This document shows, piece after piece, positions 1-64,000 of a DNA stretch of 64,000 nucleotides (positions are counted from its first letter, which is position 1; the number at the start of each line of letters is the position of its first letter). The position numbers and the translations under genes are program-made. This stretch comes from Bacteroidota bacterium. Lineage in GTDB: Bacteria; Bacteroidota; Bacteroidia; CAILMK01; JACPUW01. The notes below the pieces were generated by a model. The model saw nothing but the letters and a program-made list of their open reading frames with translations. It made no database searches and was not told the DNA's origin. The stretch covers positions 1 to 64,000 of the forward strand of contig JACPUW010000014.1 of assembly GCA_016192035.1 (NCBI GenBank), written 5' to 3'.

Positions 1-449
1 GACATTTGGTTCCATGAATTTTCAACCAAAGTTTTTATAGTCACTTAACCTATGACACCAGCTCATTTCCTTTGCTGTATTTCAATCCATGACCGTGGGT
101 ACTTTCGTTAATGCATATGAACTTGTTTAATCTTGAGCAATACTACAACCCCCAATGAGAATCACCTATCAAAGTCGTTAATTTCTTTTCTTAAAAAAAC
201 TATCAATCTCATTTTCTACCCATTATCCACTTCCCTACCCATCCCTCCACCATTTGGTTTAGGTTGTCTGATAGACGCAGCCTGAGCGCCAGGGGCACAG
301 GGCCTAGGGGTTTAAGGGTTTAGGGGTGTAGAGGGGTGTATCGCAAAGAACGCAAAGGGATTAAGAAAAACAACGCGCGCAGCAGGTGGTTCAGGGTCCG
401 CGCCACCTAAGGCCCATCCTAAGCAAATCCCCGTAACTATGTAAAAAAA
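1..449. other. Intergenic region, no gene seen
   Basis: No open frame with protein-like composition was found. The left part is AT-rich with pyrimidine-rich stretches. Between 301 and 342 lies a G-rich tract with four runs of three or four G separated by TTTA or TGTA-like spacers, followed at about 341-358 by a CGCAAAGAACGCAAAGG segment, a direct CGCAAAG/CGCAAAGG repeat. The upstream gene, if any, lies outside the window. Confidence 0.6.
307..336 (+). repeat. G-rich tract with quadruplex pattern
   Basis: G runs are seen at 307-310, 316-318, 323-326 and 333-336, with spacers of 5, 4 and 6 bases. This fits the usual G3+N1-7 rule for an intramolecular G-quadruplex on the plus strand. The sequence looks telomere-like (TTTAGGGG), but in a bacterial chromosome this is more likely an intergenic repeat. 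Whether it folds is inference. Confidence 0.5.
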
Positions 450-878
450 TTGTCCCATTCCATGCCCATTTTTCAGGCCCTACACATCATCCTCTTTGTA
501 GCCGACCAAGAAATCAGCAAGCAGTTTTACGGATCACTCTGGCAAATGGCCCCCAGGCTCCATGTGCCTGGCATGACCGAATTTGAGCTGGCCAATGGCC
601 TGGTGCTGGGCCTAATGCCCACACAGGGCGCAGCAAGGCTTCTTGGCAACCATGCACCCCATCCTGCCACCGCACAGGGAGTGCCCCGTAGTGAGTTATA
701 CCTTTACGTAAAACATTTGGACACCTGCTACGCCCATGCCCTGGCATGTGGTGCACGCCTTATTAGTCCTCCCTTGGCGCGAAACTGGGGCGACCTGGCT
801 TGTTACTTTTCTGACCCCGACGGCCATATCATTGCCTTGGCCGAAAAACTGGCCGATAACCGGTCTATCAAACAATAG
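450..878 (+). CDS. VOC (glyoxalase/bleomycin-resistance fold) family protein
   Basis: A 142-residue single-domain protein with the beta-alpha-beta-beta-beta layout of the vicinal oxygen chelate superfamily. It opens with an IILFVADQE-type strand and a helix containing QFYGSLW, and ends with the typical FSDPDGHIIALAE strand, in which the metal-ligand glutamate would fall. The length suits a protein that dimerises to form its active site. Substrate cannot be told: the superfamily includes glyoxalase I, dioxygenases and antibiotic-binding proteins. An internal ATG at 462 is an equally good start and removes only four residues. It stands alone upstream of the aminotransferase gene, about 190 bases away. 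Confidence 0.8.
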   Translation: MSHSMPIFQALHIILFVADQEISKQFYGSLWQMAPRLHVPGMTEFELANGLVLGLMPTQGAARLLGNHAPHPATAQGVPRSELYLYVKHLDTCYAHALACGARLISPPLARNWGDLACYFSDPDGHIIALAEKLADNRSIKQ

Positions 879-1069
879 ACTATATGTTGTTTGGGTCACA
901 TGCCTTATCATTCTCCCTTGCAGTCCGGCCAGGTACCCCGGCCGCTCTCCTCCTCAGAGGTATTATTGGCCGGCCATTCCCGCTCTGCCAAGTGGTGGAA
1001 TCAATGCCCGTGCCCTCAACTGCCACCTGGCCGTACTAGCATTCCTTTTCTTTCCTTTGTGGCCATAAA

Positions 1070-2281
1070 ATGCAGCACATGGAGATTGACAAACGGGTGG
1101 CTGCCCGTGTAGATCGGCTCACCGAGTCTAAGACCCTTCGCATGGCAAGGTTAAGCAGGGAGTTGATAGATAAGGGCATAGACATTATCAGCCTGAGCCT
1201 GGGCGAACCTGATTTTGATACCCCCTTGTACATTCAAGAAGCCGCCATTGCTGCCATGCACAATGGGTTTACCCATTACCCGCCGGTAGCTGGCTACCCC
1301 GACCTGCGCAGGGCCATAGCCCAACGCTACCATGAAACTTACGGCATGGACCTGGGGCCGGCCAACACCCTGGTGTCCACAGGCGCCAAGCATTCATTGG
1401 CCAACCTGGTGCTGGCCCTGGTGGACCACGGCGACGAGGTGCTCATTCCCGCGCCTTACTGGGTGACATACCCAGAGCAGGTAGCCCTGGCCGGTGGAAA
1501 GGTGCGCACCGTGTATGCCGGTGTGGAACAAGACTATAAAATGCGTCCGGAACAATTGAGGCAAGCCCTGACACAGGATACCCGGCTCCTTATTTTTTCA
1601 TCGCCATCCAACCCCACCGGCAGCGTGTATTCCCAAGAAGAACTTGCCGCCATGGCCCATGTTATCAGGGACTTCCCAAACTTGGTGGTGGTGTCTGACG
1701 AAATTTACGAGAAAATCAACTTTACCGGTCAGCACCATTCCCTGGCGGCCCATGCCGACCTGCACCACCGCTTGGTGATAGTGAACGGTGTATCAAAAGG
1801 CTATGCCATGACCGGCTGGCGCATAGGCTACCTGGTGGCACCCACATGGATAGTACAGGCCTGCGAAAAGGTACAGGGCCAACTTACCTCAGCCACCAAT
1901 TCAATTGCAATGAAAGCCACCCTGGCTGCCATAACACAGGAGGATGGTTCTGTCCAACATATGGTCCAAGAGTTTAAAAAGCGAAGGGATTTTATGTACC
2001 AGGCCCTAAAACAAGTTCCCGGAATACAGCTGAACCTACCCGATGGGGCCTTTTACCTTTTTGCCGATGTGGCATCTTACTATGGAAAACAGGCCCATGG
2101 GCAGCTCATTAACAACAGCGAAGACCTGGTGATGTACTTGCTGGATCAGGCACATGTGGCTGTGGTAGAAGGTGATGCCTTTGGGGCTCCCAGGTGTATC
2201 AGGCTCTCCTATGCCACACATATCAACGTGCTCAAAGAAGCTGCTGCCCGACTCGTTTCGGCTTTTCATCAACTACGGTAG
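1070..2281 (+). CDS. Class I/II pyridoxal-phosphate aminotransferase (aspartate aminotransferase type)
   Basis: A 403-residue fold-type I aminotransferase. Visible marks are LSLGEPDFDTP near residue 45, which contacts the substrate in the 1-gamma subgroup, SSPSNPTG in the PLP pocket, VSDEIYE with the aspartate that pairs with the pyridine nitrogen, and VSKGYAMTGWRIGY, in which K243 should form the Schiff base. The C-terminal CIRLSYA carries the arginine that holds the substrate carboxylate. The family moves amino groups between aspartate or aromatic acids and 2-oxoglutarate, and sometimes prephenate. Exact specificity is not readable. A second ATG at 1079 is possible. The stop is followed two bases later by the heptose-kinase start, so the two genes are probably co-transcribed. 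Confidence 0.9.
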   Translation: MQHMEIDKRVAARVDRLTESKTLRMARLSRELIDKGIDIISLSLGEPDFDTPLYIQEAAIAAMHNGFTHYPPVAGYPDLRRAIAQRYHETYGMDLGPANTLVSTGAKHSLANLVLALVDHGDEVLIPAPYWVTYPEQVALAGGKVRTVYAGVEQDYKMRPEQLRQALTQDTRLLIFSSPSNPTGSVYSQEELAAMAHVIRDFPNLVVVSDEIYEKINFTGQHHSLAAHADLHHRLVIVNGVSKGYAMTGWRIGYLVAPTWIVQACEKVQGQLTSATNSIAMKATLAAITQEDGSVQHMVQEFKKRRDFMYQALKQVPGIQLNLPDGAFYLFADVASYYGKQAHGQLINNSEDLVMYLLDQAHVAVVEGDAFGAPRCIRLSYATHINVLKEAAARLVSAFHQLR

Positions 2282-2283
2282 GT

Positions 2284-3285
2284 ATGGATTTAGCGCAGGT
2301 TAACGCTCTTTTTCAGGAATTCAATTCCAAAAAAGTCCTCATCATTGGTGATGTGATGGTGGATGCCTACCTATGGGGCAAGGTGGACCGCATATCGCCT
2401 GAAGCACCGGTGCCAGTGGTGGCGGTCAAAAAAAAGGACTATCGCATGGGCGGGGCGGCCAATGTGGCCAAAAACGTGGCCAACCTGGGCGCGGAACCCA
2501 TGCTTTGTTCCGTGATAGGCAATGGGCCCAATGGACAGCTTTTTACCCAATTGCTGCGCGAATCGGGTATTTCAGACAAATGGATGGTGCGCAGCAATAA
2601 CCGGCCTACCACCATCAAAACCAGGGTCATAGCTGGGCATCAGCAAATGCTCCGGATAGACGAGGAAGTAACCGATGCCCTTGACTTTCACGAACAGGCT
2701 GCCATGGAAGAGACCGTGACCAAGGCTTTGGTGGAGTGTGATATAGTGGTTTTTGAAGACTATGACAAAGGGGTACTCAGCCCCGGGCTCATCACCTCAT
2801 GCATGGCCATGGCCGAAAAATTGGGCAAGACCGTACTGGTAGATCCCAAAAAGAAAAACTTCTTGTTCTATCAGGGGGCCACGGTATTCAAGCCCAACCT
2901 CAAAGAGCTGCAAGAAGGGCTCAAACTTGACCTGCCCAGCGAGTTTTCAATCGATTCGGTAGCACGGGCAGCCGCCAAACTGCGGCAAGTACTGGGGGCG
3001 CAAACCGCCATGATCACCCTTTCTGAACATGGGGTGTATATAGGCAGCGAAACAGAAGAATACCATATACCCGCCCACAAGCGCGACATTTATGATGTAT
3101 CGGGGGCAGGCGACACCGTGATTGCCATTAGCGCCGTGCTCCTGGCCTGCGGTGCCCCCATTAAACTGGTAGCTGAACTGGCCAACCTGGGCGGTGGCCT
3201 GGTCTGCGAAAGGGTAGGGGTGGTACCCATAGAAAAAGAGCAACTTAGGCAGGAAGCCATCAAGCTCCTGACACATCAACCATAG
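2284..3285 (+). CDS. PfkB-family sugar kinase, heptose-7-phosphate kinase (RfaE1/HldE domain I) type
   Basis: A 333-residue ribokinase/PfkB kinase. It begins with IIGDVMVDAYLWGKVDRISPE, typical of RfaE domain I, followed by YRMGGAANVAKNVANLGA. Near residue 276 is DVSGAGDT, the anion-hole and catalytic-base motif. RfaE1 phosphorylates D-glycero-D-manno-heptose 7-phosphate on the way to ADP-heptose for lipopolysaccharide core. The nucleotidyltransferase half of the E. coli bifunctional HldE is absent, so a separate protein would be needed. The chosen ATG lies two bases after the aminotransferase stop and gives the normal length. An upstream in-frame ATG at 2194 lies inside the preceding gene and would add residues with no family likeness. 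Confidence 0.85.
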   Translation: MDLAQVNALFQEFNSKKVLIIGDVMVDAYLWGKVDRISPEAPVPVVAVKKKDYRMGGAANVAKNVANLGAEPMLCSVIGNGPNGQLFTQLLRESGISDKWMVRSNNRPTTIKTRVIAGHQQMLRIDEEVTDALDFHEQAAMEETVTKALVECDIVVFEDYDKGVLSPGLITSCMAMAEKLGKTVLVDPKKKNFLFYQGATVFKPNLKELQEGLKLDLPSEFSIDSVARAAAKLRQVLGAQTAMITLSEHGVYIGSETEEYHIPAHKRDIYDVSGAGDTVIAISAVLLACGAPIKLVAELANLGGGLVCERVGVVPIEKEQLRQEAIKLLTHQP

Positions 3286-3518
3286 CCATCAACCTTGGCC
3301 AGGTACTTTCTTTTCCTACCCGTTTTGTTGCCCCTGTATAGGCACTTGATTCCCTGGGTTTTTTGGCCCAAGGCCAAATAAATCTCCGCATTCATTGCGG
3401 TATGGGTATCAAACTCAGCACTCGGGGCTGTTTCAGCTAGGAGGTGTGTCTTTTCAATTCACCTAAGCCCACCGCTACCACATAGCCCGGTATCACTGGT
3501 CTGCACCGCTTTCCATAC

Positions 3519-3550
3519 TTGCCCAAGCCCTACGGCCTCCACTACCTTTG
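3519..3550 (+). promoter_or_regulatory. Bacteroidota-type promoter of rnpB
   Basis: TACCTTTG at 3543-3550 matches the TAnnTTTG -7 element exactly. Twenty-one bases upstream, TTG at 3519-3521 (preceded by C) matches the -33 TTTG element. The first paired bases of RNase P RNA begin about ten bases downstream, which is where transcription should start. Confidence 0.75.
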
Positions 3551-3560
3551 TTCCCGATTT

Positions 3561-3957
3561 TGTAGCTGCCTTGTCGCTCCGGCACTGCCCACTGGTGGGT
3601 GGCCTGCCGGGGAGGAAAGTCCGGGCAACATAGAGCAACACGCTTCCTAACGGGAAGGCACCGTGGGCGCGAGCCTCCGGTGACGGCCAGTGCAACAGAA
3701 AGCAAACCGCCCTGAACACTCCGGTGCAAAGGGTAAGGGTGAAAGGGTGGGGTAAGGGCCCACCGCGTTTCAAGCAATTGAAACGGCATGGTAAACCCCG
3801 TGTGTTGAAAGACCAAATAGGTCGCGCATTTTGGGTGGCTCGCCCAAGCGGCAGGTGCAAGCCCGCCCGGCGTGATGGGTAGGTCGATAGAGCGCGGCAG
3901 GCGACTGCCCGCGGAGATAAATGGCAAGGCCCGACAGAACCCGGCTTATAGGCTACA
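3561..3957 (+). ncRNA. rnpB: RNase P RNA, bacterial class A
   Basis: The universally conserved 5' core GAGGAAAGTCCGGGC is present at 3612-3626, and the matching 3' core ACAGAACCCGGCTTA at 3934-3948. AGCAAACCGCC-like and GGTAAGGGTGAAAGGGTGGGGTAAG segments typical of class A RNA lie between them. The ends were set by helix P1: TGTAGC at 3561-3566 pairs with GCTACA at 3952-3957. This ribozyme removes 5' leaders from pre-tRNAs. It has its own promoter just upstream and a strong terminator just downstream, so it is an independent unit. Open frames on the opposite strand here are by-products of its composition. Confidence 0.96.
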
Positions 3958-3963
3958 GAAGGT

Positions 3964-3988
3964 GGGGGCTCGCGTAGCCCCCTTTTTT
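3964..3988 (+). terminator. Rho-independent terminator of rnpB
   Basis: A perfect seven-base stem, GGGGGCT with AGCCCCC, closes a five-base loop (CGCGT) and is followed by six T. It lies seven bases after the RNase P RNA end. Confidence 0.93.
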
Positions 3989-4093
3989 ATTGCCTTGCCC
4001 ACTGCATGTTATGGTATTCTTTGCCCTTGGGCAATGCCATTTGCCGGGGGCCGCACACCTTTGCCTAGCCTAATGCCATAACCCGTTTCCACT

Positions 4094-6193
4094 ATGAAGT
4101 ATTCACAAGACCAGGTGCATCAGCTCATGCGGTCCACTCATACACTACTGGGCCACAATGAATTCAATGAAAAGGCATGGATGGCCCATTTGGTAGGCGT
4201 GCTCGAGTTTCATGAATACCGCTACTATGTGCTCCATGAGCCATTGATAAGCGATTCGGAGTATGACAAGCTATACCACGGGCTCAAAAAGCTGGAGTCG
4301 GCCTTTCCCGGCCAGGCACTGCCCAATTCCCCAACCCAACGGGTATCAAAGGACCTGACGGATTCTTTTGATACCGTGCGCCACACCGTGCCCATGCTAT
4401 CGCTTGACAACAGCTATGACCTGGGCGATCTACAAGAATTTGACAGAAAACTGCGCGAATTGGCACAGGTACAAAGGGTAGAGTATGCGGTAGAGCCCAA
4501 ACTAGATGGCTCGAGTATTGCCCTGGTGTATGAAAACGACAAGCTGGTGCGCGCCGCTACCCGGGGCGATGGCGAGCAGGGTGAAGATGTTACCGCCAAC
4601 GTGATGACTATTTCATCGGTTCCCCTTGTGGCGGCATTTTCTGCCCTGGGTATTCAAAAGGTGGAATTGAGGGGGGAGATCGTCATAGCCAGAAAAGTGT
4701 TTGCGGCCATCAACGCCGAGCGTGAGGTCAATGGGGAAAAAAGCCTGGCCAATCCGCGCAATGCATCGGCCGGAGGGCTTAGGGTAAAAGACCCCAGGGA
4801 AGCCCGCCGAAGGGGGCTTGATGCACTGATCTACCAAATAGGATACGCCGTGGATAAAACTGGGGCCGATTTGCTCCATACCCTATTTACCCAGCACAGC
4901 AACAATATGTTGGCACTGGCCAAACTGGGATTTAAGGTGCCCCGTGACCAGAGCAAGGTTTGCATGGGCATTGAGGAGGTCCACGCTTTTATTGCCGCCT
5001 GGGAAACGCGGCGCGAAGTATATGAATACGAAACCGATGGCATGGTGATAAAAGCCAATGACCGCCAGGTGCAAGACCAGGCTGGATTCACCGCCCACCA
5101 CCCGCGCTGGGCCATAGCATATAAGTTCAAGGCCAAACAGGCCACTACCACCCTGCTCGAAGTGGAGTTTCAGGTAGGGCGCACCGGGGCCATTACCCCA
5201 GTGGCCAAGGTGAGGCCCACCGAACTGGCAGGGGTAACCATATCGTCCATATCCCTTCACAATGAAGATATTATCAGGCAAAAAGACCTGATGCTCGGCG
5301 ATGCGGTACTGATAGAGCGGGCCGGCGATGTGATACCCTATGTGGTGAAGTCCATGGCCGAATTGCGCGATGGGACCCAGAGGCCCATAGTATTTCCACG
5401 GCAGTGCCCGGCCTGTGGCAGCCACACCAAAAGGCTGGAGGGTGAGGCGGCCCTGCGCTGCGACAACCCCACCTGTCCTGCCCAAATGGAAGAAAGGATC
5501 ATACATTTTGTGTCAAAAGACGGCATGGACATAGAGGGATTGGGGCGCGATATAGTCAAAAGGTTCTATGCTTTAGGCCTGATTAGTGGCCTGGGCGACA
5601 TCTATTCTTTGGACCTGCGCAGCATAGGCCAACTGGAAGGGTGGGGAGCCCGCTCCGTGGAAAGGCTGGCGCAGGGAATTGAGGAATCCAAAACACGTGG
5701 CCCTGAGCGATTGCTCTATGCCCTGGGCATACGCCATGTGGGGGCCACCACGGCCAGGACCCTCATGCAGGCTGTGGGGCATGTACTTGACCTCCAGAAT
5801 ATGGATATGGATGCGCTCACCGCACTGCCCGATATAGGCCCTAAAGTGGCCAAGAGTATTGTGGAATTTTTCGGGAATAAGGCCAATACCGAGTTGATTG
5901 CCTACCTGGGCTCTAAGGGGGTGGTACTGGAAAAACAGGCCCAATCGGGCCAAAGCAATGCGCTGCAAGGCAAGAAATTCTTGTTTACGGGCACCCTTGT
6001 CAAAATGGGGCGGACAGAAGCCGAGCGGCTGGTGGAGGCCCATGGCGGCGCGGTGCTGGGCGGGGTTTCAAAAAACCTGGACTACTTGGTGGCCGGTGAA
6101 AAAGCCGGTTCCAAACTTGACAAAGCCAGGGGCATTGCCTCTATTCGCATCATCACCGAAGACGAATTCCTGCAAATGATAGCGGCAGGCTAA
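4094..6193 (+). CDS. ligA: NAD-dependent DNA ligase
   Basis: A 699-residue protein with the full LigA domain order. Domain Ia for NMN binding ends near residue 60 (YYVLHEPLISDSEYD). The adenylation motif KLDG has its nucleophile at K136, followed by ATRGDGEQGEDVT. The OB fold, a four-cysteine zinc finger (CPACG with CDNPTC), helix-hairpin-helix repeats around residues 510-600 and a C-terminal BRCT domain (GKKFLFTGTL) follow. It seals nicks in replication and repair using NAD. It is about 30 residues longer than usual because of an N-terminal extension before the first helix. The ATG follows the rnpB terminator by about 100 bases, and the gene converges on the PorE-like gene with a shared terminator between. 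Confidence 0.98.
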   Translation: MKYSQDQVHQLMRSTHTLLGHNEFNEKAWMAHLVGVLEFHEYRYYVLHEPLISDSEYDKLYHGLKKLESAFPGQALPNSPTQRVSKDLTDSFDTVRHTVPMLSLDNSYDLGDLQEFDRKLRELAQVQRVEYAVEPKLDGSSIALVYENDKLVRAATRGDGEQGEDVTANVMTISSVPLVAAFSALGIQKVELRGEIVIARKVFAAINAEREVNGEKSLANPRNASAGGLRVKDPREARRRGLDALIYQIGYAVDKTGADLLHTLFTQHSNNMLALAKLGFKVPRDQSKVCMGIEEVHAFIAAWETRREVYEYETDGMVIKANDRQVQDQAGFTAHHPRWAIAYKFKAKQATTTLLEVEFQVGRTGAITPVAKVRPTELAGVTISSISLHNEDIIRQKDLMLGDAVLIERAGDVIPYVVKSMAELRDGTQRPIVFPRQCPACGSHTKRLEGEAALRCDNPTCPAQMEERIIHFVSKDGMDIEGLGRDIVKRFYALGLISGLGDIYSLDLRSIGQLEGWGARSVERLAQGIEESKTRGPERLLYALGIRHVGATTARTLMQAVGHVLDLQNMDMDALTALPDIGPKVAKSIVEFFGNKANTELIAYLGSKGVVLEKQAQSGQSNALQGKKFLFTGTLVKMGRTEAERLVEAHGGAVLGGVSKNLDYLVAGEKAGSKLDKARGIASIRIITEDEFLQMIAAG

Positions 6194-6200
6194 TACCAAA

Positions 6201-6229
6201 AAAAGACCCGGACAATACCGGGCCTTTTT
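6201..6229. terminator. Terminator between ligA and the PorE-like gene
   Basis: CCCGG at 6207-6211 pairs with CCGGG at 6218-6222 around a six-base loop. A run of A lies on the left and a run of T on the right, so the hairpin can end transcription from both converging genes. Confidence 0.8.
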
Positions 6230-6253
6230 ATGCCAAATGACGGGTTTTGGGGC

Positions 6254-8413
6254 TTATTTGCCGCCGCCTTCTCCTTCACTTTCACCTTCTCCGCCTTCTT
6301 CGCCTTCCATTTCCTTGAGCAATTCTTCATCCGGGTCCACATAGCTCTTGGCTTCGTCTTCTACCACTTGTTTGGGTTTGTAGTCGTAGCTCAGTATGCG
6401 TATTTCGGTCCGGCGGTTTTGCTGGTGCAGGTAGTCAAATTTATCCTTATCGGTTTTCTCAAACTGGTTTATATAGGCTTCCGTAAGGGTCACTTCCTTG
6501 TCTTCTACCTTGATTACCTTGGGTTTGTATTCCCCATATCCCTTAGCCACAAACCTTTCCCTTTCTATGCCTTTTGATACCAGGTAGTTTACCGCAGCTT
6601 CGGCGCGTCGCTGGGCCAGGTCTTCGTTATATTCGTCAGACCCCCTACTGTCGGTGTGCGAACTGAGCTCCATTTCAGTGTAGTAGTGCTCCTTAAGTAT
6701 CCTGGCAAACGAATCCAAGAGCACCGCCGCATCAGGTCGGATCACATGGCTGTCAAGGTCATACTGTATGTCCAACTCAAACACAGGCCGCATGGGGCTT
6801 AGGTACATGTCGCGCTCAAAATCCATGGATACCTCATAGTCAAAAGTGCTCACGGCGGGGTCGTCCTGTAGGTTTTCGTATTTTTCCTTGTATGCCCTTA
6901 GGCTATAGTTGGTCTCCCCGTCCAGTTTCATAAAGTAGTATCCCAGGTCGTTGGTGGTGACGAATACCTTGGCCTCGTCGTCTATGTTGGTAAGGGTAAC
7001 CTTGGCATTCTTGATGATTTCCTTGGTTTTATCGTCATACACATACCCCGAAACGGTAAAGTTGAGGGGTACCATGTTGAAGGAATAGATATTGTCAATG
7101 GCCGCAGTGTTGCCCCTGTTGGATGCAAAATACCCATAGTCGCCCGTACGGCGGGTAAGTTTCTGGTCGCGCTGGAAAAAGATGGAAAAATCATCTCCCG
7201 ATGAATTCATGGGAGCCATGAGGTTTTTTGGGTCTGACCAGTCCACACCTCGGCCATAGCTCACAAAGTTGTCAAGGCCACCAAGGCCTGGGTGCCCATT
7301 TGAAGAAAAATAAAGCGCGTTGTCATAAATATGTGGGTACATTTCGTCTTTGTGGGTGTTGATCTTGGGCCCTAGGTTTATGGGGTCGCTCCAGGTGTTG
7401 CTGCGTTTTACATAGGTACACATCCATACATCATAGCCGCCCAGTCCACCAGCCATGTTGCTAGAGAAATACAGGGTCTGCCCATCTTCTGACAAGCAAG
7501 GGTGGCCGTAATGAATGGACTTGGATGAATCCTTGCAAAACTCTAGGCGACTGGGAGATTCCCAAGCCTTGCCCTTGCGGGTTGAGGACATGAGCACACA
7601 GTTGGAATCGTTTCGGTTGAGCTCGTTTTGCACATACGGCCTGTTGCATGAGCCGTAAATCATGAGTTTCATGCCTGGGTCAAAGGCGGCGGGACCCTCA
7701 GACCATTCCGTATTTATGATGCCTTCCGACTCCATTATTTCAGGTTTTGAAATGCTTGTTTCCTTTTTGCCGGTCTGTTCCCTGGCTATAAAAATATCAG
7801 ACCGTGCGCCATTGAGCCATTCTGAGTTTTCGCCTCCGGTGGCATTTGCCAGTTTATTACTCTTGTCGCCGGTGCGGTTCGACACAAATACAAGTCCTTC
7901 GGCCGTGATTACCGGGCCGTAGTCATTGGCTTTGGAGTTGCTCATAAATTTCTCCAGTTCCACGCGGTAGCGCGTTTCCTGGGGGTTCTTTTCCCACTCT
8001 ATGGCCTGCTGGCAGAGCAGGATTTCCGTGGCTACTTTTTTATCGCCTGGCACTGCCGCGGCATAGCTTTCCAGTTGGGATATGGCATCCTCATACTTAT
8101 TCCGTGACTTTAGTACCTGAGCGTAGTTGTAGTGCATCAATGGATCGAGCACAGGCTCTTTGGTGGCTTCCTTAAAATAGGTTTCGGCCTTTGTATAGTT
8201 GTTTACACTGTTGTACAGCAAGGCAAGTTTGCCAGCCAAGTCTTTTTTGATTTCCGGCTTTTTGCTTGTGCGGTAATCTTCCTCAAGTGCCGCTATGGCC
8301 TGCTTTTTAAGTCCGTGTTCATCGGCTACCTTGTAGGGTAGCCCTTTGTTGCACGAGTTCAATGCAGGCAATAACAAGCAAAGGCAGATTAGGGAGGTAA
8401 GGGTTTTGCTCAT
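6254..8413 (-). CDS. PorE-like outer-membrane lipoprotein: TPR, PD40 propeller, regulatory domain, OmpA C-terminal domain
   Basis: A 719-residue lipoprotein. A signal peptide ends in the lipobox-like LNSC. TPR-like helices (about residues 25-130) are followed by beta-propeller PD40 repeats (GYDVWMC, LYFSSNG), then a carboxypeptidase-regulatory-like beta domain (VSGYVYDDKTKEIIKNAKVTL). The C-terminal OmpA domain has SSHTDSRGSDEYNEDLAQRR, which binds peptidoglycan. This exact order is that of PorE of Porphyromonas gingivalis, an outer-membrane lipoprotein tied to the type IX secretion system. The tail is rich in Glu and Gly. The ATG at 8413 was chosen because it starts the signal peptide; the frame is open upstream but not protein-like. 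Bacteroidota have several paralogues of this layout, so PorE identity is likely but not proven. Confidence 0.8.
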   Translation of the reverse strand: MSKTLTSLICLCLLLPALNSCNKGLPYKVADEHGLKKQAIAALEEDYRTSKKPEIKKDLAGKLALLYNSVNNYTKAETYFKEATKEPVLDPLMHYNYAQVLKSRNKYEDAISQLESYAAAVPGDKKVATEILLCQQAIEWEKNPQETRYRVELEKFMSNSKANDYGPVITAEGLVFVSNRTGDKSNKLANATGGENSEWLNGARSDIFIAREQTGKKETSISKPEIMESEGIINTEWSEGPAAFDPGMKLMIYGSCNRPYVQNELNRNDSNCVLMSSTRKGKAWESPSRLEFCKDSSKSIHYGHPCLSEDGQTLYFSSNMAGGLGGYDVWMCTYVKRSNTWSDPINLGPKINTHKDEMYPHIYDNALYFSSNGHPGLGGLDNFVSYGRGVDWSDPKNLMAPMNSSGDDFSIFFQRDQKLTRRTGDYGYFASNRGNTAAIDNIYSFNMVPLNFTVSGYVYDDKTKEIIKNAKVTLTNIDDEAKVFVTTNDLGYYFMKLDGETNYSLRAYKEKYENLQDDPAVSTFDYEVSMDFERDMYLSPMRPVFELDIQYDLDSHVIRPDAAVLLDSFARILKEHYYTEMELSSHTDSRGSDEYNEDLAQRRAEAAVNYLVSKGIERERFVAKGYGEYKPKVIKVEDKEVTLTEAYINQFEKTDKDKFDYLHQQNRRTEIRILSYDYKPKQVVEDEAKSYVDPDEELLKEMEGEEGGEGESEGEGGGK

Positions 8414-8490
8414 AATTGCTTTGATTAACCTTTGTTCAGTAAAAAATTTCTCAATCTTACAACGAATAATTGTTTCGACGAAAGCGGCCG

Positions 8491-10665
8491 TTAACGCAAA
8501 AATAGCAACTCTCGGTATTTGGGCAAGGGCCAATATGAGTCATCTATCAGGATTTCAAGTTTATCGCTGTGGTAGCGCACCACATTGAAGTAGGGTTTAA
8601 CTTCTTCACAATAGGCTATGGCCTTCTCGCGCATGTCGTCCAACTTGTTTGCCCCTTTGCGGGCATCCACCATGTTGCGCACATTGGTTTTTATGGCCGT
8701 TATATGGTTGCTTATCTCTATCACCGACTCTTCCATGGCTTGGGTGTTGGCCTGCAAGCCCAGGTTTTTCAATTTAGATAGGCTGTCAATCAGTTCGTTT
8801 AGGTGCCTAATGGCTGCAGGTACTACGTGGGTCATGGCCAGTTCGCCCATTATCCGCGATTCAATCTGCACCTTGTGCACATAGGTTTCTAGCATGATTT
8901 CATGTCGGGCATGCAGCTCTATATGGCCCATGATGCCCAAGTCTTTAAAAAGTGACAAGGATTTGTCAGAAACATAGGCATCAAGCGCGGTAGGGGTTGT
9001 TTTTTTATTGGAAAGTCCCCTTTTGGCCGCTTCTTGCGCCCATTCCTCGCTGTAGTTGTTGCCTTCAAACAGGATGGGCTCCGAAACGGTGATATAGCCT
9101 TGTAGCACATCCACTATGGCCTGTGAGAGGTTTTCGCCCTGGGCGGTGCGGTGGTCCACGTCATTTTTAAACTGCACCAACTGGCGGGCCACCGCTGTGG
9201 TAAGCACCGTCATGGGCGCACTGGTATTCTGGCTGCTCCCCACGGCCCTAAACTCGAATTTGTTGCCCGTAAAAGCAAAAGGAGAAGTGCGGTTTCGGTC
9301 GGTATTGTCCTTGGTCAGGTTGGGTATTTGGGGTGCATTAATGGCTATCCATCCTTCAGCATCATCTTCAAAGTGTTCTAACTTATTGTTTTTCAACGAC
9401 TGCATAACCTTGTATAGCTGATTGCCCACAAACACCGAAATAATGGCCGGCGGGGCTTCATTTGCGCCCAGGCGGTGGTCATTGCTGGCGCTGGCTATGC
9501 TGGCCCTCAAAAGGTCGGCATGGTCATACACGGCCTTGATCACGTTAACAAAAAATGCCAGGAACCTGAAATTTTTGTTGGGGGTTTTGCCGGGTGAAAG
9601 CAGGTTTTCGCCCGTGTCGGTGCCCATGCTAAAGTTGCAGTGCTTGCCGCTACCGTTCACATTGGCAAAGGGTTTTTCGTGCAGTATGCTCCTAAAATTA
9701 TGACGTCGCGCCGTTTTGTCTATCACATCCATGAGCAGTTGGTTGTGGTCCACGGCCAGGTTAAGCTCTTCAAAATTGGGTGCGCACTCAAACTGTGAGG
9801 GGGCCACCTCGTTGTGGCGGGTCTTTAGGGGAATGCCCAGTTTGAGCGCTTCGTTTTCAAAGTCTATCATAAAGGCCTGTACCCTTTCGGGTATAGAGCC
9901 AAAGTAATGGTCATCAAGTTGCTGTCCCTTGGCTGGCAGGTGGCCAAACAGGGTGCGTCCTGAAATAAGCAAATCAGGGCGGGCATTGTACAGCGCGGCA
10001 TCTATGAGAAAGTACTCTTGCTCTATGCCCAGTGTGGCAGTTACGCGGTTCACCTTGTTGTCAAAGTACTTACAAACCGCCGTGGCTGCCAGGTCCAATT
10101 GATGTATGGCCTTGAGCAAAGGTGCTTTGTAGTCAAGGGCTTCACCCGTGTATGACACAAATATGGTGGGTATGCACAGGGTAAATCCGCCACCACTCTT
10201 CATCAGGAATGCGGGTGAAGTGGGGTCCCATGCCGTATATCCCCTGGCCTCAAAGGTGTTGCGTATGCCCCCCGATGGAAAACTTGAGGCGTCGGGTTCT
10301 TGTTGGATAAGGGCGGAACCGGTGAATTTTTCTATACCGGAGCCATTGAAAATATCGAGGAAAGAGTCGTGTTTTTCCGCAGTGAGTCCGGTAAGCGGCT
10401 GAAACCAGTGGGTATAGTGGCTGGCTCCGTGCTCCATGGCCCAGGTGCGCATGGCTGCCGCTATCTGGTCAGCTAGGTCTTCTGATATGGGTTGTCCCAT
10501 TTGTAAGTCACTCTGGTACTGCTTGTACGCTTGTTTGCCCAGGTACCTTTCCATTTTTTCATTGGTAAACACATACTTAGATAGTATGGTCGATTTTTTT
10601 TCCTCAGTGGCCGCGAAGTTGGTTGTATTGTTTTGCACTGCTTGGAGTGCGGTAAAACGTATCAT
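8491..10665 (-). CDS. glnN: Glutamine synthetase type III
   Basis: A 724-residue GSIII, the long form found in Bacteroidota and cyanobacteria that makes glutamine from glutamate, ammonia and ATP. It shows the GSIII N-terminal region (ATEEKKSTILSKYVF, YTHWFQPLTG), the metal-binding GIEQEYFL and ARHEIMLE segments, NGSGKHCNFSM in the ATP/glutamate site and the long C-terminal helical part unique to this type. Length matches the family. It lies 77 bases upstream of the PorE-like gene on the same strand and is divergent from ffh. No GlnB-type regulator is next to it. Confidence 0.97.
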   Translation of the reverse strand: MIRFTALQAVQNNTTNFAATEEKKSTILSKYVFTNEKMERYLGKQAYKQYQSDLQMGQPISEDLADQIAAAMRTWAMEHGASHYTHWFQPLTGLTAEKHDSFLDIFNGSGIEKFTGSALIQQEPDASSFPSGGIRNTFEARGYTAWDPTSPAFLMKSGGGFTLCIPTIFVSYTGEALDYKAPLLKAIHQLDLAATAVCKYFDNKVNRVTATLGIEQEYFLIDAALYNARPDLLISGRTLFGHLPAKGQQLDDHYFGSIPERVQAFMIDFENEALKLGIPLKTRHNEVAPSQFECAPNFEELNLAVDHNQLLMDVIDKTARRHNFRSILHEKPFANVNGSGKHCNFSMGTDTGENLLSPGKTPNKNFRFLAFFVNVIKAVYDHADLLRASIASASNDHRLGANEAPPAIISVFVGNQLYKVMQSLKNNKLEHFEDDAEGWIAINAPQIPNLTKDNTDRNRTSPFAFTGNKFEFRAVGSSQNTSAPMTVLTTAVARQLVQFKNDVDHRTAQGENLSQAIVDVLQGYITVSEPILFEGNNYSEEWAQEAAKRGLSNKKTTPTALDAYVSDKSLSLFKDLGIMGHIELHARHEIMLETYVHKVQIESRIMGELAMTHVVPAAIRHLNELIDSLSKLKNLGLQANTQAMEESVIEISNHITAIKTNVRNMVDARKGANKLDDMREKAIAYCEEVKPYFNVVRYHSDKLEILIDDSYWPLPKYRELLFLR

Positions 10666-10852
10666 AAATATGCCTGCGCTGTATTAAGAAATGTTGCGGC
10701 GAAATTAATTGGTGGGCAAGGTAGTATGGCGGGCACTTGAGGGCGGCTGTTGACAATGGAAACCTCATGTGGCCCATTGCCCATTTGGGCCATGAAAAAC
10801 GTGGGGGCGTAGGTGTATTTTCGCGCCTTGTTTGTGATAATGATTCGTTCAA

Positions 10853-12181
10853 ATGTTTGAAAGTCTAAGTGATAAGCTGGAGCTGGCCTTTAAGCGCCTC
10901 AAAGGGCAAGGCCGCATTAACGAGCTCAACATAGCCGATACCTTAAAGGATGTGCGCCGCGCCTTGGTGGACGCTGACGTAAACTATAAGATAGCCAAGG
11001 AATTTGTAGATACCGTAAAGGAAAAGGCCCTAGGTGCCAATGTGATCAAGGCCGTGTCGCCTGGCCAGATGATGGTGAAGATAGTACATGACGAATTGGT
11101 ATCGCTCATGGGCAACCAGGCCGAAGGCATCAACCTGTCAGACAAACCTGCAGTGGTGCTCATGGCGGGCCTTCAGGGTTCGGGTAAAACCACTTTCTCG
11201 GGCAAATTGGCCAATCATTTAAAAAAGAAAGGAAGGGAAGTGATGCTGGTGGCCTGCGATGTGTATAGGCCGGCGGCCATAGCCCAGCTACACACGGTGG
11301 CTGAAGCCGTGGGGGTGGACTTTTATTCAGAACCGGATAACAAGAACCCGATTGATATAGCGCAGAAGGCTGTTCATGCCGCCAAAGTAAAGGGAATCAG
11401 TACGGTAATAATAGATACGGCTGGCCGGTTGGCGGTGGATGAGCAGATGATGGATGAAATAGGCCGCATCAAGGCCGCGGTTAGGCCGGGGGAAATACTC
11501 TTTGTGGTGGATGCCATGACCGGGCAGGATGCCGTGAATACGGCAGAGGCGTTCAATGCCAAATTGGATTTTAACGGCGTGGTACTGACCAAATTGGACG
11601 GCGATACCAGGGGAGGGGCGGCCCTGTCCATCCGACGGCAGGTAAACAAGCCAATCAAGTTTGTGGGCACCGGCGAAAAAATGGATGCCCTTGATGTGTT
11701 CTATCCCGAAAGGATGGCCACCAGGATTTTGGGCATGGGCGATATCGTTTCATTGGTAGAAAAGGCCCAAGAAACCATAGATGAGGAAGAGGCCAAGCGA
11801 CTTCAAAGCCGGTTTAAAAAGAACCAGTTTGATTTTGAGGACTTTCTGGGCCAGATACGGCAAATAAAGAAGATGGGCAATTTCAAAGACCTGCTGGGGA
11901 TGATGCCTGGAATAGGCAAGGCTGTGAAAGACATGGATATACAAGAGGACGCGCTCAAGCACACCGAAGCCATGATCCTGTCTATGACCCCTGTGGAGCG
12001 ACGAAATCCCAGAATGCTGGATGCCAAACGCCGCAAGCGGATAGCCCAGGGCAGTGGAAGGGAGGTGAGTGAGGTAAACCAACTGGTTAAGCAGCTTGAG
12101 CAGATGCAAAAATTGATGAAAACCATCAACAAGCAGGGACAAAAAGGAGGTCAAATGAGAAATGCGCCCAGGTTCAATTGA
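10853..12181 (+). CDS. ffh: Signal recognition particle protein, GTPase Ffh
   Basis: A 442-residue SRP54-type protein: an N-terminal four-helix bundle, then the G domain with P-loop GLQGSGKTT (residues 106-114), DTAGR and TKLDGDTRGG, and a methionine-rich M domain from about residue 300 (MGNFKDLLGMMPGIG and DAKRRKRIAQGSGR) that holds signal peptides and 4.5S RNA. It targets nascent membrane and exported proteins to FtsY. The length is normal. It is followed 87 bases later by rpsP on the same strand. Confidence 0.98.
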   Translation: MFESLSDKLELAFKRLKGQGRINELNIADTLKDVRRALVDADVNYKIAKEFVDTVKEKALGANVIKAVSPGQMMVKIVHDELVSLMGNQAEGINLSDKPAVVLMAGLQGSGKTTFSGKLANHLKKKGREVMLVACDVYRPAAIAQLHTVAEAVGVDFYSEPDNKNPIDIAQKAVHAAKVKGISTVIIDTAGRLAVDEQMMDEIGRIKAAVRPGEILFVVDAMTGQDAVNTAEAFNAKLDFNGVVLTKLDGDTRGGAALSIRRQVNKPIKFVGTGEKMDALDVFYPERMATRILGMGDIVSLVEKAQETIDEEEAKRLQSRFKKNQFDFEDFLGQIRQIKKMGNFKDLLGMMPGIGKAVKDMDIQEDALKHTEAMILSMTPVERRNPRMLDAKRRKRIAQGSGREVSEVNQLVKQLEQMQKLMKTINKQGQKGGQMRNAPRFN

Positions 12182-12268
12182 TTTTCAGGGTTTGGGTATG
12201 CCGCATTAATCAATAAACCACGACATTTGCACTCCATTTTTAAAACCTGATGTTAAACGAGATTTTCC

Positions 12269-12808
12269 ATGTCAGTTAGAATTAGATTGCAACGCCACGG
12301 GAGAAAACAAAGGCCCTACTATTATATAGTGGTAGCCGACTCACGGGCCAAGCGCGACGGGCGCTTTATTGAGCGATTGGGCTCATACAACCCGCTCACC
12401 AATCCTGCCACCATAGAGCTGGATACCGACAAGGCCCTGGACTGGGTGCTTAAGGGCGCTCAGCCAAGTGATACGGTGCGGGCCATACTTTCTTACAAAG
12501 GTGTGCTCATGCGCAAGCACTTACAGGTGGGGGTACACAAGGGGGCCATTACACAAGAACAGGCCGATAACCGGTTTGCCGAATGGCTCGAGTCAAGTGT
12601 TTCCAGGATTCAGAATAAGATTGAAGGCCTGAAAGCCAGTGCCGACGAGCATACGCGCGTGCGTATGGAGCGCGAGGTGGCCGTGGCTACCCGCCGCGCC
12701 GAATCACTTAGGGCTGCACAGGCAGCTGCCGAAGCCCCGGCCGAAACTGCCGAAGGGGGTGTAGAAGCCGCAGACAATAGCGGGGAGACCACTGCCGAAG
12801 AAGCCTAA
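12269..12808 (+). CDS. rpsP: Small ribosomal subunit protein bS16 with C-terminal extension
   Basis: A 179-residue bS16. The first 80 residues are the conserved core ([33 protein letters not shown]). The rest is a helical tail ending in an Ala/Glu/Thr-rich low-complexity stretch. Bacteroidota S16 proteins are commonly longer than the 80-90 residues of other phyla, so the tail is not a defect. Its stop is eight bases before rimM, forming a two-gene operon. The trmD and rplS genes that often follow in other bacteria are not here. Confidence 0.97.
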
Positions 12809-12816
12809 ACCTGCCG

Positions 12817-13326
12817 GTGGCCCCACTGGTACCTATAGGTGAAGTAGCTGGGACACACGGCGTAAAAGGGCGGCTTAGGGTAGCTTTCCTGCAAGGATCA
12901 CATACTGTATTGTTTACACAAGGGACTTGGTGTTTTTTGGAATTCCAAAATAAGCCGGTCCCTTTTTTTATAGAATGGGCTGATGTGGTAGAAGATGGTG
13001 CGCTCCTCAAACTAAGGGGCATACACACGCCCGAAGAAGTGCAGGCGCTGCGCGGCAAACGCGTTTGGGCCACCTCAGAAGCCTTGACTGGCTATCGCGC
13101 TCAAAAGACATCAGATATAATTGGCTACTTGGTAGTGAATTATGATGATGGGAAGGAAATAGGGCCAGTGCGGCAAATGCACAGTGCCTCAGGCAATGAA
13201 TTGATTGAGGTGGATATGGGCCACAAAACGGTATTGTTGCCTTACCACGCCTCGCTCATTCGTGCGGTGGACCCTAAGGGGCCAAAGCTGGTGATGGACA
13301 TAGCCCACGGGCTGCTCGACCTATGA
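12817..13326 (+). CDS. rimM: Ribosome maturation factor RimM
   Basis: A 169-residue RimM that helps assemble the 3' domain of 16S rRNA and binds S19. The N-terminal beta-barrel starts VPIGEVAGTHGVKGRLRV, and the PRC-barrel half contains IGPVRQMHSASGNELIEV and VLLPYHASLIRAVD. The start is GTG at 12817, since no ATG lies between the rpsP stop and the first conserved strand. Its last two codons overlap the stop region of the convergent DUF6952 gene by six bases (CTATGA). Confidence 0.93.
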   Translation: MAPLVPIGEVAGTHGVKGRLRVAFLQGSHTVLFTQGTWCFLEFQNKPVPFFIEWADVVEDGALLKLRGIHTPEEVQALRGKRVWATSEALTGYRAQKTSDIIGYLVVNYDDGKEIGPVRQMHSASGNELIEVDMGHKTVLLPYHASLIRAVDPKGPKLVMDIAHGLLDL

Positions 13327-13566
13327 AATGGAGTTTCGCACCCTGGCAGCAAAATGCCTTACCTGTTCATGCGGGGTAGTGCCCTGTGCAGCAGATTGTT
13401 CCAGGCACCAAATGGCGCCGCTTAAGTGGGTCAATTGTTCGCCTTCATCTACTCCCGGAACCTGTGAGGGATCAATGGAATCGCCTTCCAGTAGTTTGTT
13501 TTCCAGTGCCTTGAGTTCATCAAGCGACAAGGATTCCAACAATTTTTTTATGGCTTGGAGTTGCAT
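13321..13566 (-). CDS. Small conserved protein, DUF6952-like
   Basis: An 81-residue acidic helical protein beginning MQLQAIKKLLESLSLDELKA. It has no signal peptide and no catalytic motif. Short proteins of this kind next to a thioredoxin gene are known in Bacteroidota as DUF6952; the match rests on size, composition and position. It is the last gene of a mazG-thioredoxin operon (eight bases after the thioredoxin stop), which hints at a redox or proteostasis link but does not show a function. Confidence 0.65.
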   Translation of the reverse strand: MQLQAIKKLLESLSLDELKALENKLLEGDSIDPSQVPGVDEGEQLTHLSGAIWCLEQSAAQGTTPHEQVRHFAARVRNSIS

Positions 13567-13574
13567 GGGCTGGT

Positions 13575-13898
13575 TTAGGCTTGAATTAGATCGGTGAGCA
13601 TTTCTTCTACCAATTCCACTTTGGAGGTGGCGTCACCTTTCAGCAACTTGCCATTATGAATGGTAACAAAGTAAGGTAAGTTGCTCACCCCTGCCCATTT
13701 GCGTAGTTCCGGGTTTTCTTCTGCATTGGACTCCAGAAAATGTATGCCCGCAAAACGTTCGTCATGGGCGAGCCTTTTATACTTGGGCGCAATGAGTTTG
13801 CAGGAACCGCACCAATCAGCAAAAAACTTAATGGCCACGCGCTCATTGGTGTCAATGAGCTTTTGGTAATCGGCATCGGTAGTGATTATAATATCCAT
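13575..13898 (-). CDS. Thioredoxin family protein
   Basis: A 107-residue single thioredoxin domain. The redox motif is WCGSC (C30 and C33), differing from the classic WCGPC by Ser for Pro, which tends to change the redox potential. IKFFADWCGSCKLIAPKY and the cis-proline segment SNLPYFVTIHNG are clear. There is no signal peptide, so it is cytoplasmic. It lies 34 bases after mazG and just before the DUF6952-like gene. Confidence 0.92.
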   Translation of the reverse strand: MDIIITTDADYQKLIDTNERVAIKFFADWCGSCKLIAPKYKRLAHDERFAGIHFLESNAEENPELRKWAGVSNLPYFVTIHNGKLLKGDATSKVELVEEMLTDLIQA

Positions 13899-13932
13899 GT
13901 TGGGTTATATGAAGCTAAGCTATCAAACAAAA

Positions 13933-14724
13933 TTAGGGGTGTAGGGTTTTGGCTTGGTCCCAATATGTATCCATTTCGTTAAGGTCCATGTCTTTAAGGT
14001 TTTTTCCCATTGCCATAGCTGCCGATTCTATGTGTTCAAAGCGGGCCTTAAACTTTACATTGGTGCGGTCCAGTGCGTTGTCGGCATTGATGCCCAGGTA
14101 GCGCGATACGTTGATCAGCGAGAAAATAAGGTCGCCAAACTCCTTTTCCACGTCATCGGATGACAGTGCCCTACTTGAGGTAGCCTCCCTAAGTTCAGCC
14201 AGTTCTTCCTCCACTTTGTCCCAGGCACCTTGATGGTCAGGCCATTCAAAACCCACTCCTTTGGCCTTTTCTTGCAGTCTTATGGCTTTTACCATGCTGG
14301 GCAGGCCCTTAGGCACACCTTCAAACACCGATTTCTTTCCTTCCTTTAGCTTGATTTTCTCCCAGTTGGCTTTAACCTGTTCTTCGTTGTCCACCTGCAC
14401 ATCCCCGTATATATGTGGGTGGCGGTGTACCAATTTCTCTACCAGTGCGGTACACACAGATGCCATGTCAAATACGCCCAACTCGCTGCCTATCTTGGCA
14501 TAAAATACAATATGGAGCAGCACATCACCCAGTTCGTTTCTTATGTCATGGGGCTTGCCGCCCAGTATGGCATCGGTAAGTTCATAACACTCTTCTATGG
14601 TAAGGGGCCGAAGGGATTCCATGGTCTGTTTGCGGTCCCATGGGCATTTCTCCCGTAGTTCGTCCATAACGTCCAAGAGTTTGGAGAATGCCGCCAACTG
14701 TGCTTCACGCGTGTACATGTCCAT
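13933..14724 (-). CDS. mazG: Nucleoside triphosphate pyrophosphohydrolase MazG
   Basis: A 263-residue tandem-domain MazG. The first domain has CPWDRKQTMESLRPLTIEE and the EExxE-like metal site in ELTDAILGGKPHDIRNELGDVL. The second repeats the fold with EEELAELREA and EKEFGDLIFSLINV. MazG hydrolyses non-canonical or excess NTPs to NMP and pyrophosphate. The start is taken at ATG 14724 (ATG 14718 is also possible); further upstream residues are not MazG-like. It is the first gene of the mazG-trx-DUF6952 operon. Confidence 0.94.
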   Translation of the reverse strand: MDMYTREAQLAAFSKLLDVMDELREKCPWDRKQTMESLRPLTIEECYELTDAILGGKPHDIRNELGDVLLHIVFYAKIGSELGVFDMASVCTALVEKLVHRHPHIYGDVQVDNEEQVKANWEKIKLKEGKKSVFEGVPKGLPSMVKAIRLQEKAKGVGFEWPDHQGAWDKVEEELAELREATSSRALSSDDVEKEFGDLIFSLINVSRYLGINADNALDRTNVKFKARFEHIESAAMAMGKNLKDMDLNEMDTYWDQAKTLHP

Positions 14725-14878
14725 TAAGTTTCGGCAAAAATGGGCGTATGGCCGCATTCAGGGAAATTAAGTAAACACAACTATTGGCAACAAATCATGC
14801 CAAGTGTGGAGTTTATTTCTATTTTTGAGCCACAGGTAACAAGAATTTTAAGGCAAACTCACTTTAAGGCAAATAGTT

Positions 14879-16951
14879 ATGCAATTGATCCAAGTAAAAA
14901 AGTATGTACTGGCCATGGGGCTGGGCGCGGCTGTGATAGGAACCGCCGCAGCACAGGACAAATTTGATGTACCCCCTAAATGGGGCGGTGCAGCGGCCAT
15001 TATTACGCGCCAAAACTCTGATTTTTCATTTCTTACCATGAACAAGGGTAAGGAGATGATGCATTCGCAAGTAGAGTCGGCACATATCCTAATCAACTCT
15101 GAAACAGGGGCCAATGATTTCAAATTCGTCTATTTTCCTGAGGATTTTGATGCGGTGGTGGATGTGGTGAAAAGTGGCGGCGATGAGGAGAGTTACGACG
15201 AGACTGATGGTATGCGTTCGGGCAACCAGATGGATATACCTTATTTTTTCAGACAGCTTTTTCCAAACGCGCTGGAATATAAGCGCATAAACCTGGGAGA
15301 TTTGGGCAAAGGGGATGAGATAACCATGGAATTTAGCTTTGAGGAGAAAGGGGCAACCAAGGATATGATGCAAGGCCAAACTTGCCGGTCCTTTGGCAGC
15401 CACTATTATGCGTTTCCTTCAGTCTATCCCAAAGGAAGCCATTCCATCAACATAAAAATGTCGCCCACCATGCACATCAACGCGGGTTACATGAACGGTG
15501 CATCTGAATTGGAGATGCTCTCTGACATGGGAAGCGACACCCTGATATATGGACTGGAAACAGGCCAGACAGATCCCATTACAGCCGGGTATTTTGTGTA
15601 CCCATACCGCGCATATCCCACCCTAAAGTTTGAAGTGATGGCGTGCAGTTCCTTTAAGCCAGGCGCCAACAAGGTAATAGTGGGCCAACCAGGCGAGCCC
15701 CTCACCGAATTTGATTCGGATGGGTTTAAGGAATTGCTTTACAATAAGTTTTCAAGCTGGACAGCACATGCCAAAGTGGCCAAGGCGCTGCAGGTGTTTA
15801 TGGGCGAAGTGAAGTTTAAAACCACCGCCGAGCTGGTAGAAAATATTTACAAACAGTTCCAGGCGTATGTCTATTGTTCAGGCGAGGTTACCGGATACGG
15901 CGATGAAATGTTTATGGGTGTATTTATTAGTTTATTGGAATCCAACGAAATAGCGTACGATTTGATTGTTGGGGTTGACCGCCATGCCAGTACCTTGAGT
16001 GATATGGCACTCAACAGTGAGCTGCGCTATGGGCTGGTGGTTAAGGATAAAAAGGAAGATTACTACGTGTTTCCCTTTACCCAGTTTTCAACTTGGAATG
16101 CTGTGCCCACCGATTTGGTAGGCGAGAAATTCTATATCTTTCAAAAAGGCAAGAGCTTAGAGGAATCAACCATAGATGGCGGCTACCCCGCCGATGTGTT
16201 GCCAGCGGCCAATCAAGTGGCCGTGCGGACTTCTGTAAAGCTGGGCGACGGTTTTACCTCTATGATGGTAAACAAAACCGTGAGTGCAAACGGTGCCTTC
16301 AAGGAAATGGCCGGCCCCTACAGTGTGTCCATTCCTGAATACCACAAGGCCATACTCAGCAAGGGACAATACCCCAAATATGGATCCCAAAGGGAAGATG
16401 ATGAGGATTTTAAGGAAAAGCGCAAGCTAATTTACGAAGCCAGGGCCAGGGCTTTGTTTGACACGGTGGAGTACCAAAAATTCACCTTGAACACAGCCGG
16501 GTTTGAGCCTGGAGAGGAGTGGCTGAAGTACAATGAAAAATACAACATACCCAGCGCCGATGCGGTGAAATTCCAGATAAAGGATAGCATGAGGATATAT
16601 ACCCTTGCCCTGGGCGCCTTTGTGGAAACACCCTACCAAATGGCCTTAACCACCATGTCACGTGAAGAGGAGGTGTATATTGACTTTCCACTTATCATGG
16701 ATTACCGACTGGTATTTGAAGTGCCTACCGGCTATGCAGTTTTTGGGTTTGATGGGTTTGATTCTGACATTAATGCCGAGTTTGGTTCATTTAAGGCCAA
16801 GGCCGAGACCAAAGGAACCAACCTTGAGGTCAAGGCATCACTCGTGCTCAAGAAAACATCACTTACCAACCGCGAATGGCAGGAGTTGGCCAATATGCTC
16901 AAGGCATTGGATGACAAGGCCAAGGTAACGGTAACCATGGCGGGTAACTAG
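14879..16951 (+). CDS. Secreted DUF3857/transglutaminase-like protein
   Basis: A 690-residue protein with a signal peptide (MGLGAAVIGTAAAQ). The N-terminal half resembles DUF3857, with a beta-rich region leading to LGDLGKGDEITMEFSFEEKG. The middle (about residues 290-400) has the spacing of a transglutaminase core (YCSGEVTGYGDEMFMGVFISLLESNE), and the C-terminal half is beta-rich like DUF3858. The usual catalytic Cys-His-Asp triad is not clear, so it may be an inactive relative. Function unknown; such proteins are common in Bacteroidota and are exported to the periplasm or surface. It ends at a strong bidirectional terminator shared with the VWA gene. Confidence 0.6.
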   Translation: MQLIQVKKYVLAMGLGAAVIGTAAAQDKFDVPPKWGGAAAIITRQNSDFSFLTMNKGKEMMHSQVESAHILINSETGANDFKFVYFPEDFDAVVDVVKSGGDEESYDETDGMRSGNQMDIPYFFRQLFPNALEYKRINLGDLGKGDEITMEFSFEEKGATKDMMQGQTCRSFGSHYYAFPSVYPKGSHSINIKMSPTMHINAGYMNGASELEMLSDMGSDTLIYGLETGQTDPITAGYFVYPYRAYPTLKFEVMACSSFKPGANKVIVGQPGEPLTEFDSDGFKELLYNKFSSWTAHAKVAKALQVFMGEVKFKTTAELVENIYKQFQAYVYCSGEVTGYGDEMFMGVFISLLESNEIAYDLIVGVDRHASTLSDMALNSELRYGLVVKDKKEDYYVFPFTQFSTWNAVPTDLVGEKFYIFQKGKSLEESTIDGGYPADVLPAANQVAVRTSVKLGDGFTSMMVNKTVSANGAFKEMAGPYSVSIPEYHKAILSKGQYPKYGSQREDDEDFKEKRKLIYEARARALFDTVEYQKFTLNTAGFEPGEEWLKYNEKYNIPSADAVKFQIKDSMRIYTLALGAFVETPYQMALTTMSREEEVYIDFPLIMDYRLVFEVPTGYAVFGFDGFDSDINAEFGSFKAKAETKGTNLEVKASLVLKKTSLTNREWQELANMLKALDDKAKVTVTMAGN

Positions 16952-16971
16952 TTAGTCAATAAGACTACAAC

Positions 16972-17006
16972 AAAAAAAGGGAAGCAGCTAGCTTCCCTTT
17001 TTTTTT
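16972..17006. terminator. Bidirectional terminator
   Basis: GGGAAGC at 16979-16985 pairs perfectly with GCTTCCC at 16991-16997 around AGCTA. Seven A precede it and nine T follow it, so it serves both converging genes. Confidence 0.93.
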
Positions 17007-17019
17007 GTGTATTGCGCGC

Positions 17020-18831
17020 TTACGTTCCGTGTTGCAGCACTAATCTGGCCGTGTGGGGCTTACCTTTTTCGTCCGTAACCCGCAGATAGTATATCCCACT
17101 GGCATAGGTGCTTAGGTCAAGGCTATATTGCGTGCCCGAAACTTGAAATTGCCGCAACAATTGGCCAGTACCGTCTAGCAGGTTGCAATTGCCATGTTCA
17201 AAATCCACTGCCACATTTACCAGTCCTTTGCTTGGGTTGGGATACACCTGCATGGAATGCATATCTGTATTTGGGTTATGATATGGTAAGAGGGGATCGG
17301 CTTTGGCAAGAATGGGGCTTACCTGAAGCGTAATTACCTGTAGATCGCGTGCATTGCCGGGGTTCACCAGGGTAGGATCTGCCACCACGTGGTGCAGGGG
17401 CTCCTTTGGGTGGCGGGGCGTAGCGGGTTGGTCGTTGGCGCAGGTTATCACATCAAGATAGCGGTCAATGGTTTCTTTCATCAAGTCATTGAGGTAGCGC
17501 ACGTCAAAACTATCGGTGGTGGGGGTGATGTGGGTGCCGCCTATGCCACTGTGGTCGGTGAGAAACAGGTATGTGCCACCGGTGCCCACGGCCAGCGAGC
17601 GCATAAGGAATTCATTGCTTTTGTCAGAACCAGAACATACAACCGGGATGATGCGGATCCCTTGCTGGGCTGCACGATGCATGGCTGCCCGCAGGGTATG
17701 TATGGCCTTGGGATCTGAATGAGGAGGCGCATCCAGTACCAGGAATAGGAGTTTGGCGCGGGCAGGGTTTCGCCAAGTGAGGGTATTTAGCGCTACCGAA
17801 AGGGCGCTGTCCACCGCTTCGGGCATGTCGCCGCCGCCATCGGCATATTGTTCTTTTACAAAACCCAGTGTTTTGTTTGGGTCATTGCTAAAATCGCTTG
17901 CCCTAGTTACGTAGGCATCTGACAAGTCGCGGTAAAACACGGCGGCCGTGTGCATGTCCACGTCCTTATGCGCTTGGTTTACCTCTTCTATCACGTCAAG
18001 CAGCTCAGCCTTTAGGTAGTTGATTTCATCGCCCATGCTGCCGGTGGCATCCACCACAAAGGCTATATCCACGGCGGTGGGCTTATCACAGTCCACGGGG
18101 ATGATAAGTTGGTTAATGCCCTGGGCATATGGTGCCGGTGCATGGGCTTGGTAACCCTTATCCCCATATTCAATGAGCAGTTTTAAATCCCTGGATAGAT
18201 GGGTTTGGCCTGAGTCCAGGCAATCAAAAAGCTCTACCCTTCCGCTGTTGTTGGTTACCGACTGCCAAAGAATGGACCCAGAGGGCGTAACCAGTTGCAC
18301 CTTAGCCCCAACTACCACTCCATTATCCCCATTTCTAATTACCACGGCATAGCGTTGGCCCAGGTGTACCTGCCAAGTGGTGGCATATGCTGCCAGGGCT
18401 GTTTGGCTAATCCCTTCCCAGAGTTCAAACTTTGATAGGTCATTTACTTCACCGGCCGTGAGTGTACCTGCCCTACCCAGTGCTGTGCTTCCCATCTCCC
18501 CACCATCTGTGTATGTGCCGTGGGCAGATGACGGCATGGCATCCATATGGACTTCCATACCTCGCATCGTCTTGTGAATTATCTCCTCTCCGGTGTATTC
18601 TTCAGCCAGGGGCTCATCGTATTCCTTTAATTCTTCCCCAGTTGGTGCTTTATCACCACTGCCTACTGGCGTAGAGGGGGAGTAAGGCGGGCTTTCAAGG
18701 CCTTTGTTTCTTGTAAGTTCTTGGTTGCAAGCTGATAAAAGAAACGCAATCAGGACTGCCCCTATGGGCCAAGTCAACCGGTGAAAAAGACATGCTGCCC
18801 TGGTATTTGGTGTTTTGTTTTGAGGAAACAT
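17020..18831 (-). CDS. VWA-domain lipoprotein with T9SS C-terminal sorting domain
   Basis: A 603-residue exported protein. The signal peptide ends in LLSAC with the lipid-acceptor cysteine at residue 35. A beta-sandwich region precedes a von Willebrand A domain (about residues 255-440) with the MIDAS motif DATGSM. The last 70 residues are a type A T9SS sorting domain (VYPNPSKGLVNVAV, LSTYASGIYYLRV). VWA domains bind protein ligands through a metal. A lipobox together with a T9SS signal is unusual because the two imply different anchors. The ATG at 18831 was chosen as the one that begins the signal peptide. It is divergent from the small lipoprotein gene. Confidence 0.85.
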   Translation of the reverse strand: MFPQNKTPNTRAACLFHRLTWPIGAVLIAFLLSACNQELTRNKGLESPPYSPSTPVGSGDKAPTGEELKEYDEPLAEEYTGEEIIHKTMRGMEVHMDAMPSSAHGTYTDGGEMGSTALGRAGTLTAGEVNDLSKFELWEGISQTALAAYATTWQVHLGQRYAVVIRNGDNGVVVGAKVQLVTPSGSILWQSVTNNSGRVELFDCLDSGQTHLSRDLKLLIEYGDKGYQAHAPAPYAQGINQLIIPVDCDKPTAVDIAFVVDATGSMGDEINYLKAELLDVIEEVNQAHKDVDMHTAAVFYRDLSDAYVTRASDFSNDPNKTLGFVKEQYADGGGDMPEAVDSALSVALNTLTWRNPARAKLLFLVLDAPPHSDPKAIHTLRAAMHRAAQQGIRIIPVVCSGSDKSNEFLMRSLAVGTGGTYLFLTDHSGIGGTHITPTTDSFDVRYLNDLMKETIDRYLDVITCANDQPATPRHPKEPLHHVVADPTLVNPGNARDLQVITLQVSPILAKADPLLPYHNPNTDMHSMQVYPNPSKGLVNVAVDFEHGNCNLLDGTGQLLRQFQVSGTQYSLDLSTYASGIYYLRVTDEKGKPHTARLVLQHGT

Positions 18832-18892
18832 GGGGATTGTGTGTTTAAATTGGCACCTTTGATGATGTACCAAAACCGATTTCATACACACC

Positions 18893-19273
18893 ATGAGATT
18901 TTTTATTTCCCGATTAAATAGCCTGGCCTTGTTTTTATCCTTGCTTTTTGGCCTATTGTCTTGCCAGCCACAGGAGCAGCGCCTAATCGTGGAGAATTCT
19001 GACGGCATGGTGCGCCTGGAAATTTATACCAGCCGGCAGAGCATGATGGACGGCTTTAAAACCACCATGGAAGTACACGCACACCACAGGCCTAAGTCTT
19101 TGCTGCAAACCGAATTGTATATCAACAATCTACAAGAAGACCTAAAGGTGGAATGGGATGGGCCGCACAAGGCACTGCTCACCTTTACGCAGCGCGATGG
19201 ACGGGTAAGGAAGTTTAAACTACTGGCCAATGAGCAGATAACCCACTTTTACGAATGGATAGAGCAGCCATAG
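18893..19273 (+). CDS. Small lipoprotein of unknown function
   Basis: A 126-residue protein with a clear lipoprotein signal (LFLSLLFGLLSC; Cys at residue 25). The mature part is about 100 residues of alternating strands with no recognised motif. It lies 62 bases from the divergent VWA gene and ends seven bases from the stop of the convergent purF-type gene. No function can be named. Confidence 0.75.
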   Translation: MRFFISRLNSLALFLSLLFGLLSCQPQEQRLIVENSDGMVRLEIYTSRQSMMDGFKTTMEVHAHHRPKSLLQTELYINNLQEDLKVEWDGPHKALLTFTQRDGRVRKFKLLANEQITHFYEWIEQP

Positions 19274-19279
19274 GCCCGC

Positions 19280-21181
19280 TTAATATGATCGCTCGTTTCG
19301 CCTTTCGTAGAAATTGATAAAGCTTTTATTGGCTACCCTGTTGCCACCCGGTGTGGGGTAATCGCCGGTAAAATACCAATCGCCTTTATGGTTGGGACAT
19401 GCTTCGTGCAGATTTTCAATAGATTGGAATATAACATCCACCTCGGCATCCATATTTTCTGGCCGAACTATATCGGCTATCTTATCAGAGATTTCTTGGG
19501 GGCTAAATGGCTCATAAATGCGTTTCACGGCATTGGTAACCTCCTCTTTGGGTCGGTATTCTTGGGTCTTGCACAGTTTATATACCTCTTCAATGACCGA
19601 TGACTGGTGTCTTTCCTTGAGTAAGTCAATAGCGGCCTTAAATGCTACAAAATCACCCAACTTGCTCATATCTATGCCATAACAATCAGGATACCTGATT
19701 TGTGGAGCGCTTGACACCACCACGATCCTGCGCGGGCCCAAACGGTTGAGAATGCTCAAAATACTCCGCCTCAGTGTGGTGCCCCGTACTATGGAGTCGT
19801 CCATGACCACCAGGGTATCAACCCCCCGCCTAATAACCCCATATGTGGTGTCATATACGTGTGACACCAGTTCGTTGCGCCCCTTATCGGCGCTAATAAA
19901 TGTCCTGAGCTTGGCATCCTTGATGGGTATTTTTTCTATTCGCGGACGCATTTTTAGCACGTTCCATACCGCTTCGGCATCGTTCAAGTTGCCTAGTTGG
20001 TTCAATTGGTCGCGTTTCCATTCAGCCAGGGTATCATGCAGGCCTTCACACAGGCCCAGAAAGGCAATTTCGGCGGTGTTGGGCACAAATGAAAATATGG
20101 TGTGCTCAAAGTCGTGGCCCACCGATGATAAAATGGCCGGTGTGAGTAATCTGCCCAAATTTTTGCGCTCTTGGTATATGTCGCGGTCGGTGCCCCTTGA
20201 AAAGTATATCCGCTCAAAAGAGCATGATTTTTTGGGCAAGGGATCCAGGATAGCTTCATGAAGTATGGTGCCATTCCTCTTTATTATCAAGGCTTTGCCT
20301 GGGTCAATTTCTTGAATTTCGTGGTATTTTACGTTGAAGGCCGTTTGAATGGCGGGCCTCTCTGATGCAGCTACCACCACCTCATCGTTGGCATAGAAAA
20401 AGGCGGGCCTAATACCTGATGGGTCGCGAAACAGAAAGGCATCACCGTGGCCAATGAGCCCGGCCATGGCAAAGCCCCCGTCAAAATCCTTGACGGCCTT
20501 GCGCAGCACCGTGCCTACATCTAGGTGGTCGGCTATGAGATTTGAAATTGTTTTGTGACTGTGGCCCTGTGATTTATATTGATCAAAGAGTTCTTGGTTG
20601 GCTTCGTCGAGAAAATGGCCGATTTTTTCCATCACCGTTACCGTATCGGTCCTGTCTTTGGGGTGCTGGCCTATATTGATGAGCAATTCAAATAACTCAT
20701 CGTTATTGGTCATATTGAAATTGCCGGCCATGAGCAGGTTGCGGCTTTTCCAATTGTTGGAGCGCAAACGGGGGTGCAGGAATGTGGTGCCGCTGTCGCT
20801 GTGCGTGGCATACCTAAGGTGGCCCAGGAGCAGTTCGGCAGCAAAAGGCACGTTTTCCTTGAGGTATTCGGCGTTTTTAAAGTCGTGTGGCCTTTCCTTA
20901 TATACCTTTTCAAAGTGGGAAAGTATCTCGCCAAATATTTCGGGTATTGCGTTGGATGTGATTGACCGCCTTCGGTCTATATAGTTCATGCCCGGCTTGA
21001 GGTCAAATTTTATGGCGCCTACCCCTGCACCGTCTTGGCCCCTGTTTCGCTGCTTCTCCATTAGTAGGTACAGCTTGTCAAGGCCAAAGGTGGCGGTGCC
21101 ATACTTCTGGATATAGTAATCCAAGGGTTTTAGCAGCCTCACCAGGGCAATGCCACATTCATGCTTTATGTCGTCGCTCAT
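19280..21181 (-). CDS. Amidophosphoribosyltransferase, long Bacteroidota form
   Basis: A 633-residue class II glutamine amidotransferase fused to a type I phosphoribosyltransferase. The N-terminal part has HECGIALVRLL, whose cysteine (residue 9) would become the Ntn nucleophile after removal of eight residues, then NRGQDGAG and LGHLRYATH. The PRTase domain has the PRPP loop VVMDDSIVRGTT. PurF makes phosphoribosylamine, the first step of purine synthesis. This form is about 130 residues longer than the usual PurF, with inserts in both domains; Bacteroidota often encode it beside a standard PurF, so its exact role is less sure. ATG 21181 gives the family N-terminus; upstream residues are not conserved-looking. 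Confidence 0.85.
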   Translation of the reverse strand: MSDDIKHECGIALVRLLKPLDYYIQKYGTATFGLDKLYLLMEKQRNRGQDGAGVGAIKFDLKPGMNYIDRRRSITSNAIPEIFGEILSHFEKVYKERPHDFKNAEYLKENVPFAAELLLGHLRYATHSDSGTTFLHPRLRSNNWKSRNLLMAGNFNMTNNDELFELLINIGQHPKDRTDTVTVMEKIGHFLDEANQELFDQYKSQGHSHKTISNLIADHLDVGTVLRKAVKDFDGGFAMAGLIGHGDAFLFRDPSGIRPAFFYANDEVVVAASERPAIQTAFNVKYHEIQEIDPGKALIIKRNGTILHEAILDPLPKKSCSFERIYFSRGTDRDIYQERKNLGRLLTPAILSSVGHDFEHTIFSFVPNTAEIAFLGLCEGLHDTLAEWKRDQLNQLGNLNDAEAVWNVLKMRPRIEKIPIKDAKLRTFISADKGRNELVSHVYDTTYGVIRRGVDTLVVMDDSIVRGTTLRRSILSILNRLGPRRIVVVSSAPQIRYPDCYGIDMSKLGDFVAFKAAIDLLKERHQSSVIEEVYKLCKTQEYRPKEEVTNAVKRIYEPFSPQEISDKIADIVRPENMDAEVDVIFQSIENLHEACPNHKGDWYFTGDYPTPGGNRVANKSFINFYERRNERSY

Positions 21182-21334
21182 GCGGTAAATGTCAAGGGGC
21201 AAAGGTATTGCTATGTGCAGTGGAGGGCTGATAGCTAAGGTATGGCCAGTGTAGATAAGCGATTTTTTAGGTATGGGCAAGATGGATTTGCGCAAAGGCA
21301 TCTTGACCGATAGCTTTGCGCAAAATTTTATACA

Positions 21335-21709
21335 TTGGAGAGTTTAGCCGCTAAGCAATTGATAACCAAAATTCAGCAGTCAATCCTGACAGGAGGTGTA
21401 CAGGGAGAAGAGGTGGTAGAAGGGCTTAAAACCCTGAGACCTTATGCCATACAGGCGCAGAATCCCACCTTGACCAGGGTGATACGCATGGCCTATGAAC
21501 ACATAGAGGAGTTTGGCGGTTTTGGCATAGCACTTCCGGAGGATGAGGAAGAAGAGGATGGTGACCCCGGTATTGAAGGACTTGATGAACAGGCAAACAG
21601 CTTGTACTATCTGGTTTCCCTTATGCTCAATGCGGCCAATCCGCGCAACAAGGAAGAGATTTTGCACTACCGCAATGCCCTAAAGGCTTACTGGGATGAA
21701 AACGCCTAA
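21335..21709 (+). CDS. Small acidic protein of unknown function
   Basis: A 124-residue soluble protein with helical ends and an acidic centre (LPEDEEEEDGDPG). It has no signal peptide or known motif. The only suitable start before the first internal methionine (residue 48) is TTG at 21335; an in-frame stop at 21311 limits any further extension. It is divergent from the purF-type gene. Codon use resembles its neighbours, so it is probably real, but the start is uncertain. Confidence 0.6.
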   Translation: MESLAAKQLITKIQQSILTGGVQGEEVVEGLKTLRPYAIQAQNPTLTRVIRMAYEHIEEFGGFGIALPEDEEEEDGDPGIEGLDEQANSLYYLVSLMLNAANPRNKEEILHYRNALKAYWDENA

Positions 21710-22074
21710 TACAGGGCTTTGATTGGGTTTGGAGGCCATTTGAAGTGGTGAAAGGGTACACTTAGCCCATGGTGCTTGGCCACAAACGGAGCGGTTATGT
21801 ATCACATATCCATAAAACATACATGGAGCCATTCAGGTAATGCCTGAAACGTTTTTCCGATTCTCATCAATTGGCGGTTAGCTACATTGATCAAGGCTAC
21901 AAATACCTATCCGGGCTTTCTATGTGTTGCTAGCTAAAATGATGGCGGCAACAGTGGCCAATTACAGGGTCCAATAACATGGTAAATGCCTATATCATTG
22001 TTGATTGGATGGCAAAAAAATGGGGGCCATATGAAGGAAACCATGAAAATACGGCAAATGAAACGCTGGCAATT
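21710..22074. other. Intergenic region between convergent genes
   Basis: No protein-like frame was seen in this 365-base stretch. It holds one hairpin, TTCAGG at 21832-21837 pairing with CCTGAA at 21843-21848, followed by ACGTTTTTC, a weak candidate terminator for the gene on the left. The rest is unremarkable. Confidence 0.5.
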
Positions 22075-22656
22075 CTACTGTCCATCTGGTTCTTGCTGGC
22101 CCATAAGTCCCATCATTACCCTGCGGGCTGTGCGGCCAATCACATTTGACGGGAAAAGATAGTCAGTCCTGTAAGCCAATTTGCCATGGGTTTTCATCTT
22201 GGATTCCATACTTCTGTCGCCCACCCATAGTCCGGCTACTTGGTAAAACAATGCGGCAGCCGGATTGGCCGATCCTGTAGTGTCCAGCCTGAGCCACTTG
22301 CGCCCACAGAGCACCTGGCCATTGTCTATCGATACAATTTCTACGGGGTGCAACATCCTGTCAATCAATTGATGTTGCCCGGCTTTCAATTGACAGGCTG
22401 GTACTGCCTCATAGCCTTCACATAGAAAAGGGACTTCGGCAGTGCAGTACACCACCTGCTGGCGGGTGCGGATGCGGTATCCTTTCCAAGCTTTTTTGGG
22501 AAATATCCCATACGCTTCCACTACTTGGCACATTACTTCATGTATCGTATTGTCTTCCAAAAACAGAGCATGAATATGGTCTCCTTTTGTCACCTGATCT
22601 ATGGGACTGGGTGTGTTGGTAGCCAACAAGGTCTTTTGATAGTACTTAACCGGCAT
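22075..22656 (-). CDS. Hint-like protein lacking catalytic residues
   Basis: A 193-residue protein without a signal peptide. The pattern IDQVTKGDHIHALFLE, a strand with CQVVEAY, then VVYCTAEVPFLCEGYEAVPACQLKAGQHQLI and PVEIVSID follows the order of the Hint fold used by inteins and hedgehog proteins (GD turn, TxxH block, late strands). The first-residue cysteine is absent and the block B histidine position reads EVPF, so it should not splice or cleave. It follows the M1 peptidase gene by five bases and is probably in that operon. The assignment rests on pattern alone. Confidence 0.45.
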   Translation of the reverse strand: MPVKYYQKTLLATNTPSPIDQVTKGDHIHALFLEDNTIHEVMCQVVEAYGIFPKKAWKGYRIRTRQQVVYCTAEVPFLCEGYEAVPACQLKAGQHQLIDRMLHPVEIVSIDNGQVLCGRKWLRLDTTGSANPAAALFYQVAGLWVGDRSMESKMKTHGKLAYRTDYLFPSNVIGRTARRVMMGLMGQQEPDGQ

Positions 22657-22661
22657 GCGAG

Positions 22662-24998
22662 TTACTTTTTTAGATTTTCGTTCCTTTCCATTCGCTGCAT
22701 GGGGTTCTCACCACCGTTTTCCCTTTGCATTTTAAACAATTCAAACCGGGTGGGGCTTGGTTGTGGCGGGTAATAGTTGTCACTCCTATCTGTATCGGCT
22801 ATTTCCAGGTATGGATCAAGTACCACCCGCGCCAATTCGCGCTTTCGAGGGAACACCTTGGTTACCTTGTGGTCACCCATTTTCCAGATTTCGGCAGGTA
22901 TGCGCACCACCTCATGGCTTCCATCGGTGTACTCCATCAGTAAAATTACCGGCATCACTAGCCCGCCTATATTTTCTATGGCTATTTCATAGTAGTTCCA
23001 GCCCTGGCTTATCAAATCAAGATCCTTGGTATCCAATTTATTGCGATAGGATTCATAGTCCAGTTCATCCACGGTGTATATGCCATATGGGTCGTGGGTA
23101 TTGTAGAAATCGCGCAGGGTAGTGTCGGCTTCCACCTTGGTCACGGGCAGCAATGAGTCGTTCATCAATTCGGAAATACCCTTTTCCCTTTTATCAAAAC
23201 CTTCCCGCGCCAGGGGTTTTTCTACACTGGGATCCTTGGTGTTGGGTTGATACCAGGTCACTGAGGCCAGTGCCTGGTTGCAGTGGTCGGTGGTATAAAA
23301 CCATCCCCGCCAAAACCAATCCAGGTCGGTGCCCGAAGCGTCTTCCATGGTCCTGAAAAAATCGGCAGGTGAGGGATGCCTAAAAGCCCAACGGGTACAG
23401 TATTCTTTTAGGGCAAAGTCAAACAACTCCCTGCCAAGTACCGTCTCGCGCAGTATGTTGAGCGCGGTGGCTGGTTTGCCGTAGGCATTGTTGCCTAATT
23501 GGTAAATGGACTCGCTATTGGTCATGATAGGGGCAATAAATGCTTTATCTCCGGCCATATATTCCGTAATAAATGCGGCAGGGCCGCGCCTGGAGGGGTA
23601 GTCGCGGTCCCATTCCTGTTCGGCCAGGTATTGCACAAACGTGTTGAGCCCTTCGTCCATCCAAGTCCACTGCCTTTCATCTGAATTGATGATCATGGGA
23701 AAGAAATTATGGCCCACCTCATGTATGATCACGCTAATCATGCCGTGCTTGGTGCCCACAGGATAGGTGCCATCGGCCAGTGGTCGGCCACCGTTAAAAC
23801 AAATCATGGGGTACTCCATGCCAATGCTCTGGGCGTGAACTGATATGGCTACGGGATAGGGATAATCTATGGTGTATTTTGAATAGGTTTTTATAGTATG
23901 GTCCACCACTTTGGTGCTGTACTTTTCCCATAGGGGGTTGCCTTCCTTGGGGTAGAATGACATGCTGAGCACCGTGCGGTTTCCTATAGTTGTGCCCATG
24001 GCATCCCAAATAAACTTTCGGGATGAGGCAAATGCAAAATCGCGCACATTTTGGGCTGCAAAAACCCAAGTTTTCTGGGAGGTAGCCCTGCTAGATTCGT
24101 TTTTTAGAGCCTCATCAGGTTCCACTATCATCAAGGGTGTGCTAGCCACCCGTGCTTGCTCCAGCCGTTTGCGTTGATGCTCACTGAGCGCCAGCTTAGG
24201 GTTCTGCAATACCCCGGTAGCGGCCACAATGTGGTCGGCGGGAACCGTTATCCGCACGGTGTAGTCACCAAATGGGAGGGTAAACTCACCCCTGCCCAAA
24301 AACTGTTTGTGCTGCCAGCCCACGTGGTCGGTATAGGCGCACATGCGTGGGAAAAACTGCGCAATGGTGTACAGGTAGTTGTCGTCAAGGGGAAAGTACT
24401 CATACCCGCTACGCCCACCTATCTCCATGCGGTTGTTTATGTTATACCACCACTTAATATGTAGGGAGTAGGCCATGCCGGGTTTTAGCGGTTTGGGCAA
24501 GTCCACCCGCATCATGGTTTCTACCACGGTATAGTGCAGGTTAGTGCCATTTAGGTCTTTCACTTCCAGTAGCTTAAAGCCGCCGTCAAATGTTTGGTGA
24601 AGCTGATTGAGGTCGTCAAAACCCGTGGTAGGCGATATGGTAAACTGTGAAATCCTGTCGCGCATGGAGTTGGGGGCCCGAATGTTCTGGTCCAGTTGAA
24701 GCCACAAGTAGTGCAACACATCGGGTGACTGGTTGGTATAGGTGATGGTTTCGCTGCCCTGTATGGTCTGTTGCACGTCATCAAGCACTATGTCTATTTC
24801 ATAATCGGCTTTTTGTTGCCAATACTCATGTCCAGGAGCCCCTGATGCGGTGCGGTAGGTGTTGGGGGTGGGCAGTTCCGTGCCCAGTTGCCTAAACTTG
24901 CTTTTGTCAGTATTGTCTTGTGACATAATGAGATGAGGCAATGACACAAAGAGAATGACACGAAGGATCATGCGCATGCTACCAAAATTTGTTTTCAA
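22662..24998 (-). CDS. M1-family zinc metallopeptidase, exported
   Basis: A 778-residue gluzincin aminopeptidase-like enzyme with an N-terminal signal peptide (MILRVILFVSLPHLIMSQ). An N-terminal beta domain (about 60-260) is followed by the thermolysin-like domain with GMEYPMI and the zinc site HEVGH (426-430); the third ligand is Glu 449 in MDEGLNTF. The family removes N-terminal residues from peptides. Three in-frame ATG codons are near (24998, 24977, 24971); the first overlaps the HupE-type stop by 20 bases, the second starts just after it. It lies in a run HupE-M1-Hint-like on the minus strand. Confidence 0.92.
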   Translation of the reverse strand: MKTNFGSMRMILRVILFVSLPHLIMSQDNTDKSKFRQLGTELPTPNTYRTASGAPGHEYWQQKADYEIDIVLDDVQQTIQGSETITYTNQSPDVLHYLWLQLDQNIRAPNSMRDRISQFTISPTTGFDDLNQLHQTFDGGFKLLEVKDLNGTNLHYTVVETMMRVDLPKPLKPGMAYSLHIKWWYNINNRMEIGGRSGYEYFPLDDNYLYTIAQFFPRMCAYTDHVGWQHKQFLGRGEFTLPFGDYTVRITVPADHIVAATGVLQNPKLALSEHQRKRLEQARVASTPLMIVEPDEALKNESSRATSQKTWVFAAQNVRDFAFASSRKFIWDAMGTTIGNRTVLSMSFYPKEGNPLWEKYSTKVVDHTIKTYSKYTIDYPYPVAISVHAQSIGMEYPMICFNGGRPLADGTYPVGTKHGMISVIIHEVGHNFFPMIINSDERQWTWMDEGLNTFVQYLAEQEWDRDYPSRRGPAAFITEYMAGDKAFIAPIMTNSESIYQLGNNAYGKPATALNILRETVLGRELFDFALKEYCTRWAFRHPSPADFFRTMEDASGTDLDWFWRGWFYTTDHCNQALASVTWYQPNTKDPSVEKPLAREGFDKREKGISELMNDSLLPVTKVEADTTLRDFYNTHDPYGIYTVDELDYESYRNKLDTKDLDLISQGWNYYEIAIENIGGLVMPVILLMEYTDGSHEVVRIPAEIWKMGDHKVTKVFPRKRELARVVLDPYLEIADTDRSDNYYPPQPSPTRFELFKMQRENGGENPMQRMERNENLKK

Positions 24999-25620
24999 AA
25001 ATGAGCAGAATTGAAAGAGCGGCAGTTACAAACATGGCAAAAACAACCGCATGTTGGGTTTTTATGGGAGTAAAGCGATACATAAGGTAACTGGCAAACA
25101 GCACTATGGCCATAAAAGCCAATTGCCCACATTCAACCCCCAAGTTAAAGGCCAGCAGTGGCCAGATGGTGGGGATGCCTGGCGGTAAAACCGCTTGCAA
25201 GAAATTGGAAAAACCCAATCCATGTACCAGACCAAAAGCCATGACCAACCAAAAGTGTCCCCGCCGTATGGGTCCATTATTGGCTGACCATGCATGGGTA
25301 GCCGTGATAATGGCAGAGATGAGGATGGTAAAGGGAATGGCAAATTCCACATAGGCTGAAGGTGTGCGCCCAAGCTGCCAAAGGGAAAGCGCCATAGACC
25401 CTGAGTGCCCAAGGGTGAACCCGGTGGCTGGCAATATCAAGCCTCTCCATTGTTTTAATTGATAGGGTAGTACAAGCGTGAGTAAAAAGAGCATATGGTC
25501 ATACGCCCTTGGGTCGGTTATGTGCCTTAGGCCGAGTTCTAGGTATGTAGTGAAAATACTGCGGTAATTTGCCTTCAAATCAAATGAAATATGCGCTATC
25601 CCCGCTTTGTCCTTTTGCAT
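24979..25620 (-). CDS. HupE/UreJ-family membrane protein
   Basis: About 213 residues with five to six membrane segments and the family's histidine-bearing signatures: GFTLGHSGSMAL, ATHAW, FGLVHGLGF and FNLGVECGQ. HupE and UreJ proteins take up nickel or assist nickel enzymes; in Bacteroidota the substrate of this branch is not known, and no hydrogenase or urease is seen here. ATG 25620 makes the gene overlap the divergent DUF6702 start by 30 bases. A TTG at 25578 just before YRSIFTTYLELGLRHI would match the short N-termini of this family and avoid the overlap. Confidence 0.85.
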   Translation of the reverse strand: MQKDKAGIAHISFDLKANYRSIFTTYLELGLRHITDPRAYDHMLFLLTLVLPYQLKQWRGLILPATGFTLGHSGSMALSLWQLGRTPSAYVEFAIPFTILISAIITATHAWSANNGPIRRGHFWLVMAFGLVHGLGFSNFLQAVLPPGIPTIWPLLAFNLGVECGQLAFMAIVLFASYLMYRFTPIKTQHAVVFAMFVTAALSILLIFENKFW

Positions 25621-26106
25621 CTCATGTGGATGATGGCCATTTTGTCCGCTGTGCCAACCAGCCTTGCCGGGCACAAATTCTATGTATCAACCACTACCCT
25701 CCAGATTTCGCGCAGTGGCGATTTGGTGGAGTGCACGGTAAAGATGTTTAAGGACGACCTACAATTAGCCCTGAAACTTTTTGGGGGCACAGACTTTGAA
25801 TTGGAGGGCAACCTGGCCGACACGGCAGAGGTACAGACCCTTAGGGCCTACCTGCACGGGCATGTGGGACTATGGTTTCAAGGGGCGTACTTAGATATGA
25901 CCTACTTGGGGTATGAAGTAGCGCAAGATATGGTGTGGGTATATCTGGAATGCCAGGCAAGGGGGCCGGGCGAATATGTCGTGAAAAATGATTGCCTGAT
26001 GGAAGTATTCGGGTCACAAACAAATCTGGTCCACTTATCGGGCTATGGCCAGATAGCAAGTGCGCTGCTTACCTCAAGTGCGCCCAGGGCCACCCTTACT
26101 TTATAG
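25591..26106 (+). CDS. DUF6702-type exported protein
   Basis: A 171-residue protein with a signal peptide (MMAILSAVPTSLAG) followed by HKFYVSTTTLQIS, a pattern seen in the DUF6702 family, and then a small beta-rich domain. These proteins are regularly found beside HupE/UreJ and M1 peptidase genes in Bacteroidota, and the same arrangement occurs here. Function unknown. ATG 25591 or ATG 25624 can start it; the second still gives a full signal peptide and removes the overlap with the divergent gene. Confidence 0.75.
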   Translation: MRYPRFVLLHLMWMMAILSAVPTSLAGHKFYVSTTTLQISRSGDLVECTVKMFKDDLQLALKLFGGTDFELEGNLADTAEVQTLRAYLHGHVGLWFQGAYLDMTYLGYEVAQDMVWVYLECQARGPGEYVVKNDCLMEVFGSQTNLVHLSGYGQIASALLTSSAPRATLTL

Positions 26107-26201
26107 GCCGCTCAGTCATTCCATTTATTTTCCATTCAATCACTAGATGGATTATGGCGCAATGGCTTAGAAGTGGTAAGCAGGCCAATTGAGCATGGGC
26201 A

Positions 26202-26237
26202 AAAAAAAACCCTGATTGTATTGACAACCAGGGTTTT
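26202..26237 (-). terminator. Terminator of the act operon
   Basis: A two-part hairpin: AACCCTG pairs with CAGGGTT (26208-26214 with 26229-26235), and inside it TTGT pairs with ACAA. Nine A on the plus strand (T on the minus strand) follow in the direction of actF, so it ends the act transcript. Confidence 0.85.
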
Positions 26238-26257
26238 GAATTTCTTGTTTGCGGCTC

Positions 26258-27499
26258 TTATACGTGGTGTTCCAACGACTCCATAAGGTATGGATGGTGT
26301 TTGGCCACCAGCGGTGCCTTGCTGAGCGCATGGCCTACTACCAGAATAAATAATCCGGCAAAGAATAGGAAGAAGCCAATTTCTGGCAAACCAAAACCTA
26401 TGTATGCGTGGTGTGCGTGGTCACCGGCAGCATGGGCAGTGTGCAGGGCAAATTTGGCAGGCCCTGGAGCTATCATCAAATACAGATCTATCCACTTGGC
26501 TGCCAGTAGCATCACCGAAACCAGCATGACGGTTTTTATCTGGCGCTTGGATTCGCGGGTCATGAAAACTAAGAATGGTGCACCAAAATTCAGTACCACG
26601 TTCAGGTACCAAAGCCACCTCAATTGGAATCCTTCACTGGAACGGCCCCAACGGAGCAGGTAATACGGGGTTTCTTCGGGCACGTTGGCGTACCAAATAA
26701 GTAGCAATTGTGACACGAAAATATAGCCCCAGAAAATACAGAAGGCAAAGACAAACTTAGAGTTGTCGTGCATATGGTTGGTATTGAACCAGGGAAATAC
26801 CCCCAAGCCTTTGAGGTAGATGCCGGCTATGTTCAGGAATACAAAACCAAGGGTAAACACCGATGAAAAAACATAAACGGCAAAAATGGTGGAGTACCAG
26901 TGGGGCTCTAAAGACATGATCCACATAAATATGGCAGCGCAAAAGGAAAAGCCCCAAAGTACCATAAAGGTAGCAGATACTTTGTAGCTAGCCCAGAATC
27001 GCTTGGTGCCGCCTTCGGTATCTTCGGCCAGCGAATGCCTGCGCAACAGGTACTGCAAACCGCTCCATACCAGCAGCGCAAAGAGGCTAAGCCCAAAGAA
27101 CATCCCCTTGTTTAGGAACCAGGCCTTTGCCTGTAGCACCTTGTCGTTGTCCACTATGTCTTGAATAGACCATTCATACAAATGGCCCATACCAAAAAGA
27201 CCTATGATCACCATGCCCAACAGGCCTATTGGCATATAAACAGCCATGGCTTCCATGATCCTTTTCTGCACTATGTTCCATCCTGCGTGGGCCACATAGC
27301 CTATGGACATGAATATGGCACCGGCAATGCCCAGGCACAAGAAATAGAAGTTGTTGATCAATAAGCCACTCCATACCCGGCTAGGGGTGTCGGAGTACAG
27401 TACAAAGCTGGCAATGCCCAGCACCAAGCCAATGGCCATAAGGGCTATGGCCGTTACCTTCAGTTTTGCGGGCATTTCAAATCGCATGGAGGCACTCAT
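26258..27499 (-). CDS. actF: Alternative complex III subunit ActF (quinol:cytochrome c oxidoreductase membrane subunit)
   Basis: A 413-residue protein with about ten membrane helices, the usual size of ActF. Recognisable segments are YVAHAGWNIVQKRIMEAM, GMGHLYEWS, LNKGMFFGLS and FMWIMSLEPHWYSTIFAVY, all characteristic of this NrfD-like subunit. With ActC it forms the membrane core that surrounds quinol in the complex. It is the last act gene, 47 bases after actE, and is followed by the operon terminator. No cytochrome oxidase genes follow, although they do in many relatives. Confidence 0.96.
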   Translation of the reverse strand: MSASMRFEMPAKLKVTAIALMAIGLVLGIASFVLYSDTPSRVWSGLLINNFYFLCLGIAGAIFMSIGYVAHAGWNIVQKRIMEAMAVYMPIGLLGMVIIGLFGMGHLYEWSIQDIVDNDKVLQAKAWFLNKGMFFGLSLFALLVWSGLQYLLRRHSLAEDTEGGTKRFWASYKVSATFMVLWGFSFCAAIFMWIMSLEPHWYSTIFAVYVFSSVFTLGFVFLNIAGIYLKGLGVFPWFNTNHMHDNSKFVFAFCIFWGYIFVSQLLLIWYANVPEETPYYLLRWGRSSEGFQLRWLWYLNVVLNFGAPFLVFMTRESKRQIKTVMLVSVMLLAAKWIDLYLMIAPGPAKFALHTAHAAGDHAHHAYIGFGLPEIGFFLFFAGLFILVVGHALSKAPLVAKHHPYLMESLEHHV

Positions 27500-27546
27500 A
27501 TCTTGTTCTTTGTATTCTTGGTTAAGAAAATTTCTTTACGTAATAA

Positions 27547-28236
27547 TTATTGAACGCCCATAAGGGTGTTGTACTCTTCCAGGGTTGTGGTAGTGAAGGC
27601 TTTATCACTCTGCTGTAGCACTTTCACCCAGTCGGTGATGAGCCAAATCTGTTCTGGGCCTAGCTGTGAGGCGTGTGCGCCCATAATGCCTTTTCCGTGG
27701 TATATCGTGTGGTAAACCGATCCTTCCGTCCTATCCTTCAAACGGCTATAGTATTCACCCATGGTTGGAAACTTCCCTGCCTTCACAAGGGCCCCTTGTC
27801 CGTCCCCATTTTCGTTGTGGCAGTGGTCACAGTACAGGTTATATAGGCGCTTTCCTTCAGCCAACCTGTTTGCATCCATCGTGTTGGGGTTTGTCCATTC
27901 GGCTGCCGCCAGTGCCCTGCCTGCATCGTTGTTTTCATAGGGAAAGTAGTAGTCTATTTTTCCGCGGGCCACGGTATTTGGCACGGGCCTTAGCATATTC
28001 ATGTTGTACTTGCCCTTGAAATCATTGTAGGGGGTAGAGTTGTAGTACCATGAAACTCCTTTCTTATCAGTTACTTGGGTAAGGGGTTCATAGGCCCAAG
28101 AGTGGTACATGGCCGGCGCAAACTCGTAGCCTGGATCATTGGGGTCGTACCAGAGCGAGTTGGGGTGGCGGCTGTGGCTGCAAGATGCCAACAAACCCAC
28201 AATGGGCAATAGCAAAAGCAAATAAGTGTTTCTCAT
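27547..28236 (-). CDS. actE: Alternative complex III subunit ActE, monohaem cytochrome c lipoprotein
   Basis: A 229-residue lipoprotein (lipobox LLASC). The haem-binding motif CDHCH sits in the middle, preceded by LAEGKRLYNLYC and followed by the distal Met candidate in GKGIMGAHAS. ActE is the single-haem subunit likely to hand electrons to soluble carriers. It is five bases after actD and 47 before actF. Confidence 0.95.
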   Translation of the reverse strand: MRNTYLLLLLPIVGLLASCSHSRHPNSLWYDPNDPGYEFAPAMYHSWAYEPLTQVTDKKGVSWYYNSTPYNDFKGKYNMNMLRPVPNTVARGKIDYYFPYENNDAGRALAAAEWTNPNTMDANRLAEGKRLYNLYCDHCHNENGDGQGALVKAGKFPTMGEYYSRLKDRTEGSVYHTIYHGKGIMGAHASQLGPEQIWLITDWVKVLQQSDKAFTTTTLEEYNTLMGVQ

Positions 28237-28241
28237 TGTGC

Positions 28242-28814
28242 TTAAATCATTTTTATTGGTAGGGGGAAAGGAGCGTTTTGTTCCAGGTACTCATCATCTC
28301 GTACTTCTATGGCACCTGCATTTTTCACTATTTCTATGATTTCGCCGCGCATGCCTGGGGTTTTCTCCACCAACACCACAAAGTGATGGCTAGTGGCATG
28401 ACGGTCATAAATCTTGGGCTCAAAACCGGGCATAAGCGAACTGCGGAAGAAATAGGTAGCAACCATGCCAAGGGATGCACATAAAATCGTCAACTCGAAA
28501 ATGATGGGCACAAAGGCCGGAATGGCTACCGGAGGTTTGCCGCCAAAGTTGTTTGGCCAGTCAAAACCTGCCAGCCCCACTTGCAGCGCTACGCCAACAA
28601 TAAACCCAAACGTACCAAACATAAAGGCCGCTATGGCCAGGTTGGACCTGGGTACATCTAGCACTTTTTCTATGCCATGTATAGGAAATGGCGTAAAGGT
28701 GTCGAGTACCTTTAGGTTTTTGGATTTGAGCTTTTTGCAAGCGTCCAGAAACACGTCGTCGTCGTCAAATACGCCTACTACGCAGGGCGTCCTATTGATC
28801 AATGTGGATGACAT
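28242..28814 (-). CDS. actD: Alternative complex III subunit ActD (DUF3341)
   Basis: A 190-residue protein with an N-terminal soluble ferredoxin-like part (VVGVFDDDDVFLDACKKLK), two membrane helices (IAAFMFGTFGFIVGVAL and the FELTILCASLGMVATYFF region) and a C-terminal part with HFVVLVEKTPG. This is the DUF3341 layout of ActD, a structural membrane subunit. It lies between actC and actE with short gaps. Confidence 0.95.
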   Translation of the reverse strand: MSSTLINRTPCVVGVFDDDDVFLDACKKLKSKNLKVLDTFTPFPIHGIEKVLDVPRSNLAIAAFMFGTFGFIVGVALQVGLAGFDWPNNFGGKPPVAIPAFVPIIFELTILCASLGMVATYFFRSSLMPGFEPKIYDRHATSHHFVVLVEKTPGMRGEIIEIVKNAGAIEVRDDEYLEQNAPFPLPIKMI

Positions 28815-28837
28815 TGGTTGATTATTCTTTTATAATG

Positions 28838-30319
28838 TTAGTGGTCATGGGTTTCGGCCAGGGCTTCTTCTATGGTTTTTCGCTTGAATTTGTCAGAAGA
28901 ATACGTATAGTCGTGGTCAAAGCGCGCATCGCTGATCATGCCGCGGCCATTCAGTTGGTTTTTGTCCTTGCCCCGCTGGGTAATCTTGTAAGTAGCTTTT
29001 ACCTCGGCCACCGCTACCATGGGCATAAACTTGGCAAACAAGAAGAAAAGGGTAAAGAACAATCCAAACGAGCCCAACAAAATGGAGACCTCAATAAAGG
29101 TGGGGGTGTACATGGCCCAGCTTGATACCAAAAAGTCGCGGTGAAGTGAGGTAACAATGATTACAAACCGCTCAAACCACATGCCTATGTTCACAAAAAT
29201 GGAGATGATAAACATGAAGATGGGAGTGGTGCGGGCCTTCTTAAACCAGTAAACCTGGGGTGAAAACACGTTGCATGACATCATGATCCAGTAGGCCCAT
29301 GAATAGGGGCCAAAGGCGCGGTTGGCAAATATGAAAAACTCATATTCATAACCTGAGTAGGCCGCCATAAAGAACTCGGTCATATAGGCTATACCCACCA
29401 TGGTACCGGTCACCATAATGATTTTGGCCATTTGCTCCAAGTGGTTGATGGTGATGTACGATTCCAGTTTCATCACCTTGCGCACTACGATGAGCAGGGT
29501 ATGTACCATGCCAAATCCGGAGAAGATGGCGCCAGCCACAAAGTAGGGGGGGAATATGGTGGTATGCCATCCGGGTATGAGCGAAGTGGCAAAGTCAAAT
29601 GACACAATGGTGTGAACGGAAAGTACCAGCGGGGTGGCCATACCGGCCAAGATTAGGGAAACCAGTTCAAAGCGGTTCCACTGCTTGAGCGATCCTGTCC
29701 AGCCCAGTGAGAAGAAACCATATATAAACTTGGGGATCTTTTTGTTGGTACGGTCGCGGATAAGCCCAAAGTCAGGAATAAGGCCGCAAAACCAGAATAC
29801 CAAGCTCACTATAAGGTACGTAGAAATGGCAAACACGTCCCAGGCCAAGGGTGAGTTGAAGTTGGGCCATAGCGGCCCCAAATCGTTGGGGAGCGGCGGA
29901 ATCCAATAACCCAGCCAGGGACGCCCGGCATGGATAAGCGGAAACTGGCCCGCACAGACCACGGCAAAGATGGTCATGGCCTCAGCCGACCGGTTGATAG
30001 AGGTTCTCCAATGCTGTCTAAACAACAGAAGAACAGCCGATATCAAGGTTCCGGCATGGCCTATGCCCACCCAAAACACAAAGTTGGTGATGTCAAATCC
30101 CCAACCAATGGTCCGCTGCAAGCCCCAGACCCCAATGCCCTCAAACAGGGTAATGGCTACTCCGGTAACATAGAAAAGAAGAACCAAAGCCGAAAGCGTA
30201 AAGGCTGCAAACCAGGCTTTGCTTGGCTTGGCTTCAATGGGGCCAATGATGTCGTTTGAAATCTCTTGATACGACTTGCGGCCCAGTATCAACGGTTCTC
30301 TAATAGGAGCTTCTATCAT
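28838..30319 (-). CDS. actC: Alternative complex III subunit ActC (NrfD/PsrC-like quinol-binding membrane protein)
   Basis: A 493-residue polytopic protein with about ten helices. [18 protein letters not shown] at the start, [37 protein letters not shown], and [17 protein letters not shown] are hallmarks of ActC. It binds menaquinol and passes electrons to ActB. It lies 55 bases after actB. Confidence 0.97.
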
Positions 30320-30374
30320 TTTTTGAAATTTACCTTGTATTCAACAATGTACTCTCTTACAAACTTTTGTGATG

Positions 30375-33300
30375 TTATGCGCCGTGGTGGCTTTCTTCTG
30401 CCGGGGCATTCCACAATGCCAATTCACTTTCCAACTTCACGTTGCGCACTTGGGTGGTGTAATACACGGAGTTATCCGTATTCAACAGTTCTACCAAGCG
30501 GTAGGACAAATCACCTTTGATCACTTCGCTCACCTTGCTGTGCGGATCGTTCATGTTGCCAAATTGTATGGCATCTGCTGGGCAAGACTGTTGGCAAGCC
30601 ACTATTACATCGCCGTCTTTCAGTGCGCGGTTTTCTGTCTTGGCCACCAGTTTGGCCGCTTGTATGCGCTGCGTGCAGAAACTGCATTTCTCCATAACGC
30701 CCCTGGCGCGAACGGTTACGTCGGGATTCAGTACCATTCGGCCTAACCCGCTGTTCATGGTGAAGTTATAGTTGTATTTCTCGTTGTCAAAGTAGGCAAA
30801 CCAATTGAATCGCCGTACCTTGTACGGGCAGTTGTTGGCGCAATAGCGCGTGCCCATGCAGCGGTTGTAAATCTGTTGGTTTATACCCTCTGAACTATGG
30901 TTTATGGCGTTTACCGGACATACGTTTTCACAAGGTGCATTGTCACAGTGCTGGCACATGAGCGGCTGGAACATCACCGATGGATTGTCCGTATAAAGAA
31001 GGTCGCGGTCTTCCTCCTTCTTATCGGGGGTGGCAAAATACCTGTCAATGCGTATCCAGTGAAGCTCCCTTCGGCGCATCACCTCATCCTTGCCTACCAC
31101 CGGTATGTTGTTTTCGGCTTGGCAGGCTATCACACAGGCATTGCATCCGGTACAAGTATTCAGGTTTACCGTCATGCCCCAGTGAATGGCCTTGTAGAAG
31201 TTGGCAGTATCTCGCCAATCAGGATAAAGGCTTAAGTCTTTGAATTTTCCGGGTGGGTCGCCAGCATCGCCATACACTTTTGAAGGGGCAGGTGCGCCAT
31301 GTCCGTGGGCATCTTGTCCATGTGCACCGGCTGCGTCGGCGTTTGCATGTTGTTGTTGCCTAAAGGCTACCACGGTGCCCAGACTGGTTTCTTTTACTAT
31401 ATCGGCCTTTCTTCTGGCCGATGATGGGCGGTCTTTCTTCCCAAGCCCTGTGGGTATCTGTATATGGTGGTGTGTCTGTGTTTTGGCCAGTGGGTAGTTG
31501 CTACCGGTTTTGGTTATGCTCACCCCACCTACCTCAAACCTGCGGTAGGTATCGGCGCCCACCAGAGGGTAGGCATTGACCCCCACTCCATTGGCTACAC
31601 GGCCTGCCTGTGCATCCATGTCATGGCCATAGCCCAGGGCCAGTGAGTAGGTGCCCGAAAGTTGTCCCGGTTGGAGCAAAATGGGCACATTGGCCACCGA
31701 TGCTTCACCCACACTTACCGTCACCAAGTCACCATCGGCCCAACCTTTTTCTAGGGCCTCCACGGGCGAAACGCACAAATAGTTGTCCCATGAAACTTTG
31801 GTGATTGAGTCGGGCAACTCCAACAGCCAGGGGTTATTGGCAAACTTGCCATCCATGAGCCCCGTCTTTTGATAAAGAATGAGCTCGGCACCTGAAGACT
31901 GGTTTTTGCCCGCTACAAGGGCACTGGCCATGCTGCCCATATCCATGAGCGGTGCGCCAAGCGTATCGGTTGTCGTGTTTTGGGTATTGCCTATGGCAAA
32001 GTCAAATACCTTCGACTCTGATGTTGCTGGGCTTGCTACTGCGGCCACTGCCACTGTCCCAGCCGTTACTACGGTGCTGGTGGTAGTCCTGCCATGCAGT
32101 ACATCCTTTACCGCATCTTTCACGGTGTTATCGCCCTTTACCACTTCTTTGGCGGCATCCAGTATTCCTACCTTTTCATTTTTTACTACCGTTTTGGTTT
32201 CCAAGGTAGTCTTATCTGTTGCCAGTGGCTCAGCCAATGAGGCAACCGGGGCGGCCATGGCCACTTCATCCTTTGGTGTGTTGGTATGGGCATTTTCTCC
32301 AGCCAAAGGGAGTGACATGGCACTTCCAACCGTGTAAATACCGTCATGCAGGCACTGGATCCAGAATTTCTCAAAGGAAGCACCGCTTAATCCAGAGCTG
32401 GAAGTCCAAGTCTCCCTAATGAAATCATAGTAATTGGCATCCACGGCCTTGCCCCAAATGAGCAAGGACTGCTGGGCTTGGCGGGTGTTGAAAATGTTTG
32501 TTATGGTGGGTTGTGAAAGGTTATACTGCCCGGTTACCGGATTGTAGTCGTTCCAACTCTCCAGCCAGTGGTGGTCGGGAGCTGCATATTGTACCCTTTT
32601 GGATGTTTCGTCCAGCCGGTCACTCAGCGTTACGCTAAGCTGTACTTTGTCAAGGCCTGTATTAAAGGCATTGGCCAATGGGTGGTTGTATGATGGGTTG
32701 GCTCCATAAACTATCAGTGCGCCTACCTGGCCCGCATTCATTTGGGCTACCAGGTTGGCCATGGCGGCATCGCTGCCCATGTATAGGTTAATGGCCTTAT
32801 CGGTTCTAATGGTTTGCCCAATATTTCCGAGCAACTCGTTTATCTTGGCGCAGATAGCTTGTTGGCCCAGATCATTGGCACCGCAAACTACCAAGGATTG
32901 TCCACGGGTGGCCAGGAGTTCCTTGGCTACGTGTTTGATTTTCTCCTCGGTAACAAAGGCGTTAAATGCTCCGGGATTTGAAAGGGTGGCCGTCCCCGTT
33001 TCCATAGCCAGCGCATTGTACAAGGCTACCAGTGCCGCGCCTTGTTCTGATGGTTTGCAGGGCACGCGCAGGTCGGCTTTGCTGCCGGTTAGGCTCAGGA
33101 GCGACTCAAACTGCACGTGGTAAGCCATTTGCTCACCTTGCAGCACGTCTCTTACTGAACTATACTGTTTGGTAAAAGCCAAAGGCATGAGCCAGGTGCC
33201 CAAAAAGTCGGCACCAAACGACACGATTGTTTTGGCCTTTGAAAAGTCGTGATAAGGGATAATTGATTGGCCCACAAGCCCTTTGTATGCATCGCGCAGC

Positions 33301-33947
33301 GCAGCGTATGATATGGCGTCATACTGCACATGGCTGGCATTGGCATGGGCATCCACAAACACCTGAATGGCCCTAAGGGTAGAGGGGCTATGTATGCTCT
33401 CTGACAGGAGCACGATCTTTTTGCCACCGGAAACGACCTTCCTGAGTGCAATATATATTTCTTTGTCAAGGTCTTCCCATGAAATGGGCGCTTGGCCTTT
33501 TATTGGGCCCGAGAGTCGTCCCTCGTCATACAGGGAGAGGATACTGGCCTGTCCGGCTGCGGTGGCCCCTCCTTTTGACAATGGGTCCAAGTTGTTGCCT
33601 TCTATCTTTATGGGCCTTCCTTCGCGGGTCTTCACCACTACCCCGTAGCCTCCATCGGCATAGAAGGATGCATAGTAGTTAGACATGCCAGGATCCACAT
33701 CTACAGGCTTTATTACATAGGGAATGGCCTTTTTTACAGGGGCTTTGGTGCAGGCAGCCAACGTAGCTGCCGATATGCCAAAACCCATGAATTTAAGAAA
33801 ATCCCTTCGGTTTGAAGTAAGGTCAAAATCGCCTTCATCCAATATTTCTTTTCCTGGGGTACCTGGCAAGAATTCTTTGGTTGTGGCCAACGAAGGATTG
33901 GATAACTCCTCAAGGCTTTTGAAATACCTTCTATTGTTGTGCTCCAT
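30375..33947 (-). CDS. actB: Alternative complex III subunit ActB (Mo-oxidoreductase-like plus iron-sulfur domain)
   Basis: A 1190-residue fusion. A twin-arginine motif NRRDFLK (residues 46-52) and a LAAC segment (C66) show Tat export with lipid anchoring. The first domain resembles molybdopterin oxidoreductases but does not bind the cofactor in known complexes. The last 300 residues hold four iron-sulfur cysteine clusters (CTGCNACVIAC, CQHCDNAPCENVC, CMGTRYCANNC, CSFC with CQQSC). It is roughly 150 residues longer than typical, because residues about 546-690 form an Ala/Thr/Val/Lys-rich low-complexity insertion. Frame and codon use are continuous through the insertion. It lies 42 bases after actA. 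Confidence 0.96.
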   Translation of the reverse strand: MEHNNRRYFKSLEELSNPSLATTKEFLPGTPGKEILDEGDFDLTSNRRDFLKFMGFGISAATLAACTKAPVKKAIPYVIKPVDVDPGMSNYYASFYADGGYGVVVKTREGRPIKIEGNNLDPLSKGGATAAGQASILSLYDEGRLSGPIKGQAPISWEDLDKEIYIALRKVVSGGKKIVLLSESIHSPSTLRAIQVFVDAHANASHVQYDAISYAALRDAYKGLVGQSIIPYHDFSKAKTIVSFGADFLGTWLMPLAFTKQYSSVRDVLQGEQMAYHVQFESLLSLTGSKADLRVPCKPSEQGAALVALYNALAMETGTATLSNPGAFNAFVTEEKIKHVAKELLATRGQSLVVCGANDLGQQAICAKINELLGNIGQTIRTDKAINLYMGSDAAMANLVAQMNAGQVGALIVYGANPSYNHPLANAFNTGLDKVQLSVTLSDRLDETSKRVQYAAPDHHWLESWNDYNPVTGQYNLSQPTITNIFNTRQAQQSLLIWGKAVDANYYDFIRETWTSSSGLSGASFEKFWIQCLHDGIYTVGSAMSLPLAGENAHTNTPKDEVAMAAPVASLAEPLATDKTTLETKTVVKNEKVGILDAAKEVVKGDNTVKDAVKDVLHGRTTTSTVVTAGTVAVAAVASPATSESKVFDFAIGNTQNTTTDTLGAPLMDMGSMASALVAGKNQSSGAELILYQKTGLMDGKFANNPWLLELPDSITKVSWDNYLCVSPVEALEKGWADGDLVTVSVGEASVANVPILLQPGQLSGTYSLALGYGHDMDAQAGRVANGVGVNAYPLVGADTYRRFEVGGVSITKTGSNYPLAKTQTHHHIQIPTGLGKKDRPSSARRKADIVKETSLGTVVAFRQQQHANADAAGAHGQDAHGHGAPAPSKVYGDAGDPPGKFKDLSLYPDWRDTANFYKAIHWGMTVNLNTCTGCNACVIACQAENNIPVVGKDEVMRRRELHWIRIDRYFATPDKKEEDRDLLYTDNPSVMFQPLMCQHCDNAPCENVCPVNAINHSSEGINQQIYNRCMGTRYCANNCPYKVRRFNWFAYFDNEKYNYNFTMNSGLGRMVLNPDVTVRARGVMEKCSFCTQRIQAAKLVAKTENRALKDGDVIVACQQSCPADAIQFGNMNDPHSKVSEVIKGDLSYRLVELLNTDNSVYYTTQVRNVKLESELALWNAPAEESHHGA

Positions 33948-33989
33948 TTTCTAAAGGTTCTATTTGATGTTGAGGGTAAGTTTTCGCGG

Positions 33990-35297
33990 TTAATAGTGGC
34001 ATTTTTGGCACTCTAGTCCACCCATGTCGCCCACGGTGTATTTCTTGTGCTCCTTAATAAAGGTGGCCAGGTCAATTTTATCTTCTTCCTTGGTCACTTT
34101 GGCCATATAGGCAGCATAATCATCCTTAAATACCTGGTGAAAATGTTCTTGGTAGTAGTTGTTGTCTATTTCTACCTCTGTCTTGCGGTGGCAGTCTATG
34201 CACCAGCCCATTTCTAATAGCGACACTTGCTGTACCACTTCCATTTCCCGTACGTTGCCGTGGCAATTTTCACAATCCAAATTGCCGGCTACTACGTGTT
34301 GTTTATGGTTAAAATACACGTGGTCAGGTAGGTTATGTATCCTTACCCACTCTATCGGTTTTTGTTCACCGCTGTATTTCCCCTTGTCGGCATCATAGCC
34401 TATGGCGGCGTAAATCTTGGCTATTTCAGTTTTTCCATAGGTAGGGCCACTTGATACCACGTTGTGGCAATTCATGCATATGTTGGCCGATGGGATATTG
34501 GCGTTTTTTGACTTCTCGACCCCGGTGTGGCAGTACTGGCAATCAATGCCATACTGTCCGGCATGGAGTTTATGGGAGAATTTGATGGGTTGATCGGGTG
34601 CGTAACCTTGCTGCAATCCCAAATCTTGGGCCCGGTTGTACATATCTATTACCATAAAAATGGAAAGTATGCCTACCGCGCTAAGCACCAGTAGGGTAGG
34701 GTTCATCTGCTTGGTTACAAAATCCTTTAATTCCCCAATCAGTACCCCCAAGGGGCCTTTCTCCTTGGTTTTGCCACTTAGCTGGTTCACCCGGGCGCGG
34801 ATCCTTAGCATAACACCTAGCACCACCAGCAATCCTATGATAATAAAAATCAGGGTTTTGACATCAAGATTGGGCTCATCGGCAGCCGCGCTGCCATCGG
34901 TTTGAACGGCTGAATTGTCCACCACCGGTGCTGGTGGTGCCCAGTTGGTTATATAGGCCAAAATATCATCTATTTCGGCATCGGTCACCGCTTGGGCGGC
35001 CATGAGTCCGCCCCGGGGCTCCCATTCGGCCAACAGTTGGTCCACATAGGGGTTGCCCATGGCTTTTACCTGGCTGGGATTCTTTATCCATTGGTACAAC
35101 AATTCCTTGCTCTCCCAGCGGCCTTCCACCCCTTCCAGATTGGGGCCCGTGGCATTCTTGCCCATCAAGTGGCAAGCGCCGCAGTTTATCTGGTAGAGCT
35201 TTTCACCGTTGGCCACATCGGCCGACAAAGCGGTGAAAGGCAAGGCGAAAAATGAAAGAACAAATAGGGCAAACAGTGCGCAATTATGCCTATTCAT
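33990..35297 (-). CDS. actA: Alternative complex III subunit ActA, multihaem cytochrome c
   Basis: A 435-residue exported protein. After the signal peptide comes a single-haem domain (CGACH), then a membrane helix near residue 150, then a C-terminal multihaem domain. Six CxxCH motifs are present: CGACH, CQYCH, CMNCH, CENCH, CIDCH and CQKCH, the last at the very C-terminus. ActA relays electrons from ActB iron-sulfur clusters to the acceptor. It is the first gene of the operon, with a candidate promoter 50 bases upstream. Confidence 0.96.
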   Translation of the reverse strand: MNRHNCALFALFVLSFFALPFTALSADVANGEKLYQINCGACHLMGKNATGPNLEGVEGRWESKELLYQWIKNPSQVKAMGNPYVDQLLAEWEPRGGLMAAQAVTDAEIDDILAYITNWAPPAPVVDNSAVQTDGSAAADEPNLDVKTLIFIIIGLLVVLGVMLRIRARVNQLSGKTKEKGPLGVLIGELKDFVTKQMNPTLLVLSAVGILSIFMVIDMYNRAQDLGLQQGYAPDQPIKFSHKLHAGQYGIDCQYCHTGVEKSKNANIPSANICMNCHNVVSSGPTYGKTEIAKIYAAIGYDADKGKYSGEQKPIEWVRIHNLPDHVYFNHKQHVVAGNLDCENCHGNVREMEVVQQVSLLEMGWCIDCHRKTEVEIDNNYYQEHFHQVFKDDYAAYMAKVTKEEDKIDLATFIKEHKKYTVGDMGGLECQKCHY

Positions 35298-35348
35298 GAA
35301 TGTTTGTCTTAATTACTTTTAATACTGAACCGTGTCCAAAATCAGGTG

Positions 35349-35380
35349 CAAATGTACTTGTTAATTTTACTGAAGGCACA
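35349..35380 (-). promoter_or_regulatory. Candidate promoter of the act operon
   Basis: On the minus strand TACATTTG (35356-35349) fits the -7 consensus TAnnTTTG, and TGTG (35380-35377) lies 20 bases upstream, one mismatch from the -33 TTTG. Transcription would start about 45 bases before actA. Confidence 0.45.
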
Positions 35381-35579
35381 TTTGGCCCGAATTCTTGTCA
35401 AGAAAATTCCGATTGTCACCACAAGTTTTTTTAAGCTCGCATAAGTGTTTTTTTTTCAAATAAATAGTTAGTTTGTTGCCAGCCCACAAAGACAGTTCGG
35501 GCAAAAGTTATCCACCAAGGATGGGCGGTAGAGGGCAAAGTGGGGCTTGGGGTAGGGCCAACCAGGCTACGCCAAATGA

Positions 35580-37952
35580 CTAGAACTCGGCAATAAGGCC
35601 CAGGGTATAAAGGCTACGGCCGGTGTCGCTGCTTATTTGTTTTACCAGATACCTATTGGGGTCTTTGGGGTCTTCCAGCAATTCCCAGTGCTCGTCCCTT
35701 TCGGCGGTGAGATAGGGCATGAGCTCTATGGCATTCGAATAAAGGTTCTGATAATCAAAGAATAAGTTCAAGTTCCACTTCTTAAAATACCAGTTCTTAT
35801 CCACCCGTATGTCCATTTGATGGAAGGAGGGAAGCCTTGCTTCGTTGAGCCGGTCATAGTCAAAAACTCCCCGGTTTGCCACATCCCAGTTTTCCTTAAT
35901 TGCCGATAAATCAAGATTATATGGCGTGTAAGGGGTGCCTGTGCTAAACCGCCATTTCATGCCCAGTTGCCAGTTGCGCTTTAGTGCCTTGCCCATGTTA
36001 AGGGTGAGAAAGTGGCGGCTATCCCAAGATGATGGCCTGTAACGTCCTGACTTGTCTTTAAACTCGCTGCGGTTGTACGAATACGCCAACATCCACCAGT
36101 AATTCCGCTTAAGTTTTTGCTGGATAAACATCTCCAGGCCGTAGGCCTGGCCCTCGCCTATGGGCATGGTAGATTGGTTACCCACAGCCACATAGTCGGC
36201 CATCACATTGGCAAAAGCAATTTGGTCACGCACCAAAAATGGATACTGGGCATAGCCCTTGTAGTACGCGTCTATACTGGCCTTGTAGGTGGTGTTGCCC
36301 TTAAACTCCATTCCCAACGAAGCCTGTGGTGAGTTTATGTAATCCAGGTAGCTGTCTTCCCCGTTGGGTGGATTATTCAGTGCGTTGGCAATGATTATCT
36401 CAGGGGGGAGCTGGTAATATGAACCTATGGATGATTTGATCCGGGTCTTTTCAGACAATGCGTAGTTAATAGACATTCTGGGAGAAAGCTGGCTGAGCAT
36501 CCCCATTTGGGCGTGAAGGGTTGTGCCGTCGGCGCGTATTCCTATGCTCAAGCCCAGTCTATTCTGAAAATACCGACTACTCATGGTTATATAAGCGCCA
36601 TATTCCCAGTACTTTGGTGATTGTTTGAGGATGTTGGTGTCAGGCCCGCCCAGCGAAACATCTACCGCCAGCACATCAAATCGTATATCGTTATGTGTCA
36701 AGGCAGCACCGTATTGTATTTCCAGGTTATCACCAAACACATGGTGGTCTGCCCGCAAATGGCTTTCGCGCTCTGAGCTCCGGTATTTAAGCAGGCGATC
36801 GGATTCTAACCCTGTGTTTTCCTTAAACTTGTCGGCGTTGTTGTTAAACTGGTTGCGGCTGGCGATCACTTGTATGTATGATTTTTCGAAGTAGTGCTTA
36901 TAGTTGGCCCCCACGGTTATTTGTTGTTGGTCGCCCTCAGGTATATAGCCCACATTATATAGCAGGGCATCGCTCTCGGGGGCATCTAGGTTTAGCACAT
37001 AGGTATCAAATCCTCCTAGTCCTATTACAGTTAGTTCGTCCTTCTCGGTCAATTTATGGTTGTACTTAAACTGTACATCGTGGTAGGTAGGTAATATGGG
37101 CAAGCCTAAGGCCTTGGTGATGTTTTGCGAGAAGGAAGTTCTGGCTGAGGCAATAAAGTTGGCCTTTTGTCCCAGTGGTCCTTCTGCGGTAATACCTAAG
37201 TCGCTGTATCCCAATGTAATCCTAGCTCCTACACGGTCTTGGCGACCAGTTCGCTGTGCCAAGTCAAGCAGCACGCTTAGGCCCGATTGGTATTGGGCCG
37301 GAAAACCGCCGGGATACATGTCCATGCCCTGGATAAAGTCGAGGTTGATGAGGCTGGCTGCGCCGCCGCTACCCCCTTGTAGGTTGAAATGGCTTATAGA
37401 TGGAATCTTTATGCCATCTAGGTAATAGGCGTTTTCGCTAGGGGCACCACCGCGCACCACTATGTTGTATCCAAACGAAGTCTTGGGCAACACACCCGGG
37501 TAACTCTGCATGGCCTTGGAGAGGTCTAGTGCGGTGCCGGGCATGCGCTGCAATTCTGACCAGCTTACTTTCTGAAGCGAAACGGGTTCAAACAGCGTGT
37601 TGGTTGATACATCGGCATTTACTTGTATTTCGCCTAAGGTATAAACACCGGGTTGGAGACTGATTTCAAGAAAAGTAGGTTTTATGGTAGTTGTCCTGGT
37701 TTCATAAGCTATATAGGTATCAAATCCTGTAAACCTTATTTCTATGTTCCATAGGCCAGGTGCTAGGCCCTCTATGGCAAAATACCCATTGGCATCCGTA
37801 TAGCAGCCTCGTTCCATGCCTTGTACTTGCACCGAAGCACCTTCCAAAGGGCCGTTATTCAGGGCATTCGTTACCCTTCCTTTCACTACACTGCCTTGGC
37901 CTATGGCTGCCAAAGGGCAAATAAGGCAAAAGAGCCAGTAAACAAACTTCAT
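35580..37952 (-). CDS. TonB-dependent outer-membrane receptor with carboxypeptidase-like regulatory domain
   Basis: A 790-residue receptor. The signal peptide (LFCLICPLAAIGQG) is followed by a CarboxypepD_reg-like domain (VKGRVTNALNNGPLEGASV, GFDTYIAY), then the plug (NIVVRGGAPSENAYYLDG) and a 22-strand barrel ending in the aromatic residue of LGLIAEF. It imports an unknown ligand using TonB energy. No SusD partner is adjacent, so a polysaccharide role is not supported. It stands alone, about 280 bases from actA. Confidence 0.93.
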   Translation of the reverse strand: MKFVYWLFCLICPLAAIGQGSVVKGRVTNALNNGPLEGASVQVQGMERGCYTDANGYFAIEGLAPGLWNIEIRFTGFDTYIAYETRTTTIKPTFLEISLQPGVYTLGEIQVNADVSTNTLFEPVSLQKVSWSELQRMPGTALDLSKAMQSYPGVLPKTSFGYNIVVRGGAPSENAYYLDGIKIPSISHFNLQGGSGGAASLINLDFIQGMDMYPGGFPAQYQSGLSVLLDLAQRTGRQDRVGARITLGYSDLGITAEGPLGQKANFIASARTSFSQNITKALGLPILPTYHDVQFKYNHKLTEKDELTVIGLGGFDTYVLNLDAPESDALLYNVGYIPEGDQQQITVGANYKHYFEKSYIQVIASRNQFNNNADKFKENTGLESDRLLKYRSSERESHLRADHHVFGDNLEIQYGAALTHNDIRFDVLAVDVSLGGPDTNILKQSPKYWEYGAYITMSSRYFQNRLGLSIGIRADGTTLHAQMGMLSQLSPRMSINYALSEKTRIKSSIGSYYQLPPEIIIANALNNPPNGEDSYLDYINSPQASLGMEFKGNTTYKASIDAYYKGYAQYPFLVRDQIAFANVMADYVAVGNQSTMPIGEGQAYGLEMFIQQKLKRNYWWMLAYSYNRSEFKDKSGRYRPSSWDSRHFLTLNMGKALKRNWQLGMKWRFSTGTPYTPYNLDLSAIKENWDVANRGVFDYDRLNEARLPSFHQMDIRVDKNWYFKKWNLNLFFDYQNLYSNAIELMPYLTAERDEHWELLEDPKDPNRYLVKQISSDTGRSLYTLGLIAEF

Positions 37953-38111
37953 TTTTACTTGAAAGCTAAGTGGTTATGTATTTTGGGGCAAAGTGCGCAA
38001 AGCTATTTGCCCGGCCTAAGGGCGATTCTGATATTGGTCAGGATACACTCCATAGATGGCCACCATATGCCTTGGTCACTGAATTGGGGGTTTTATCAAT
38101 GGCCTAGACCC

Positions 38112-38119
38112 TACTTTTG
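38112..38119 (+). promoter_or_regulatory. Candidate -7 element before the C25-like gene
   Basis: TACTTTTG matches TAnnTTTG exactly and lies 30 bases before the ATG. The expected upstream TTTG is only partly present (TTTT at a 17-base distance), so the call is tentative. Confidence 0.4.
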
Positions 38120-38148
38120 ACTTTGTACCATCATTATTCTTACAAACC

Positions 38149-40137
38149 ATGAGATTGATTTTTACCCTTTTCACTATCGCCATTAGCGGCTTGGCATTGT
38201 CGCAGGTGGCCAAGGACCAAGTAATTGCACTGAGGGCTTCCACCGATGGTGACAAATTGCACCTATCGTGGGCCAATCCACCAGGTTTTGCCGGCAGCCA
38301 TACCCTATATCGTATGGAAAAGGGCGGCAGCAATTGGGAGCAGCTTGCCGTGTTTACCGCTGGTGAAACGGGATACACCGATGAAGAGGCTACTGTAGGC
38401 AAGGCGTTTGACTACCAAATGGTGCGTACGGTGGGAGTGAATACCACTGCCATGGGCTTTCTATATGCCGGTTTGCTGGTACCGGATATTTCCTATATGG
38501 GCGGTGTCATCATATTGGTTGACAGTGTGTTTAAGGATACACTATCCAATGCGCTTGCTACCTTTAGGCAAGACCTAGAATCTGAGGGCTGGCAAAGCAC
38601 GACCATATATGCCGGCAGGGGGGAGGAGGTAGTTGTGGTGAAAGATAGGATTGTTCAAGCGGCCAAAGGCATACCCAATGCCACTGCCCTGGTCATAGTA
38701 GGGCATGTGCCAGTGCCCTATTCGGGCAATTTTACCCTATATGGCATAGTGCCGCCCGATGGACACGTGGAGGGTTCGGGCAACCACACCGGCGCATGGC
38801 CAGCCGATGTGTATTACGGCGACCTGGATGGCCAGTGGACAGACAATACGGCGAACCACACCGATAGCAAACTGGACCGAAATGACAATGTGCCAGGCGA
38901 CGGCAAGTTTGATCAAACAAAACTTCCATCAACGGTGGAACTGGAAGTGGGCCGCATAGACTTTTTTGATATGCCTGCCTTTCAACTTTCTGAAAAAGAG
39001 TTGATGATCAACTATTTCGCGCGAAACCATGCCTTCCGTACCGGGAAATGGGTGGTACGTCAGCGGGCCTTGATCGACAATAATTTTACGGGATTTAACC
39101 TGGCATCTACGGGCTATCATACGTTTTCTACTCTTTTTGAAGACGATAGCGTGGATGTATCTGCTGATTACCTCACCGCGCAGCGTGAGGGCAGCTACCT
39201 ATGGAGCTATGGCTGTGGCGCAGGCTCGTTCACCTCTTGCAATGGGCTCTATAATGGCGCTGCCCGCACCTCTGATCTGGCCGCCGATACCCTGCGCAAC
39301 GTTTTTACCATATTGGCAGGAAGCTATTTTGGCGATTGGGATATCCGCGATAATTTCTTGAGGGCACCTTTGTGCAACAGGTCGTTGGTTTCTTTCTGGG
39401 GTGGATTGCCCAAATGGTATGTACACCACATGGCCCTGGGTTGGCATGTGGGATATGGGGCCAGGCTTACCCAAAACAACCAGAGCCTGTATTTCAACGG
39501 AGGGTTTAACAATTCACAGAACAGCACACACATTGCCCTAATTGGCGATCCTACTTTGAAAAACAAATACCTGCAGCGGCCTTCGGGACTCTCCGCCACC
39601 AGCAACAACGGCAATGTATCACTTACCTGGACGGATGCCCCAGGTTTGACAAGCTACAATGTATATAGGGTAGATGCCGATAACCGGCACGTACAGTTAA
39701 ACGGAAGCCCTGTGGAGGGTACCAGTTTTGTAGATGAAAACAACTGGAATACAGGTAACTATACCTATGCCGTGCGTTCGGTGGTATTAGAAGTAAACCC
39801 ATCGGGGAGTTACTACCTGGTGAGCGGCAGTGTGAGGGCCACGGTGGACCATATCAACTCGGTGGACAATTCCATGGCCCAACCTTTGGCGCTCCATGTT
39901 AGGCCAAATCCTACCACTGGCAGGATTTGGGTTGCGCTGGAGGAGGGAGGCGTTCAGCAGGTCAATCTGGTGGTGGTTGACCTATCAGGCCGTGAGGTAC
40001 GCACCGTCCATGTCCGGGAACTATCGGCAAACCAAGGCTTTGCCCTTGATCTGGAAAATCTGCACCCTGGCGTGTACCTACTTAAAGTGCGCGGCCAGGA
40101 CGGACAGTATGCCCAGCACCGCATCATGAAGTATTAA
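38149..40137 (+). CDS. Secreted peptidase C25-like protein with T9SS sorting domain
   Basis: A 662-residue protein. Signal peptide (FTIAISGLALSQ), an N-terminal fibronectin-III-like domain (LHLSWANPPG), a central domain like the gingipain family (ALVIVGHVPVP, ADVYYGDLDG, VELEVGRIDFF, and HIALIGDPTLK at its end), a second FnIII-like domain (VSLTWTDAPG) and a type A T9SS domain (VRPNPTTGRIWVAL). In active C25 enzymes a GHG-type histidine and a later cysteine form the dyad. Here the histidine region reads SYGCGAG and is followed by SFTSCNG, so the histidine seems lost. It would be secreted to the surface; activity is doubtful. Confidence 0.7.
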   Translation: MRLIFTLFTIAISGLALSQVAKDQVIALRASTDGDKLHLSWANPPGFAGSHTLYRMEKGGSNWEQLAVFTAGETGYTDEEATVGKAFDYQMVRTVGVNTTAMGFLYAGLLVPDISYMGGVIILVDSVFKDTLSNALATFRQDLESEGWQSTTIYAGRGEEVVVVKDRIVQAAKGIPNATALVIVGHVPVPYSGNFTLYGIVPPDGHVEGSGNHTGAWPADVYYGDLDGQWTDNTANHTDSKLDRNDNVPGDGKFDQTKLPSTVELEVGRIDFFDMPAFQLSEKELMINYFARNHAFRTGKWVVRQRALIDNNFTGFNLASTGYHTFSTLFEDDSVDVSADYLTAQREGSYLWSYGCGAGSFTSCNGLYNGAARTSDLAADTLRNVFTILAGSYFGDWDIRDNFLRAPLCNRSLVSFWGGLPKWYVHHMALGWHVGYGARLTQNNQSLYFNGGFNNSQNSTHIALIGDPTLKNKYLQRPSGLSATSNNGNVSLTWTDAPGLTSYNVYRVDADNRHVQLNGSPVEGTSFVDENNWNTGNYTYAVRSVVLEVNPSGSYYLVSGSVRATVDHINSVDNSMAQPLALHVRPNPTTGRIWVALEEGGVQQVNLVVVDLSGREVRTVHVRELSANQGFALDLENLHPGVYLLKVRGQDGQYAQHRIMKY

Positions 40138-40143
40138 AAAAAA

Positions 40144-40170
40144 GCGGGAAGGACATGATATCCTTCCCGC
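40144..40170 (-). terminator. Terminator of the fasciclin gene
   Basis: A perfect ten-base stem, GCGGGAAGGA with TCCTTCCCGC, around a seven-base loop. The run of A on its left is a run of T for minus-strand transcription, so it ends the fasciclin transcript. Confidence 0.92.
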
Positions 40171-40197
40171 CGAAATTGGGTGATGAGCAAGTATTCT

Positions 40198-40758
40198 CTA
40201 TTGGGGCAAGAGCACCTTATCCACCACGTGCACTATGCCGTTTGAACAAGGCACGCTGGCCACGATTTTGGCTCCGTTCACGGTCACCGTTCCGTTGTCA
40301 TTGGCGCAAGTCACCTTGCCGCCGTTGGCCATGCCGAGTACGCGGCCTTCTGTAAGTGACTCGGCCGAAAGGTTGCCTATATACACATGGTACTCAAGTA
40401 TGTCTTGGAGTTTCAATTGGTTTTCAGGTTTAACCAATTCATCAACCGTACCGGCAGGCAGTGCGCCAAATGCCTGATCGGTAGGGGCAAATACGGTAAA
40501 AGGGCCTGCGTTAACCAGGGCATTTTCATAGGCCGCAGCCTGCACTGCCGCTACAAGGGTGGTATGGTCTTTTGACCCTAGCGCCACATGCAGGATGTTT
40601 TTCTGTGAGCTCTCATCGGCCACGGCTGCCTGTCCTCCTTTTGGGTCTAGGGCGTTTTCCAACTCTCCTGTGGACTGTGTGTTTTCGGCCTGCTGTTGGC
40701 CACAGCTAAAAAGCAAGGCGGTGCTTACTATTAGCATCATTGCGTATAAGGTTCTCAT
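40198..40758 (-). CDS. Fasciclin-domain lipoprotein
   Basis: A 186-residue lipoprotein (lipobox LLFSC, Cys 19) with one fasciclin (FAS1) domain: TTLVAAVQAA, GPFTVFAPTDQAFGALP and the C-terminal GIVHVVDKVLLPQ. FAS1 domains mediate adhesion or protein contacts. Such genes recur beside nos clusters in Bacteroidota. About 55 bases upstream of its start is a dyad nearly identical to one before the nos operon, which suggests it belongs to the same regulon. Its link to nitrous-oxide reduction is inferred from position. Confidence 0.9.
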   Translation of the reverse strand: MRTLYAMMLIVSTALLFSCGQQQAENTQSTGELENALDPKGGQAAVADESSQKNILHVALGSKDHTTLVAAVQAAAYENALVNAGPFTVFAPTDQAFGALPAGTVDELVKPENQLKLQDILEYHVYIGNLSAESLTEGRVLGMANGGKVTCANDNGTVTVNGAKIVASVPCSNGIVHVVDKVLLPQ

Positions 40759-40810
40759 TGGTGTGTTAATAAATTTGATGTAAAGGTGGGCTTATACGCA
40801 AGCACCATTC

Positions 40811-40830
40811 AATGACCTGAGTCATGTTTT
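40811..40830. promoter_or_regulatory. Dyad operator upstream of the fasciclin gene
   Basis: ATGAC (40812-40816) and GTCAT (40821-40825) form a perfect dyad around CTGA. The core TGA-N6-TCA fits the CRP/FNR family. Sixteen of twenty bases match the site before the nos operon at 42309-42328 (shared pattern TGACCTGnnTCATrTTTTG). Confidence 0.65.
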
Positions 40831-40925
40831 GCCACAGGGCCCATAAAAGGGCCATGAAATGAAAATAAAAGGTAGGGAATGCTCCAGAAAGGGGTAGAGC
40901 GGTGAAACCCGATAAAAAAATCTAT

Positions 40926-41837
40926 TTATTGGGCATTGGCCTTATTGGAGGGGTCAAACCACATAAACTTAATATGGGGATTGCTTGATTTATAGGCTGC
41001 TGCAAGGGAATCGCCGGGATTGTCCATCCAGAGGTGGCTGGTAGTGGGCGCCAAAAAGCGCTGGGCAATGGCCAAGGGCAAACCCACCAGTTCAGCCCTT
41101 GAAGCGGCAGGTACCGGGGGCATGCTGTCTATGGCCGCCATGGGATTGTATGACAACGAAAGGTAATTGAGCCCCTTCAAGAGAACGAGGGTACTTGGGT
41201 ATGTTGTCAATTGATTGTGCGACACGTCAAACCAATGCAAATACACGTTCTCTTCGGTCAGGTTTATTGCGTTGATTTGGTTATTGGCCAGGTCAAGTTT
41301 GTCAAGGCGAAGGGAGAATAGGCTGCTGGGCACCTCGGCTATTTGGTTGTCCCTTAGCGATAACTGCCTGAGATTGGCAGGCAATGCAGGTACGCTGGAG
41401 AGAAGACAATGATGAATAGTAAGCGATTGTAGTTTAGAAAGTTCGCTTAGGCAATCGGGCAAAACCAACTCGCTGTTTACTTTGCCATATCCGTGGAGTT
41501 CCAGTGTTTTCAGCTCTTTTAGGCTACATATTTCTGCCGGAATATCGGCCTGCATGACACCATATATAACTAAGGTATGCAGCTGAGCCAATTCTCCAAT
41601 GGTATGGTCAATGGATTTGGGGTGCGAGATGGACTGCCCACTGGGGATGGTGTTTCTAAGTACCAGCACCTTGCATTGTTTTTTGTGTGCCAGGGCTTCT
41701 CCCAGGTCACTATACACGCTGTCACTTTTTATCCAGCGCTCTTTCAATTCTTCCTTGCTTTTGCACGAAGGAAGGACCAACACTAAGGAAACGAGTGAAA
41801 TAATGCTAAGAAAGGGTGTAAATGGATGCGGTCTCAT
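40926..41837 (-). CDS. Leucine-rich-repeat lipoprotein
   Basis: A 303-residue lipoprotein (signal ending VLVLPSC, Cys 25). The centre holds about seven leucine-rich repeats, for example LKTLELHGYG, LRQLSLRDNQIAEVP, LDKLDLANNQINAI and LNYLSLSYNPMAAI. LRRs form a binding surface for proteins. Its start lies 32 bases inside the Rrf2 gene, so the two are translated from one transcript. Its role in a nos locus is unknown. Confidence 0.85.
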   Translation of the reverse strand: MRPHPFTPFLSIISLVSLVLVLPSCKSKEELKERWIKSDSVYSDLGEALAHKKQCKVLVLRNTIPSGQSISHPKSIDHTIGELAQLHTLVIYGVMQADIPAEICSLKELKTLELHGYGKVNSELVLPDCLSELSKLQSLTIHHCLLSSVPALPANLRQLSLRDNQIAEVPSSLFSLRLDKLDLANNQINAINLTEENVYLHWFDVSHNQLTTYPSTLVLLKGLNYLSLSYNPMAAIDSMPPVPAASRAELVGLPLAIAQRFLAPTTSHLWMDNPGDSLAAAYKSSNPHIKFMWFDPSNKANAQ

Positions 41838-42237
41838 AGGTTTCTGCGAGTTGTAGTATGGTGCGTTTGGATAGGTTGCCTTTTATCTCTTCCCTTTGCC
41901 TTACCACATCAAAATGTATCGGACAAGGTTGTTCGTTATTGCAGGTGCTAAGGCCTAGCGAACATACGGTAAACGGGGCAGCGCCATCTATGGCAACTAT
42001 TATGTCAAAGACAGTTGCTTCAAGTGTTTTTTCTGATGCCTTAAAACCGCCATTGGGCCCTTTGAACGACAGGATAAGCCCGTTTTTGGCCAAAGATTGA
42101 AGGATTTTGCCTATGTAGTGAATAGGTACCTTGAGCGATCCAGCGATCTCCGATAGGGATATGTTGCCGTCATGGTTGCGCTTTACGGCAAGGTATATCA
42201 CCGCCCTGAGTGCGTATCCAATGGTTTTATTGAACAT
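41806..42237 (-). CDS. Rrf2-family transcriptional regulator with three cysteines
   Basis: A 143-residue winged-helix regulator: MFNKTIGYALRAVIYLA, then ISLSEIAGSLKVPIHYIGKILQSL as the DNA-reading helices and KGPNGGFKAS in the wing. Cysteines 92, 99 and 105 (spacing 6 and 5) match the iron-sulfur ligands of NsrR, IscR and RsrR. It probably senses NO, oxygen or redox state through a cluster and controls the divergent nos operon and itself. ATG 42237 gives the family's N-terminus. Confidence 0.92.
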   Translation of the reverse strand: MFNKTIGYALRAVIYLAVKRNHDGNISLSEIAGSLKVPIHYIGKILQSLAKNGLILSFKGPNGGFKASEKTLEATVFDIIVAIDGAAPFTVCSLGLSTCNNEQPCPIHFDVVRQREEIKGNLSKRTILQLAETYETASIYTLS

Positions 42238-42254
42238 GGCTGCAATCTTATGAA

Positions 42255-42309
42255 ACAAAAGTATAGAAAACAAATATAAAAGACAAACATATCCTTTTTA
42301 AAACAAAAG
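42255..42309. promoter_or_regulatory. ACAAA direct repeats and Rrf2 promoter
   Basis: Four copies of ACAAA followed by A/T-rich bases begin at 42255, 42270, 42283 and 42303. On the minus strand the same DNA holds TTTG (42287-42284), 20 bases, TACTTTTG (42263-42256), a full Bacteroidota promoter starting transcription about 15 bases before the Rrf2 ATG. Overlap of the promoter with the repeats suggests self-control by the regulator. Confidence 0.6.
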
Positions 42310-42328
42310 TGACCTGCATCATATTTTG
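42309..42328. promoter_or_regulatory. Dyad operator upstream of the nos operon
   Basis: GTGA-CCTGCA-TCAT (42309-42322) has the TGA-N6-TCA core of CRP/FNR sites, followed by ATTTTG. Its centre is about 42 bases upstream of the predicted start of transcription, the usual place for an activator of this family. Confidence 0.6.
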
Positions 42329-42353
42329 GGGAGGAAATAGGGGCCTAGTTTTG
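42325..42353 (+). promoter_or_regulatory. Candidate promoter of the nos operon
   Basis: TAGTTTTG at 42346-42353 matches the -7 element exactly. TTTG at 42325-42328 lies 17 bases upstream, a little closer than usual. Transcription would start near 42358, 17 bases before the cytochrome gene. Confidence 0.55.
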
Positions 42354-42374
42354 CCGCATCAAAAACGTTGATCA

Positions 42375-42863
42375 ATGCAAAAAATCACACAAATTCTTGG
42401 AATCCTTATCTTGGGATTCATTCTGCAATCCTGCTCAGGCAGCGGCACCACAACCGAAAACACTACCACCCCAGTAGGCAAACCCGATGCTGAGGAAGGA
42501 GGCGCCCCCGATGCCAGCGGCAAAGTAAGCCCTGACTACGCTATAAAAGAAGTGGAACTCACCATTCCCCTAGAGGCAGGTATGGTAGAGGAGGGAAAAA
42601 CCATTTCGGAAATGAAGTGTACTTCTTGCCACAGCCTGGCCGAAAACCGATTGGTAGGCCCAGGATGGAAGGGTATAACCACCCGGCGCAAGCCTGAGTG
42701 GATCATGAACATGATAACCAATGTGGACATGATGTTGGCAGAAGACGAAGAAGCTCAAAAAATGCTGGAAGAGTGCTTGGTGCGCATGCCCAATCAAAAC
42801 ATTACCGTGGCCGAATCGCGCTCCATCCTGGAGTTTATGCGCCACAATGATGGAGTTCAATAG
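42375..42863 (+). CDS. Monohaem cytochrome c lipoprotein of the nos operon
   Basis: A 162-residue lipoprotein (lipobox LQSC, Cys 20) with a Gly/Thr/Glu-rich linker and one class I cytochrome c domain: CTSCH at 82-86, LVGPGWKGI, and a distal methionine candidate in VRMPNQNIT. It is the usual first gene of Bacteroidota nos clusters and probably passes electrons to NosZ. It lies 33 bases before nosZ. Confidence 0.92.
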   Translation: MQKITQILGILILGFILQSCSGSGTTTENTTTPVGKPDAEEGGAPDASGKVSPDYAIKEVELTIPLEAGMVEEGKTISEMKCTSCHSLAENRLVGPGWKGITTRRKPEWIMNMITNVDMMLAEDEEAQKMLEECLVRMPNQNITVAESRSILEFMRHNDGVQ

Positions 42864-42896
42864 CTTTTAATCAGTAAACAAATCAATCAATACAGA

Positions 42897-44891
42897 ATGA
42901 AACGCTCTTTACGACAAAATGCCATGATCGCTCTTGTGGCGGTCATGGGAGTGGGGTTGGGCCTAACCGGCTGCAAACCCAAAAGCCCAATTAATGGGGA
43001 GTCAACATCGGCAGCATCAGGCAGTGCGGCCGAAGAGGTATATGTAGCTCCCGGCGAAAAAGATGATTACTACCTGTTTACCTCAGGTGGATTTAGCGGG
43101 CAACTTGGTGTGTATGGACTCCCTTCGGGCAGAATGCTGCGCCAGATCCCCATTTTTTCTCAGCACGCCGAAAATGGCTGGGGATACTCCGAAGAGTCAA
43201 AACCCATGCTCATGACCTCCTATGGCTTTATACCATGGGATGACTCACACCACCCTAAATTGTCGCAAACCGAAGGCAAACAAGACGGCAGGTGGTTGTT
43301 TATCAATGGAAATAACACACCCCGTATTGCCAGGATCGACCTGAAAACTTTCAGGACGGTAGAGATTATCGAGATCCCAAACTCATCGGGCAACCACAGT
43401 TCGCCTTTCCCTACCGAAAATACCGAATATGTGGTAGCAGGTACCCGGTTTGCCGTGCCCATGGGCGACAACCGCGATGTGGCAATCAATACCTATAAGG
43501 AAAACTTTAAGGGGATGATCTCTTACATAAGCGTGGACAAAGAAAGTGGCCACATGGATGTGGCTTTCCAAATACTGCTTCCCGGTTTTGACTATGACCT
43601 GAGCCATGCCGGCAAAGGCCCATCTCATGGTTGGTCATTCTTTACTACCTACAACACGGAAGAAAGCCATACCATGAAGGAAGTAAATGCCAGTCAACGT
43701 GACAAGGATTTCCTTACCGCCATAAACTGGAAACTGGCCGAACAACTTGTTGCCGAAGGCAAATTTGAAGAATATGGTGGCAGGCCATACTATGTGAACC
43801 GCTGGGATGAAGCTACCCATTCTGCCGTATCTACCCAAAAGACCGGTACCAAGGTATTGGACGCCAGTAAATACCCGGGCCTTGTGTACTTCCTTCCTTG
43901 CCCCAAGTCGCCACACGGAGTGGACGTTAACCCTACCGGCGAGTTCATAGTGGCATCGGGCAAATTGGCCGCTACACTCCCAGTGTTCCAGTTTAGCAAA
44001 ATACAAGAAGCCATAGCCAACAATGATTTTGATGGCGACGTAAACGGAATCCCCATTCTGAAGTACGAGAGTGTGATAGCAGGCGAAGTGGCCAAACCGG
44101 GCCTAGGCCCTCTGCACACCGAGTTTGACGACAAAGGATTTGCCTATACCTCTATGTTCGTGTCGAGCGAAATAGTGAAATGGAACGTGGCGACCCGCGA
44201 AGTGGTGGACCGCATACCCACCTATTACAGCATAGGCCACCTATGTGTACCCGCCGGCGACAGCAAGAACCCCACGGGCAAGTACGTGATAGCGCTCAAC
44301 AAGATAACCAAAGACCGTTACCTGCCCACAGGCCCTGAGTTGACCCAATCTGCCCAGTTGATTGACATTTCGGGCGATAAGATGCGCATGTTGCTAGACT
44401 TCCCCACCATTGGCGAACCGCACTATGCACAGGCATGTCCCGCCAGCCTGCTTACCGAAAACCAAGTAAGGATCTATCCCATAGAGGAGAACAATCACCC
44501 TTACGCGGCCAAAGGCGAAAAGGAAACATCGGTAGAGCGAAAAGGCAACGAAGTCCATATCAAAATGACCACCATCCGATCACACTTTGCGCCTGACAAC
44601 ATAGAAGGTATAAAAGTGGGCGACAAGGTATATTGGCATATCACCAACCTGGAGCAAGACTGGGACATACCCCACGGTTTTGCCGTACAGGGTGCTGCCA
44701 ATTCCGAACTGCTGGTAATGCCAGGCGAGACCGCTACCCTGCTCTGGGAACCAAAAGAGGCCGGCGTGGTGTCATTCTACTGCTCTGACTTCTGCTCGGC
44801 ACTGCACCAAGAAATGCAGGGCTACGTAAGGGTATCTCCCGCCAATAGCAATGTGCCATTGACCTGGAGCCTGAACCAAACCGCTGAATAA
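42897..44891 (+). CDS. nosZ: Nitrous-oxide reductase, clade II
   Basis: A 664-residue enzyme that reduces N2O to N2. The propeller holds the CuZ histidines, seen at HH 118-119 (WDDSHHPKLS) and in SPHGVDV, GPLHTEF and GEPHYAQAC. The C-terminal cupredoxin domain holds CuA ligands C629, C633, H637 and M640 (YCSDFCSALHQEM). The leader is Sec-type without twin arginines, as in clade II, and ends in LTGC (Cys 26), so the enzyme may be a lipoprotein. A strong terminator follows directly. Confidence 0.98.
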   Translation: MKRSLRQNAMIALVAVMGVGLGLTGCKPKSPINGESTSAASGSAAEEVYVAPGEKDDYYLFTSGGFSGQLGVYGLPSGRMLRQIPIFSQHAENGWGYSEESKPMLMTSYGFIPWDDSHHPKLSQTEGKQDGRWLFINGNNTPRIARIDLKTFRTVEIIEIPNSSGNHSSPFPTENTEYVVAGTRFAVPMGDNRDVAINTYKENFKGMISYISVDKESGHMDVAFQILLPGFDYDLSHAGKGPSHGWSFFTTYNTEESHTMKEVNASQRDKDFLTAINWKLAEQLVAEGKFEEYGGRPYYVNRWDEATHSAVSTQKTGTKVLDASKYPGLVYFLPCPKSPHGVDVNPTGEFIVASGKLAATLPVFQFSKIQEAIANNDFDGDVNGIPILKYESVIAGEVAKPGLGPLHTEFDDKGFAYTSMFVSSEIVKWNVATREVVDRIPTYYSIGHLCVPAGDSKNPTGKYVIALNKITKDRYLPTGPELTQSAQLIDISGDKMRMLLDFPTIGEPHYAQACPASLLTENQVRIYPIEENNHPYAAKGEKETSVERKGNEVHIKMTTIRSHFAPDNIEGIKVGDKVYWHITNLEQDWDIPHGFAVQGAANSELLVMPGETATLLWEPKEAGVVSFYCSDFCSALHQEMQGYVRVSPANSNVPLTWSLNQTAE

Positions 44892-44916
44892 GAAACTGTC
44901 ATAAGCATTTCAACGT

Positions 44917-44958
44917 GGATGCGGCCTTGCCAACCCGCTGGGCCGCATCCTCTTTTTT
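44917..44958 (+). terminator. Intrinsic terminator between nosZ and the maturation genes
   Basis: GGATGCGGCC (44917-44926) pairs perfectly with GGCCGCATCC (44941-44950) around a 14-base loop, followed by TCTTTTTT. It should stop most transcripts after nosZ and make the downstream genes less abundant. Confidence 0.92.
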
Positions 44959-44977
44959 CAATTCAAAAAACACTCAA

Positions 44978-45559
44978 GTGAAAATCACAGGCCCATCCAG
45001 GATGGCTATCGGAATCAGTGCTTTGTTGCTCATCGCCGTGTATTTCTTGCCGGTTTGGAGCATTCAGCTCTGGGCACCACAGTATCCTGAAGGTATAGAA
45101 ATGTTGATCTGGCTGAATAGACTATCGGGCGACGTGGAGATTATCAATGGATTGAACCACTACATAGGCATGAAGCACATCAGTGAAGATATGTTTCCCG
45201 AGTTGGCACTATTGCCCTACGGCATGGTGCTCCTTATTGTCTTTGGCCTGTTTGTGGCCTGGAGGGGGACCAAATTTTGGCTGAATGCCTGGACCTTGCT
45301 CCTAGTGCTCTCGGCGGTGGGACTACTCATTGATATGTACCAATGGGGATACGACTACGGCCACAACCTAGACCCCAAGGCAGCCATACAGGTGCCAAAC
45401 ATGGCCTACCAACCACCATTGTTAGGGTATAAACTCCTGCTCAACTTTGGCGCGTACTCCATACCCGACACCGGAGGATGGATTTTTGCCGCCGTGATAG
45501 GTACTGCTGTGATATTCTGGGCCAAGGAAACCATCATCAAAAGAAAACAACATGCCTAA
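44978..45559 (+). CDS. Four-helix membrane protein of the nos cluster
   Basis: About 193 residues with four membrane segments (around SALLLIAVYFLPVW, MVLLIVFGLFVAW, WTLLLVLSAVGLLIDMY and IFAAVIGTAVIFW). Proteins like this sit between nosZ and nosL in many Bacteroidota; their job is unknown, perhaps electron supply or copper loading. The frame is open upstream to GTG 44915, but that stretch is the terminator hairpin, so GTG 44978 or ATG 45002 is the likely start. Its stop overlaps nosL. Confidence 0.85.
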   Translation: MKITGPSRMAIGISALLLIAVYFLPVWSIQLWAPQYPEGIEMLIWLNRLSGDVEIINGLNHYIGMKHISEDMFPELALLPYGMVLLIVFGLFVAWRGTKFWLNAWTLLLVLSAVGLLIDMYQWGYDYGHNLDPKAAIQVPNMAYQPPLLGYKLLLNFGAYSIPDTGGWIFAAVIGTAVIFWAKETIIKRKQHA

Positions 45560-45974
45560 ACAATTTGCCTTGCCACTAGCCCTGGTAGTCCTTATGTCAT
45601 GCTCCAGTGGCCCCAAGCCCATCCTATTGGGCAAAGACCAGTGCAGCTTCTGTAAAATGACCATTATGGAAGGCAATTTTTCTGCACAGTCGGTAACATC
45701 AAAGGGAAAAGTATATAAGTATGACGACCTGCGATGCCAAATGAATGATATTAAACGCAATGCCAGCATTCAGAAACAAACGGTACACTACGTGGCCAAC
45801 TACCTGAACGGCGAGGAGTTTCTGGAACACGGCCAATCATTTTTTGTAATGGCAGCGGATTTTAATAGCCCCATGGCCGGAAATGTGGCAGCTTTTAAGA
45901 CAGAAACCGATGCCAAGGAGCTGGCCGAACAGAAAGGTGGCCAACCAATTATGCTTCAAGATGCCTTTAGGTAG
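45552..45974 (+). CDS. nosL: Copper-binding lipoprotein NosL
   Basis: A 140-residue lipoprotein (VLMSC, Cys 17). Copper motif CSFCKM uses C31, C34 and M36, as in known NosL proteins that deliver Cu(I) for CuZ assembly. SFFVMAADFNSPMAGN is the conserved second half. It overlaps the preceding gene by eight bases and nosD by fourteen. Confidence 0.95.
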   Translation: MPKQFALPLALVVLMSCSSGPKPILLGKDQCSFCKMTIMEGNFSAQSVTSKGKVYKYDDLRCQMNDIKRNASIQKQTVHYVANYLNGEEFLEHGQSFFVMAADFNSPMAGNVAAFKTETDAKELAEQKGGQPIMLQDAFR

Positions 45975-47214
45975 GCCCTTACTGTTACTGGTTTTTCTGG
46001 CGTTGCATTCCTTTTTACGTGCCAACCCTACCGTGGTTACCACTGAAAAGGAGCTTAACCAAGCGGTGACTGATCTCAAGGAGCGAGACACCATATTTAT
46101 ACGGGGTATAATTTGTTTTGAAGATGCAGTAATCATTTCCAAACCGTTGGTTTTGTTGGGATTGGATTTTCCCGCTCTCGATTTCCAGTCTCGCTCCAGT
46201 GGTTTGGTTTTGGCATCCGATTCTATAGAAGTGGGCGGGTTGCACCTACACAATATCCGCAAATCAAGCGTGGACGACTATGCGGCTATCTTGGTTCGCG
46301 ACATAAAAGGGGTATATATCCACCATTGCCATATTTACAATGCCTTTTTTGGAATATACTTGGCCAAGTGCCAGCGCATTCGCTTAGAAGACAACTATGT
46401 GGAAGGAAATTTGGGCCAGGAGATTTCGAGCGGAAATGCCATACACCTTTGGCAATGTGCCAAAGCCACGATCAAGGGCAATACTTTGAGCCGCCACCGC
46501 GACGGAATTTATCTGGAGTTTGTCACCGACTCCCACATAGAATCCAATAAGTCTTTTCACAATATCCGCTATGGCCTGCACTTTATGTTTTCACACCGAT
46601 GCACCTATATGTACAATGTGTTTGAACAAAATGAGGCAGGGGTTGCGGTGATGTACTCGCGCAACGTGCAAATGATAGGCAATTCCTTTCGCGACAATTG
46701 GGGAGATAGTTCGTATGGCCTGCTGCTCAAGGATATTTTTGATGGCGAAATTCGCGGAAACCTTCTGCTTAACAACACCATAGCCATACTGGTGGAAGGC
46801 TCTAACCGGCTACAGGTACATGACAATAGTTTTACGTCAAATGGCTGGGCCATAAAAATTTCTGCCAGTTGTGAGGGCAATGTGATTTCCAATAACCAGT
46901 TCAATGGCAATTCGTTTGACGTGTCAACCAACGGCAGCACCTCAAACAACCTTTTTGATGGCAATTATTGGGACCACTACGCTGGCTATGACCTGGACGG
47001 CAACGAAATAGGCGATGTGCCCCACCACCCCGTGAGCCTGTTCTCGGTGCTGGTAGAAAAGGTGCCCGAAGCCCTTATGCTGTACCGCAGCTTTCTCACC
47101 TTGCTGCTCGACCGGTCTGAGCACCTTATGCCCAGCGTTACGCCCAGTGCATTAGTTGACAACACTCCCTTAATGGCTCCCCCCATATACCCTATGCCAT
47201 ATGCTACAAATTGA
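45961..47214 (+). CDS. nosD: Periplasmic copper-maturation protein NosD
   Basis: A 417-residue exported right-handed beta-helix: signal peptide (LLLLVFLALHSFLRA) and many parallel repeats (GNAIHLWQC, HRDGIYLEFV, NIRYGLHFMFSHRCTYMYN, AGVAVMYSRNV). NosD works with the NosFY transporter to mature NosZ copper sites. The start is ATG 45961, inside the nosL end; the frame is open further upstream but overlaps nosL. Confidence 0.96.
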   Translation: MPLGRPLLLLVFLALHSFLRANPTVVTTEKELNQAVTDLKERDTIFIRGIICFEDAVIISKPLVLLGLDFPALDFQSRSSGLVLASDSIEVGGLHLHNIRKSSVDDYAAILVRDIKGVYIHHCHIYNAFFGIYLAKCQRIRLEDNYVEGNLGQEISSGNAIHLWQCAKATIKGNTLSRHRDGIYLEFVTDSHIESNKSFHNIRYGLHFMFSHRCTYMYNVFEQNEAGVAVMYSRNVQMIGNSFRDNWGDSSYGLLLKDIFDGEIRGNLLLNNTIAILVEGSNRLQVHDNSFTSNGWAIKISASCEGNVISNNQFNGNSFDVSTNGSTSNNLFDGNYWDHYAGYDLDGNEIGDVPHHPVSLFSVLVEKVPEALMLYRSFLTLLLDRSEHLMPSVTPSALVDNTPLMAPPIYPMPYATN

Positions 47215-47935
47215 ACGGATATCGAAAAATTTTGGGCGGTTTCAAGCCCTGCACCCCATAGATACCTGCTTCTTGGCCGGCGATTCAGTTGCGCTATTGG
47301 GCCCTAATGGATCGGGCAAAACCACCCTGATAAAAACCATCTTGGGATTGGTGAGCCCGAGCCACGGACACATAGCCTACCAGGGTATGCGCATTCCGGC
47401 CAATGCGCTAAAGGAATTGGTGGGATATATGCCACAAATTGGTCAATATCCTGAAAACATGAAGGTTAGTGCGCTGTTTAAGTTGATGCTCTCGCTGCGC
47501 GGCAAATCCATAAATGACTGTGATACCAAGTTGTACCACGCCTTTGATATGGATGCCATAGGCCATAAAACCCTGGGCACACTTTCTGGCGGTACGCGGC
47601 AGAAAGTGGGTGCCGCCTTGGCGTTTTTGTTCCATCCCCGCATACTCATATTGGATGAACCTACCGCTGGGCTCGACCCTCACAGCAGTGCCATACTCAA
47701 AGAGCATATAGCCTCCTTTCAGTCAAATGACCGGTTGGTAATTATTACCAGCCATGTGATAAGCGAACTCAATGGATTGGTTAACAAGGTGATGTATATG
47801 ATGGAGGGGCGCATTCATTTTTATATGGGCGTACAGGAACTGGTGGAAAGCACCGGCCAGGCCCAGTTAGAAAAGGCCCTGGTAGCCGCTATTGGCCAAA
47901 ACACCATAAAAGAAAGAAAGCATGTTGATGCTTAG
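47201..47935 (+). CDS. nosF: ABC transporter ATP-binding protein NosF
   Basis: A 244-residue ATPase: Walker A GPNGSGKTT, Q-loop in YMPQIGQYPE, signature LSGGTRQK, Walker B ILILDEPTAGLDP and the H-loop histidine in ITSHV. It powers the NosDFY maturation complex. It overlaps nosD by 14 bases and nosY by 14. Confidence 0.96.
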   Translation: MLQIERISKNFGRFQALHPIDTCFLAGDSVALLGPNGSGKTTLIKTILGLVSPSHGHIAYQGMRIPANALKELVGYMPQIGQYPENMKVSALFKLMLSLRGKSINDCDTKLYHAFDMDAIGHKTLGTLSGGTRQKVGAALAFLFHPRILILDEPTAGLDPHSSAILKEHIASFQSNDRLVIITSHVISELNGLVNKVMYMMEGRIHFYMGVQELVESTGQAQLEKALVAAIGQNTIKERKHVDA

Positions 47936-48686
47936 GCATATACTAATTGATGTGATCAAAAACCGCATGGTAGTCATGTATGCGGCATTTCTTATGTTAT
48001 TGACCACATCGGTATTTATGTTTACTGAACATGAAGCCAAAGCAATGGTGAGCCTCCAGAATATCACTTTGCTGGTGGCGCCACTTATGGCCTTGGTATT
48101 CTCCAGCTCTTATTTGTACAATTCCCGGGATTTTATGGCCCTCTTGCTCACCCAACCCATTGGCAGGCAAAGGGTTTTTTGGGCATTTGTAGGTGCAGTG
48201 GCCGTGGCCCTAAGCATGGCCATACTGGTAGGGCTGGGCATACCGGTACTTGTCTTTAACTTTAGCCCTACCGGCCTACTCCTCCTCCTGCTCACCGTGC
48301 TCCTCAATCTAGTGTTCGCCGCCCTAGGAGCTTGGGTGTCGGTTTCCATAGCCGACAAGGCCAGGGGATTGGGCGCAGTATTGATCATTTGGTTTTTCCT
48401 CACCCTGGTGTATGACGGGCTCGCGCTCTTGTTGCTCTATATGTTTCAAGAGTATCCGCTCATGACCCCCATAGTGGTGCTAACCTCCCTCAATCCCATA
48501 GATTTGTCGCGGGTAGGCCTTCTGCTCCAAATGGACATTTCCGCGCTTATGGGCTTTACGGGAGCGGTGTATAAGAAGTATTTTAATTCTGGCCTGGGCA
48601 TGGCCTTGGCGCTCATTTTACTCATGGTGTGGGCAGCCATACCCGTGACCCTAGCCAGGAGAAAGTTTTTGGTAAAAGATTTTTAA
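47922..48686 (+). CDS. nosY: ABC transporter permease NosY
   Basis: A 254-residue permease with six membrane segments. SYLYNSRDFMALLLTQPIGR matches the cytoplasmic coupling region of NosY, and LNPIDLSRVG lies before the last helices. It is the membrane partner of NosF and NosD. It starts within the end of nosF and is 12 bases before the barrel gene. Confidence 0.95.
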   Translation: MLMLRHILIDVIKNRMVVMYAAFLMLLTTSVFMFTEHEAKAMVSLQNITLLVAPLMALVFSSSYLYNSRDFMALLLTQPIGRQRVFWAFVGAVAVALSMAILVGLGIPVLVFNFSPTGLLLLLLTVLLNLVFAALGAWVSVSIADKARGLGAVLIIWFFLTLVYDGLALLLLYMFQEYPLMTPIVVLTSLNPIDLSRVGLLLQMDISALMGFTGAVYKKYFNSGLGMALALILLMVWAAIPVTLARRKFLVKDF

Positions 48687-48698
48687 CATTTTTCAGTG

Positions 48699-49715
48699 AT
48701 GGCCCGTCTTCCCATAGCCTTTTGCCTGATACTCTTGGTGGCCCTAGCCCAAGCCCAGTGCCTGGTCCATCAGGGCATTTCACTGGCCGAACCCGTTTCT
48801 GTGATGGGCAGCCACCTACACCCCAAGGGAGAATGGATGGCTCAACTCAATGTTTCATACATGGATATGAAAGGAATGAAAGAACAACGGGAACCGATTA
48901 GTGAAGAACAACTCAAGTGGCAGTATGAAATGTATGGCACCCGTATGCGCATGCCCATGCAGATGGCCATGATGATGTATGGGCTGTCAAGCAAGCTCAA
49001 TGTGATGGTGATGGGACACTATATGCAATGCGCCATGGATATGGCCCACTTTACAGGCATAGGCACCCCTCACCCCATGGTGAGCAAGGTAAGTGGATGG
49101 GGCGATACCCGGCTATCCCTGCTTTACCAAGTTGCCAAAACCGATAAAATGGGCCTAGTGGGCCAATTGGGACTTTCCTTGCCAACCGGCAGCGTGGAAA
49201 ACAGCGAAACATCACACCATGGTGACCATGTGCGCATGGGGTATCCCATGCAATTTGGAAGCGGAACCTTGGATTACCTAGCTTCTATCACCTATACGCT
49301 AACCAAGCCAAGCTGGAGTTTGGGGTTCCAGCCCGGGGGGTTAATAAGGCAGGGTACCAATAAGTTAGGTTACTCCCTTGGAAACCAATTGTACTTACAT
49401 GCCTGGATGGGAAAGGCAGTCACCGTCAAATGGATTGTAGGCGGGAAGTTCACCGCGCAGCGGGTAGCCATGATTCAGGGACATGACGACGGCATGGACA
49501 TATATGCCTCGCCATCGGCCAATGCCATAAACACAGGCTACACGCGGGTATTGGGCGGTTTATACACCGGCTGGGCTCCCCGCGCAAAACAATCGGGGCT
49601 TAGTCTTCATGCAGAAATACAATTACCTGTGTATGATCTTGTAAATGGCGTGCAAATGGCCCTTCGCTACCAAGTGTTGGTAGGCATAAAGTATGGGCTG
49701 GGTCGGCATGCCTGA
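48699..49715 (+). CDS. Methionine-rich outer-membrane beta-barrel protein
   Basis: A 338-residue protein with a signal peptide (LILLVALAQAQ) and amphipathic strands to the C-terminus (LVGIKYGLGRHA), as in barrel-forming transporters. Residues 36-127 contain 19 methionines, including TRMRMPMQMAMMMYG and VMVMGHYMQCAMDM, plus several histidines, a pattern of copper-handling proteins. It begins 12 bases after nosY, so it is probably the last gene of the nos operon. Copper passage across the outer membrane is an inference. ATG 48699 is preferred to the in-frame GTG three bases earlier. Confidence 0.75.
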   Translation: MARLPIAFCLILLVALAQAQCLVHQGISLAEPVSVMGSHLHPKGEWMAQLNVSYMDMKGMKEQREPISEEQLKWQYEMYGTRMRMPMQMAMMMYGLSSKLNVMVMGHYMQCAMDMAHFTGIGTPHPMVSKVSGWGDTRLSLLYQVAKTDKMGLVGQLGLSLPTGSVENSETSHHGDHVRMGYPMQFGSGTLDYLASITYTLTKPSWSLGFQPGGLIRQGTNKLGYSLGNQLYLHAWMGKAVTVKWIVGGKFTAQRVAMIQGHDDGMDIYASPSANAINTGYTRVLGGLYTGWAPRAKQSGLSLHAEIQLPVYDLVNGVQMALRYQVLVGIKYGLGRHA

Positions 49716-49835
49716 GCTTGTAGGGCCTATCATGCCTTTAGGTGAGTGTTTTTGGTCCTATACATATGCGTACTTGTCTTTAAGGCTACACTTTATTCCC
49801 TAATTTGCGCCCTTCTTTAAAAAACCTATTCCCGG

Positions 49836-52800
49836 ATGAATTTCCAGAAGTTTGACAAATTCAACAACATAGGTGGGTGGCTGGTATTTGCCCTGGCCTT
49901 GGTTACCTATACCCTTACCCAGGAAGCATCGGTTAGCTTATGGGACTGCGGTGAGTTTGTGCCTGCCTCGTTTAAACTACAGGTGGTACACCCTCCAGGA
50001 GCACCTTTCTTCCTTATGTTCAATCATGTATTGACCCTTTTTGCCGGTGGCAATGAATCGTTGGTGCCGGATATGGTCAATTTTTCTTCGGCCTTGATGA
50101 GCGCGCTCACATCGCTTTTCCTATTCTGGACCATCACCGCCATAGCGGGTAAAATTGCCTTTAAGGACGAACAGCAAATAAGCGGCGACCAAATGATTGC
50201 CGTGATGGCTGCCGGACTTATTGGTGCCCTAGCCTATACCTGGTCTGACACCGCCTGGTTTTCGGCCGTAGAGGGTGAAGTATATGCCATGTCGTCCATG
50301 TTTATAGCCCTTGTTAGTTGGCTTATCATGAAGTGGGAACGCCGCGCCGACCAGCCTGACAATATGCGTTGGCTTATCCTTATATGTTTCTTTATGGGTT
50401 TGTCAAGTGGGGTCCACCTCATGAGCTTATTGGCTATTCCGGCCATGGCCCTGGTGTATTATTTTAAGAAATACGGTTTTTCGTTCAAAGGATTTGTAAT
50501 CACATCGCTTATCGGGGTGGTTTTGTTGGGGCTGGTACAAGTGGGGGTCATTACCGGCATACCAAAACTTATTTCAAAATTTGAATTGGCTTTTGTCAAT
50601 TCATTTGGCCTTCCGTTTTGGTCAGGTGCTTTTTTCTTCATTGTCTTGATGATAGGCGCCATCATCTATGGTATTTACCGCACCTATGTAAAGCAGAAGG
50701 CACTGGCCCATCTGGCGCTCACCGGTTTTGCAGTCATTTTAATTGGCTATAGTTCATACGCCATGGTAGTGGTGCGCTCCATAGCCGATCCCGCCATTGA
50801 TATGAATGACCCCGAAGATGTATTTACCTTGCTATCATACCTTAACAGGGAACAGTACGGCGACAGGCCCATTGCCAAGGGCCCTAATTTTACGGCCTAC
50901 ACTGTGCAGGGTGGTTACTCAGCTGAGAAAACTGGGGCCAAGGAGTACAGAAAAGGCAAGGAACAATATGAGTTTGTGGGCAATAAGTATGAGGAAACCT
51001 TTAACCCAAAACACGAAACCATTTTCCCCAGGATGTACAGCCGCCAGGATGACCACATAAGTGAGTACCGCCGCTGGACCAAATTGCGCCCTGGCAGGGT
51101 GCCATCCCTGGGCGACAACATGGCCTTTTTTATTAAATACCAATTAAACCATATGTGGTTCAGGTATTTCGGTTGGAACTTTATTGGCCGCCAAAATGAC
51201 ACACAAGGACACGGTTCGGCCTATCAGGGCAATATCATCACAGGCCTGGGTGGACTCGATGAAACACTCTTTGGGGTGCCAAGTAGCCAAAATATGCCCG
51301 AGCATGTGACCAATGATAAATCGCGCAACCTGCTTTATGGCATTCCGTTTCTTCTGGGGCTATTTGGCCTGTTTTTTCACGCCAAACGAAACCAAGAATC
51401 ATTCCTCTATGTGCTGGTCTATTTTATTATGACTGGCATAGCCCTGGCCGTTTACCTCAATATGCCGCCCATACAGCCGCGCGAACGAGATTATGTGTTT
51501 GTGGCTTCTTTTTACTTCTTCGCCATATGGATAGGCCTTGGTGCCTTGTTTGCCTGGGATTACCTCCGGACCAAGGTGAGCCCCACAGTGGCCGCCGCCG
51601 GTAGCGGGCTGGTGTTGTTCTTAATTGTACCCATCAACATGGTAGCCGAAGAATGGGATGACCACGACCGCTCCAACCGCACGGTGCCGCTGGCCTTTGG
51701 TTCCAATTACCTGGAGTCATGTGACAGCAATGCAGTGCTGTTTACCAATGGCGACAACGACACCTACCCATTATGGTACGCTCAGGAAGTAGAAGGCATA
51801 CGGGATGACATACGGGTAATTAACCTGAGCCTGCTCAATACTGATTGGTATGTGAACCAGATGCGCAAGCCCGTGAACAGTGCCGATTCGGTGAGCATGA
51901 CCATGCACCCCACAAAGTACATGCAGGGCACCAGGGATTATGTGATTTACTATGAAGACCACAACCTGGACGTGACCAAGGACCAGCCCATGGAGTTGTC
52001 CAGCTTTATCAAATTGGTGAGCAGCGACAGCAGGTCACACAAGGTGGCCATGCAGGGAGGGGAAATGCTTAATTTCTTCCCTACCAAGAAACTGAAAATC
52101 ACGGTTAACAAGAAAGCCGTACTGAAAAGTGGCACTGTGGCGCCAGGCAAGGCCGACGAAATAGTGGACGTGATGCGCTGGAGCCTGCGCAAGAATACCT
52201 TGATGAAAGCCGATTTGGTACTCTTGGACGTGATAGCCACAAACGCGGCAAATGGATGGAACCGACCCATTTACTGGGCCATAACCACCGGCAGCGAAGC
52301 CTATCTCAACATGATGCCCTACCTGCAAATGGATGGGCTAACCTATAGACTGGTGCCTATAAAAAAGAAGAACGTGCTTGACGACCGACAGCCTGGGCGC
52401 ATAGATACCGACATTATGTACGCCAACCTAATGGGCAAGTTTACATGGGGCGGCTTGGAGAGTGAGGAAGACATGTGGGTGGATTTTGTGATGATGCGCC
52501 AGTGCAAGAACTTCAGAAACATATTTATACGCTTGGCTTATGCCCTCATGGTAGAAGCCAGTCTTGAAGAACAAGAAGCTGCAGCCGCCAGCCCAGATTT
52601 GGAATCGGGCGACAAAACCCTGGTAATTGACAAGAAAGCCAGGGCAGTAGAAGTGCTGGACTACGGGCTCAAGGTGATACCTGAACATCTGGTGCCATAT
52701 GATGCCTATATGGGCCAGTACTCACAGTTGTATTACCAACTAGAGCAACCTGACAAGGGGTTTGAGCTAGACAGCAAACTGGCCAACTACCTTATTTCCG

Positions 52801-52952
52801 AAATCAAGTGGTACGAGCTACAAGACAAGGATAAGCGACAGGAAGTGGCCGAGCTCATAGATCAGAACAGAATGATACTGAGCAGGATGGCTCAAGTGGC
52901 AGAGGAAAACGGCAAGGATGTATCAAGCTGGAAGGAAGTGCTGGGCAAATAG
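49836..52952 (+). CDS. DUF2723 family membrane protein (glycosyltransferase-like)
   Basis: A 1038-residue protein. The first 250 residues hold hydrophobic segments with the DUF2723 signature [24 protein letters not shown], related to protein-mannosyltransferase catalytic regions. More helices follow to about residue 610, then a large soluble C-terminal part with [22 protein letters not shown] and a helical, TPR-like end. The family is thought to transfer sugars from lipid donors; no substrate is known. The length is typical for Bacteroidota. Confidence 0.9.
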   Translation: [1038 protein letters not shown]

Positions 52953-52961
52953 AGAGAAAAA

Positions 52962-53402
52962 GTGAAACGGGAATGCCAAGTAAATAAATGGCGCGGCATG
53001 AGGTTGCTGGTGGTGGTGTGCTGCTGGGCACTTGCCCCTATAGGCAACCTCTGGGCACAAAGTGCAGATCCCGAGTCTATTTACCATGTTGTTGAGGAAA
53101 TACCGGAGTTTCCGGGGGGTGAAGATTCACTTGCTATTTTTTTGGGTAGGCATATTAGATACCCTGTAGCAGACCGGAAAAATAAAACGGAAGGAGTTTC
53201 TTACATTCAGTTTGTTATAGAGAAGGATGGGAGTATAAGCAATGTGGCTGTGCTATCAGACAAGGAGGGCCTGGCCACTATGGCCATGCACACCGAGGCA
53301 ATGCGGGTAATAGCAAATATGCCTAAATGGAAACCTGGTAAACAAAGGGGGCATTTTGTGAGATGTTCCTTAACTATACCCATCCGTTTCAAACTTAGAT
53401 AG
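52962..53402 (+). CDS. Periplasmic TonB C-terminal-domain protein
   Basis: A 146-residue protein with a signal peptide (LLVVVCCWALAPIGNLWAQ) and a single TonB-C domain (IRYPVADRKNKTEGVSYIQFVIEKDGSISNV, WKPGKQRG). It lacks the membrane helix and proline-rich spacer of true TonB, so it is likely a stand-alone periplasmic form. The start is GTG 52962, nine bases after the DUF2723 stop; ATG 52998 would also give a full signal peptide. Confidence 0.85.
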   Translation: MKRECQVNKWRGMRLLVVVCCWALAPIGNLWAQSADPESIYHVVEEIPEFPGGEDSLAIFLGRHIRYPVADRKNKTEGVSYIQFVIEKDGSISNVAVLSDKEGLATMAMHTEAMRVIANMPKWKPGKQRGHFVRCSLTIPIRFKLR

Positions 53403-53415
53403 GTTGCCATGTGCG

Positions 53416-54342
53416 CTAGTGCAATGGCTTGATAAAGTCCACATTGCGTTTCATGCCCGTCAGTTTTGCCCTTTTTACCGGGCTGCCCTCAAACAGATGG
53501 TCAAAAACGCCGTCATCCATTGACATCCAGCCTTCGGCGGTTTGCCCCATGGCTTCCTCCCTATAGTCAAAATCGGGAGTGCCGTGGGGTTTGGAAAAAC
53601 GGTTCCAGGGGCAAACCTCCTGGCATATATCACAGCCAAAAATCCAGTCTTGGTACGTGCCCCGGTGTTTTTCGGGTATTTCACCTTTATGCTCTATGGT
53701 AAAGTAGGATATACACCTGCTGCCGTCCACCACATAGGGTGCCACTATGGCCTGTGTGGGGCAAGCATCCAGGCACTTGGTACACGACCCGCAGTAATCG
53801 GACATTGGGGCGTCGGGCTTCAGTTCTAAGTCGCTAAGGATCTCGGCAATAAAGAAGTAAGATCCTAAATTGCGGTTTATCAAATTGGAATGTTTGCCCA
53901 TCCAGCCCAATCCGGCCTTGGCAGCCCACACCTTGTCCATCACCGGTGCCGAATCTACAAAACTGCGGGCCTGTACCTTACCGAATTCTAACTCTATGGA
54001 GGCCATGAGGGTTTTGCATTTCTTTTTAAGCACCTTGTGGTAGTCTCTTCCATAGGCATAGCGAGATATGCGGGGCAAGTCTTTGGCCTGGACCTGGTGA
54101 GGGGCATAGTTGAGCAAAAGGGAAATCACGCTCTTGCATCCTTCAAGCAATAATCTGGGATCTAGCCTTTTGTCTTTGTTTTGGGCCATATAGCCCATTT
54201 CGCCATGCATGCCTTGCGCCAGCCACTGGTCTAGGCGGGGCGCTTCACGGTGCAGGTATTCGGCGCTTGAAATGCCGCAGGCATCAAAACCCGCAAGCAA
54301 TGCCATTTCTTTTACCCGGTCTGATGCTTGGGAGACGTCCAT
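53416..54342 (-). CDS. queG: Epoxyqueuosine reductase
   Basis: A 308-residue enzyme that reduces epoxyqueuosine to queuosine in tRNA using cobalamin. YAYGRDYHKVLKKK and PVMDKVWAAKAGLGWMGKH are family-specific. Two [4Fe-4S] clusters are given by CGSCTKCLDACP and CDICQEVCPWN. It begins one base after the ruvB stop, forming an operon often seen in Bacteroidota. Confidence 0.96.
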   Translation of the reverse strand: MDVSQASDRVKEMALLAGFDACGISSAEYLHREAPRLDQWLAQGMHGEMGYMAQNKDKRLDPRLLLEGCKSVISLLLNYAPHQVQAKDLPRISRYAYGRDYHKVLKKKCKTLMASIELEFGKVQARSFVDSAPVMDKVWAAKAGLGWMGKHSNLINRNLGSYFFIAEILSDLELKPDAPMSDYCGSCTKCLDACPTQAIVAPYVVDGSRCISYFTIEHKGEIPEKHRGTYQDWIFGCDICQEVCPWNRFSKPHGTPDFDYREEAMGQTAEGWMSMDDGVFDHLFEGSPVKRAKLTGMKRNVDFIKPLH

Positions 54343-54343
54343 T

Positions 54344-55387
54344 CTAAAACAGTCCTCCAGTTTGGTGCGGGAGCTTGCCCAGGTGGGTAAACGCCTTAGC
54401 GGTGGCCTCGCGCCCCCGGGGGGTCCTTTTCAAAAAGCCCTCTTGTATCAGATAAGGTTCATACACCTCTTCAATAGTGCCCGGATCTTCACCCACGGCG
54501 GTAGCCACGGTGCCCAATCCCACGGGCCCGCCATTAAATTTCTCCACTATGGCAGAAAGGATGCGGTTGTCCATTTCATCAAATCCATTGCTGTCCACAT
54601 TCAGGGCATCAAGGCTGTATTTGGTGATTTTCAGGTCTATATATCCATTGCCTTTCACTTGTGCAAAGTCACGGACCCTTCTAAGCAGGGCGTTGGCTAT
54701 TCTTGGGGTGCCCCGGCTTCTCCTTGCTATTTCCATGGCGGCCTCTTGGTCTATGCCCACTCCAATTATTTTGGCCGAGCGCTTTACTATGGTGGTAAGC
54801 AGGGCGGCATCATAGTATTCTAGCCTCGATTTGATGCCAAACCTGGCGCGCAGGGGAGAGGTGAGCAGGCCAGCCCTCGTGGTGGCGCCCACTAGGGTAA
54901 AGGGGCTAAGGGCTATCTGCACCGAACGGGCATTGGGGCCTGTTTCCAGCATGATGTCAATCTTGTAATCCTCCATTGCCGAGTACAGGTATTCTTCCAC
55001 TATGGGCTGTAGCCTGTGTATCTCATCTATGAACAGAATGTCGCCTGGTTCTAGATTGGTGAGTAGGCCGGCCAGGCTCCCGGGCTTGTCAAGCACTGGG
55101 CCTGAGGTGATTTTAATTCCGGCGCCCAACTCATTGGCTATGATGTGGGCCAGGGTGGTCTTGCCTAGGCCTGGAGGGCCGTGCAGCAGCACGTGGTCCA
55201 GGGCTTCGCCCCTCTGCTTGGCGGCTTGCACAAACACTTCGAGATTTTCAAGTATTTGGCGTTGGCCGGTAAAGTCACCGAAAAGACGGGGCCTTAGCTC
55301 GCGCTCCAACTCCTTTTCGGCCTGGGTCAATTCATCAAAAGGGCGCCTTGTTTCCAAAATGGGGTTTCTGCGTGTTTGGGCTTGCAA
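54344..55387 (-). CDS. ruvB: Holliday junction branch-migration ATPase RuvB
   Basis: A 347-residue AAA+ motor. Walker [10 protein letters not shown], Walker B FIDEIHRL, sensor GATTRAGLL and the winged-helix end ([28 protein letters not shown]) are intact. It drives branch migration with RuvA. It is translationally linked to queG. The region upstream carries two small-RNA-like units on the same strand, the nearer ending 50 bases before the ATG. Confidence 0.98.
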
Positions 55388-55438
55388 CTTAGGCCACAGG
55401 CCGAAATAGCCACGGGGGGAATTACTTGGTTTTGGTGC

Positions 55439-55566
55439 AAAAAAAAACCCCAGCCGGTCTTGGGAACCAGCTGGGGAAAATTAGGGCTATGAAAAAACTA
55501 GGGCTAATGGGGTCTGAGAAGTTGGCATCTGCCAAAAAGAAATTTGCGCTTGTGCAAATCACTGTG
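55439..55566 (-). ncRNA. Candidate small RNA B upstream of ruvB
   Basis: A minus-strand unit. Transcription should start near 55560. The RNA would hold a 5' hairpin (TTTGC with GCAAA), a 35-base block (55481-55515) identical to that of unit A, then the terminator CCCCAGC/GCTGGGG (55448-55454 with 55470-55476), whose loop includes TCCCAAG, and nine T. Length about 120 bases, no evident peptide. It could be a free small RNA or, with read-through, a leader of ruvB. Confidence 0.6.
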
Positions 55567-55690
55567 CAAATATAGCGAAGCACCTAGTTCATCCAAACTT
55601 TTTAGGGCTTGGGTTGGAAAAAAACCCGGACCAACTTGGGAGTCGGTCCGGGCGGTTAGGGCTATGAAAAAACTAGGGCTAATGGGGTCT
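55481..55690. repeat. Two identical 35-base blocks with TAGGGCTA pairs
   Basis: Positions 55481-55515 and 55656-55690 are identical over 35 bases. Each holds two TAGGGCTA copies (plus-strand reading) separated by TGAAAAAAC. A partial third TAGGGCT is at 55602-55608. Confidence 0.9.
55567..55597 (-). promoter_or_regulatory. Promoter of candidate RNA B
   Basis: On the minus strand TTTG (55597-55594), 19 bases, then TATATTTG (55574-55567): a perfect match to the Bacteroidota promoter consensus. Confidence 0.75.
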
Positions 55691-55737
55691 TAAGGAAATC
55701 AATTCGTCAAACAAAACTTCATATCTGTTTGGTGCAT
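55618..55737 (-). ncRNA. Candidate small RNA A upstream of ruvB
   Basis: A minus-strand unit with the same design as RNA B. A 5' part of about 47 bases can form a hairpin (CAAAC with GTTTG), the 35-base block lies at 55656-55690, and the terminator stem CCCGGACC/GGTCCGGG (55625-55632 with 55645-55652) encloses a loop with TCCCAAG and is followed by seven T. Outside block and loop the two units differ, so this is not a recent exact duplication. Confidence 0.6.
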
Positions 55738-55770
55738 CAAAGGTAAATGGATGCATCTGAATTCGCCAAA
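55738..55770 (-). promoter_or_regulatory. Promoter of candidate RNA A
   Basis: On the minus strand TTTG (55770-55767), 21 bases, then TACCTTTG (55745-55738), matching the phylum's consensus exactly. Confidence 0.72.
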
Positions 55771-55839
55771 TTTTTTTTCAAAAAAAAATGAGTTTGTGTA
55801 TTGAATGTTGTCCGGCGGCAATCCACTGTGTTTTTTGGG

Positions 55840-57102
55840 TTAAGTTTTTTGCTTCTTTTTTTTGGCAGCCGGAAACAGTACGTTGTTGAGAATAAGCCTA
55901 TAACCGGGTGAATTTGGGAACAGGTTCAGGTCGGTGGGCGGCTCATGTACCAGGTGTTGGTAGTCCTCTGGATCATGGCCGCCATAGAAAGTCCACATGC
56001 CTTTTCCGTATTCGCCGTGCACATACCTGGCCTCATTCAGGGCTTTGCTTTCGCCCATCACCAGTACATCAGAGCGCACATACCGCTTGTCAAAGGCCGT
56101 GGTTTGCCCCATGAAGCCCTTGATTACCATAGTGTGGTTTTGGCAAAGCATGGAGGGAACTGGGTCCCACTTGGCTGAAAACTCGAAAAGGGTAAAGAAA
56201 TCGGTTTTCTCATTTACCGTTCGGCTGCGCGGATCTACGTCTATGGTGGAAAATTCATACACGTATGGGTTGGTTTCCAATTGAAAGTCTTTGAAGGCAA
56301 AGCAGTTGTCATAGTTTAGCTTACCCGTGGCATTTGCATCCATAGGGTCGCCGTCAAACATGGGGCCACATATATCCAGTCCATCGGCAGCCAGGGCTAT
56401 ATCGTAGGTGTCGGTGGCAGAGCACATGGCAAAAAGAAACCCTCCACCCAGCACAAACTCTCTAATTTTCTTTACTACGGCCAGTTTTAGCTCCGATGGT
56501 TTGGAGAAGCCCCACTTGGCCGCCGTTTCTTGCGCCTCCCGTACTTCAGCCTTGTACCATTCTTGGTGTTGGTAACTTGACCAAAACTTACCAAATTGAC
56601 CAGTAAAATCTTCATGGTGAAGGTGTAACCAATCATATTTGGACAACTCGTTTTGCATTACCTCATCGTCAAACACCACGTCATAGGGTATTTCGGCGTA
56701 GGTAAGCACCATGGTTACCGCATCGTCCCAGGGTTGTTTGGTCTTGGGGCTGTATATGGCTATTTTGGGCGCTTTCTCCATGCGCACGGCGTCCATGTTC
56801 AGGTCAGGACTGGCTATCTGGTCTTTGATGGAAGCGAATTGGGCATCGGCCAAGATTTCATATCCAATGCCGCGCAGGATGCATTCTTTCTCAAAATCAG
56901 GCTGGTGGACAAAAGCAAAACTCCCACCCCTATAGTTGAGAAGCCACTCAATGGGTACATCCTTGGCTAAAACCCAATATGCTATGCCATACGCTTTTAG
57001 ATGGTTTTTTTGGGCGTCGTCCATTGGGAGCAGGAGGTAGGCTCCATGGGCAGGCACCATATACAGCAAGGCCAAAAGGGTGAATAATAGGGATTTGTTC
57101 AT
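55840..57102 (-). CDS. Conserved exported protein of Bacteroidota, amidotransferase-like fold
   Basis: A 420-residue protein with a signal peptide (LLALLYMVPAHG). IAIYSPKTKQPWDDAVTMVLTYAEIPYDVVFDDEVM and the later FVLGGGFLFAMCSATDTYD resemble class I amidotransferase-like folds. In databases such proteins are often labelled asparagine synthetase B, but no Ntn-glutaminase or AMP-forming synthetase domain is visible and it is exported, so that name is not supported. The tail is Lys-rich. Function unknown; strong conservation of its segments suggests an envelope task. Confidence 0.75.
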   Translation of the reverse strand: MNKSLLFTLLALLYMVPAHGAYLLLPMDDAQKNHLKAYGIAYWVLAKDVPIEWLLNYRGGSFAFVHQPDFEKECILRGIGYEILADAQFASIKDQIASPDLNMDAVRMEKAPKIAIYSPKTKQPWDDAVTMVLTYAEIPYDVVFDDEVMQNELSKYDWLHLHHEDFTGQFGKFWSSYQHQEWYKAEVREAQETAAKWGFSKPSELKLAVVKKIREFVLGGGFLFAMCSATDTYDIALAADGLDICGPMFDGDPMDANATGKLNYDNCFAFKDFQLETNPYVYEFSTIDVDPRSRTVNEKTDFFTLFEFSAKWDPVPSMLCQNHTMVIKGFMGQTTAFDKRYVRSDVLVMGESKALNEARYVHGEYGKGMWTFYGGHDPEDYQHLVHEPPTDLNLFPNSPGYRLILNNVLFPAAKKKKQKT

Positions 57103-57198
57103 GTTGATAATGAAAATTGTTGGGCCTTAGAGCCCTCTACTTGCAAGAATACGCAAAGGCAGAGAAAAGAGAAGCCGATTAATCCTTTTTGGACAAGC

Positions 57199-58725
57199 CT
57201 ACTCCCTTTTAGAAGCCATGAGTTTTGAGATGCTTACAAACAACTTGTTGGCATCAAATGGTTTGGTGATGTAATCATTGATGCCTGCCTCAAAGGCTTT
57301 CATCTTTTCGCTGGCCATCACGTCGGCGGTAAGGGCTATAATGGGTATGTTTTTCTTGGGTTTGTCAAACTGCACCCTAATGGCCCTGGTAGCTTCAAAA
57401 CCGTCCATTACGGGCATCTGCAGGTCCATGAGTATTAGGTCAAAATTGTTTTTCTCCATGAGTTCCAGTGCTTCGCGTCCGTTGAAGGCTACTTGGTAGC
57501 TCAGTTGTGGCCCCCATTTCTTGAACACGTTTTCTGCCAGTTTCACATTGATTTTGTTGTCTTCTACCAGTAGCAGGTTAAGGGGGCCTATATCCTTTAT
57601 TTCTACCGCGCCTTTCACCGTTTCCCCTGGTTCTATGGGGCCTGACTTTTTGAAATTGAGTGTAAAAAAGAAGATAGACCCCTTACCGGGTTCGCTGGTT
57701 ACCGAGATTTGGCCGCCCTGTAGCTCCACCATGTTTTTGCAGATGGAGAGGCCCAAACCCGTACCTCCAAAATTGCGCGCTGTGGATGCCTCGGCTTGTT
57801 TGAATTTGTCAAATATGGTTTCCAGCTTGTCTTGGCCTATGCCTATGCCGGTGTCTTCCACTTCAAAACGTAGGTGCACCCGTTGCTCGGTTTCCTGTTC
57901 CAGTTTCACCCTCACCACCACGCTGCCTTGTTCGGTAAACTTTACTGCATTGCCTATCAGGTTGAGCAATATTTGATTAAGACGGGTTTGATCGCCCAGG
58001 ATATATGGGGGGATCTTTCGATCAATTTCTTCGTAGAGTGAAATTTTCTTTTGGTTGGCCAGGGCTTTAAAAGTATTGACTGCATTCATTACCAGTTTGG
58101 TAAGTGAAACGGGCAATTCTTCAAATTCTATTTCGCCGGCCTTGATTTTTGAAATCTCCAGTATATCGTTTATAATGGCCATCAAGTGGTTGGCCGATGT
58201 TTGGATGGTATTTACATACTCATTTTGGGTGGCGTCCAGCTGGGTGCCAAGTAGTAGGCGTGTAAAGCCGATGACCCCGTTGAGGGGAGTGCGCAACTCA
58301 TGGCTCATATTGGCCAGGAACAGCTCTTCGGCCCTTTTGCCTCTTTCCGCGTCTTCCTTTGCTATGGTAAGCTGTTTTTCTGTCGTTTTTCGCTCTTCAA
58401 TTTCGCGGCGCAGTTCACGGTTCTTTTTTCTTAGGTCTTCGGTGCGCAGGTCTATGGTTGCTTCGTCTTTTTCTATGGTTTCCTTCAGTTGGGCATGTTT
58501 ACGCCCTGCCAGATAGGCCATAACGGCCAAGAGTGCTGGCATACCATCAATTACCCAGAGCAAACGGTTGCTAGCCTGAAGGTTTATAAAATGGGAAAGG
58601 TCAAAAGGATAACCCCGTCCGGCCAGTTCCCATTTGGTGGCTCCCACGGCAATCACCAAGCCCACCAGCCATCCCAATAGGGCGTACCACTTGGGTATGC
58701 CTTTGTATTTGAGTATAGAAGCCAT
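57199..58725 (-). CDS. Hybrid sensor histidine kinase with receiver domain
   Basis: A 508-residue protein: two membrane helices near the N-terminus (residues about 14-31 and 56-74), a coiled coil (80-135), HisKA with phospho-acceptor H142 (NMSHELRTPLNG), HATPase_c (NLIGNAVKF, DTGIGI, GGTGLGLSI) and a receiver with D434 (LILMDLQMP) and ITKPFDANKL. The loop between helices is short, so it may sense through the membrane. No response regulator is adjacent. Confidence 0.95.
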   Translation of the reverse strand: MASILKYKGIPKWYALLGWLVGLVIAVGATKWELAGRGYPFDLSHFINLQASNRLLWVIDGMPALLAVMAYLAGRKHAQLKETIEKDEATIDLRTEDLRKKNRELRREIEERKTTEKQLTIAKEDAERGKRAEELFLANMSHELRTPLNGVIGFTRLLLGTQLDATQNEYVNTIQTSANHLMAIINDILEISKIKAGEIEFEELPVSLTKLVMNAVNTFKALANQKKISLYEEIDRKIPPYILGDQTRLNQILLNLIGNAVKFTEQGSVVVRVKLEQETEQRVHLRFEVEDTGIGIGQDKLETIFDKFKQAEASTARNFGGTGLGLSICKNMVELQGGQISVTSEPGKGSIFFFTLNFKKSGPIEPGETVKGAVEIKDIGPLNLLLVEDNKINVKLAENVFKKWGPQLSYQVAFNGREALELMEKNNFDLILMDLQMPVMDGFEATRAIRVQFDKPKKNIPIIALTADVMASEKMKAFEAGINDYITKPFDANKLFVSISKLMASKRE

Positions 58726-58782
58726 TAGATAAGCGGTAAAATTAACCTATAGGCATTACCAATTGGACAATGGGTATCAAAA

Positions 58783-60159
58783 TCATCCCAGGGGGACAAA
58801 GTGGGCCGTAAAATGGCGAAGAAGGGGAGGTTCATAGGCAATGGAAAATCCCCTGCGCTGGTTTCGCAGTTCCATGAGCATGGCAAATGTTTCAATGACA
58901 TAGTCCATATGGCTCTGGGTGTACACCCGCCTGGGTATGGCCAGCCTCACCAGTTCTTGCCTTGCAGGGATCAGTTTTCCCGCATTGTCATATTTGCCAA
59001 ACATGACCGAGCCAATCTCACATGATCGGATGCCTCCAAACAAGTACAGGTCGCAGGCCAATCGCTGGCCGGGATATTCATGCGTGGGAATGAGAGGGTA
59101 AAATGCTTTGGCATCGATATACACGGCATGACCACCGATGGGGCGGATAAGGGGCACCCCTAGTTCGTGCAGTTTTTCGCCCACATAGGTGGTGCTTTTT
59201 ATGCGGTAGTTAAGGTAATCTTCCCTGAAAACTTCTTCAAAACCAATGGCAATGGCTTCCATGTCGCGGCCAGAAAGGCCTCCGTAGGTGGCATATCCTT
59301 CGGTAATAATGAGCACATTGGTGCATTCGCGGGCCAGGTTGTCATTGTTCATGGCCAGAAACCCGCCCATGTTCACCAATGCATCTTTTTTGGCGCTCAT
59401 CACGGCGGCATCGGCCAATGAAAACATTTCTTGGGCTATCTCCCTGTATGTTTTGTGTGAATAGCCTTCCTCAAAATGTTTTATGAAATAGGCGTTTTCG
59501 GCTATTCGGCAGCAGTCAAGTACCATCAACACTCCGTACTGTTGGCACATGTGCGCCAGGGCGCGGGCATTGGCCATGCTCACAGGTTGGCCACCGCCGC
59601 TGTTGTTGGTTACGGTAAGGATCACCGCAGCTATTCTCTCAGGGCCGTAATGCCGTATGTACCCCTCCACTGCATGTAGGTCAATATTTCCTTTGAAGTA
59701 TTGATTTTCATTGTCATGTATATTGCCATCTGCGGGGCAGTCCAGTGCGAGTGCATGGGTATATTCTATATTGGCACGTGTGGTATCAAAGTGGGTATTG
59801 CTTATAAATACCTTTTCAGGGCCGCCCAGGTGGGTGTAAAGGATGCGCTCGGCAGCACGCCCCTGGTGGGTGGGTAGTATGTGAGTAAATCCAGTGATGT
59901 CGATGATGGTTTGTTGAAAACGCTCCCAACTTTTAGCCCCGGCATAACTTTCGTCACCGCGCATGATGCCCGCCCACTGGTTGGCACTCATGGCACTGGT
60001 TCCGCTGTCGGTGAGCAAGTCTATGATTACCTGATCGCTGTGGAGGAGAAATGGGTTGTATTTGGCATTTTCCAGGTGCTGTTTGCGCTGGTCGGGGGTG
60101 GACATATAAATAGGCTCCACCATTTTGATCCTGAAGGGCTCTATAATGGTCTTGTGCAT
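58783..60159 (-). CDS. tnaA: Tryptophanase (tryptophan indole-lyase)
   Basis: A 458-residue PLP beta-eliminating lyase that splits tryptophan into indole, pyruvate and ammonia. The PLP lysine lies in MSAKKDALVNMGG; TNNSGGGQPVSMANA is the conserved core. Tyrosine phenol-lyase is closely related, but residues that separate them point to tryptophanase: Asp in HFDTT (Thr in the phenol-lyase), CEIGS instead of MERG, and His in LLRHFTA (Phe in the phenol-lyase). ATG 60159 gives the family length; the open frame upstream is not conserved. No TnaC leader or TnaB permease is seen. Confidence 0.93.
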   Translation of the reverse strand: MHKTIIEPFRIKMVEPIYMSTPDQRKQHLENAKYNPFLLHSDQVIIDLLTDSGTSAMSANQWAGIMRGDESYAGAKSWERFQQTIIDITGFTHILPTHQGRAAERILYTHLGGPEKVFISNTHFDTTRANIEYTHALALDCPADGNIHDNENQYFKGNIDLHAVEGYIRHYGPERIAAVILTVTNNSGGGQPVSMANARALAHMCQQYGVLMVLDCCRIAENAYFIKHFEEGYSHKTYREIAQEMFSLADAAVMSAKKDALVNMGGFLAMNNDNLARECTNVLIITEGYATYGGLSGRDMEAIAIGFEEVFREDYLNYRIKSTTYVGEKLHELGVPLIRPIGGHAVYIDAKAFYPLIPTHEYPGQRLACDLYLFGGIRSCEIGSVMFGKYDNAGKLIPARQELVRLAIPRRVYTQSHMDYVIETFAMLMELRNQRRGFSIAYEPPLLRHFTAHFVPLG

Positions 60160-60455
60160 GTAGGGGAGAATACTTGTGAATGGCAAAGGTGGGGCATGAG
60201 GCTGCCATAACCAACAGGCCATGCCCACATACGGCTTACCTACGGACTGAAAGGACAAAAAGGGAGCGATCAATTTTTGGACAGTGGCCTATGGGGCGCT
60301 AAGATTCAATTGGTCAAATCAATGCCTTGATTAACCGTGTTTTAGTATTTGTTCATTAGTGGCCTTATGGTCTTTGACCGTATAAGGGAACCAGGGTATA
60401 GTGCCATTTGCGGTAAAAATTATGGAAAGAGGCCGCCTGGAGTACGGCTATTGTG
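60160..60455. other. Intergenic region upstream of tnaA
   Basis: About 300 bases between the tnaA start and the stop of the barrel-like gene. No protein-like frame, clear promoter or hairpin was recognised. Confidence 0.4.
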
Positions 60456-61097
60456 CTACCGCCAAAAGGCCATCAATTGGAGCCCTGGCGAAATGGCCAG
60501 GCCTGGAGAACATTCTTGTGTGATGCGGGTGGCTTTTATGCCGGTTGCCAATCTAAAATGCAAATGCTTGGTTTGTATATTCCATATGGCATAACCCAGC
60601 TGGGCACCCAGGAAATTTGAAATTGCAACGTTTTCGTTGTTGTTGAGCATCTTGCCTATCGAAACACCAAAGCTTAGGGCTTTGGGATTGGTAAGGGCCT
60701 GGCGCGCGATGAGATCGATAGACACATTCAGAGGTACTTCAAGCAAATAGTATCTCTCTGACAAAGGAACAATCATTGTCAAATTGCCGCAACTGGGAAA
60801 ATAGCCACTGGTTCTCAATGCGGATAGTTCTAATCCTGAGCTTATGTCAACCTTTGAGGTAGAATAAAAGAAATATCCGACCCCAAAAGTCATGTTCATT
60901 CCCGGTGCCATCCCCAGGCTGTATAAGTCATATTGAAGGGGTGGTGCCGTGGCTACCTGAATACTGAGCTTCTGGCCATCTGCACACGTAATTGTGGCCA
61001 TATAAAGGATAATGACCCATATGGGAAAACCCAAATGGGTGCTTCTTTTGGCGCTATCAGGTAAATGAAAGGTGGGTGAATGGTATGTGTAAGGCAT
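60456..61097 (-). CDS. Small exported protein, probable outer-membrane beta-barrel
   Basis: A 213-residue protein with a hydrophobic leader ending near TCADG and then alternating strands (MTFGVGYFFYS, SSGLELSALRTSGYF, LSFGVSIGKM, LGAQLGYAIWN, AISPGLQLMAF), the pattern of an eight- to ten-strand barrel like OmpW/PorT-type proteins. No family is recognised with confidence. The ATG at 61097 is kept because the leader needs it, although its n-region is long. Confidence 0.55.
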   Translation of the reverse strand: MPYTYHSPTFHLPDSAKRSTHLGFPIWVIILYMATITCADGQKLSIQVATAPPLQYDLYSLGMAPGMNMTFGVGYFFYSTSKVDISSGLELSALRTSGYFPSCGNLTMIVPLSERYYLLEVPLNVSIDLIARQALTNPKALSFGVSIGKMLNNNENVAISNFLGAQLGYAIWNIQTKHLHFRLATGIKATRITQECSPGLAISPGLQLMAFWR

Positions 61098-61547
61098 TGG
61101 TAGTTAATTTTATACGTTCACTTATTTACTGACAATTTGGTATAGGCCGAGCCGGAAGGTATGGCCTGAACTGCAAACCGCCAAAACCCTAGGGCGGTAG
61201 CACACGTGCCAATAAGCGGAGGAAGACAACCTACGCCTGGAAGTGGGGGGCTTAACGGCTGTAAAACAAGGTTTATTTAGTTTCATTAATGATGAAGTGA
61301 GGGGGCATGGGGCTCTGGCTTGGAGGTATTGGATGAGGGAAGGATAATTAAGGGCCAGAAAGATGCTGCTACGCAAATTTTTAACAGTAGCCAGACTGGC
61401 ACTTTGTGTTAATGGCCAATGGATCAATAAATTGAGTTTTCATTCTGTGGTTTTGTCTGTGCCGGTTTGTCTTACAGCATCTTGTCTATACTGCCGGTGT
61501 TTTGCCATAAAAGCCGCATTCTTGTAGGCCATTTACAAACCATTTCC
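61098..61547. other. Intergenic region, divergent genes
   Basis: This 450-base stretch separates the divergent barrel-like and PNGase F-like genes. A 101-codon open frame on the minus strand (61122-61427) has no protein-like composition. A weak plus-strand promoter, TTTG then 21 bases then TAAATTGA, is near 61396-61428. Nothing else stands out. Confidence 0.45.
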
Positions 61548-64000
61548 ATGTTGTTGAGCCGCTTGTTTATCTGCATCCCCCTTTTGGTCAGTGTATTGAC
61601 ACCCAGTTCTTTGGTTTGGGCCCAAGACACTACCTGGGTACAAACTTTCACCTTTAGCGACCTGGCCAAGCGCCGTGACCAGTTTGTATTGCCGCCCAAG
61701 GGAGACTACAGAAAAATCTTGATGTACTACACCCTAAAATGCGACCCCAAAACCCTGCACGACAAATATAACTGTGGCGAGTGGGACTATCTGACACACA
61801 ATTTTATATACAACCACAAGGGTCTTTTTGACTCCACATTGCAGAAAGGATACAATTTCCGTTGGGACAACCAAATACCGGATAGCTTCCATTATTCGGA
61901 AACCCCATTGACCGACAGTTTGCTATTTCGCTATCCAAGAATTCGGTATGTGGACACACTTGAGTATTTGTTGGCCGAAGTGGGGGGCGTTGCCGCCGAT
62001 ACCCTAAAGGGCTTTATAGCCCAAGGCACTGTGCCTCATACTGCCCGTTGGGTGTATTCTGCCCATGAATTGGCAGCGGCTGGGCTAAAGCCTGGCCCCA
62101 TAAACGGCTTGGTCATCCATTCACTTTCAGCGGGCAGCGTGGGTGAACTCACCCTGCGTATGGGTGCGGGCAGCGACAGCACTTTTACTTGGTTTATGGA
62201 CGGCCATAATCTAAAGACCCGGTTCCAACAGCCAGTGGAATTGGTTTCAGGGGCCAATCACCTGGCATTTACAGATACCTTTATGTGGACGGGTACCGAC
62301 CACGTGATAGTGCAACTGGAGACTAGAAATACCCAAACGGCAGCAGAAGGATTGGCGCTACTGGGCTATGGAGGTCAGGATACGGTTTCTTATTCCAAAG
62401 CAGGAGCTTATGTGTATGATTTTGAAGGAACAAATGGATATATCAACCTGGGTTCCTATCCTCAAGTGGCGGGCAACAACCCCCGCACCATAGCGGTCTG
62501 GGCCAGGGCACATCAATTTAACAATGGTGGTATATTTCAATTTGGTACCACTGGCACCACCCTGCACGACTGGAGTTTGCGCACCATGGACGGCCAGGGA
62601 AAGTGGCGCATACAACTATGGGGAAAAGATGCCGATGTAAACCTGAAAAGGACAAGCAATGAGTGGCGACACTATACCCTAACCCATGATGGTGCTACCA
62701 CCAAGCTGTATTTGGATGGCAAATTGGTGCGGCAGGTGTCATCAGAACTCTTTACAGGAAGTGGTGATTTGCTCCTGGGCCGCTGGGCCGGGAGTTTTTT
62801 TGATGGGGAAATAGCCCAAGTAAGGGTATATGACCGCGATTTAAAATTGGCCGAAATACAAGCACTTGCATCACAACGTCTTACAGAAGGGCTTGATGAT
62901 GGGCTTGCAGCCGTGGTTAAGCCTGATAGTGGCCATTCGGTATATGTACAGACCGGTGCCGGGCGGCAAGGGCTTCGGTATGGAGGGGTTACCGCCAGTG
63001 TGTTGCCGGCTGAGGAGTCATATATGCGACCGGAATACGCGGTGTATAAGCCAAAGATGGGTTTCCAGCAAGGAATATTTACCGCACACCGAGATACCCT
63101 GCTAGTAAAAGAAGCACTGGTGCGGAAGCCCACAGCCCTGGTCATGTATGAAAATGCGGCCAATGGTAACATGATACCAGATGCACACAAAAAGCTTCCA
63201 AGCTTGCCCACCGATACCCTGGCCGTTTGGCAGGCCAATACCTATACCTATACTATAGACGCTGCCACCGGACATAGATTGGACTCGATACTGGTGGCCA
63301 ACCAATCAATGGTATTTAAGGAAGAAAAAACCTGGTATAGCCCTACGGTGCGCTATGAAATAGGCAGGTATATAACTCCATATGGAATAAACCTATCACT
63401 GGGGCCCAAGGGATTTACGTGGGTGTATGATGTGACCGATTATGCCCCTCTGCTGCGCGATACCATAGATTTTTCAGCGGGCAATCTGCAAGAGCTTATC
63501 GATGTGCGGTTTGCCTTTATTCACGGTACTGCCCCCAAACAAGTGCTGCGCATAGACCGCATATGGGACTTTGGTTCATATAGCTACAAGTCAATGAGTG
63601 ACAATACGGTTATGGCTGCAAAAACCATTGGCCTGGTGCCGGGGGCAGGCAGCCTCATGGCCAGGGCCCGCCTTACCGGCCATGGGCACAACAGCAATGA
63701 TGGCAGTTTTCCCCACTGCTGCGAGTGGAAAGACAATGCACACACCCTACTGGTGAACGGCAAGAAACAGGCTGAGTGGCACATATGGAGAGAAGACTGC
63801 GACCTGAACCCCGTGTACCCTCAGGGCGGCAACTGGGTAGGCGCCAGGGAAGGCTGGTGCCCTGGAGATGCCGTGGGCGACCATGACATAGACCTAACGG
63901 AATATGCCAAACAAAGTACAATTACCCTAGACTACACCATAACCCCGGTACCAGCCAACAACCAAGGAATGGGTGGTGGCAACTATGTGGTTGCTGCCCA
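61548..64000 (+). CDS. Secreted peptide-N-glycosidase F-like protein with LamG-like insertion (3' end outside window)
   Basis: An uninterrupted frame of 817 codons that runs off the window. Signal peptide (LVSVLTPSSLVWAQ), then a PNGase F N-terminal-like segment with YYTLKCDP and YNCGEWDYLTH (about 56-82). Residues 281-444 form a LamG/concanavalin-like domain (YVYDFEGTNGYINLG, LYLDGKLV, FDGEIAQVRVYDRDL). From about 660 comes a PNGase F C-terminal-like part with RLTGHGHNSND, HCCEWKDN, HIWREDCDLNP and EGWCPGD. The fold resembles the copper hydroxylase PHM. It may cleave N-glycans or act on other glycoproteins; a T9SS domain may follow outside the window. Confidence 0.75.
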   Translation, partial: MLLSRLFICIPLLVSVLTPSSLVWAQDTTWVQTFTFSDLAKRRDQFVLPPKGDYRKILMYYTLKCDPKTLHDKYNCGEWDYLTHNFIYNHKGLFDSTLQKGYNFRWDNQIPDSFHYSETPLTDSLLFRYPRIRYVDTLEYLLAEVGGVAADTLKGFIAQGTVPHTARWVYSAHELAAAGLKPGPINGLVIHSLSAGSVGELTLRMGAGSDSTFTWFMDGHNLKTRFQQPVELVSGANHLAFTDTFMWTGTDHVIVQLETRNTQTAAEGLALLGYGGQDTVSYSKAGAYVYDFEGTNGYINLGSYPQVAGNNPRTIAVWARAHQFNNGGIFQFGTTGTTLHDWSLRTMDGQGKWRIQLWGKDADVNLKRTSNEWRHYTLTHDGATTKLYLDGKLVRQVSSELFTGSGDLLLGRWAGSFFDGEIAQVRVYDRDLKLAEIQALASQRLTEGLDDGLAAVVKPDSGHSVYVQTGAGRQGLRYGGVTASVLPAEESYMRPEYAVYKPKMGFQQGIFTAHRDTLLVKEALVRKPTALVMYENAANGNMIPDAHKKLPSLPTDTLAVWQANTYTYTIDAATGHRLDSILVANQSMVFKEEKTWYSPTVRYEIGRYITPYGINLSLGPKGFTWVYDVTDYAPLLRDTIDFSAGNLQELIDVRFAFIHGTAPKQVLRIDRIWDFGSYSYKSMSDNTVMAAKTIGLVPGAGSLMARARLTGHGHNSNDGSFPHCCEWKDNAHTLLVNGKKQAEWHIWREDCDLNPVYPQGGNWVGAREGWCPGDAVGDHDIDLTEYAKQSTITLDYTITPVPANNQGMGGGNYVVAA

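Follow-up and report, generated by a model that had tools for sequence, protein, structure and literature searches.

A putative CRP/FNR-type operator common to the nos operon and a fasciclin lipoprotein gene in a Bacteroidota genome

The window, a stretch of 64,000 nucleotides, belongs to contig C4 of a Bacteroidota genome of 2.98 Mb in 44 contigs. It carries a nos operon in the order cytochrome c, nosZ, membrane protein, nosL, nosD, nosF and nosY, and leftward from it three minus-strand genes encoding an Rrf2 regulator, a leucine-rich-repeat lipoprotein and a fasciclin (FAS1) lipoprotein (Table 1). The window NosZ scores 926 bits against TIGR04246 (cut-off 625), which identifies it as a Sec-dependent NosZ. 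NosZ, the cytochrome and NosL all have lipobox-like signals at their N-termini, and NosZ is probably a membrane-anchored lipoprotein. The operon resembles the clade II (Sec-type) nos cluster in its gene order, but differs from it in the added FAS1 lipoprotein gene, which has a putative operator of its own in the window and is found inside or beside the clade II nos cluster in other genomes. The fasciclin gene is the sole PF02469 gene of the genome, and its product contains a clear FAS1 domain (112.8 bits, cut-off 22). A search of positions 40000-50000 against Rfam gave no match. Among the neighbouring genes, the membrane protein is conserved in almost all nos loci examined, and a leucine-rich-repeat lipoprotein gene occupies the same place in the relative L013 (33% identity). 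The Rrf2 regulator has three closely spaced cysteines and may be a second nos regulator. The NosZ N-terminus is lipobox-like in nearly all loci listed from L013 to L092, with L091 as the exception.

Table 1. Genes and putative regulatory elements around the nos operon of the window
Feature	Position	Strand	Basis or remark
Fasciclin (FAS1) lipoprotein gene	40198..40758	-	PF02469, 1.6e-32
Weak -7-like box of fasciclin, CACCTTTA (4 of 6)	40781..40788	-	+30 spacing
Putative fasciclin operator, ATGACTCAGGTCAT read toward the gene	40812..40825	-	Perfect palindrome
Leucine-rich-repeat lipoprotein gene	40926-41837	-	Between fasciclin and Rrf2 genes
Rrf2-family regulator gene	41806..42237	-	Pfam (PF02082); divergent from nos operon
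Putative CRP/FNR-type operator of nos operon, GTGACCTGCATCAT	42309..42322	+	ATGAYN4RTCAT conserved before nos in relatives
-7 promoter box of nos, TAGTTTTG	42346..42353	+	30 bases past dyad centre
c-type cytochrome lipoprotein gene, opens nos operon	42375..42863	+	Translation, Pfam
nosZ, Sec-type (clade II) nitrous-oxide reductase	42897..44891	+	TIGR04246; N-terminal lipobox-like cysteine
Conserved nos membrane protein gene	44915..45559	+	No Pfam or NCBIfam match
nosL-like lipoprotein gene	45552..45974	+	PF05573
nosD	45883..47214	+	TIGR04247; true start probably later
nosF-like ABC ATPase gene	47201..47935	+	Locus comparison, NCBIfam search
nosY-like permease gene	47922..48686	+	By position; no NCBIfam match

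An earlier note had described a common 20-base operator before the nos operon and the fasciclin gene. Its two sequences, TGACCTGCATCATATTTTG (42310-42328) and TGACCTGAGTCATGTTTTG (40813-40831), are both present on the plus strand, and they do have 16 bases in common, but out of 19, as a hyphen had been counted among the 20. The TGA-N6-TCA dyad of CRP/FNR operators is found in both, whereas the longer sequence does not stand as the shared unit: with a symmetrical dyad and genes transcribed in opposite directions, TTTTG comes after the dyad when read toward nos but before it when read toward fasciclin, and this flank is therefore not part of the common operator. The shared element is instead the 14-base palindrome ATGAY-N4-RTCAT, which is perfect at fasciclin (ATGACCTGAGTCAT) and one outer base off at nos. 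As the comparisons below show, both sites are genuine, and they look functional.

Allowing up to three mismatches, the long pattern is found 5 times in the window against 2.74 expected, which is not significant. The core is more informative: TGAYN4RTCA occurs three times in the 64 kb, always between genes, compared to two occurrences of a control palindrome, both within genes. The third copy, CTGATATTGGTCAG at 38029-38040, is flanked by a C25-like gene and the gene for a TonB-dependent receptor; it is a doubtful operator for either, as neither its outer bases nor its promoter spacing fits and no -7 box stands at the right distance. Genome-wide, TGACCTNNRTCAT has four copies, namely those at fasciclin and nos and those at C15:12218 and C23:248471. 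The site at C15:12218 stands before the gene of a transporter of the NarK family (TIGR00886, 1.5e-54, below the curated cut-off), hereafter narK, beside narGHJI, whose narG and narH both score above their curated cut-offs. The C23:248471 site sits inside a glycosyltransferase-like gene, an unrelated coding gene, and is taken as chance.

The number of strict palindromes in the genome was rejected as proof, since they are weakly enriched here (10 sites against 4 for the control) and show no excess in genome G004 (21 against 22). Seven of the ten lie in genes or at their edges, and three are clearly intergenic (fasciclin, narK and C29:172220). The earlier concern that the motif might occur at random across coding regions thus applies in part to the strict palindrome, but not to the tighter form.

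Conservation in relatives was examined in the 250 bases upstream of the first nos gene at 80 nosZ loci of named genomes. ATGAYN4RTCAT is present in 18 of the 77 loci with enough sequence; the reversed pattern is absent from all of them, and 200 dinucleotide shuffles give 0.12 on average (maximum 2). As the motif was picked after reading these same upstream regions, the later tests weigh more. In the nearest relative, L013, the nos and fasciclin sites stand at -59 and -62, compared to -59 and -60 in the window. L013 and the genome G010 seem to stem from a single organism, given identical match figures for L010 and L013, and were counted once.

A second sample consisted of the 250 bases upstream of the fasciclin genes with the 30 best matches in 396 genomes of the class; it contains the window itself (L132), and L130 and L131 share sites with L019 and L067. 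TGAYN4RTCA precedes 22 of the 30 (shuffle mean 0.47, maximum 3) and the full palindrome 12 of the 30 (shuffle mean 0.05, maximum 2). The remaining eight genes (L134, L138, L144, L145, L146, L148, L150 and L151) all come from genomes in which nosZ precedes the gene by no more than about 4.2 kb on the same strand, so that a promoter of their own is not expected. The dyad is therefore conserved at orthologous promoters of both nos and fasciclin, as is typical of CRP/FNR operators.

The placement of the dyad relative to the promoter was analysed by scanning for the Bacteroidota -7 box (consensus TAnnTTTG), with one mismatch allowed and offsets counted from the dyad centre. Across 79 sites, the box stands at +29 in 21 and at +30 in four, sites with a common box not being independent, and the remaining offsets hold zero to three boxes each, except for a second peak of nine at +51 that is partly due to tandem sites about two helical turns farther upstream. 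For the nos sites alone, the box is at +29 in 14 of 46, compared to a mean of 0.33 and a maximum of 3 in shuffles. In the present genome, the boxes of nos, narK and fasciclin are all at +30 and match 6, 5 and 4 of 6 positions, respectively. As the box is centred near -7, the dyad centre falls near -42, the class II activator position. At nos, the centre (42315.5) lies 59 bases before the ATG and some 42 bases before the start predicted from TAGTTTTG, in agreement with the distance given in the earlier note. The placement is fixed relative to the box and, with the transcription start so predicted, is that of class II CRP/FNR activation.

The expectation that the motif would also precede other respiratory genes was borne out in part. 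It stands before narK here and beside a nap-like operon in a genome of the same family, but norCB was rejected as a further target, as no TGA-N6-TCA was found in the upstream stretch fetched. No site was found in the cytochrome oxidase region C31 or in region C8 either. In the same-family genome G010 (L198, G010:C86), two palindromes lie between a napD-napA-like operon and an operon of porin and ric-like genes, and one of them is identical to the fasciclin site of the window; these gene names rest on inspection of the sequences rather than on a family search.

The link of the fasciclin to nosZ goes well beyond this locus. A homologue is present in the fetched stretch of 12 of the 80 nos loci, several of them within the nos cluster. 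Eleven of these 12 and the window protein were combined in an alignment (A1), L041 being omitted for a predicted start far upstream. At 200 bits or more, scores that by design select the nos-linked subfamily because A1 was built from nos-linked genes, a search of the 396 class genomes gave 113 with both fasciclin and nosZ, none with fasciclin only, 28 with nosZ only and 255 with neither. The informative part is that no nosZ-free genome attains 200 bits with A1. At 171 bits, 116 genomes have both and four have fasciclin only; three of the 28 nosZ-only genomes have a match at 171-200 bits, no farther than about 600 bases from nosZ. The protein is not needed everywhere, since 25 of the 141 nosZ genomes lack a match of at least 171 bits. 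Among the 120 genomes at 171 bits or more, the gene is on the nosZ contig in 94 and within 10 kb of nosZ in 86; in 26 it lies within 300 bases, in all 26 on the same strand. Within nine genera that are mixed for nosZ, counted over the tabulated genomes, 35 genomes have both, none fasciclin only, five nosZ only and 24 neither, so that relatedness is not the explanation of the tie. Co-occurrence with nosZ and clustering beside it, as expected of a nos accessory gene, thus hold for the fasciclin, which appears to belong regularly to the nos system of the class and is probably an overlooked part of the nitrous-oxide respiration pathway. The earlier proposal that the two shared sites connect the fasciclin with this respiration is upheld on three lines independent of the two window sites: the dyad is conserved before both genes in relatives, its spacing to the -7 box is fixed, and across the class the subfamily accompanies nosZ, often within the nos cluster.

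Residue 19 of the fasciclin is a lipobox-like cysteine, and H65 and H124 are invariant in A1. Its structure model, which served for the fold only, adopts a standard FAS1 fold, with low confidence in the first 47 residues. The nearest solved folds include TGFBIp (Z 22.5) and periostin. It also closely resembles CupS, the FAS1 subunit of cyanobacterial NDH-1MS (PDB 6tjv and 2mxa), with a Z of 21.5, an rmsd of 1.6 over 131 residues and 38% identity. Both have a single FAS1 domain of the same fold and CupS belongs to an electron-transport complex, but the complex is a different one, and the present fasciclin is a predicted exported lipoprotein with an extra N-terminal stretch. CupS provides an earlier example of a FAS1 domain docked to a complex of electron transport. 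The fasciclin-like protein of Rhodobacter sphaeroides (PDB 1w7d) shares the fold as well, with 46% identity over 135 residues; we know of no link between that protein and nos.

As NosZ, the cytochrome and NosL also start with lipobox-like signals, we prefer a lipoprotein cluster in which the fasciclin would be a docking or maturation partner, perhaps at even odds. The main rival is an adhesion role, in which the fasciclin would be a general surface adhesin of anoxic biofilm growth that shares the promoter type and has no part in nitrous-oxide reduction. FAS1 domains are chiefly known for adhesion, and the nearest folds fit such a role. However, a subfamily that reaches 200 bits only together with nosZ, and that in 26 genomes adjoins it on the same strand, is difficult to reconcile with a general adhesin. 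Moreover, general FAS1 genes have no tie to nosZ: only 10 of the 73 genomes with weaker FAS1 matches alone carry nosZ (hand count), below the overall 141 of 396. We therefore consider the adhesin unlikely.

Three CRP/FNR genes are present in the genome, those of C29, C25 (helix ENISR) and C23 (helix REVVSR). The C29 gene (G000:C29:185678-186385, minus strand) encodes an FNR-like protein of 236 residues with the recognition helix KETVIR and both domains of the CRP/FNR family (PF00027, 3.6e-22; PF13545, 2e-17); against Fnr (NF008365) it scores 79 bits, below the curated cut-off of 228. A C-x2-C-x10-C stretch at its N-terminus could hold an Fe-S cluster. No CRP/FNR gene adjoins nos in this genome, where the divergent Rrf2 gene stands instead. 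Among the 80 nos loci, 20 have a CRP/FNR gene in the fetched stretch: 12 with an ETVIR helix, seven with ETLSR (L015, L072, L074, L075, L077, L078 and L087) and L016 with neither. The ETVIR genes are divergent from nos in 11 loci and on the same strand in L054. ATGAN6TCAT precedes nos in 10 of the 12 ETVIR loci and in none of the seven ETLSR loci. Each of these seven has the identical palindrome TTGACTTAAGTCAA in the locus, at 48 to 556 bases past its CRP/FNR gene. The half-sites are accordingly ATGA/TCAT in ETVIR loci versus TTGA/TCAA in ETLSR loci, a contrast of two groups rather than 19 independent events, as the members of each group are mutually related. The isoleucine/serine difference is at the place of FNR Ser212, which contacts the base before TGA.

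Compared to the E. coli-type sites of FNR (TTGAT-N4-ATCAA) and CRP (TGTGA-N6-TCACA), the present sites belong to neither class. The T of FNR before TGA is missing on both arms, with A at fasciclin and narK and G and A at nos, and the G of CRP is found on one arm only, at nos. Like FNR/DNR class II promoters, those described here combine a TGA-N6-TCA dyad at about -41.5 with denitrification targets and a presumed regulator of the CRP/FNR family, but they differ in the Bacteroidota -7 box and in ATGA..TCAT for TTGA..TCAA, matching isoleucine for serine. The paired change of helix and half-site would offer a simple rule to find the nitrogen-oxide regulon in Bacteroidota genomes.

The C29 protein is the best candidate for the regulator of the nos and fasciclin sites, because ETVIR is kept in its orthologues and the other two CRP/FNR proteins carry serine; the entire KETVIR is retained in G009 and G010, the two family members searched. 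It is improbable, though not far-fetched, that the operators are real but bound by C25 or C23. The genome has three such genes to choose from, and in both proteins the glutamate and arginine that should read TGA are preserved. However, they have serine where C29 has isoleucine, the residue of the nos-linked regulators of the ATGA type, and the serine-type loci show TTGA/TCAA.

A far weaker proposal is that the divergent Rrf2 regulator governs nos through the dyad, the fasciclin site being a second Rrf2 operator. An Rrf2 gene (PF02082) adjoins nos here and in several relatives, but the palindrome also occurs in nos loci with no nearby Rrf2 match and a divergent CRP/FNR gene instead, and the spacing between dyad and -7 box is that of an activator, which makes this very unlikely. 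That the likeness of the two sites is pure chance, as the failure of the long mismatched pattern to reach significance in the window might suggest, is largely refuted by the conservation at orthologous positions and the fixed promoter spacing, and is hardly credible.

Taken together, the computed operator conservation, promoter spacing, co-occurrence and gene linkage point, with a probability of about 0.8, to both sites being operators of one CRP/FNR activator of nos, narK and fasciclin, and to a fasciclin subfamily dedicated to lipoprotein-type nos. The points that count against this reading are norCB without a site, the poor -7 box of fasciclin, the weak genome-wide enrichment of the strict palindrome, the nosZ genomes that lack the fasciclin, the Rrf2 gene in place of a CRP/FNR gene beside nos, and the choice of the nos motif from the regions in which it was counted. 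We propose that the FNR-like C29 protein, which we infer to be the regulator, might sense low oxygen or nitrogen oxides and would bind ATGAY-N4-RTCAT centred at about -41.5, thereby switching on all three targets, nos, narK and fasciclin, at once. The fasciclin, of a FAS1 subfamily apparently dedicated to Bacteroidia lipoprotein-type nos, would then be exported as a lipoprotein and most likely dock or mature the membrane-anchored NosZ, cytochrome c and NosL. With the balance about level, the FAS1 lipoprotein could be a dedicated, unrecognised component of clade II NosZ in Bacteroidia, serving docking or copper maturation and controlled by an FNR sub-family with an isoleucine-switched half-site (TTGA to ATGA).

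Apart from nitrous-oxide reductase, no biological sink for nitrous oxide is known, and bacteria of clade II are important consumers of this gas. A protein that accompanies nosZ in 113 of 396 genomes and is never apart from it at 200 bits gives a strong pointer to a component that the known machinery lacks. Among the titles and abstract openings of the literature listings, which leave most subscription journals outside their coverage and absence unproven, none concerned fasciclin with nos or this operator in Bacteroidota; in the passages of PMC10199937 covered, nosZ is mentioned, but fasciclin occurs only within the title of a reference.

A further arrangement is seen at L204 (G004:C14), where a fasciclin gene with two palindromes upstream adjoins genes for a PAS-domain sensor and for a fusion of response regulator and CRP whose helix reads E-S-L-I-R.

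Follow-up and report, generated by a model that had tools for sequence, protein, structure and literature searches.

A predicted pair of tandem sibling small RNAs with an invariant core upstream of ruvB in one genus of Bacteroidota

RESULTS

Two small-RNA transcription units lie upstream of ruvB

The window analyzed here is the whole 64,000-nucleotide stretch of contig JACPUW010000014.1 from a Bacteroidota bacterium, and reading of its minus strand upstream of ruvB identified two complete small-RNA transcription units between positions 55770 and 55439. Both units are built to the same plan, in which an exact TTTG-N-TANNTTTG promoter is followed by a variable 5' hairpin domain, a 35-base core that is identical in the two units, and a GC-rich terminator. 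The features of the locus are as follows:

55738-55770, minus strand: unit 1 promoter, with TTTG at 55770-55767, N21, and TACCTTTG at 55745-55738; Bacteroidota primary sigma type, from sequence and pattern rarity
55618-55733, minus strand: unit 1 small RNA, about 116 nt, start predicted from the promoter
55691-55733, minus strand: unit 1 5' domain, with hairpin arms CAAACA and TGTTTG that are also present in the RI_201 ortholog (see below) and absent from unit 2
55656-55690, minus strand: unit 1 core, AGACCCCATTAGCCCTAGTTTTTTCATAGCCCTAA; from ACCCC on, 33 nt are invariant in 4 of 4 copies
55618-55653, minus strand: unit 1 intrinsic terminator, a 13-pair stem-loop (55653-55624) whose loop contains CCCAA, then a T run reaching about 55618
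55567-55597, minus strand: unit 2 promoter, with TTTG at 55597-55594, N19, and TATATTTG at 55574-55567; from sequence and the RI_201 ortholog
55439-55562, minus strand: unit 2 small RNA, about 124 nt, predicted start
55516-55562, minus strand: unit 2 5' domain, a 5' hairpin plus a GGCAGATGCC element, common to the RI_201 ortholog and not to unit 1
55481-55515, minus strand: unit 2 core, identical to the unit 1 core
55439-55476, minus strand: unit 2 intrinsic terminator, a 12-pair stem-loop (55476-55448) whose loop contains CCCAA, then a T run reaching 55439
54344-55387, minus strand: ruvB (Pfam RuvB_N/AAA_lid_4/RuvB_C), the downstream neighbor in both genomes, in the same order in RI_201 locus L005

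A preliminary description of this DNA had reported two tandem small-RNA-like units with exact Bacteroidota promoters, an identical 35-base core, and terminators, giving RNAs of 115 to 125 bases. Our reading confirmed this arrangement, and the lengths are also correct, with approximately 116 and 124 nt predicted on the assumption that transcription starts 4 to 7 nt past the TANNTTTG-type TTTG box. When the 2.98-Mb assembly was searched with a 34-base core pattern allowing up to 3 mismatches, exactly two matches were obtained, both at this locus, with none for the reversed-pattern control. The promoter pattern TTTG-N17-22-TANNTTTG is rare in this genome, with 31 occurrences in the 1.716 Mb of strand that were sampled, or 0.018 per kb, and exactly one, correctly placed, was found in each of the four units of the two genomes described below. 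Folding of both units here was better than that of 200 shuffled sequences (z scores of -5.2 and -4.2), with the terminators contributing most.

Upstream of the pair, positions 55840-57102 (minus strand) encode a 420-amino-acid protein with a signal peptide and no Pfam match. On the other side, a QueG-like gene (epoxyqueuosine reductase) comes immediately after ruvB (53416-55387 for the two, minus strand), an adjacency also seen in genome G007 (L045) and apparently in G003 (L047). Within the window, the only Rfam match at gathering level is a bacterial class A RNase P RNA (3558-3964, plus strand, 251 bits).

An orthologous pair in a second genome reveals an invariant core

The core was found in one other genome only, the MAG RI_201 (G001; WGNN01000084.1) of the same genus, where it again occurs in a tandem pair immediately upstream of ruvB. 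The promoters in RI_201 are exact as well, with TTTG-N18-TATTTTTG in unit 1 and TTTG-N21-TATCTTTG in unit 2. The gene upstream of the pair is rhodanese/metallo-hydrolase-like in RI_201, whereas here it encodes the 420-amino-acid protein; thus, the pair is independent of any upstream operon. The downstream ruvB is not necessarily linked functionally to the small RNAs.

Between the two genomes, RuvB is 85.5% identical at the protein level and its gene 71.1% identical at the DNA level, with only 34.5% identity at 139 fourfold-degenerate sites, indicating that neutral sites are nearly randomized. Amid this saturated neutral divergence, 33 bases of the core (ACCCCATTAGCCCTAGTTTTTTCATAGCCCTAA) are identical in 4 of 4 copies, providing a clean seed for target identification. 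The 5' domain of unit 1 is identical to that of RI_201 unit 1 at 35 of 50 positions, and across genomes unit 1 matched unit 1 and unit 2 matched unit 2 (0 of 300 shuffles were as good), while the two 5' domains within one genome bear no resemblance to each other. Because this likeness is between orthologs and not paralogs, the duplication predates the species split, and by the same comparison both siblings were retained with distinct 5' domains after it. The terminator stems differ from those of their RI_201 orthologs by double compensatory changes, three in unit 1 and two in unit 2, that leave all pairs standard. CCCAA is kept in all four terminator loops, compared to 3 of 68 other sampled terminators with CCCAA in or beside the loop. 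Stops interrupt the reading frames through the units, and the frames are not common to the two units; on these grounds, we rejected a small open reading frame (ORF) in the core or 5' domain.

The proposal that the two units are paralogous small RNAs is therefore strongly supported by the ortholog pair in RI_201, the four exact promoters, the compensatory terminator changes, and the invariant core. Sibling small regulatory RNAs are at least two related small RNA (sRNA) genes, each with its own promoter and terminator, and this is what both genomes contain. Altogether, the comparison argues for a pair of sibling sRNAs that is old, transcribed as two independent units, and subject to strong selection. 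The gene anatomy, the orthology of each unit, the extreme selection on the core, and the noncoding nature of the units are established by sequence comparison, from which we also infer that the units are transcribed.

Among the genomes searched, the pair is confined to one genus

The small-RNA pair is confined to one genus among the genomes searched, and this known range is a lower bound, with the searches covering genomes, viral contigs, phages, plasmids, and Rfam. The preliminary description had looked to further copies in related genomes; this expectation was borne out by the tandem pair of RI_201 and failed outside the genus, as the ruvB upstream regions readable in other genomes of the order, including one of the same family, lack the pair by inspection, and pattern and covariance-model (CM) searches of 12 genomes of the order found nothing convincing. 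CM searches of about 395 genomes of the class and 395 of the phylum gave weak scattered matches only, the best with an E value of 2e-4 per genome over 395 genomes. The weak matches that we inspected lay inside coding genes, had no terminator, or covered only core fragments and were rejected as homologs, as was the best match of the same-family genome (L190), which is partial, has a disrupted stem, and showed no promoter. No match was found in viral contigs, phages, or plasmids, and no Rfam family reached its gathering score for the units. The preliminary description had likewise named no Bacteroidota RNA family of such a design, and no family in Rfam fits.

The core is predicted to form a weak hairpin

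The core had been described as a conserved single-stranded block. This holds for ACCCC at its 5' end, which is predicted to be unpaired, but not for the two UAGCCCUA motifs, as UUAG-CC-CUA and UAG-CC-CUAA are able to pair around a GUUUUUUCA loop, giving seven pairs with a CC/CC internal loop and a U-rich 9-nt loop. The hairpin is weak, with the core alone folding at -1.3 kcal/mol; its pairing probability is strong in the unit 2 copies and weaker in unit 1, and RI_201 unit 1 is the one of the four units whose minimum-energy fold differs. The folding predictions thus suggest that the core is probably not simply single-stranded, with the two UAGCCCUA motifs also forming a weak hairpin. Because the core never varies, covariation is uninformative on this hairpin.

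The genome encodes one RRM_1 protein of 109 amino acids with a Gly-rich/Arg-rich tail, which is RbpA/RbpB-like (G000 contig C31, locus L149, 1387-1716, minus strand), and no match to Hfq was found in the genome at the cutoff used. The start regions of the genome show no Shine-Dalgarno signal; hence, an anti-Shine-Dalgarno role of the pair is unlikely.

Pairing of the core with start regions does not exceed controls

In reverse complement, the core is UUAGGGCU AUG AAA AAA CUAG GGCUAAUGGGGU, and the AUG AAA AAA within it suggested that the core is antisense to start regions. Target tests covered approximately 0.86 Mb of the genome (29%), in which genes were modeled crudely. Mean pairing of the core with start regions was better than that of shuffled cores; this advantage was also seen inside genes and was not specific to starts (for the difference between translation initiation region and interior, 35% of shuffles were as extreme). 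In a set of 86 ortholog pairs, strong pairings conserved at start regions numbered 9 compared to 10.5 for shuffled cores, i.e., no enrichment. An earlier apparent conserved pairing (11 versus 4.9) came from overlapping false ORFs and vanished when non-overlapping gene models were used.

Individual candidates fared no better. The purN start in the same-family genome G002 (L072, 527-1093, minus strand) reads TTAGGGCA-ATG-AAAAAA-TTAGC and agrees with the core complement at 19 of 22 bases; no copy of the sRNAs was found in G002, and purN in both sRNA-carrying genomes lacks the match, which was therefore attributed to chance. The msrA ORF (C29), with the strongest AUG-AAAAA start-region duplex, has a doubtful start, and a lipoprotein-like signal peptide is readable on the other strand. 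As start-region complementarity was not above controls, the function proposed in the preliminary description, target pairing or protein binding, stays putative.

DISCUSSION

We favor regulation in trans by base-pairing with mRNAs, after the example of GibS and FopS, and give this reading about an even chance. At each tandem sibling gene, transcription would start from a separate primary-sigma promoter and stop at a separate intrinsic terminator, and the invariant core, with its unpaired ACCCC and a weak, easily opened hairpin containing the two UAGCCCUA motifs and a U6 loop, would pair with a small set of mRNAs. Pairing would probably be near start codons, given the UUAGGGCU-AUG-AAA-AAA-CUAG of the core complement, while the different 5' hairpins and promoters may let the siblings differ in stability and expression. 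Trans action, mRNA pairing, and any RNA-binding partner are what we infer here, the pairing being suggested by a host setting (an RRM_1 protein and no Hfq detected) that resembles that of GibS/FopS. The absence of support from the target tests speaks against trans pairing, and so does the hairpin, in which part of the core would be concealed.

Protein binding is the main rival, although we consider it unlikely. The RNAs would serve as a decoy or sponge, in which the core hairpin and the repeated C-rich unpaired patches titrate an RNA-binding protein, e.g., the RRM protein, with no mRNA pairing. Every one of the 33 core bases is invariant, including those predicted to be paired, with no compensatory change, a pattern at least as compatible with protein recognition as with pairing; the core hairpin is predicted in both genomes, the C-rich CCCAA loop recurs in all four terminators while being uncommon in the others sampled, and an RRM_1 protein is present. 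However, no protein is known to be specific for the core motif, the hairpin is weak on its own, and two copies per genome with one motif pair each are few for a sponge.

Less likely, and in our view rather improbable, is a cis-acting leader, whereby unit 2, of which unit 1 would be a duplicate, serves ruvB as a transcription attenuator or in the manner of a riboswitch. In both genomes ruvB is the next gene after the pair even though the other neighbor changed, the unit 2 terminator lies approximately 60 bases before ruvB, and by inspection ACCCC could pair with the 3' GGGGU of this terminator. This pairing comprises only 3 to 4 pairs in the other copies and thus gives no sign of a conserved antiterminator; no such leader precedes ruvB in the other searched genomes of the order, and each unit has its own promoter and terminator, by which unit 1 ends before unit 2 begins.

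It would be a long shot that the core is dedicated to antisense pairing with AUG-AAA-AAA start regions, forming a genus-specific two-gene translation block with access set by its own hairpin or the RRM protein; if true, an AUG-AAA-AAA antisense system would act on an mRNA class in a bacterium with neither Shine-Dalgarno initiation nor Hfq. That the 33-bp block does not act at the RNA level, but is a DNA element (an operator or recombination site) inside the units or encodes a small peptide, is highly improbable: against the imperfect inverted repeat TTAG..CTA/TAG..CTAA in the core stand the order and spacing of promoter, core, and terminator kept in four copies and the covariation of the terminators on the minus strand, and against the reverse-strand reading ATG AAA AAA CTA GGG CTA ATG GGG stand the stops in core frames that differ between units and the lack of synonymous variation.

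Sequence families have been described for few small RNAs of Bacteroidota, and the invariant core offers a seed for finding targets in a lineage that lacks Shine-Dalgarno initiation and detectable Hfq, with the impact of the pair limited by its known single-genus range. The best Rfam score was that of NsiR1 (RF02399), a cyanobacterial sRNA that is also tandemly repeated, with 35.2 bits for unit 2 only. The RI_201 unit 2 ortholog scored 26.3 bits, unit 1 was not listed, and the match to unit 2 lies mainly in the terminator-like stem, with 38 bases inserted at the position of the core; as unit 2 and its ortholog are both below the gathering score of 39 bits, membership was rejected.

Sibling sRNAs of a comparable tandem kind are known in LhrC of Listeria, and the Neisseria and LhrC siblings carry identical C-rich targeting motifs, like the common core of the pair. 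Tandem siblings in Neisseria are represented by NmsR/NgncR_162-163 (PMC5362039, PMC9973317). These systems are alike in being neighboring, near-redundant sRNAs, whereas the pair described here is unrelated to them in sequence and phylum.

Closer to home, GibS and FopS of Bacteroides target translation initiation regions through a conserved 5' seed (PMC7366714, PMC11697453), and the FopS family, with GibS, comprises paralogous, RbpB-associated sRNAs of Bacteroides thetaiotaomicron (PMC11697453, PMC7366714). Like the pair, they are multicopy Bacteroidota sRNAs with a common conserved block, a variable remainder, a primary-sigma promoter, and a Rho-independent terminator, in a host with an RRM protein and no Hfq (none detected here). 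FopS RNAs are approximately 65 to 70 nt long, with the block at the very 5' end and 12 to 15 scattered copies, whereas the pair consists of two tandem copies of 116 to 124 nt with the core about 45 nt from the predicted 5' end; a conserved block at the 5' end of a 65- to 70-nt RNA is thus not what the pair has. A search of the region against all Rfam families up to an E value of 10 gave no FopS/GibS match, in an Rfam copy whose inclusion of a FopS model is unconfirmed. The pair represents a new family of sRNAs, its kind, that of the sibling sRNAs, being known already.
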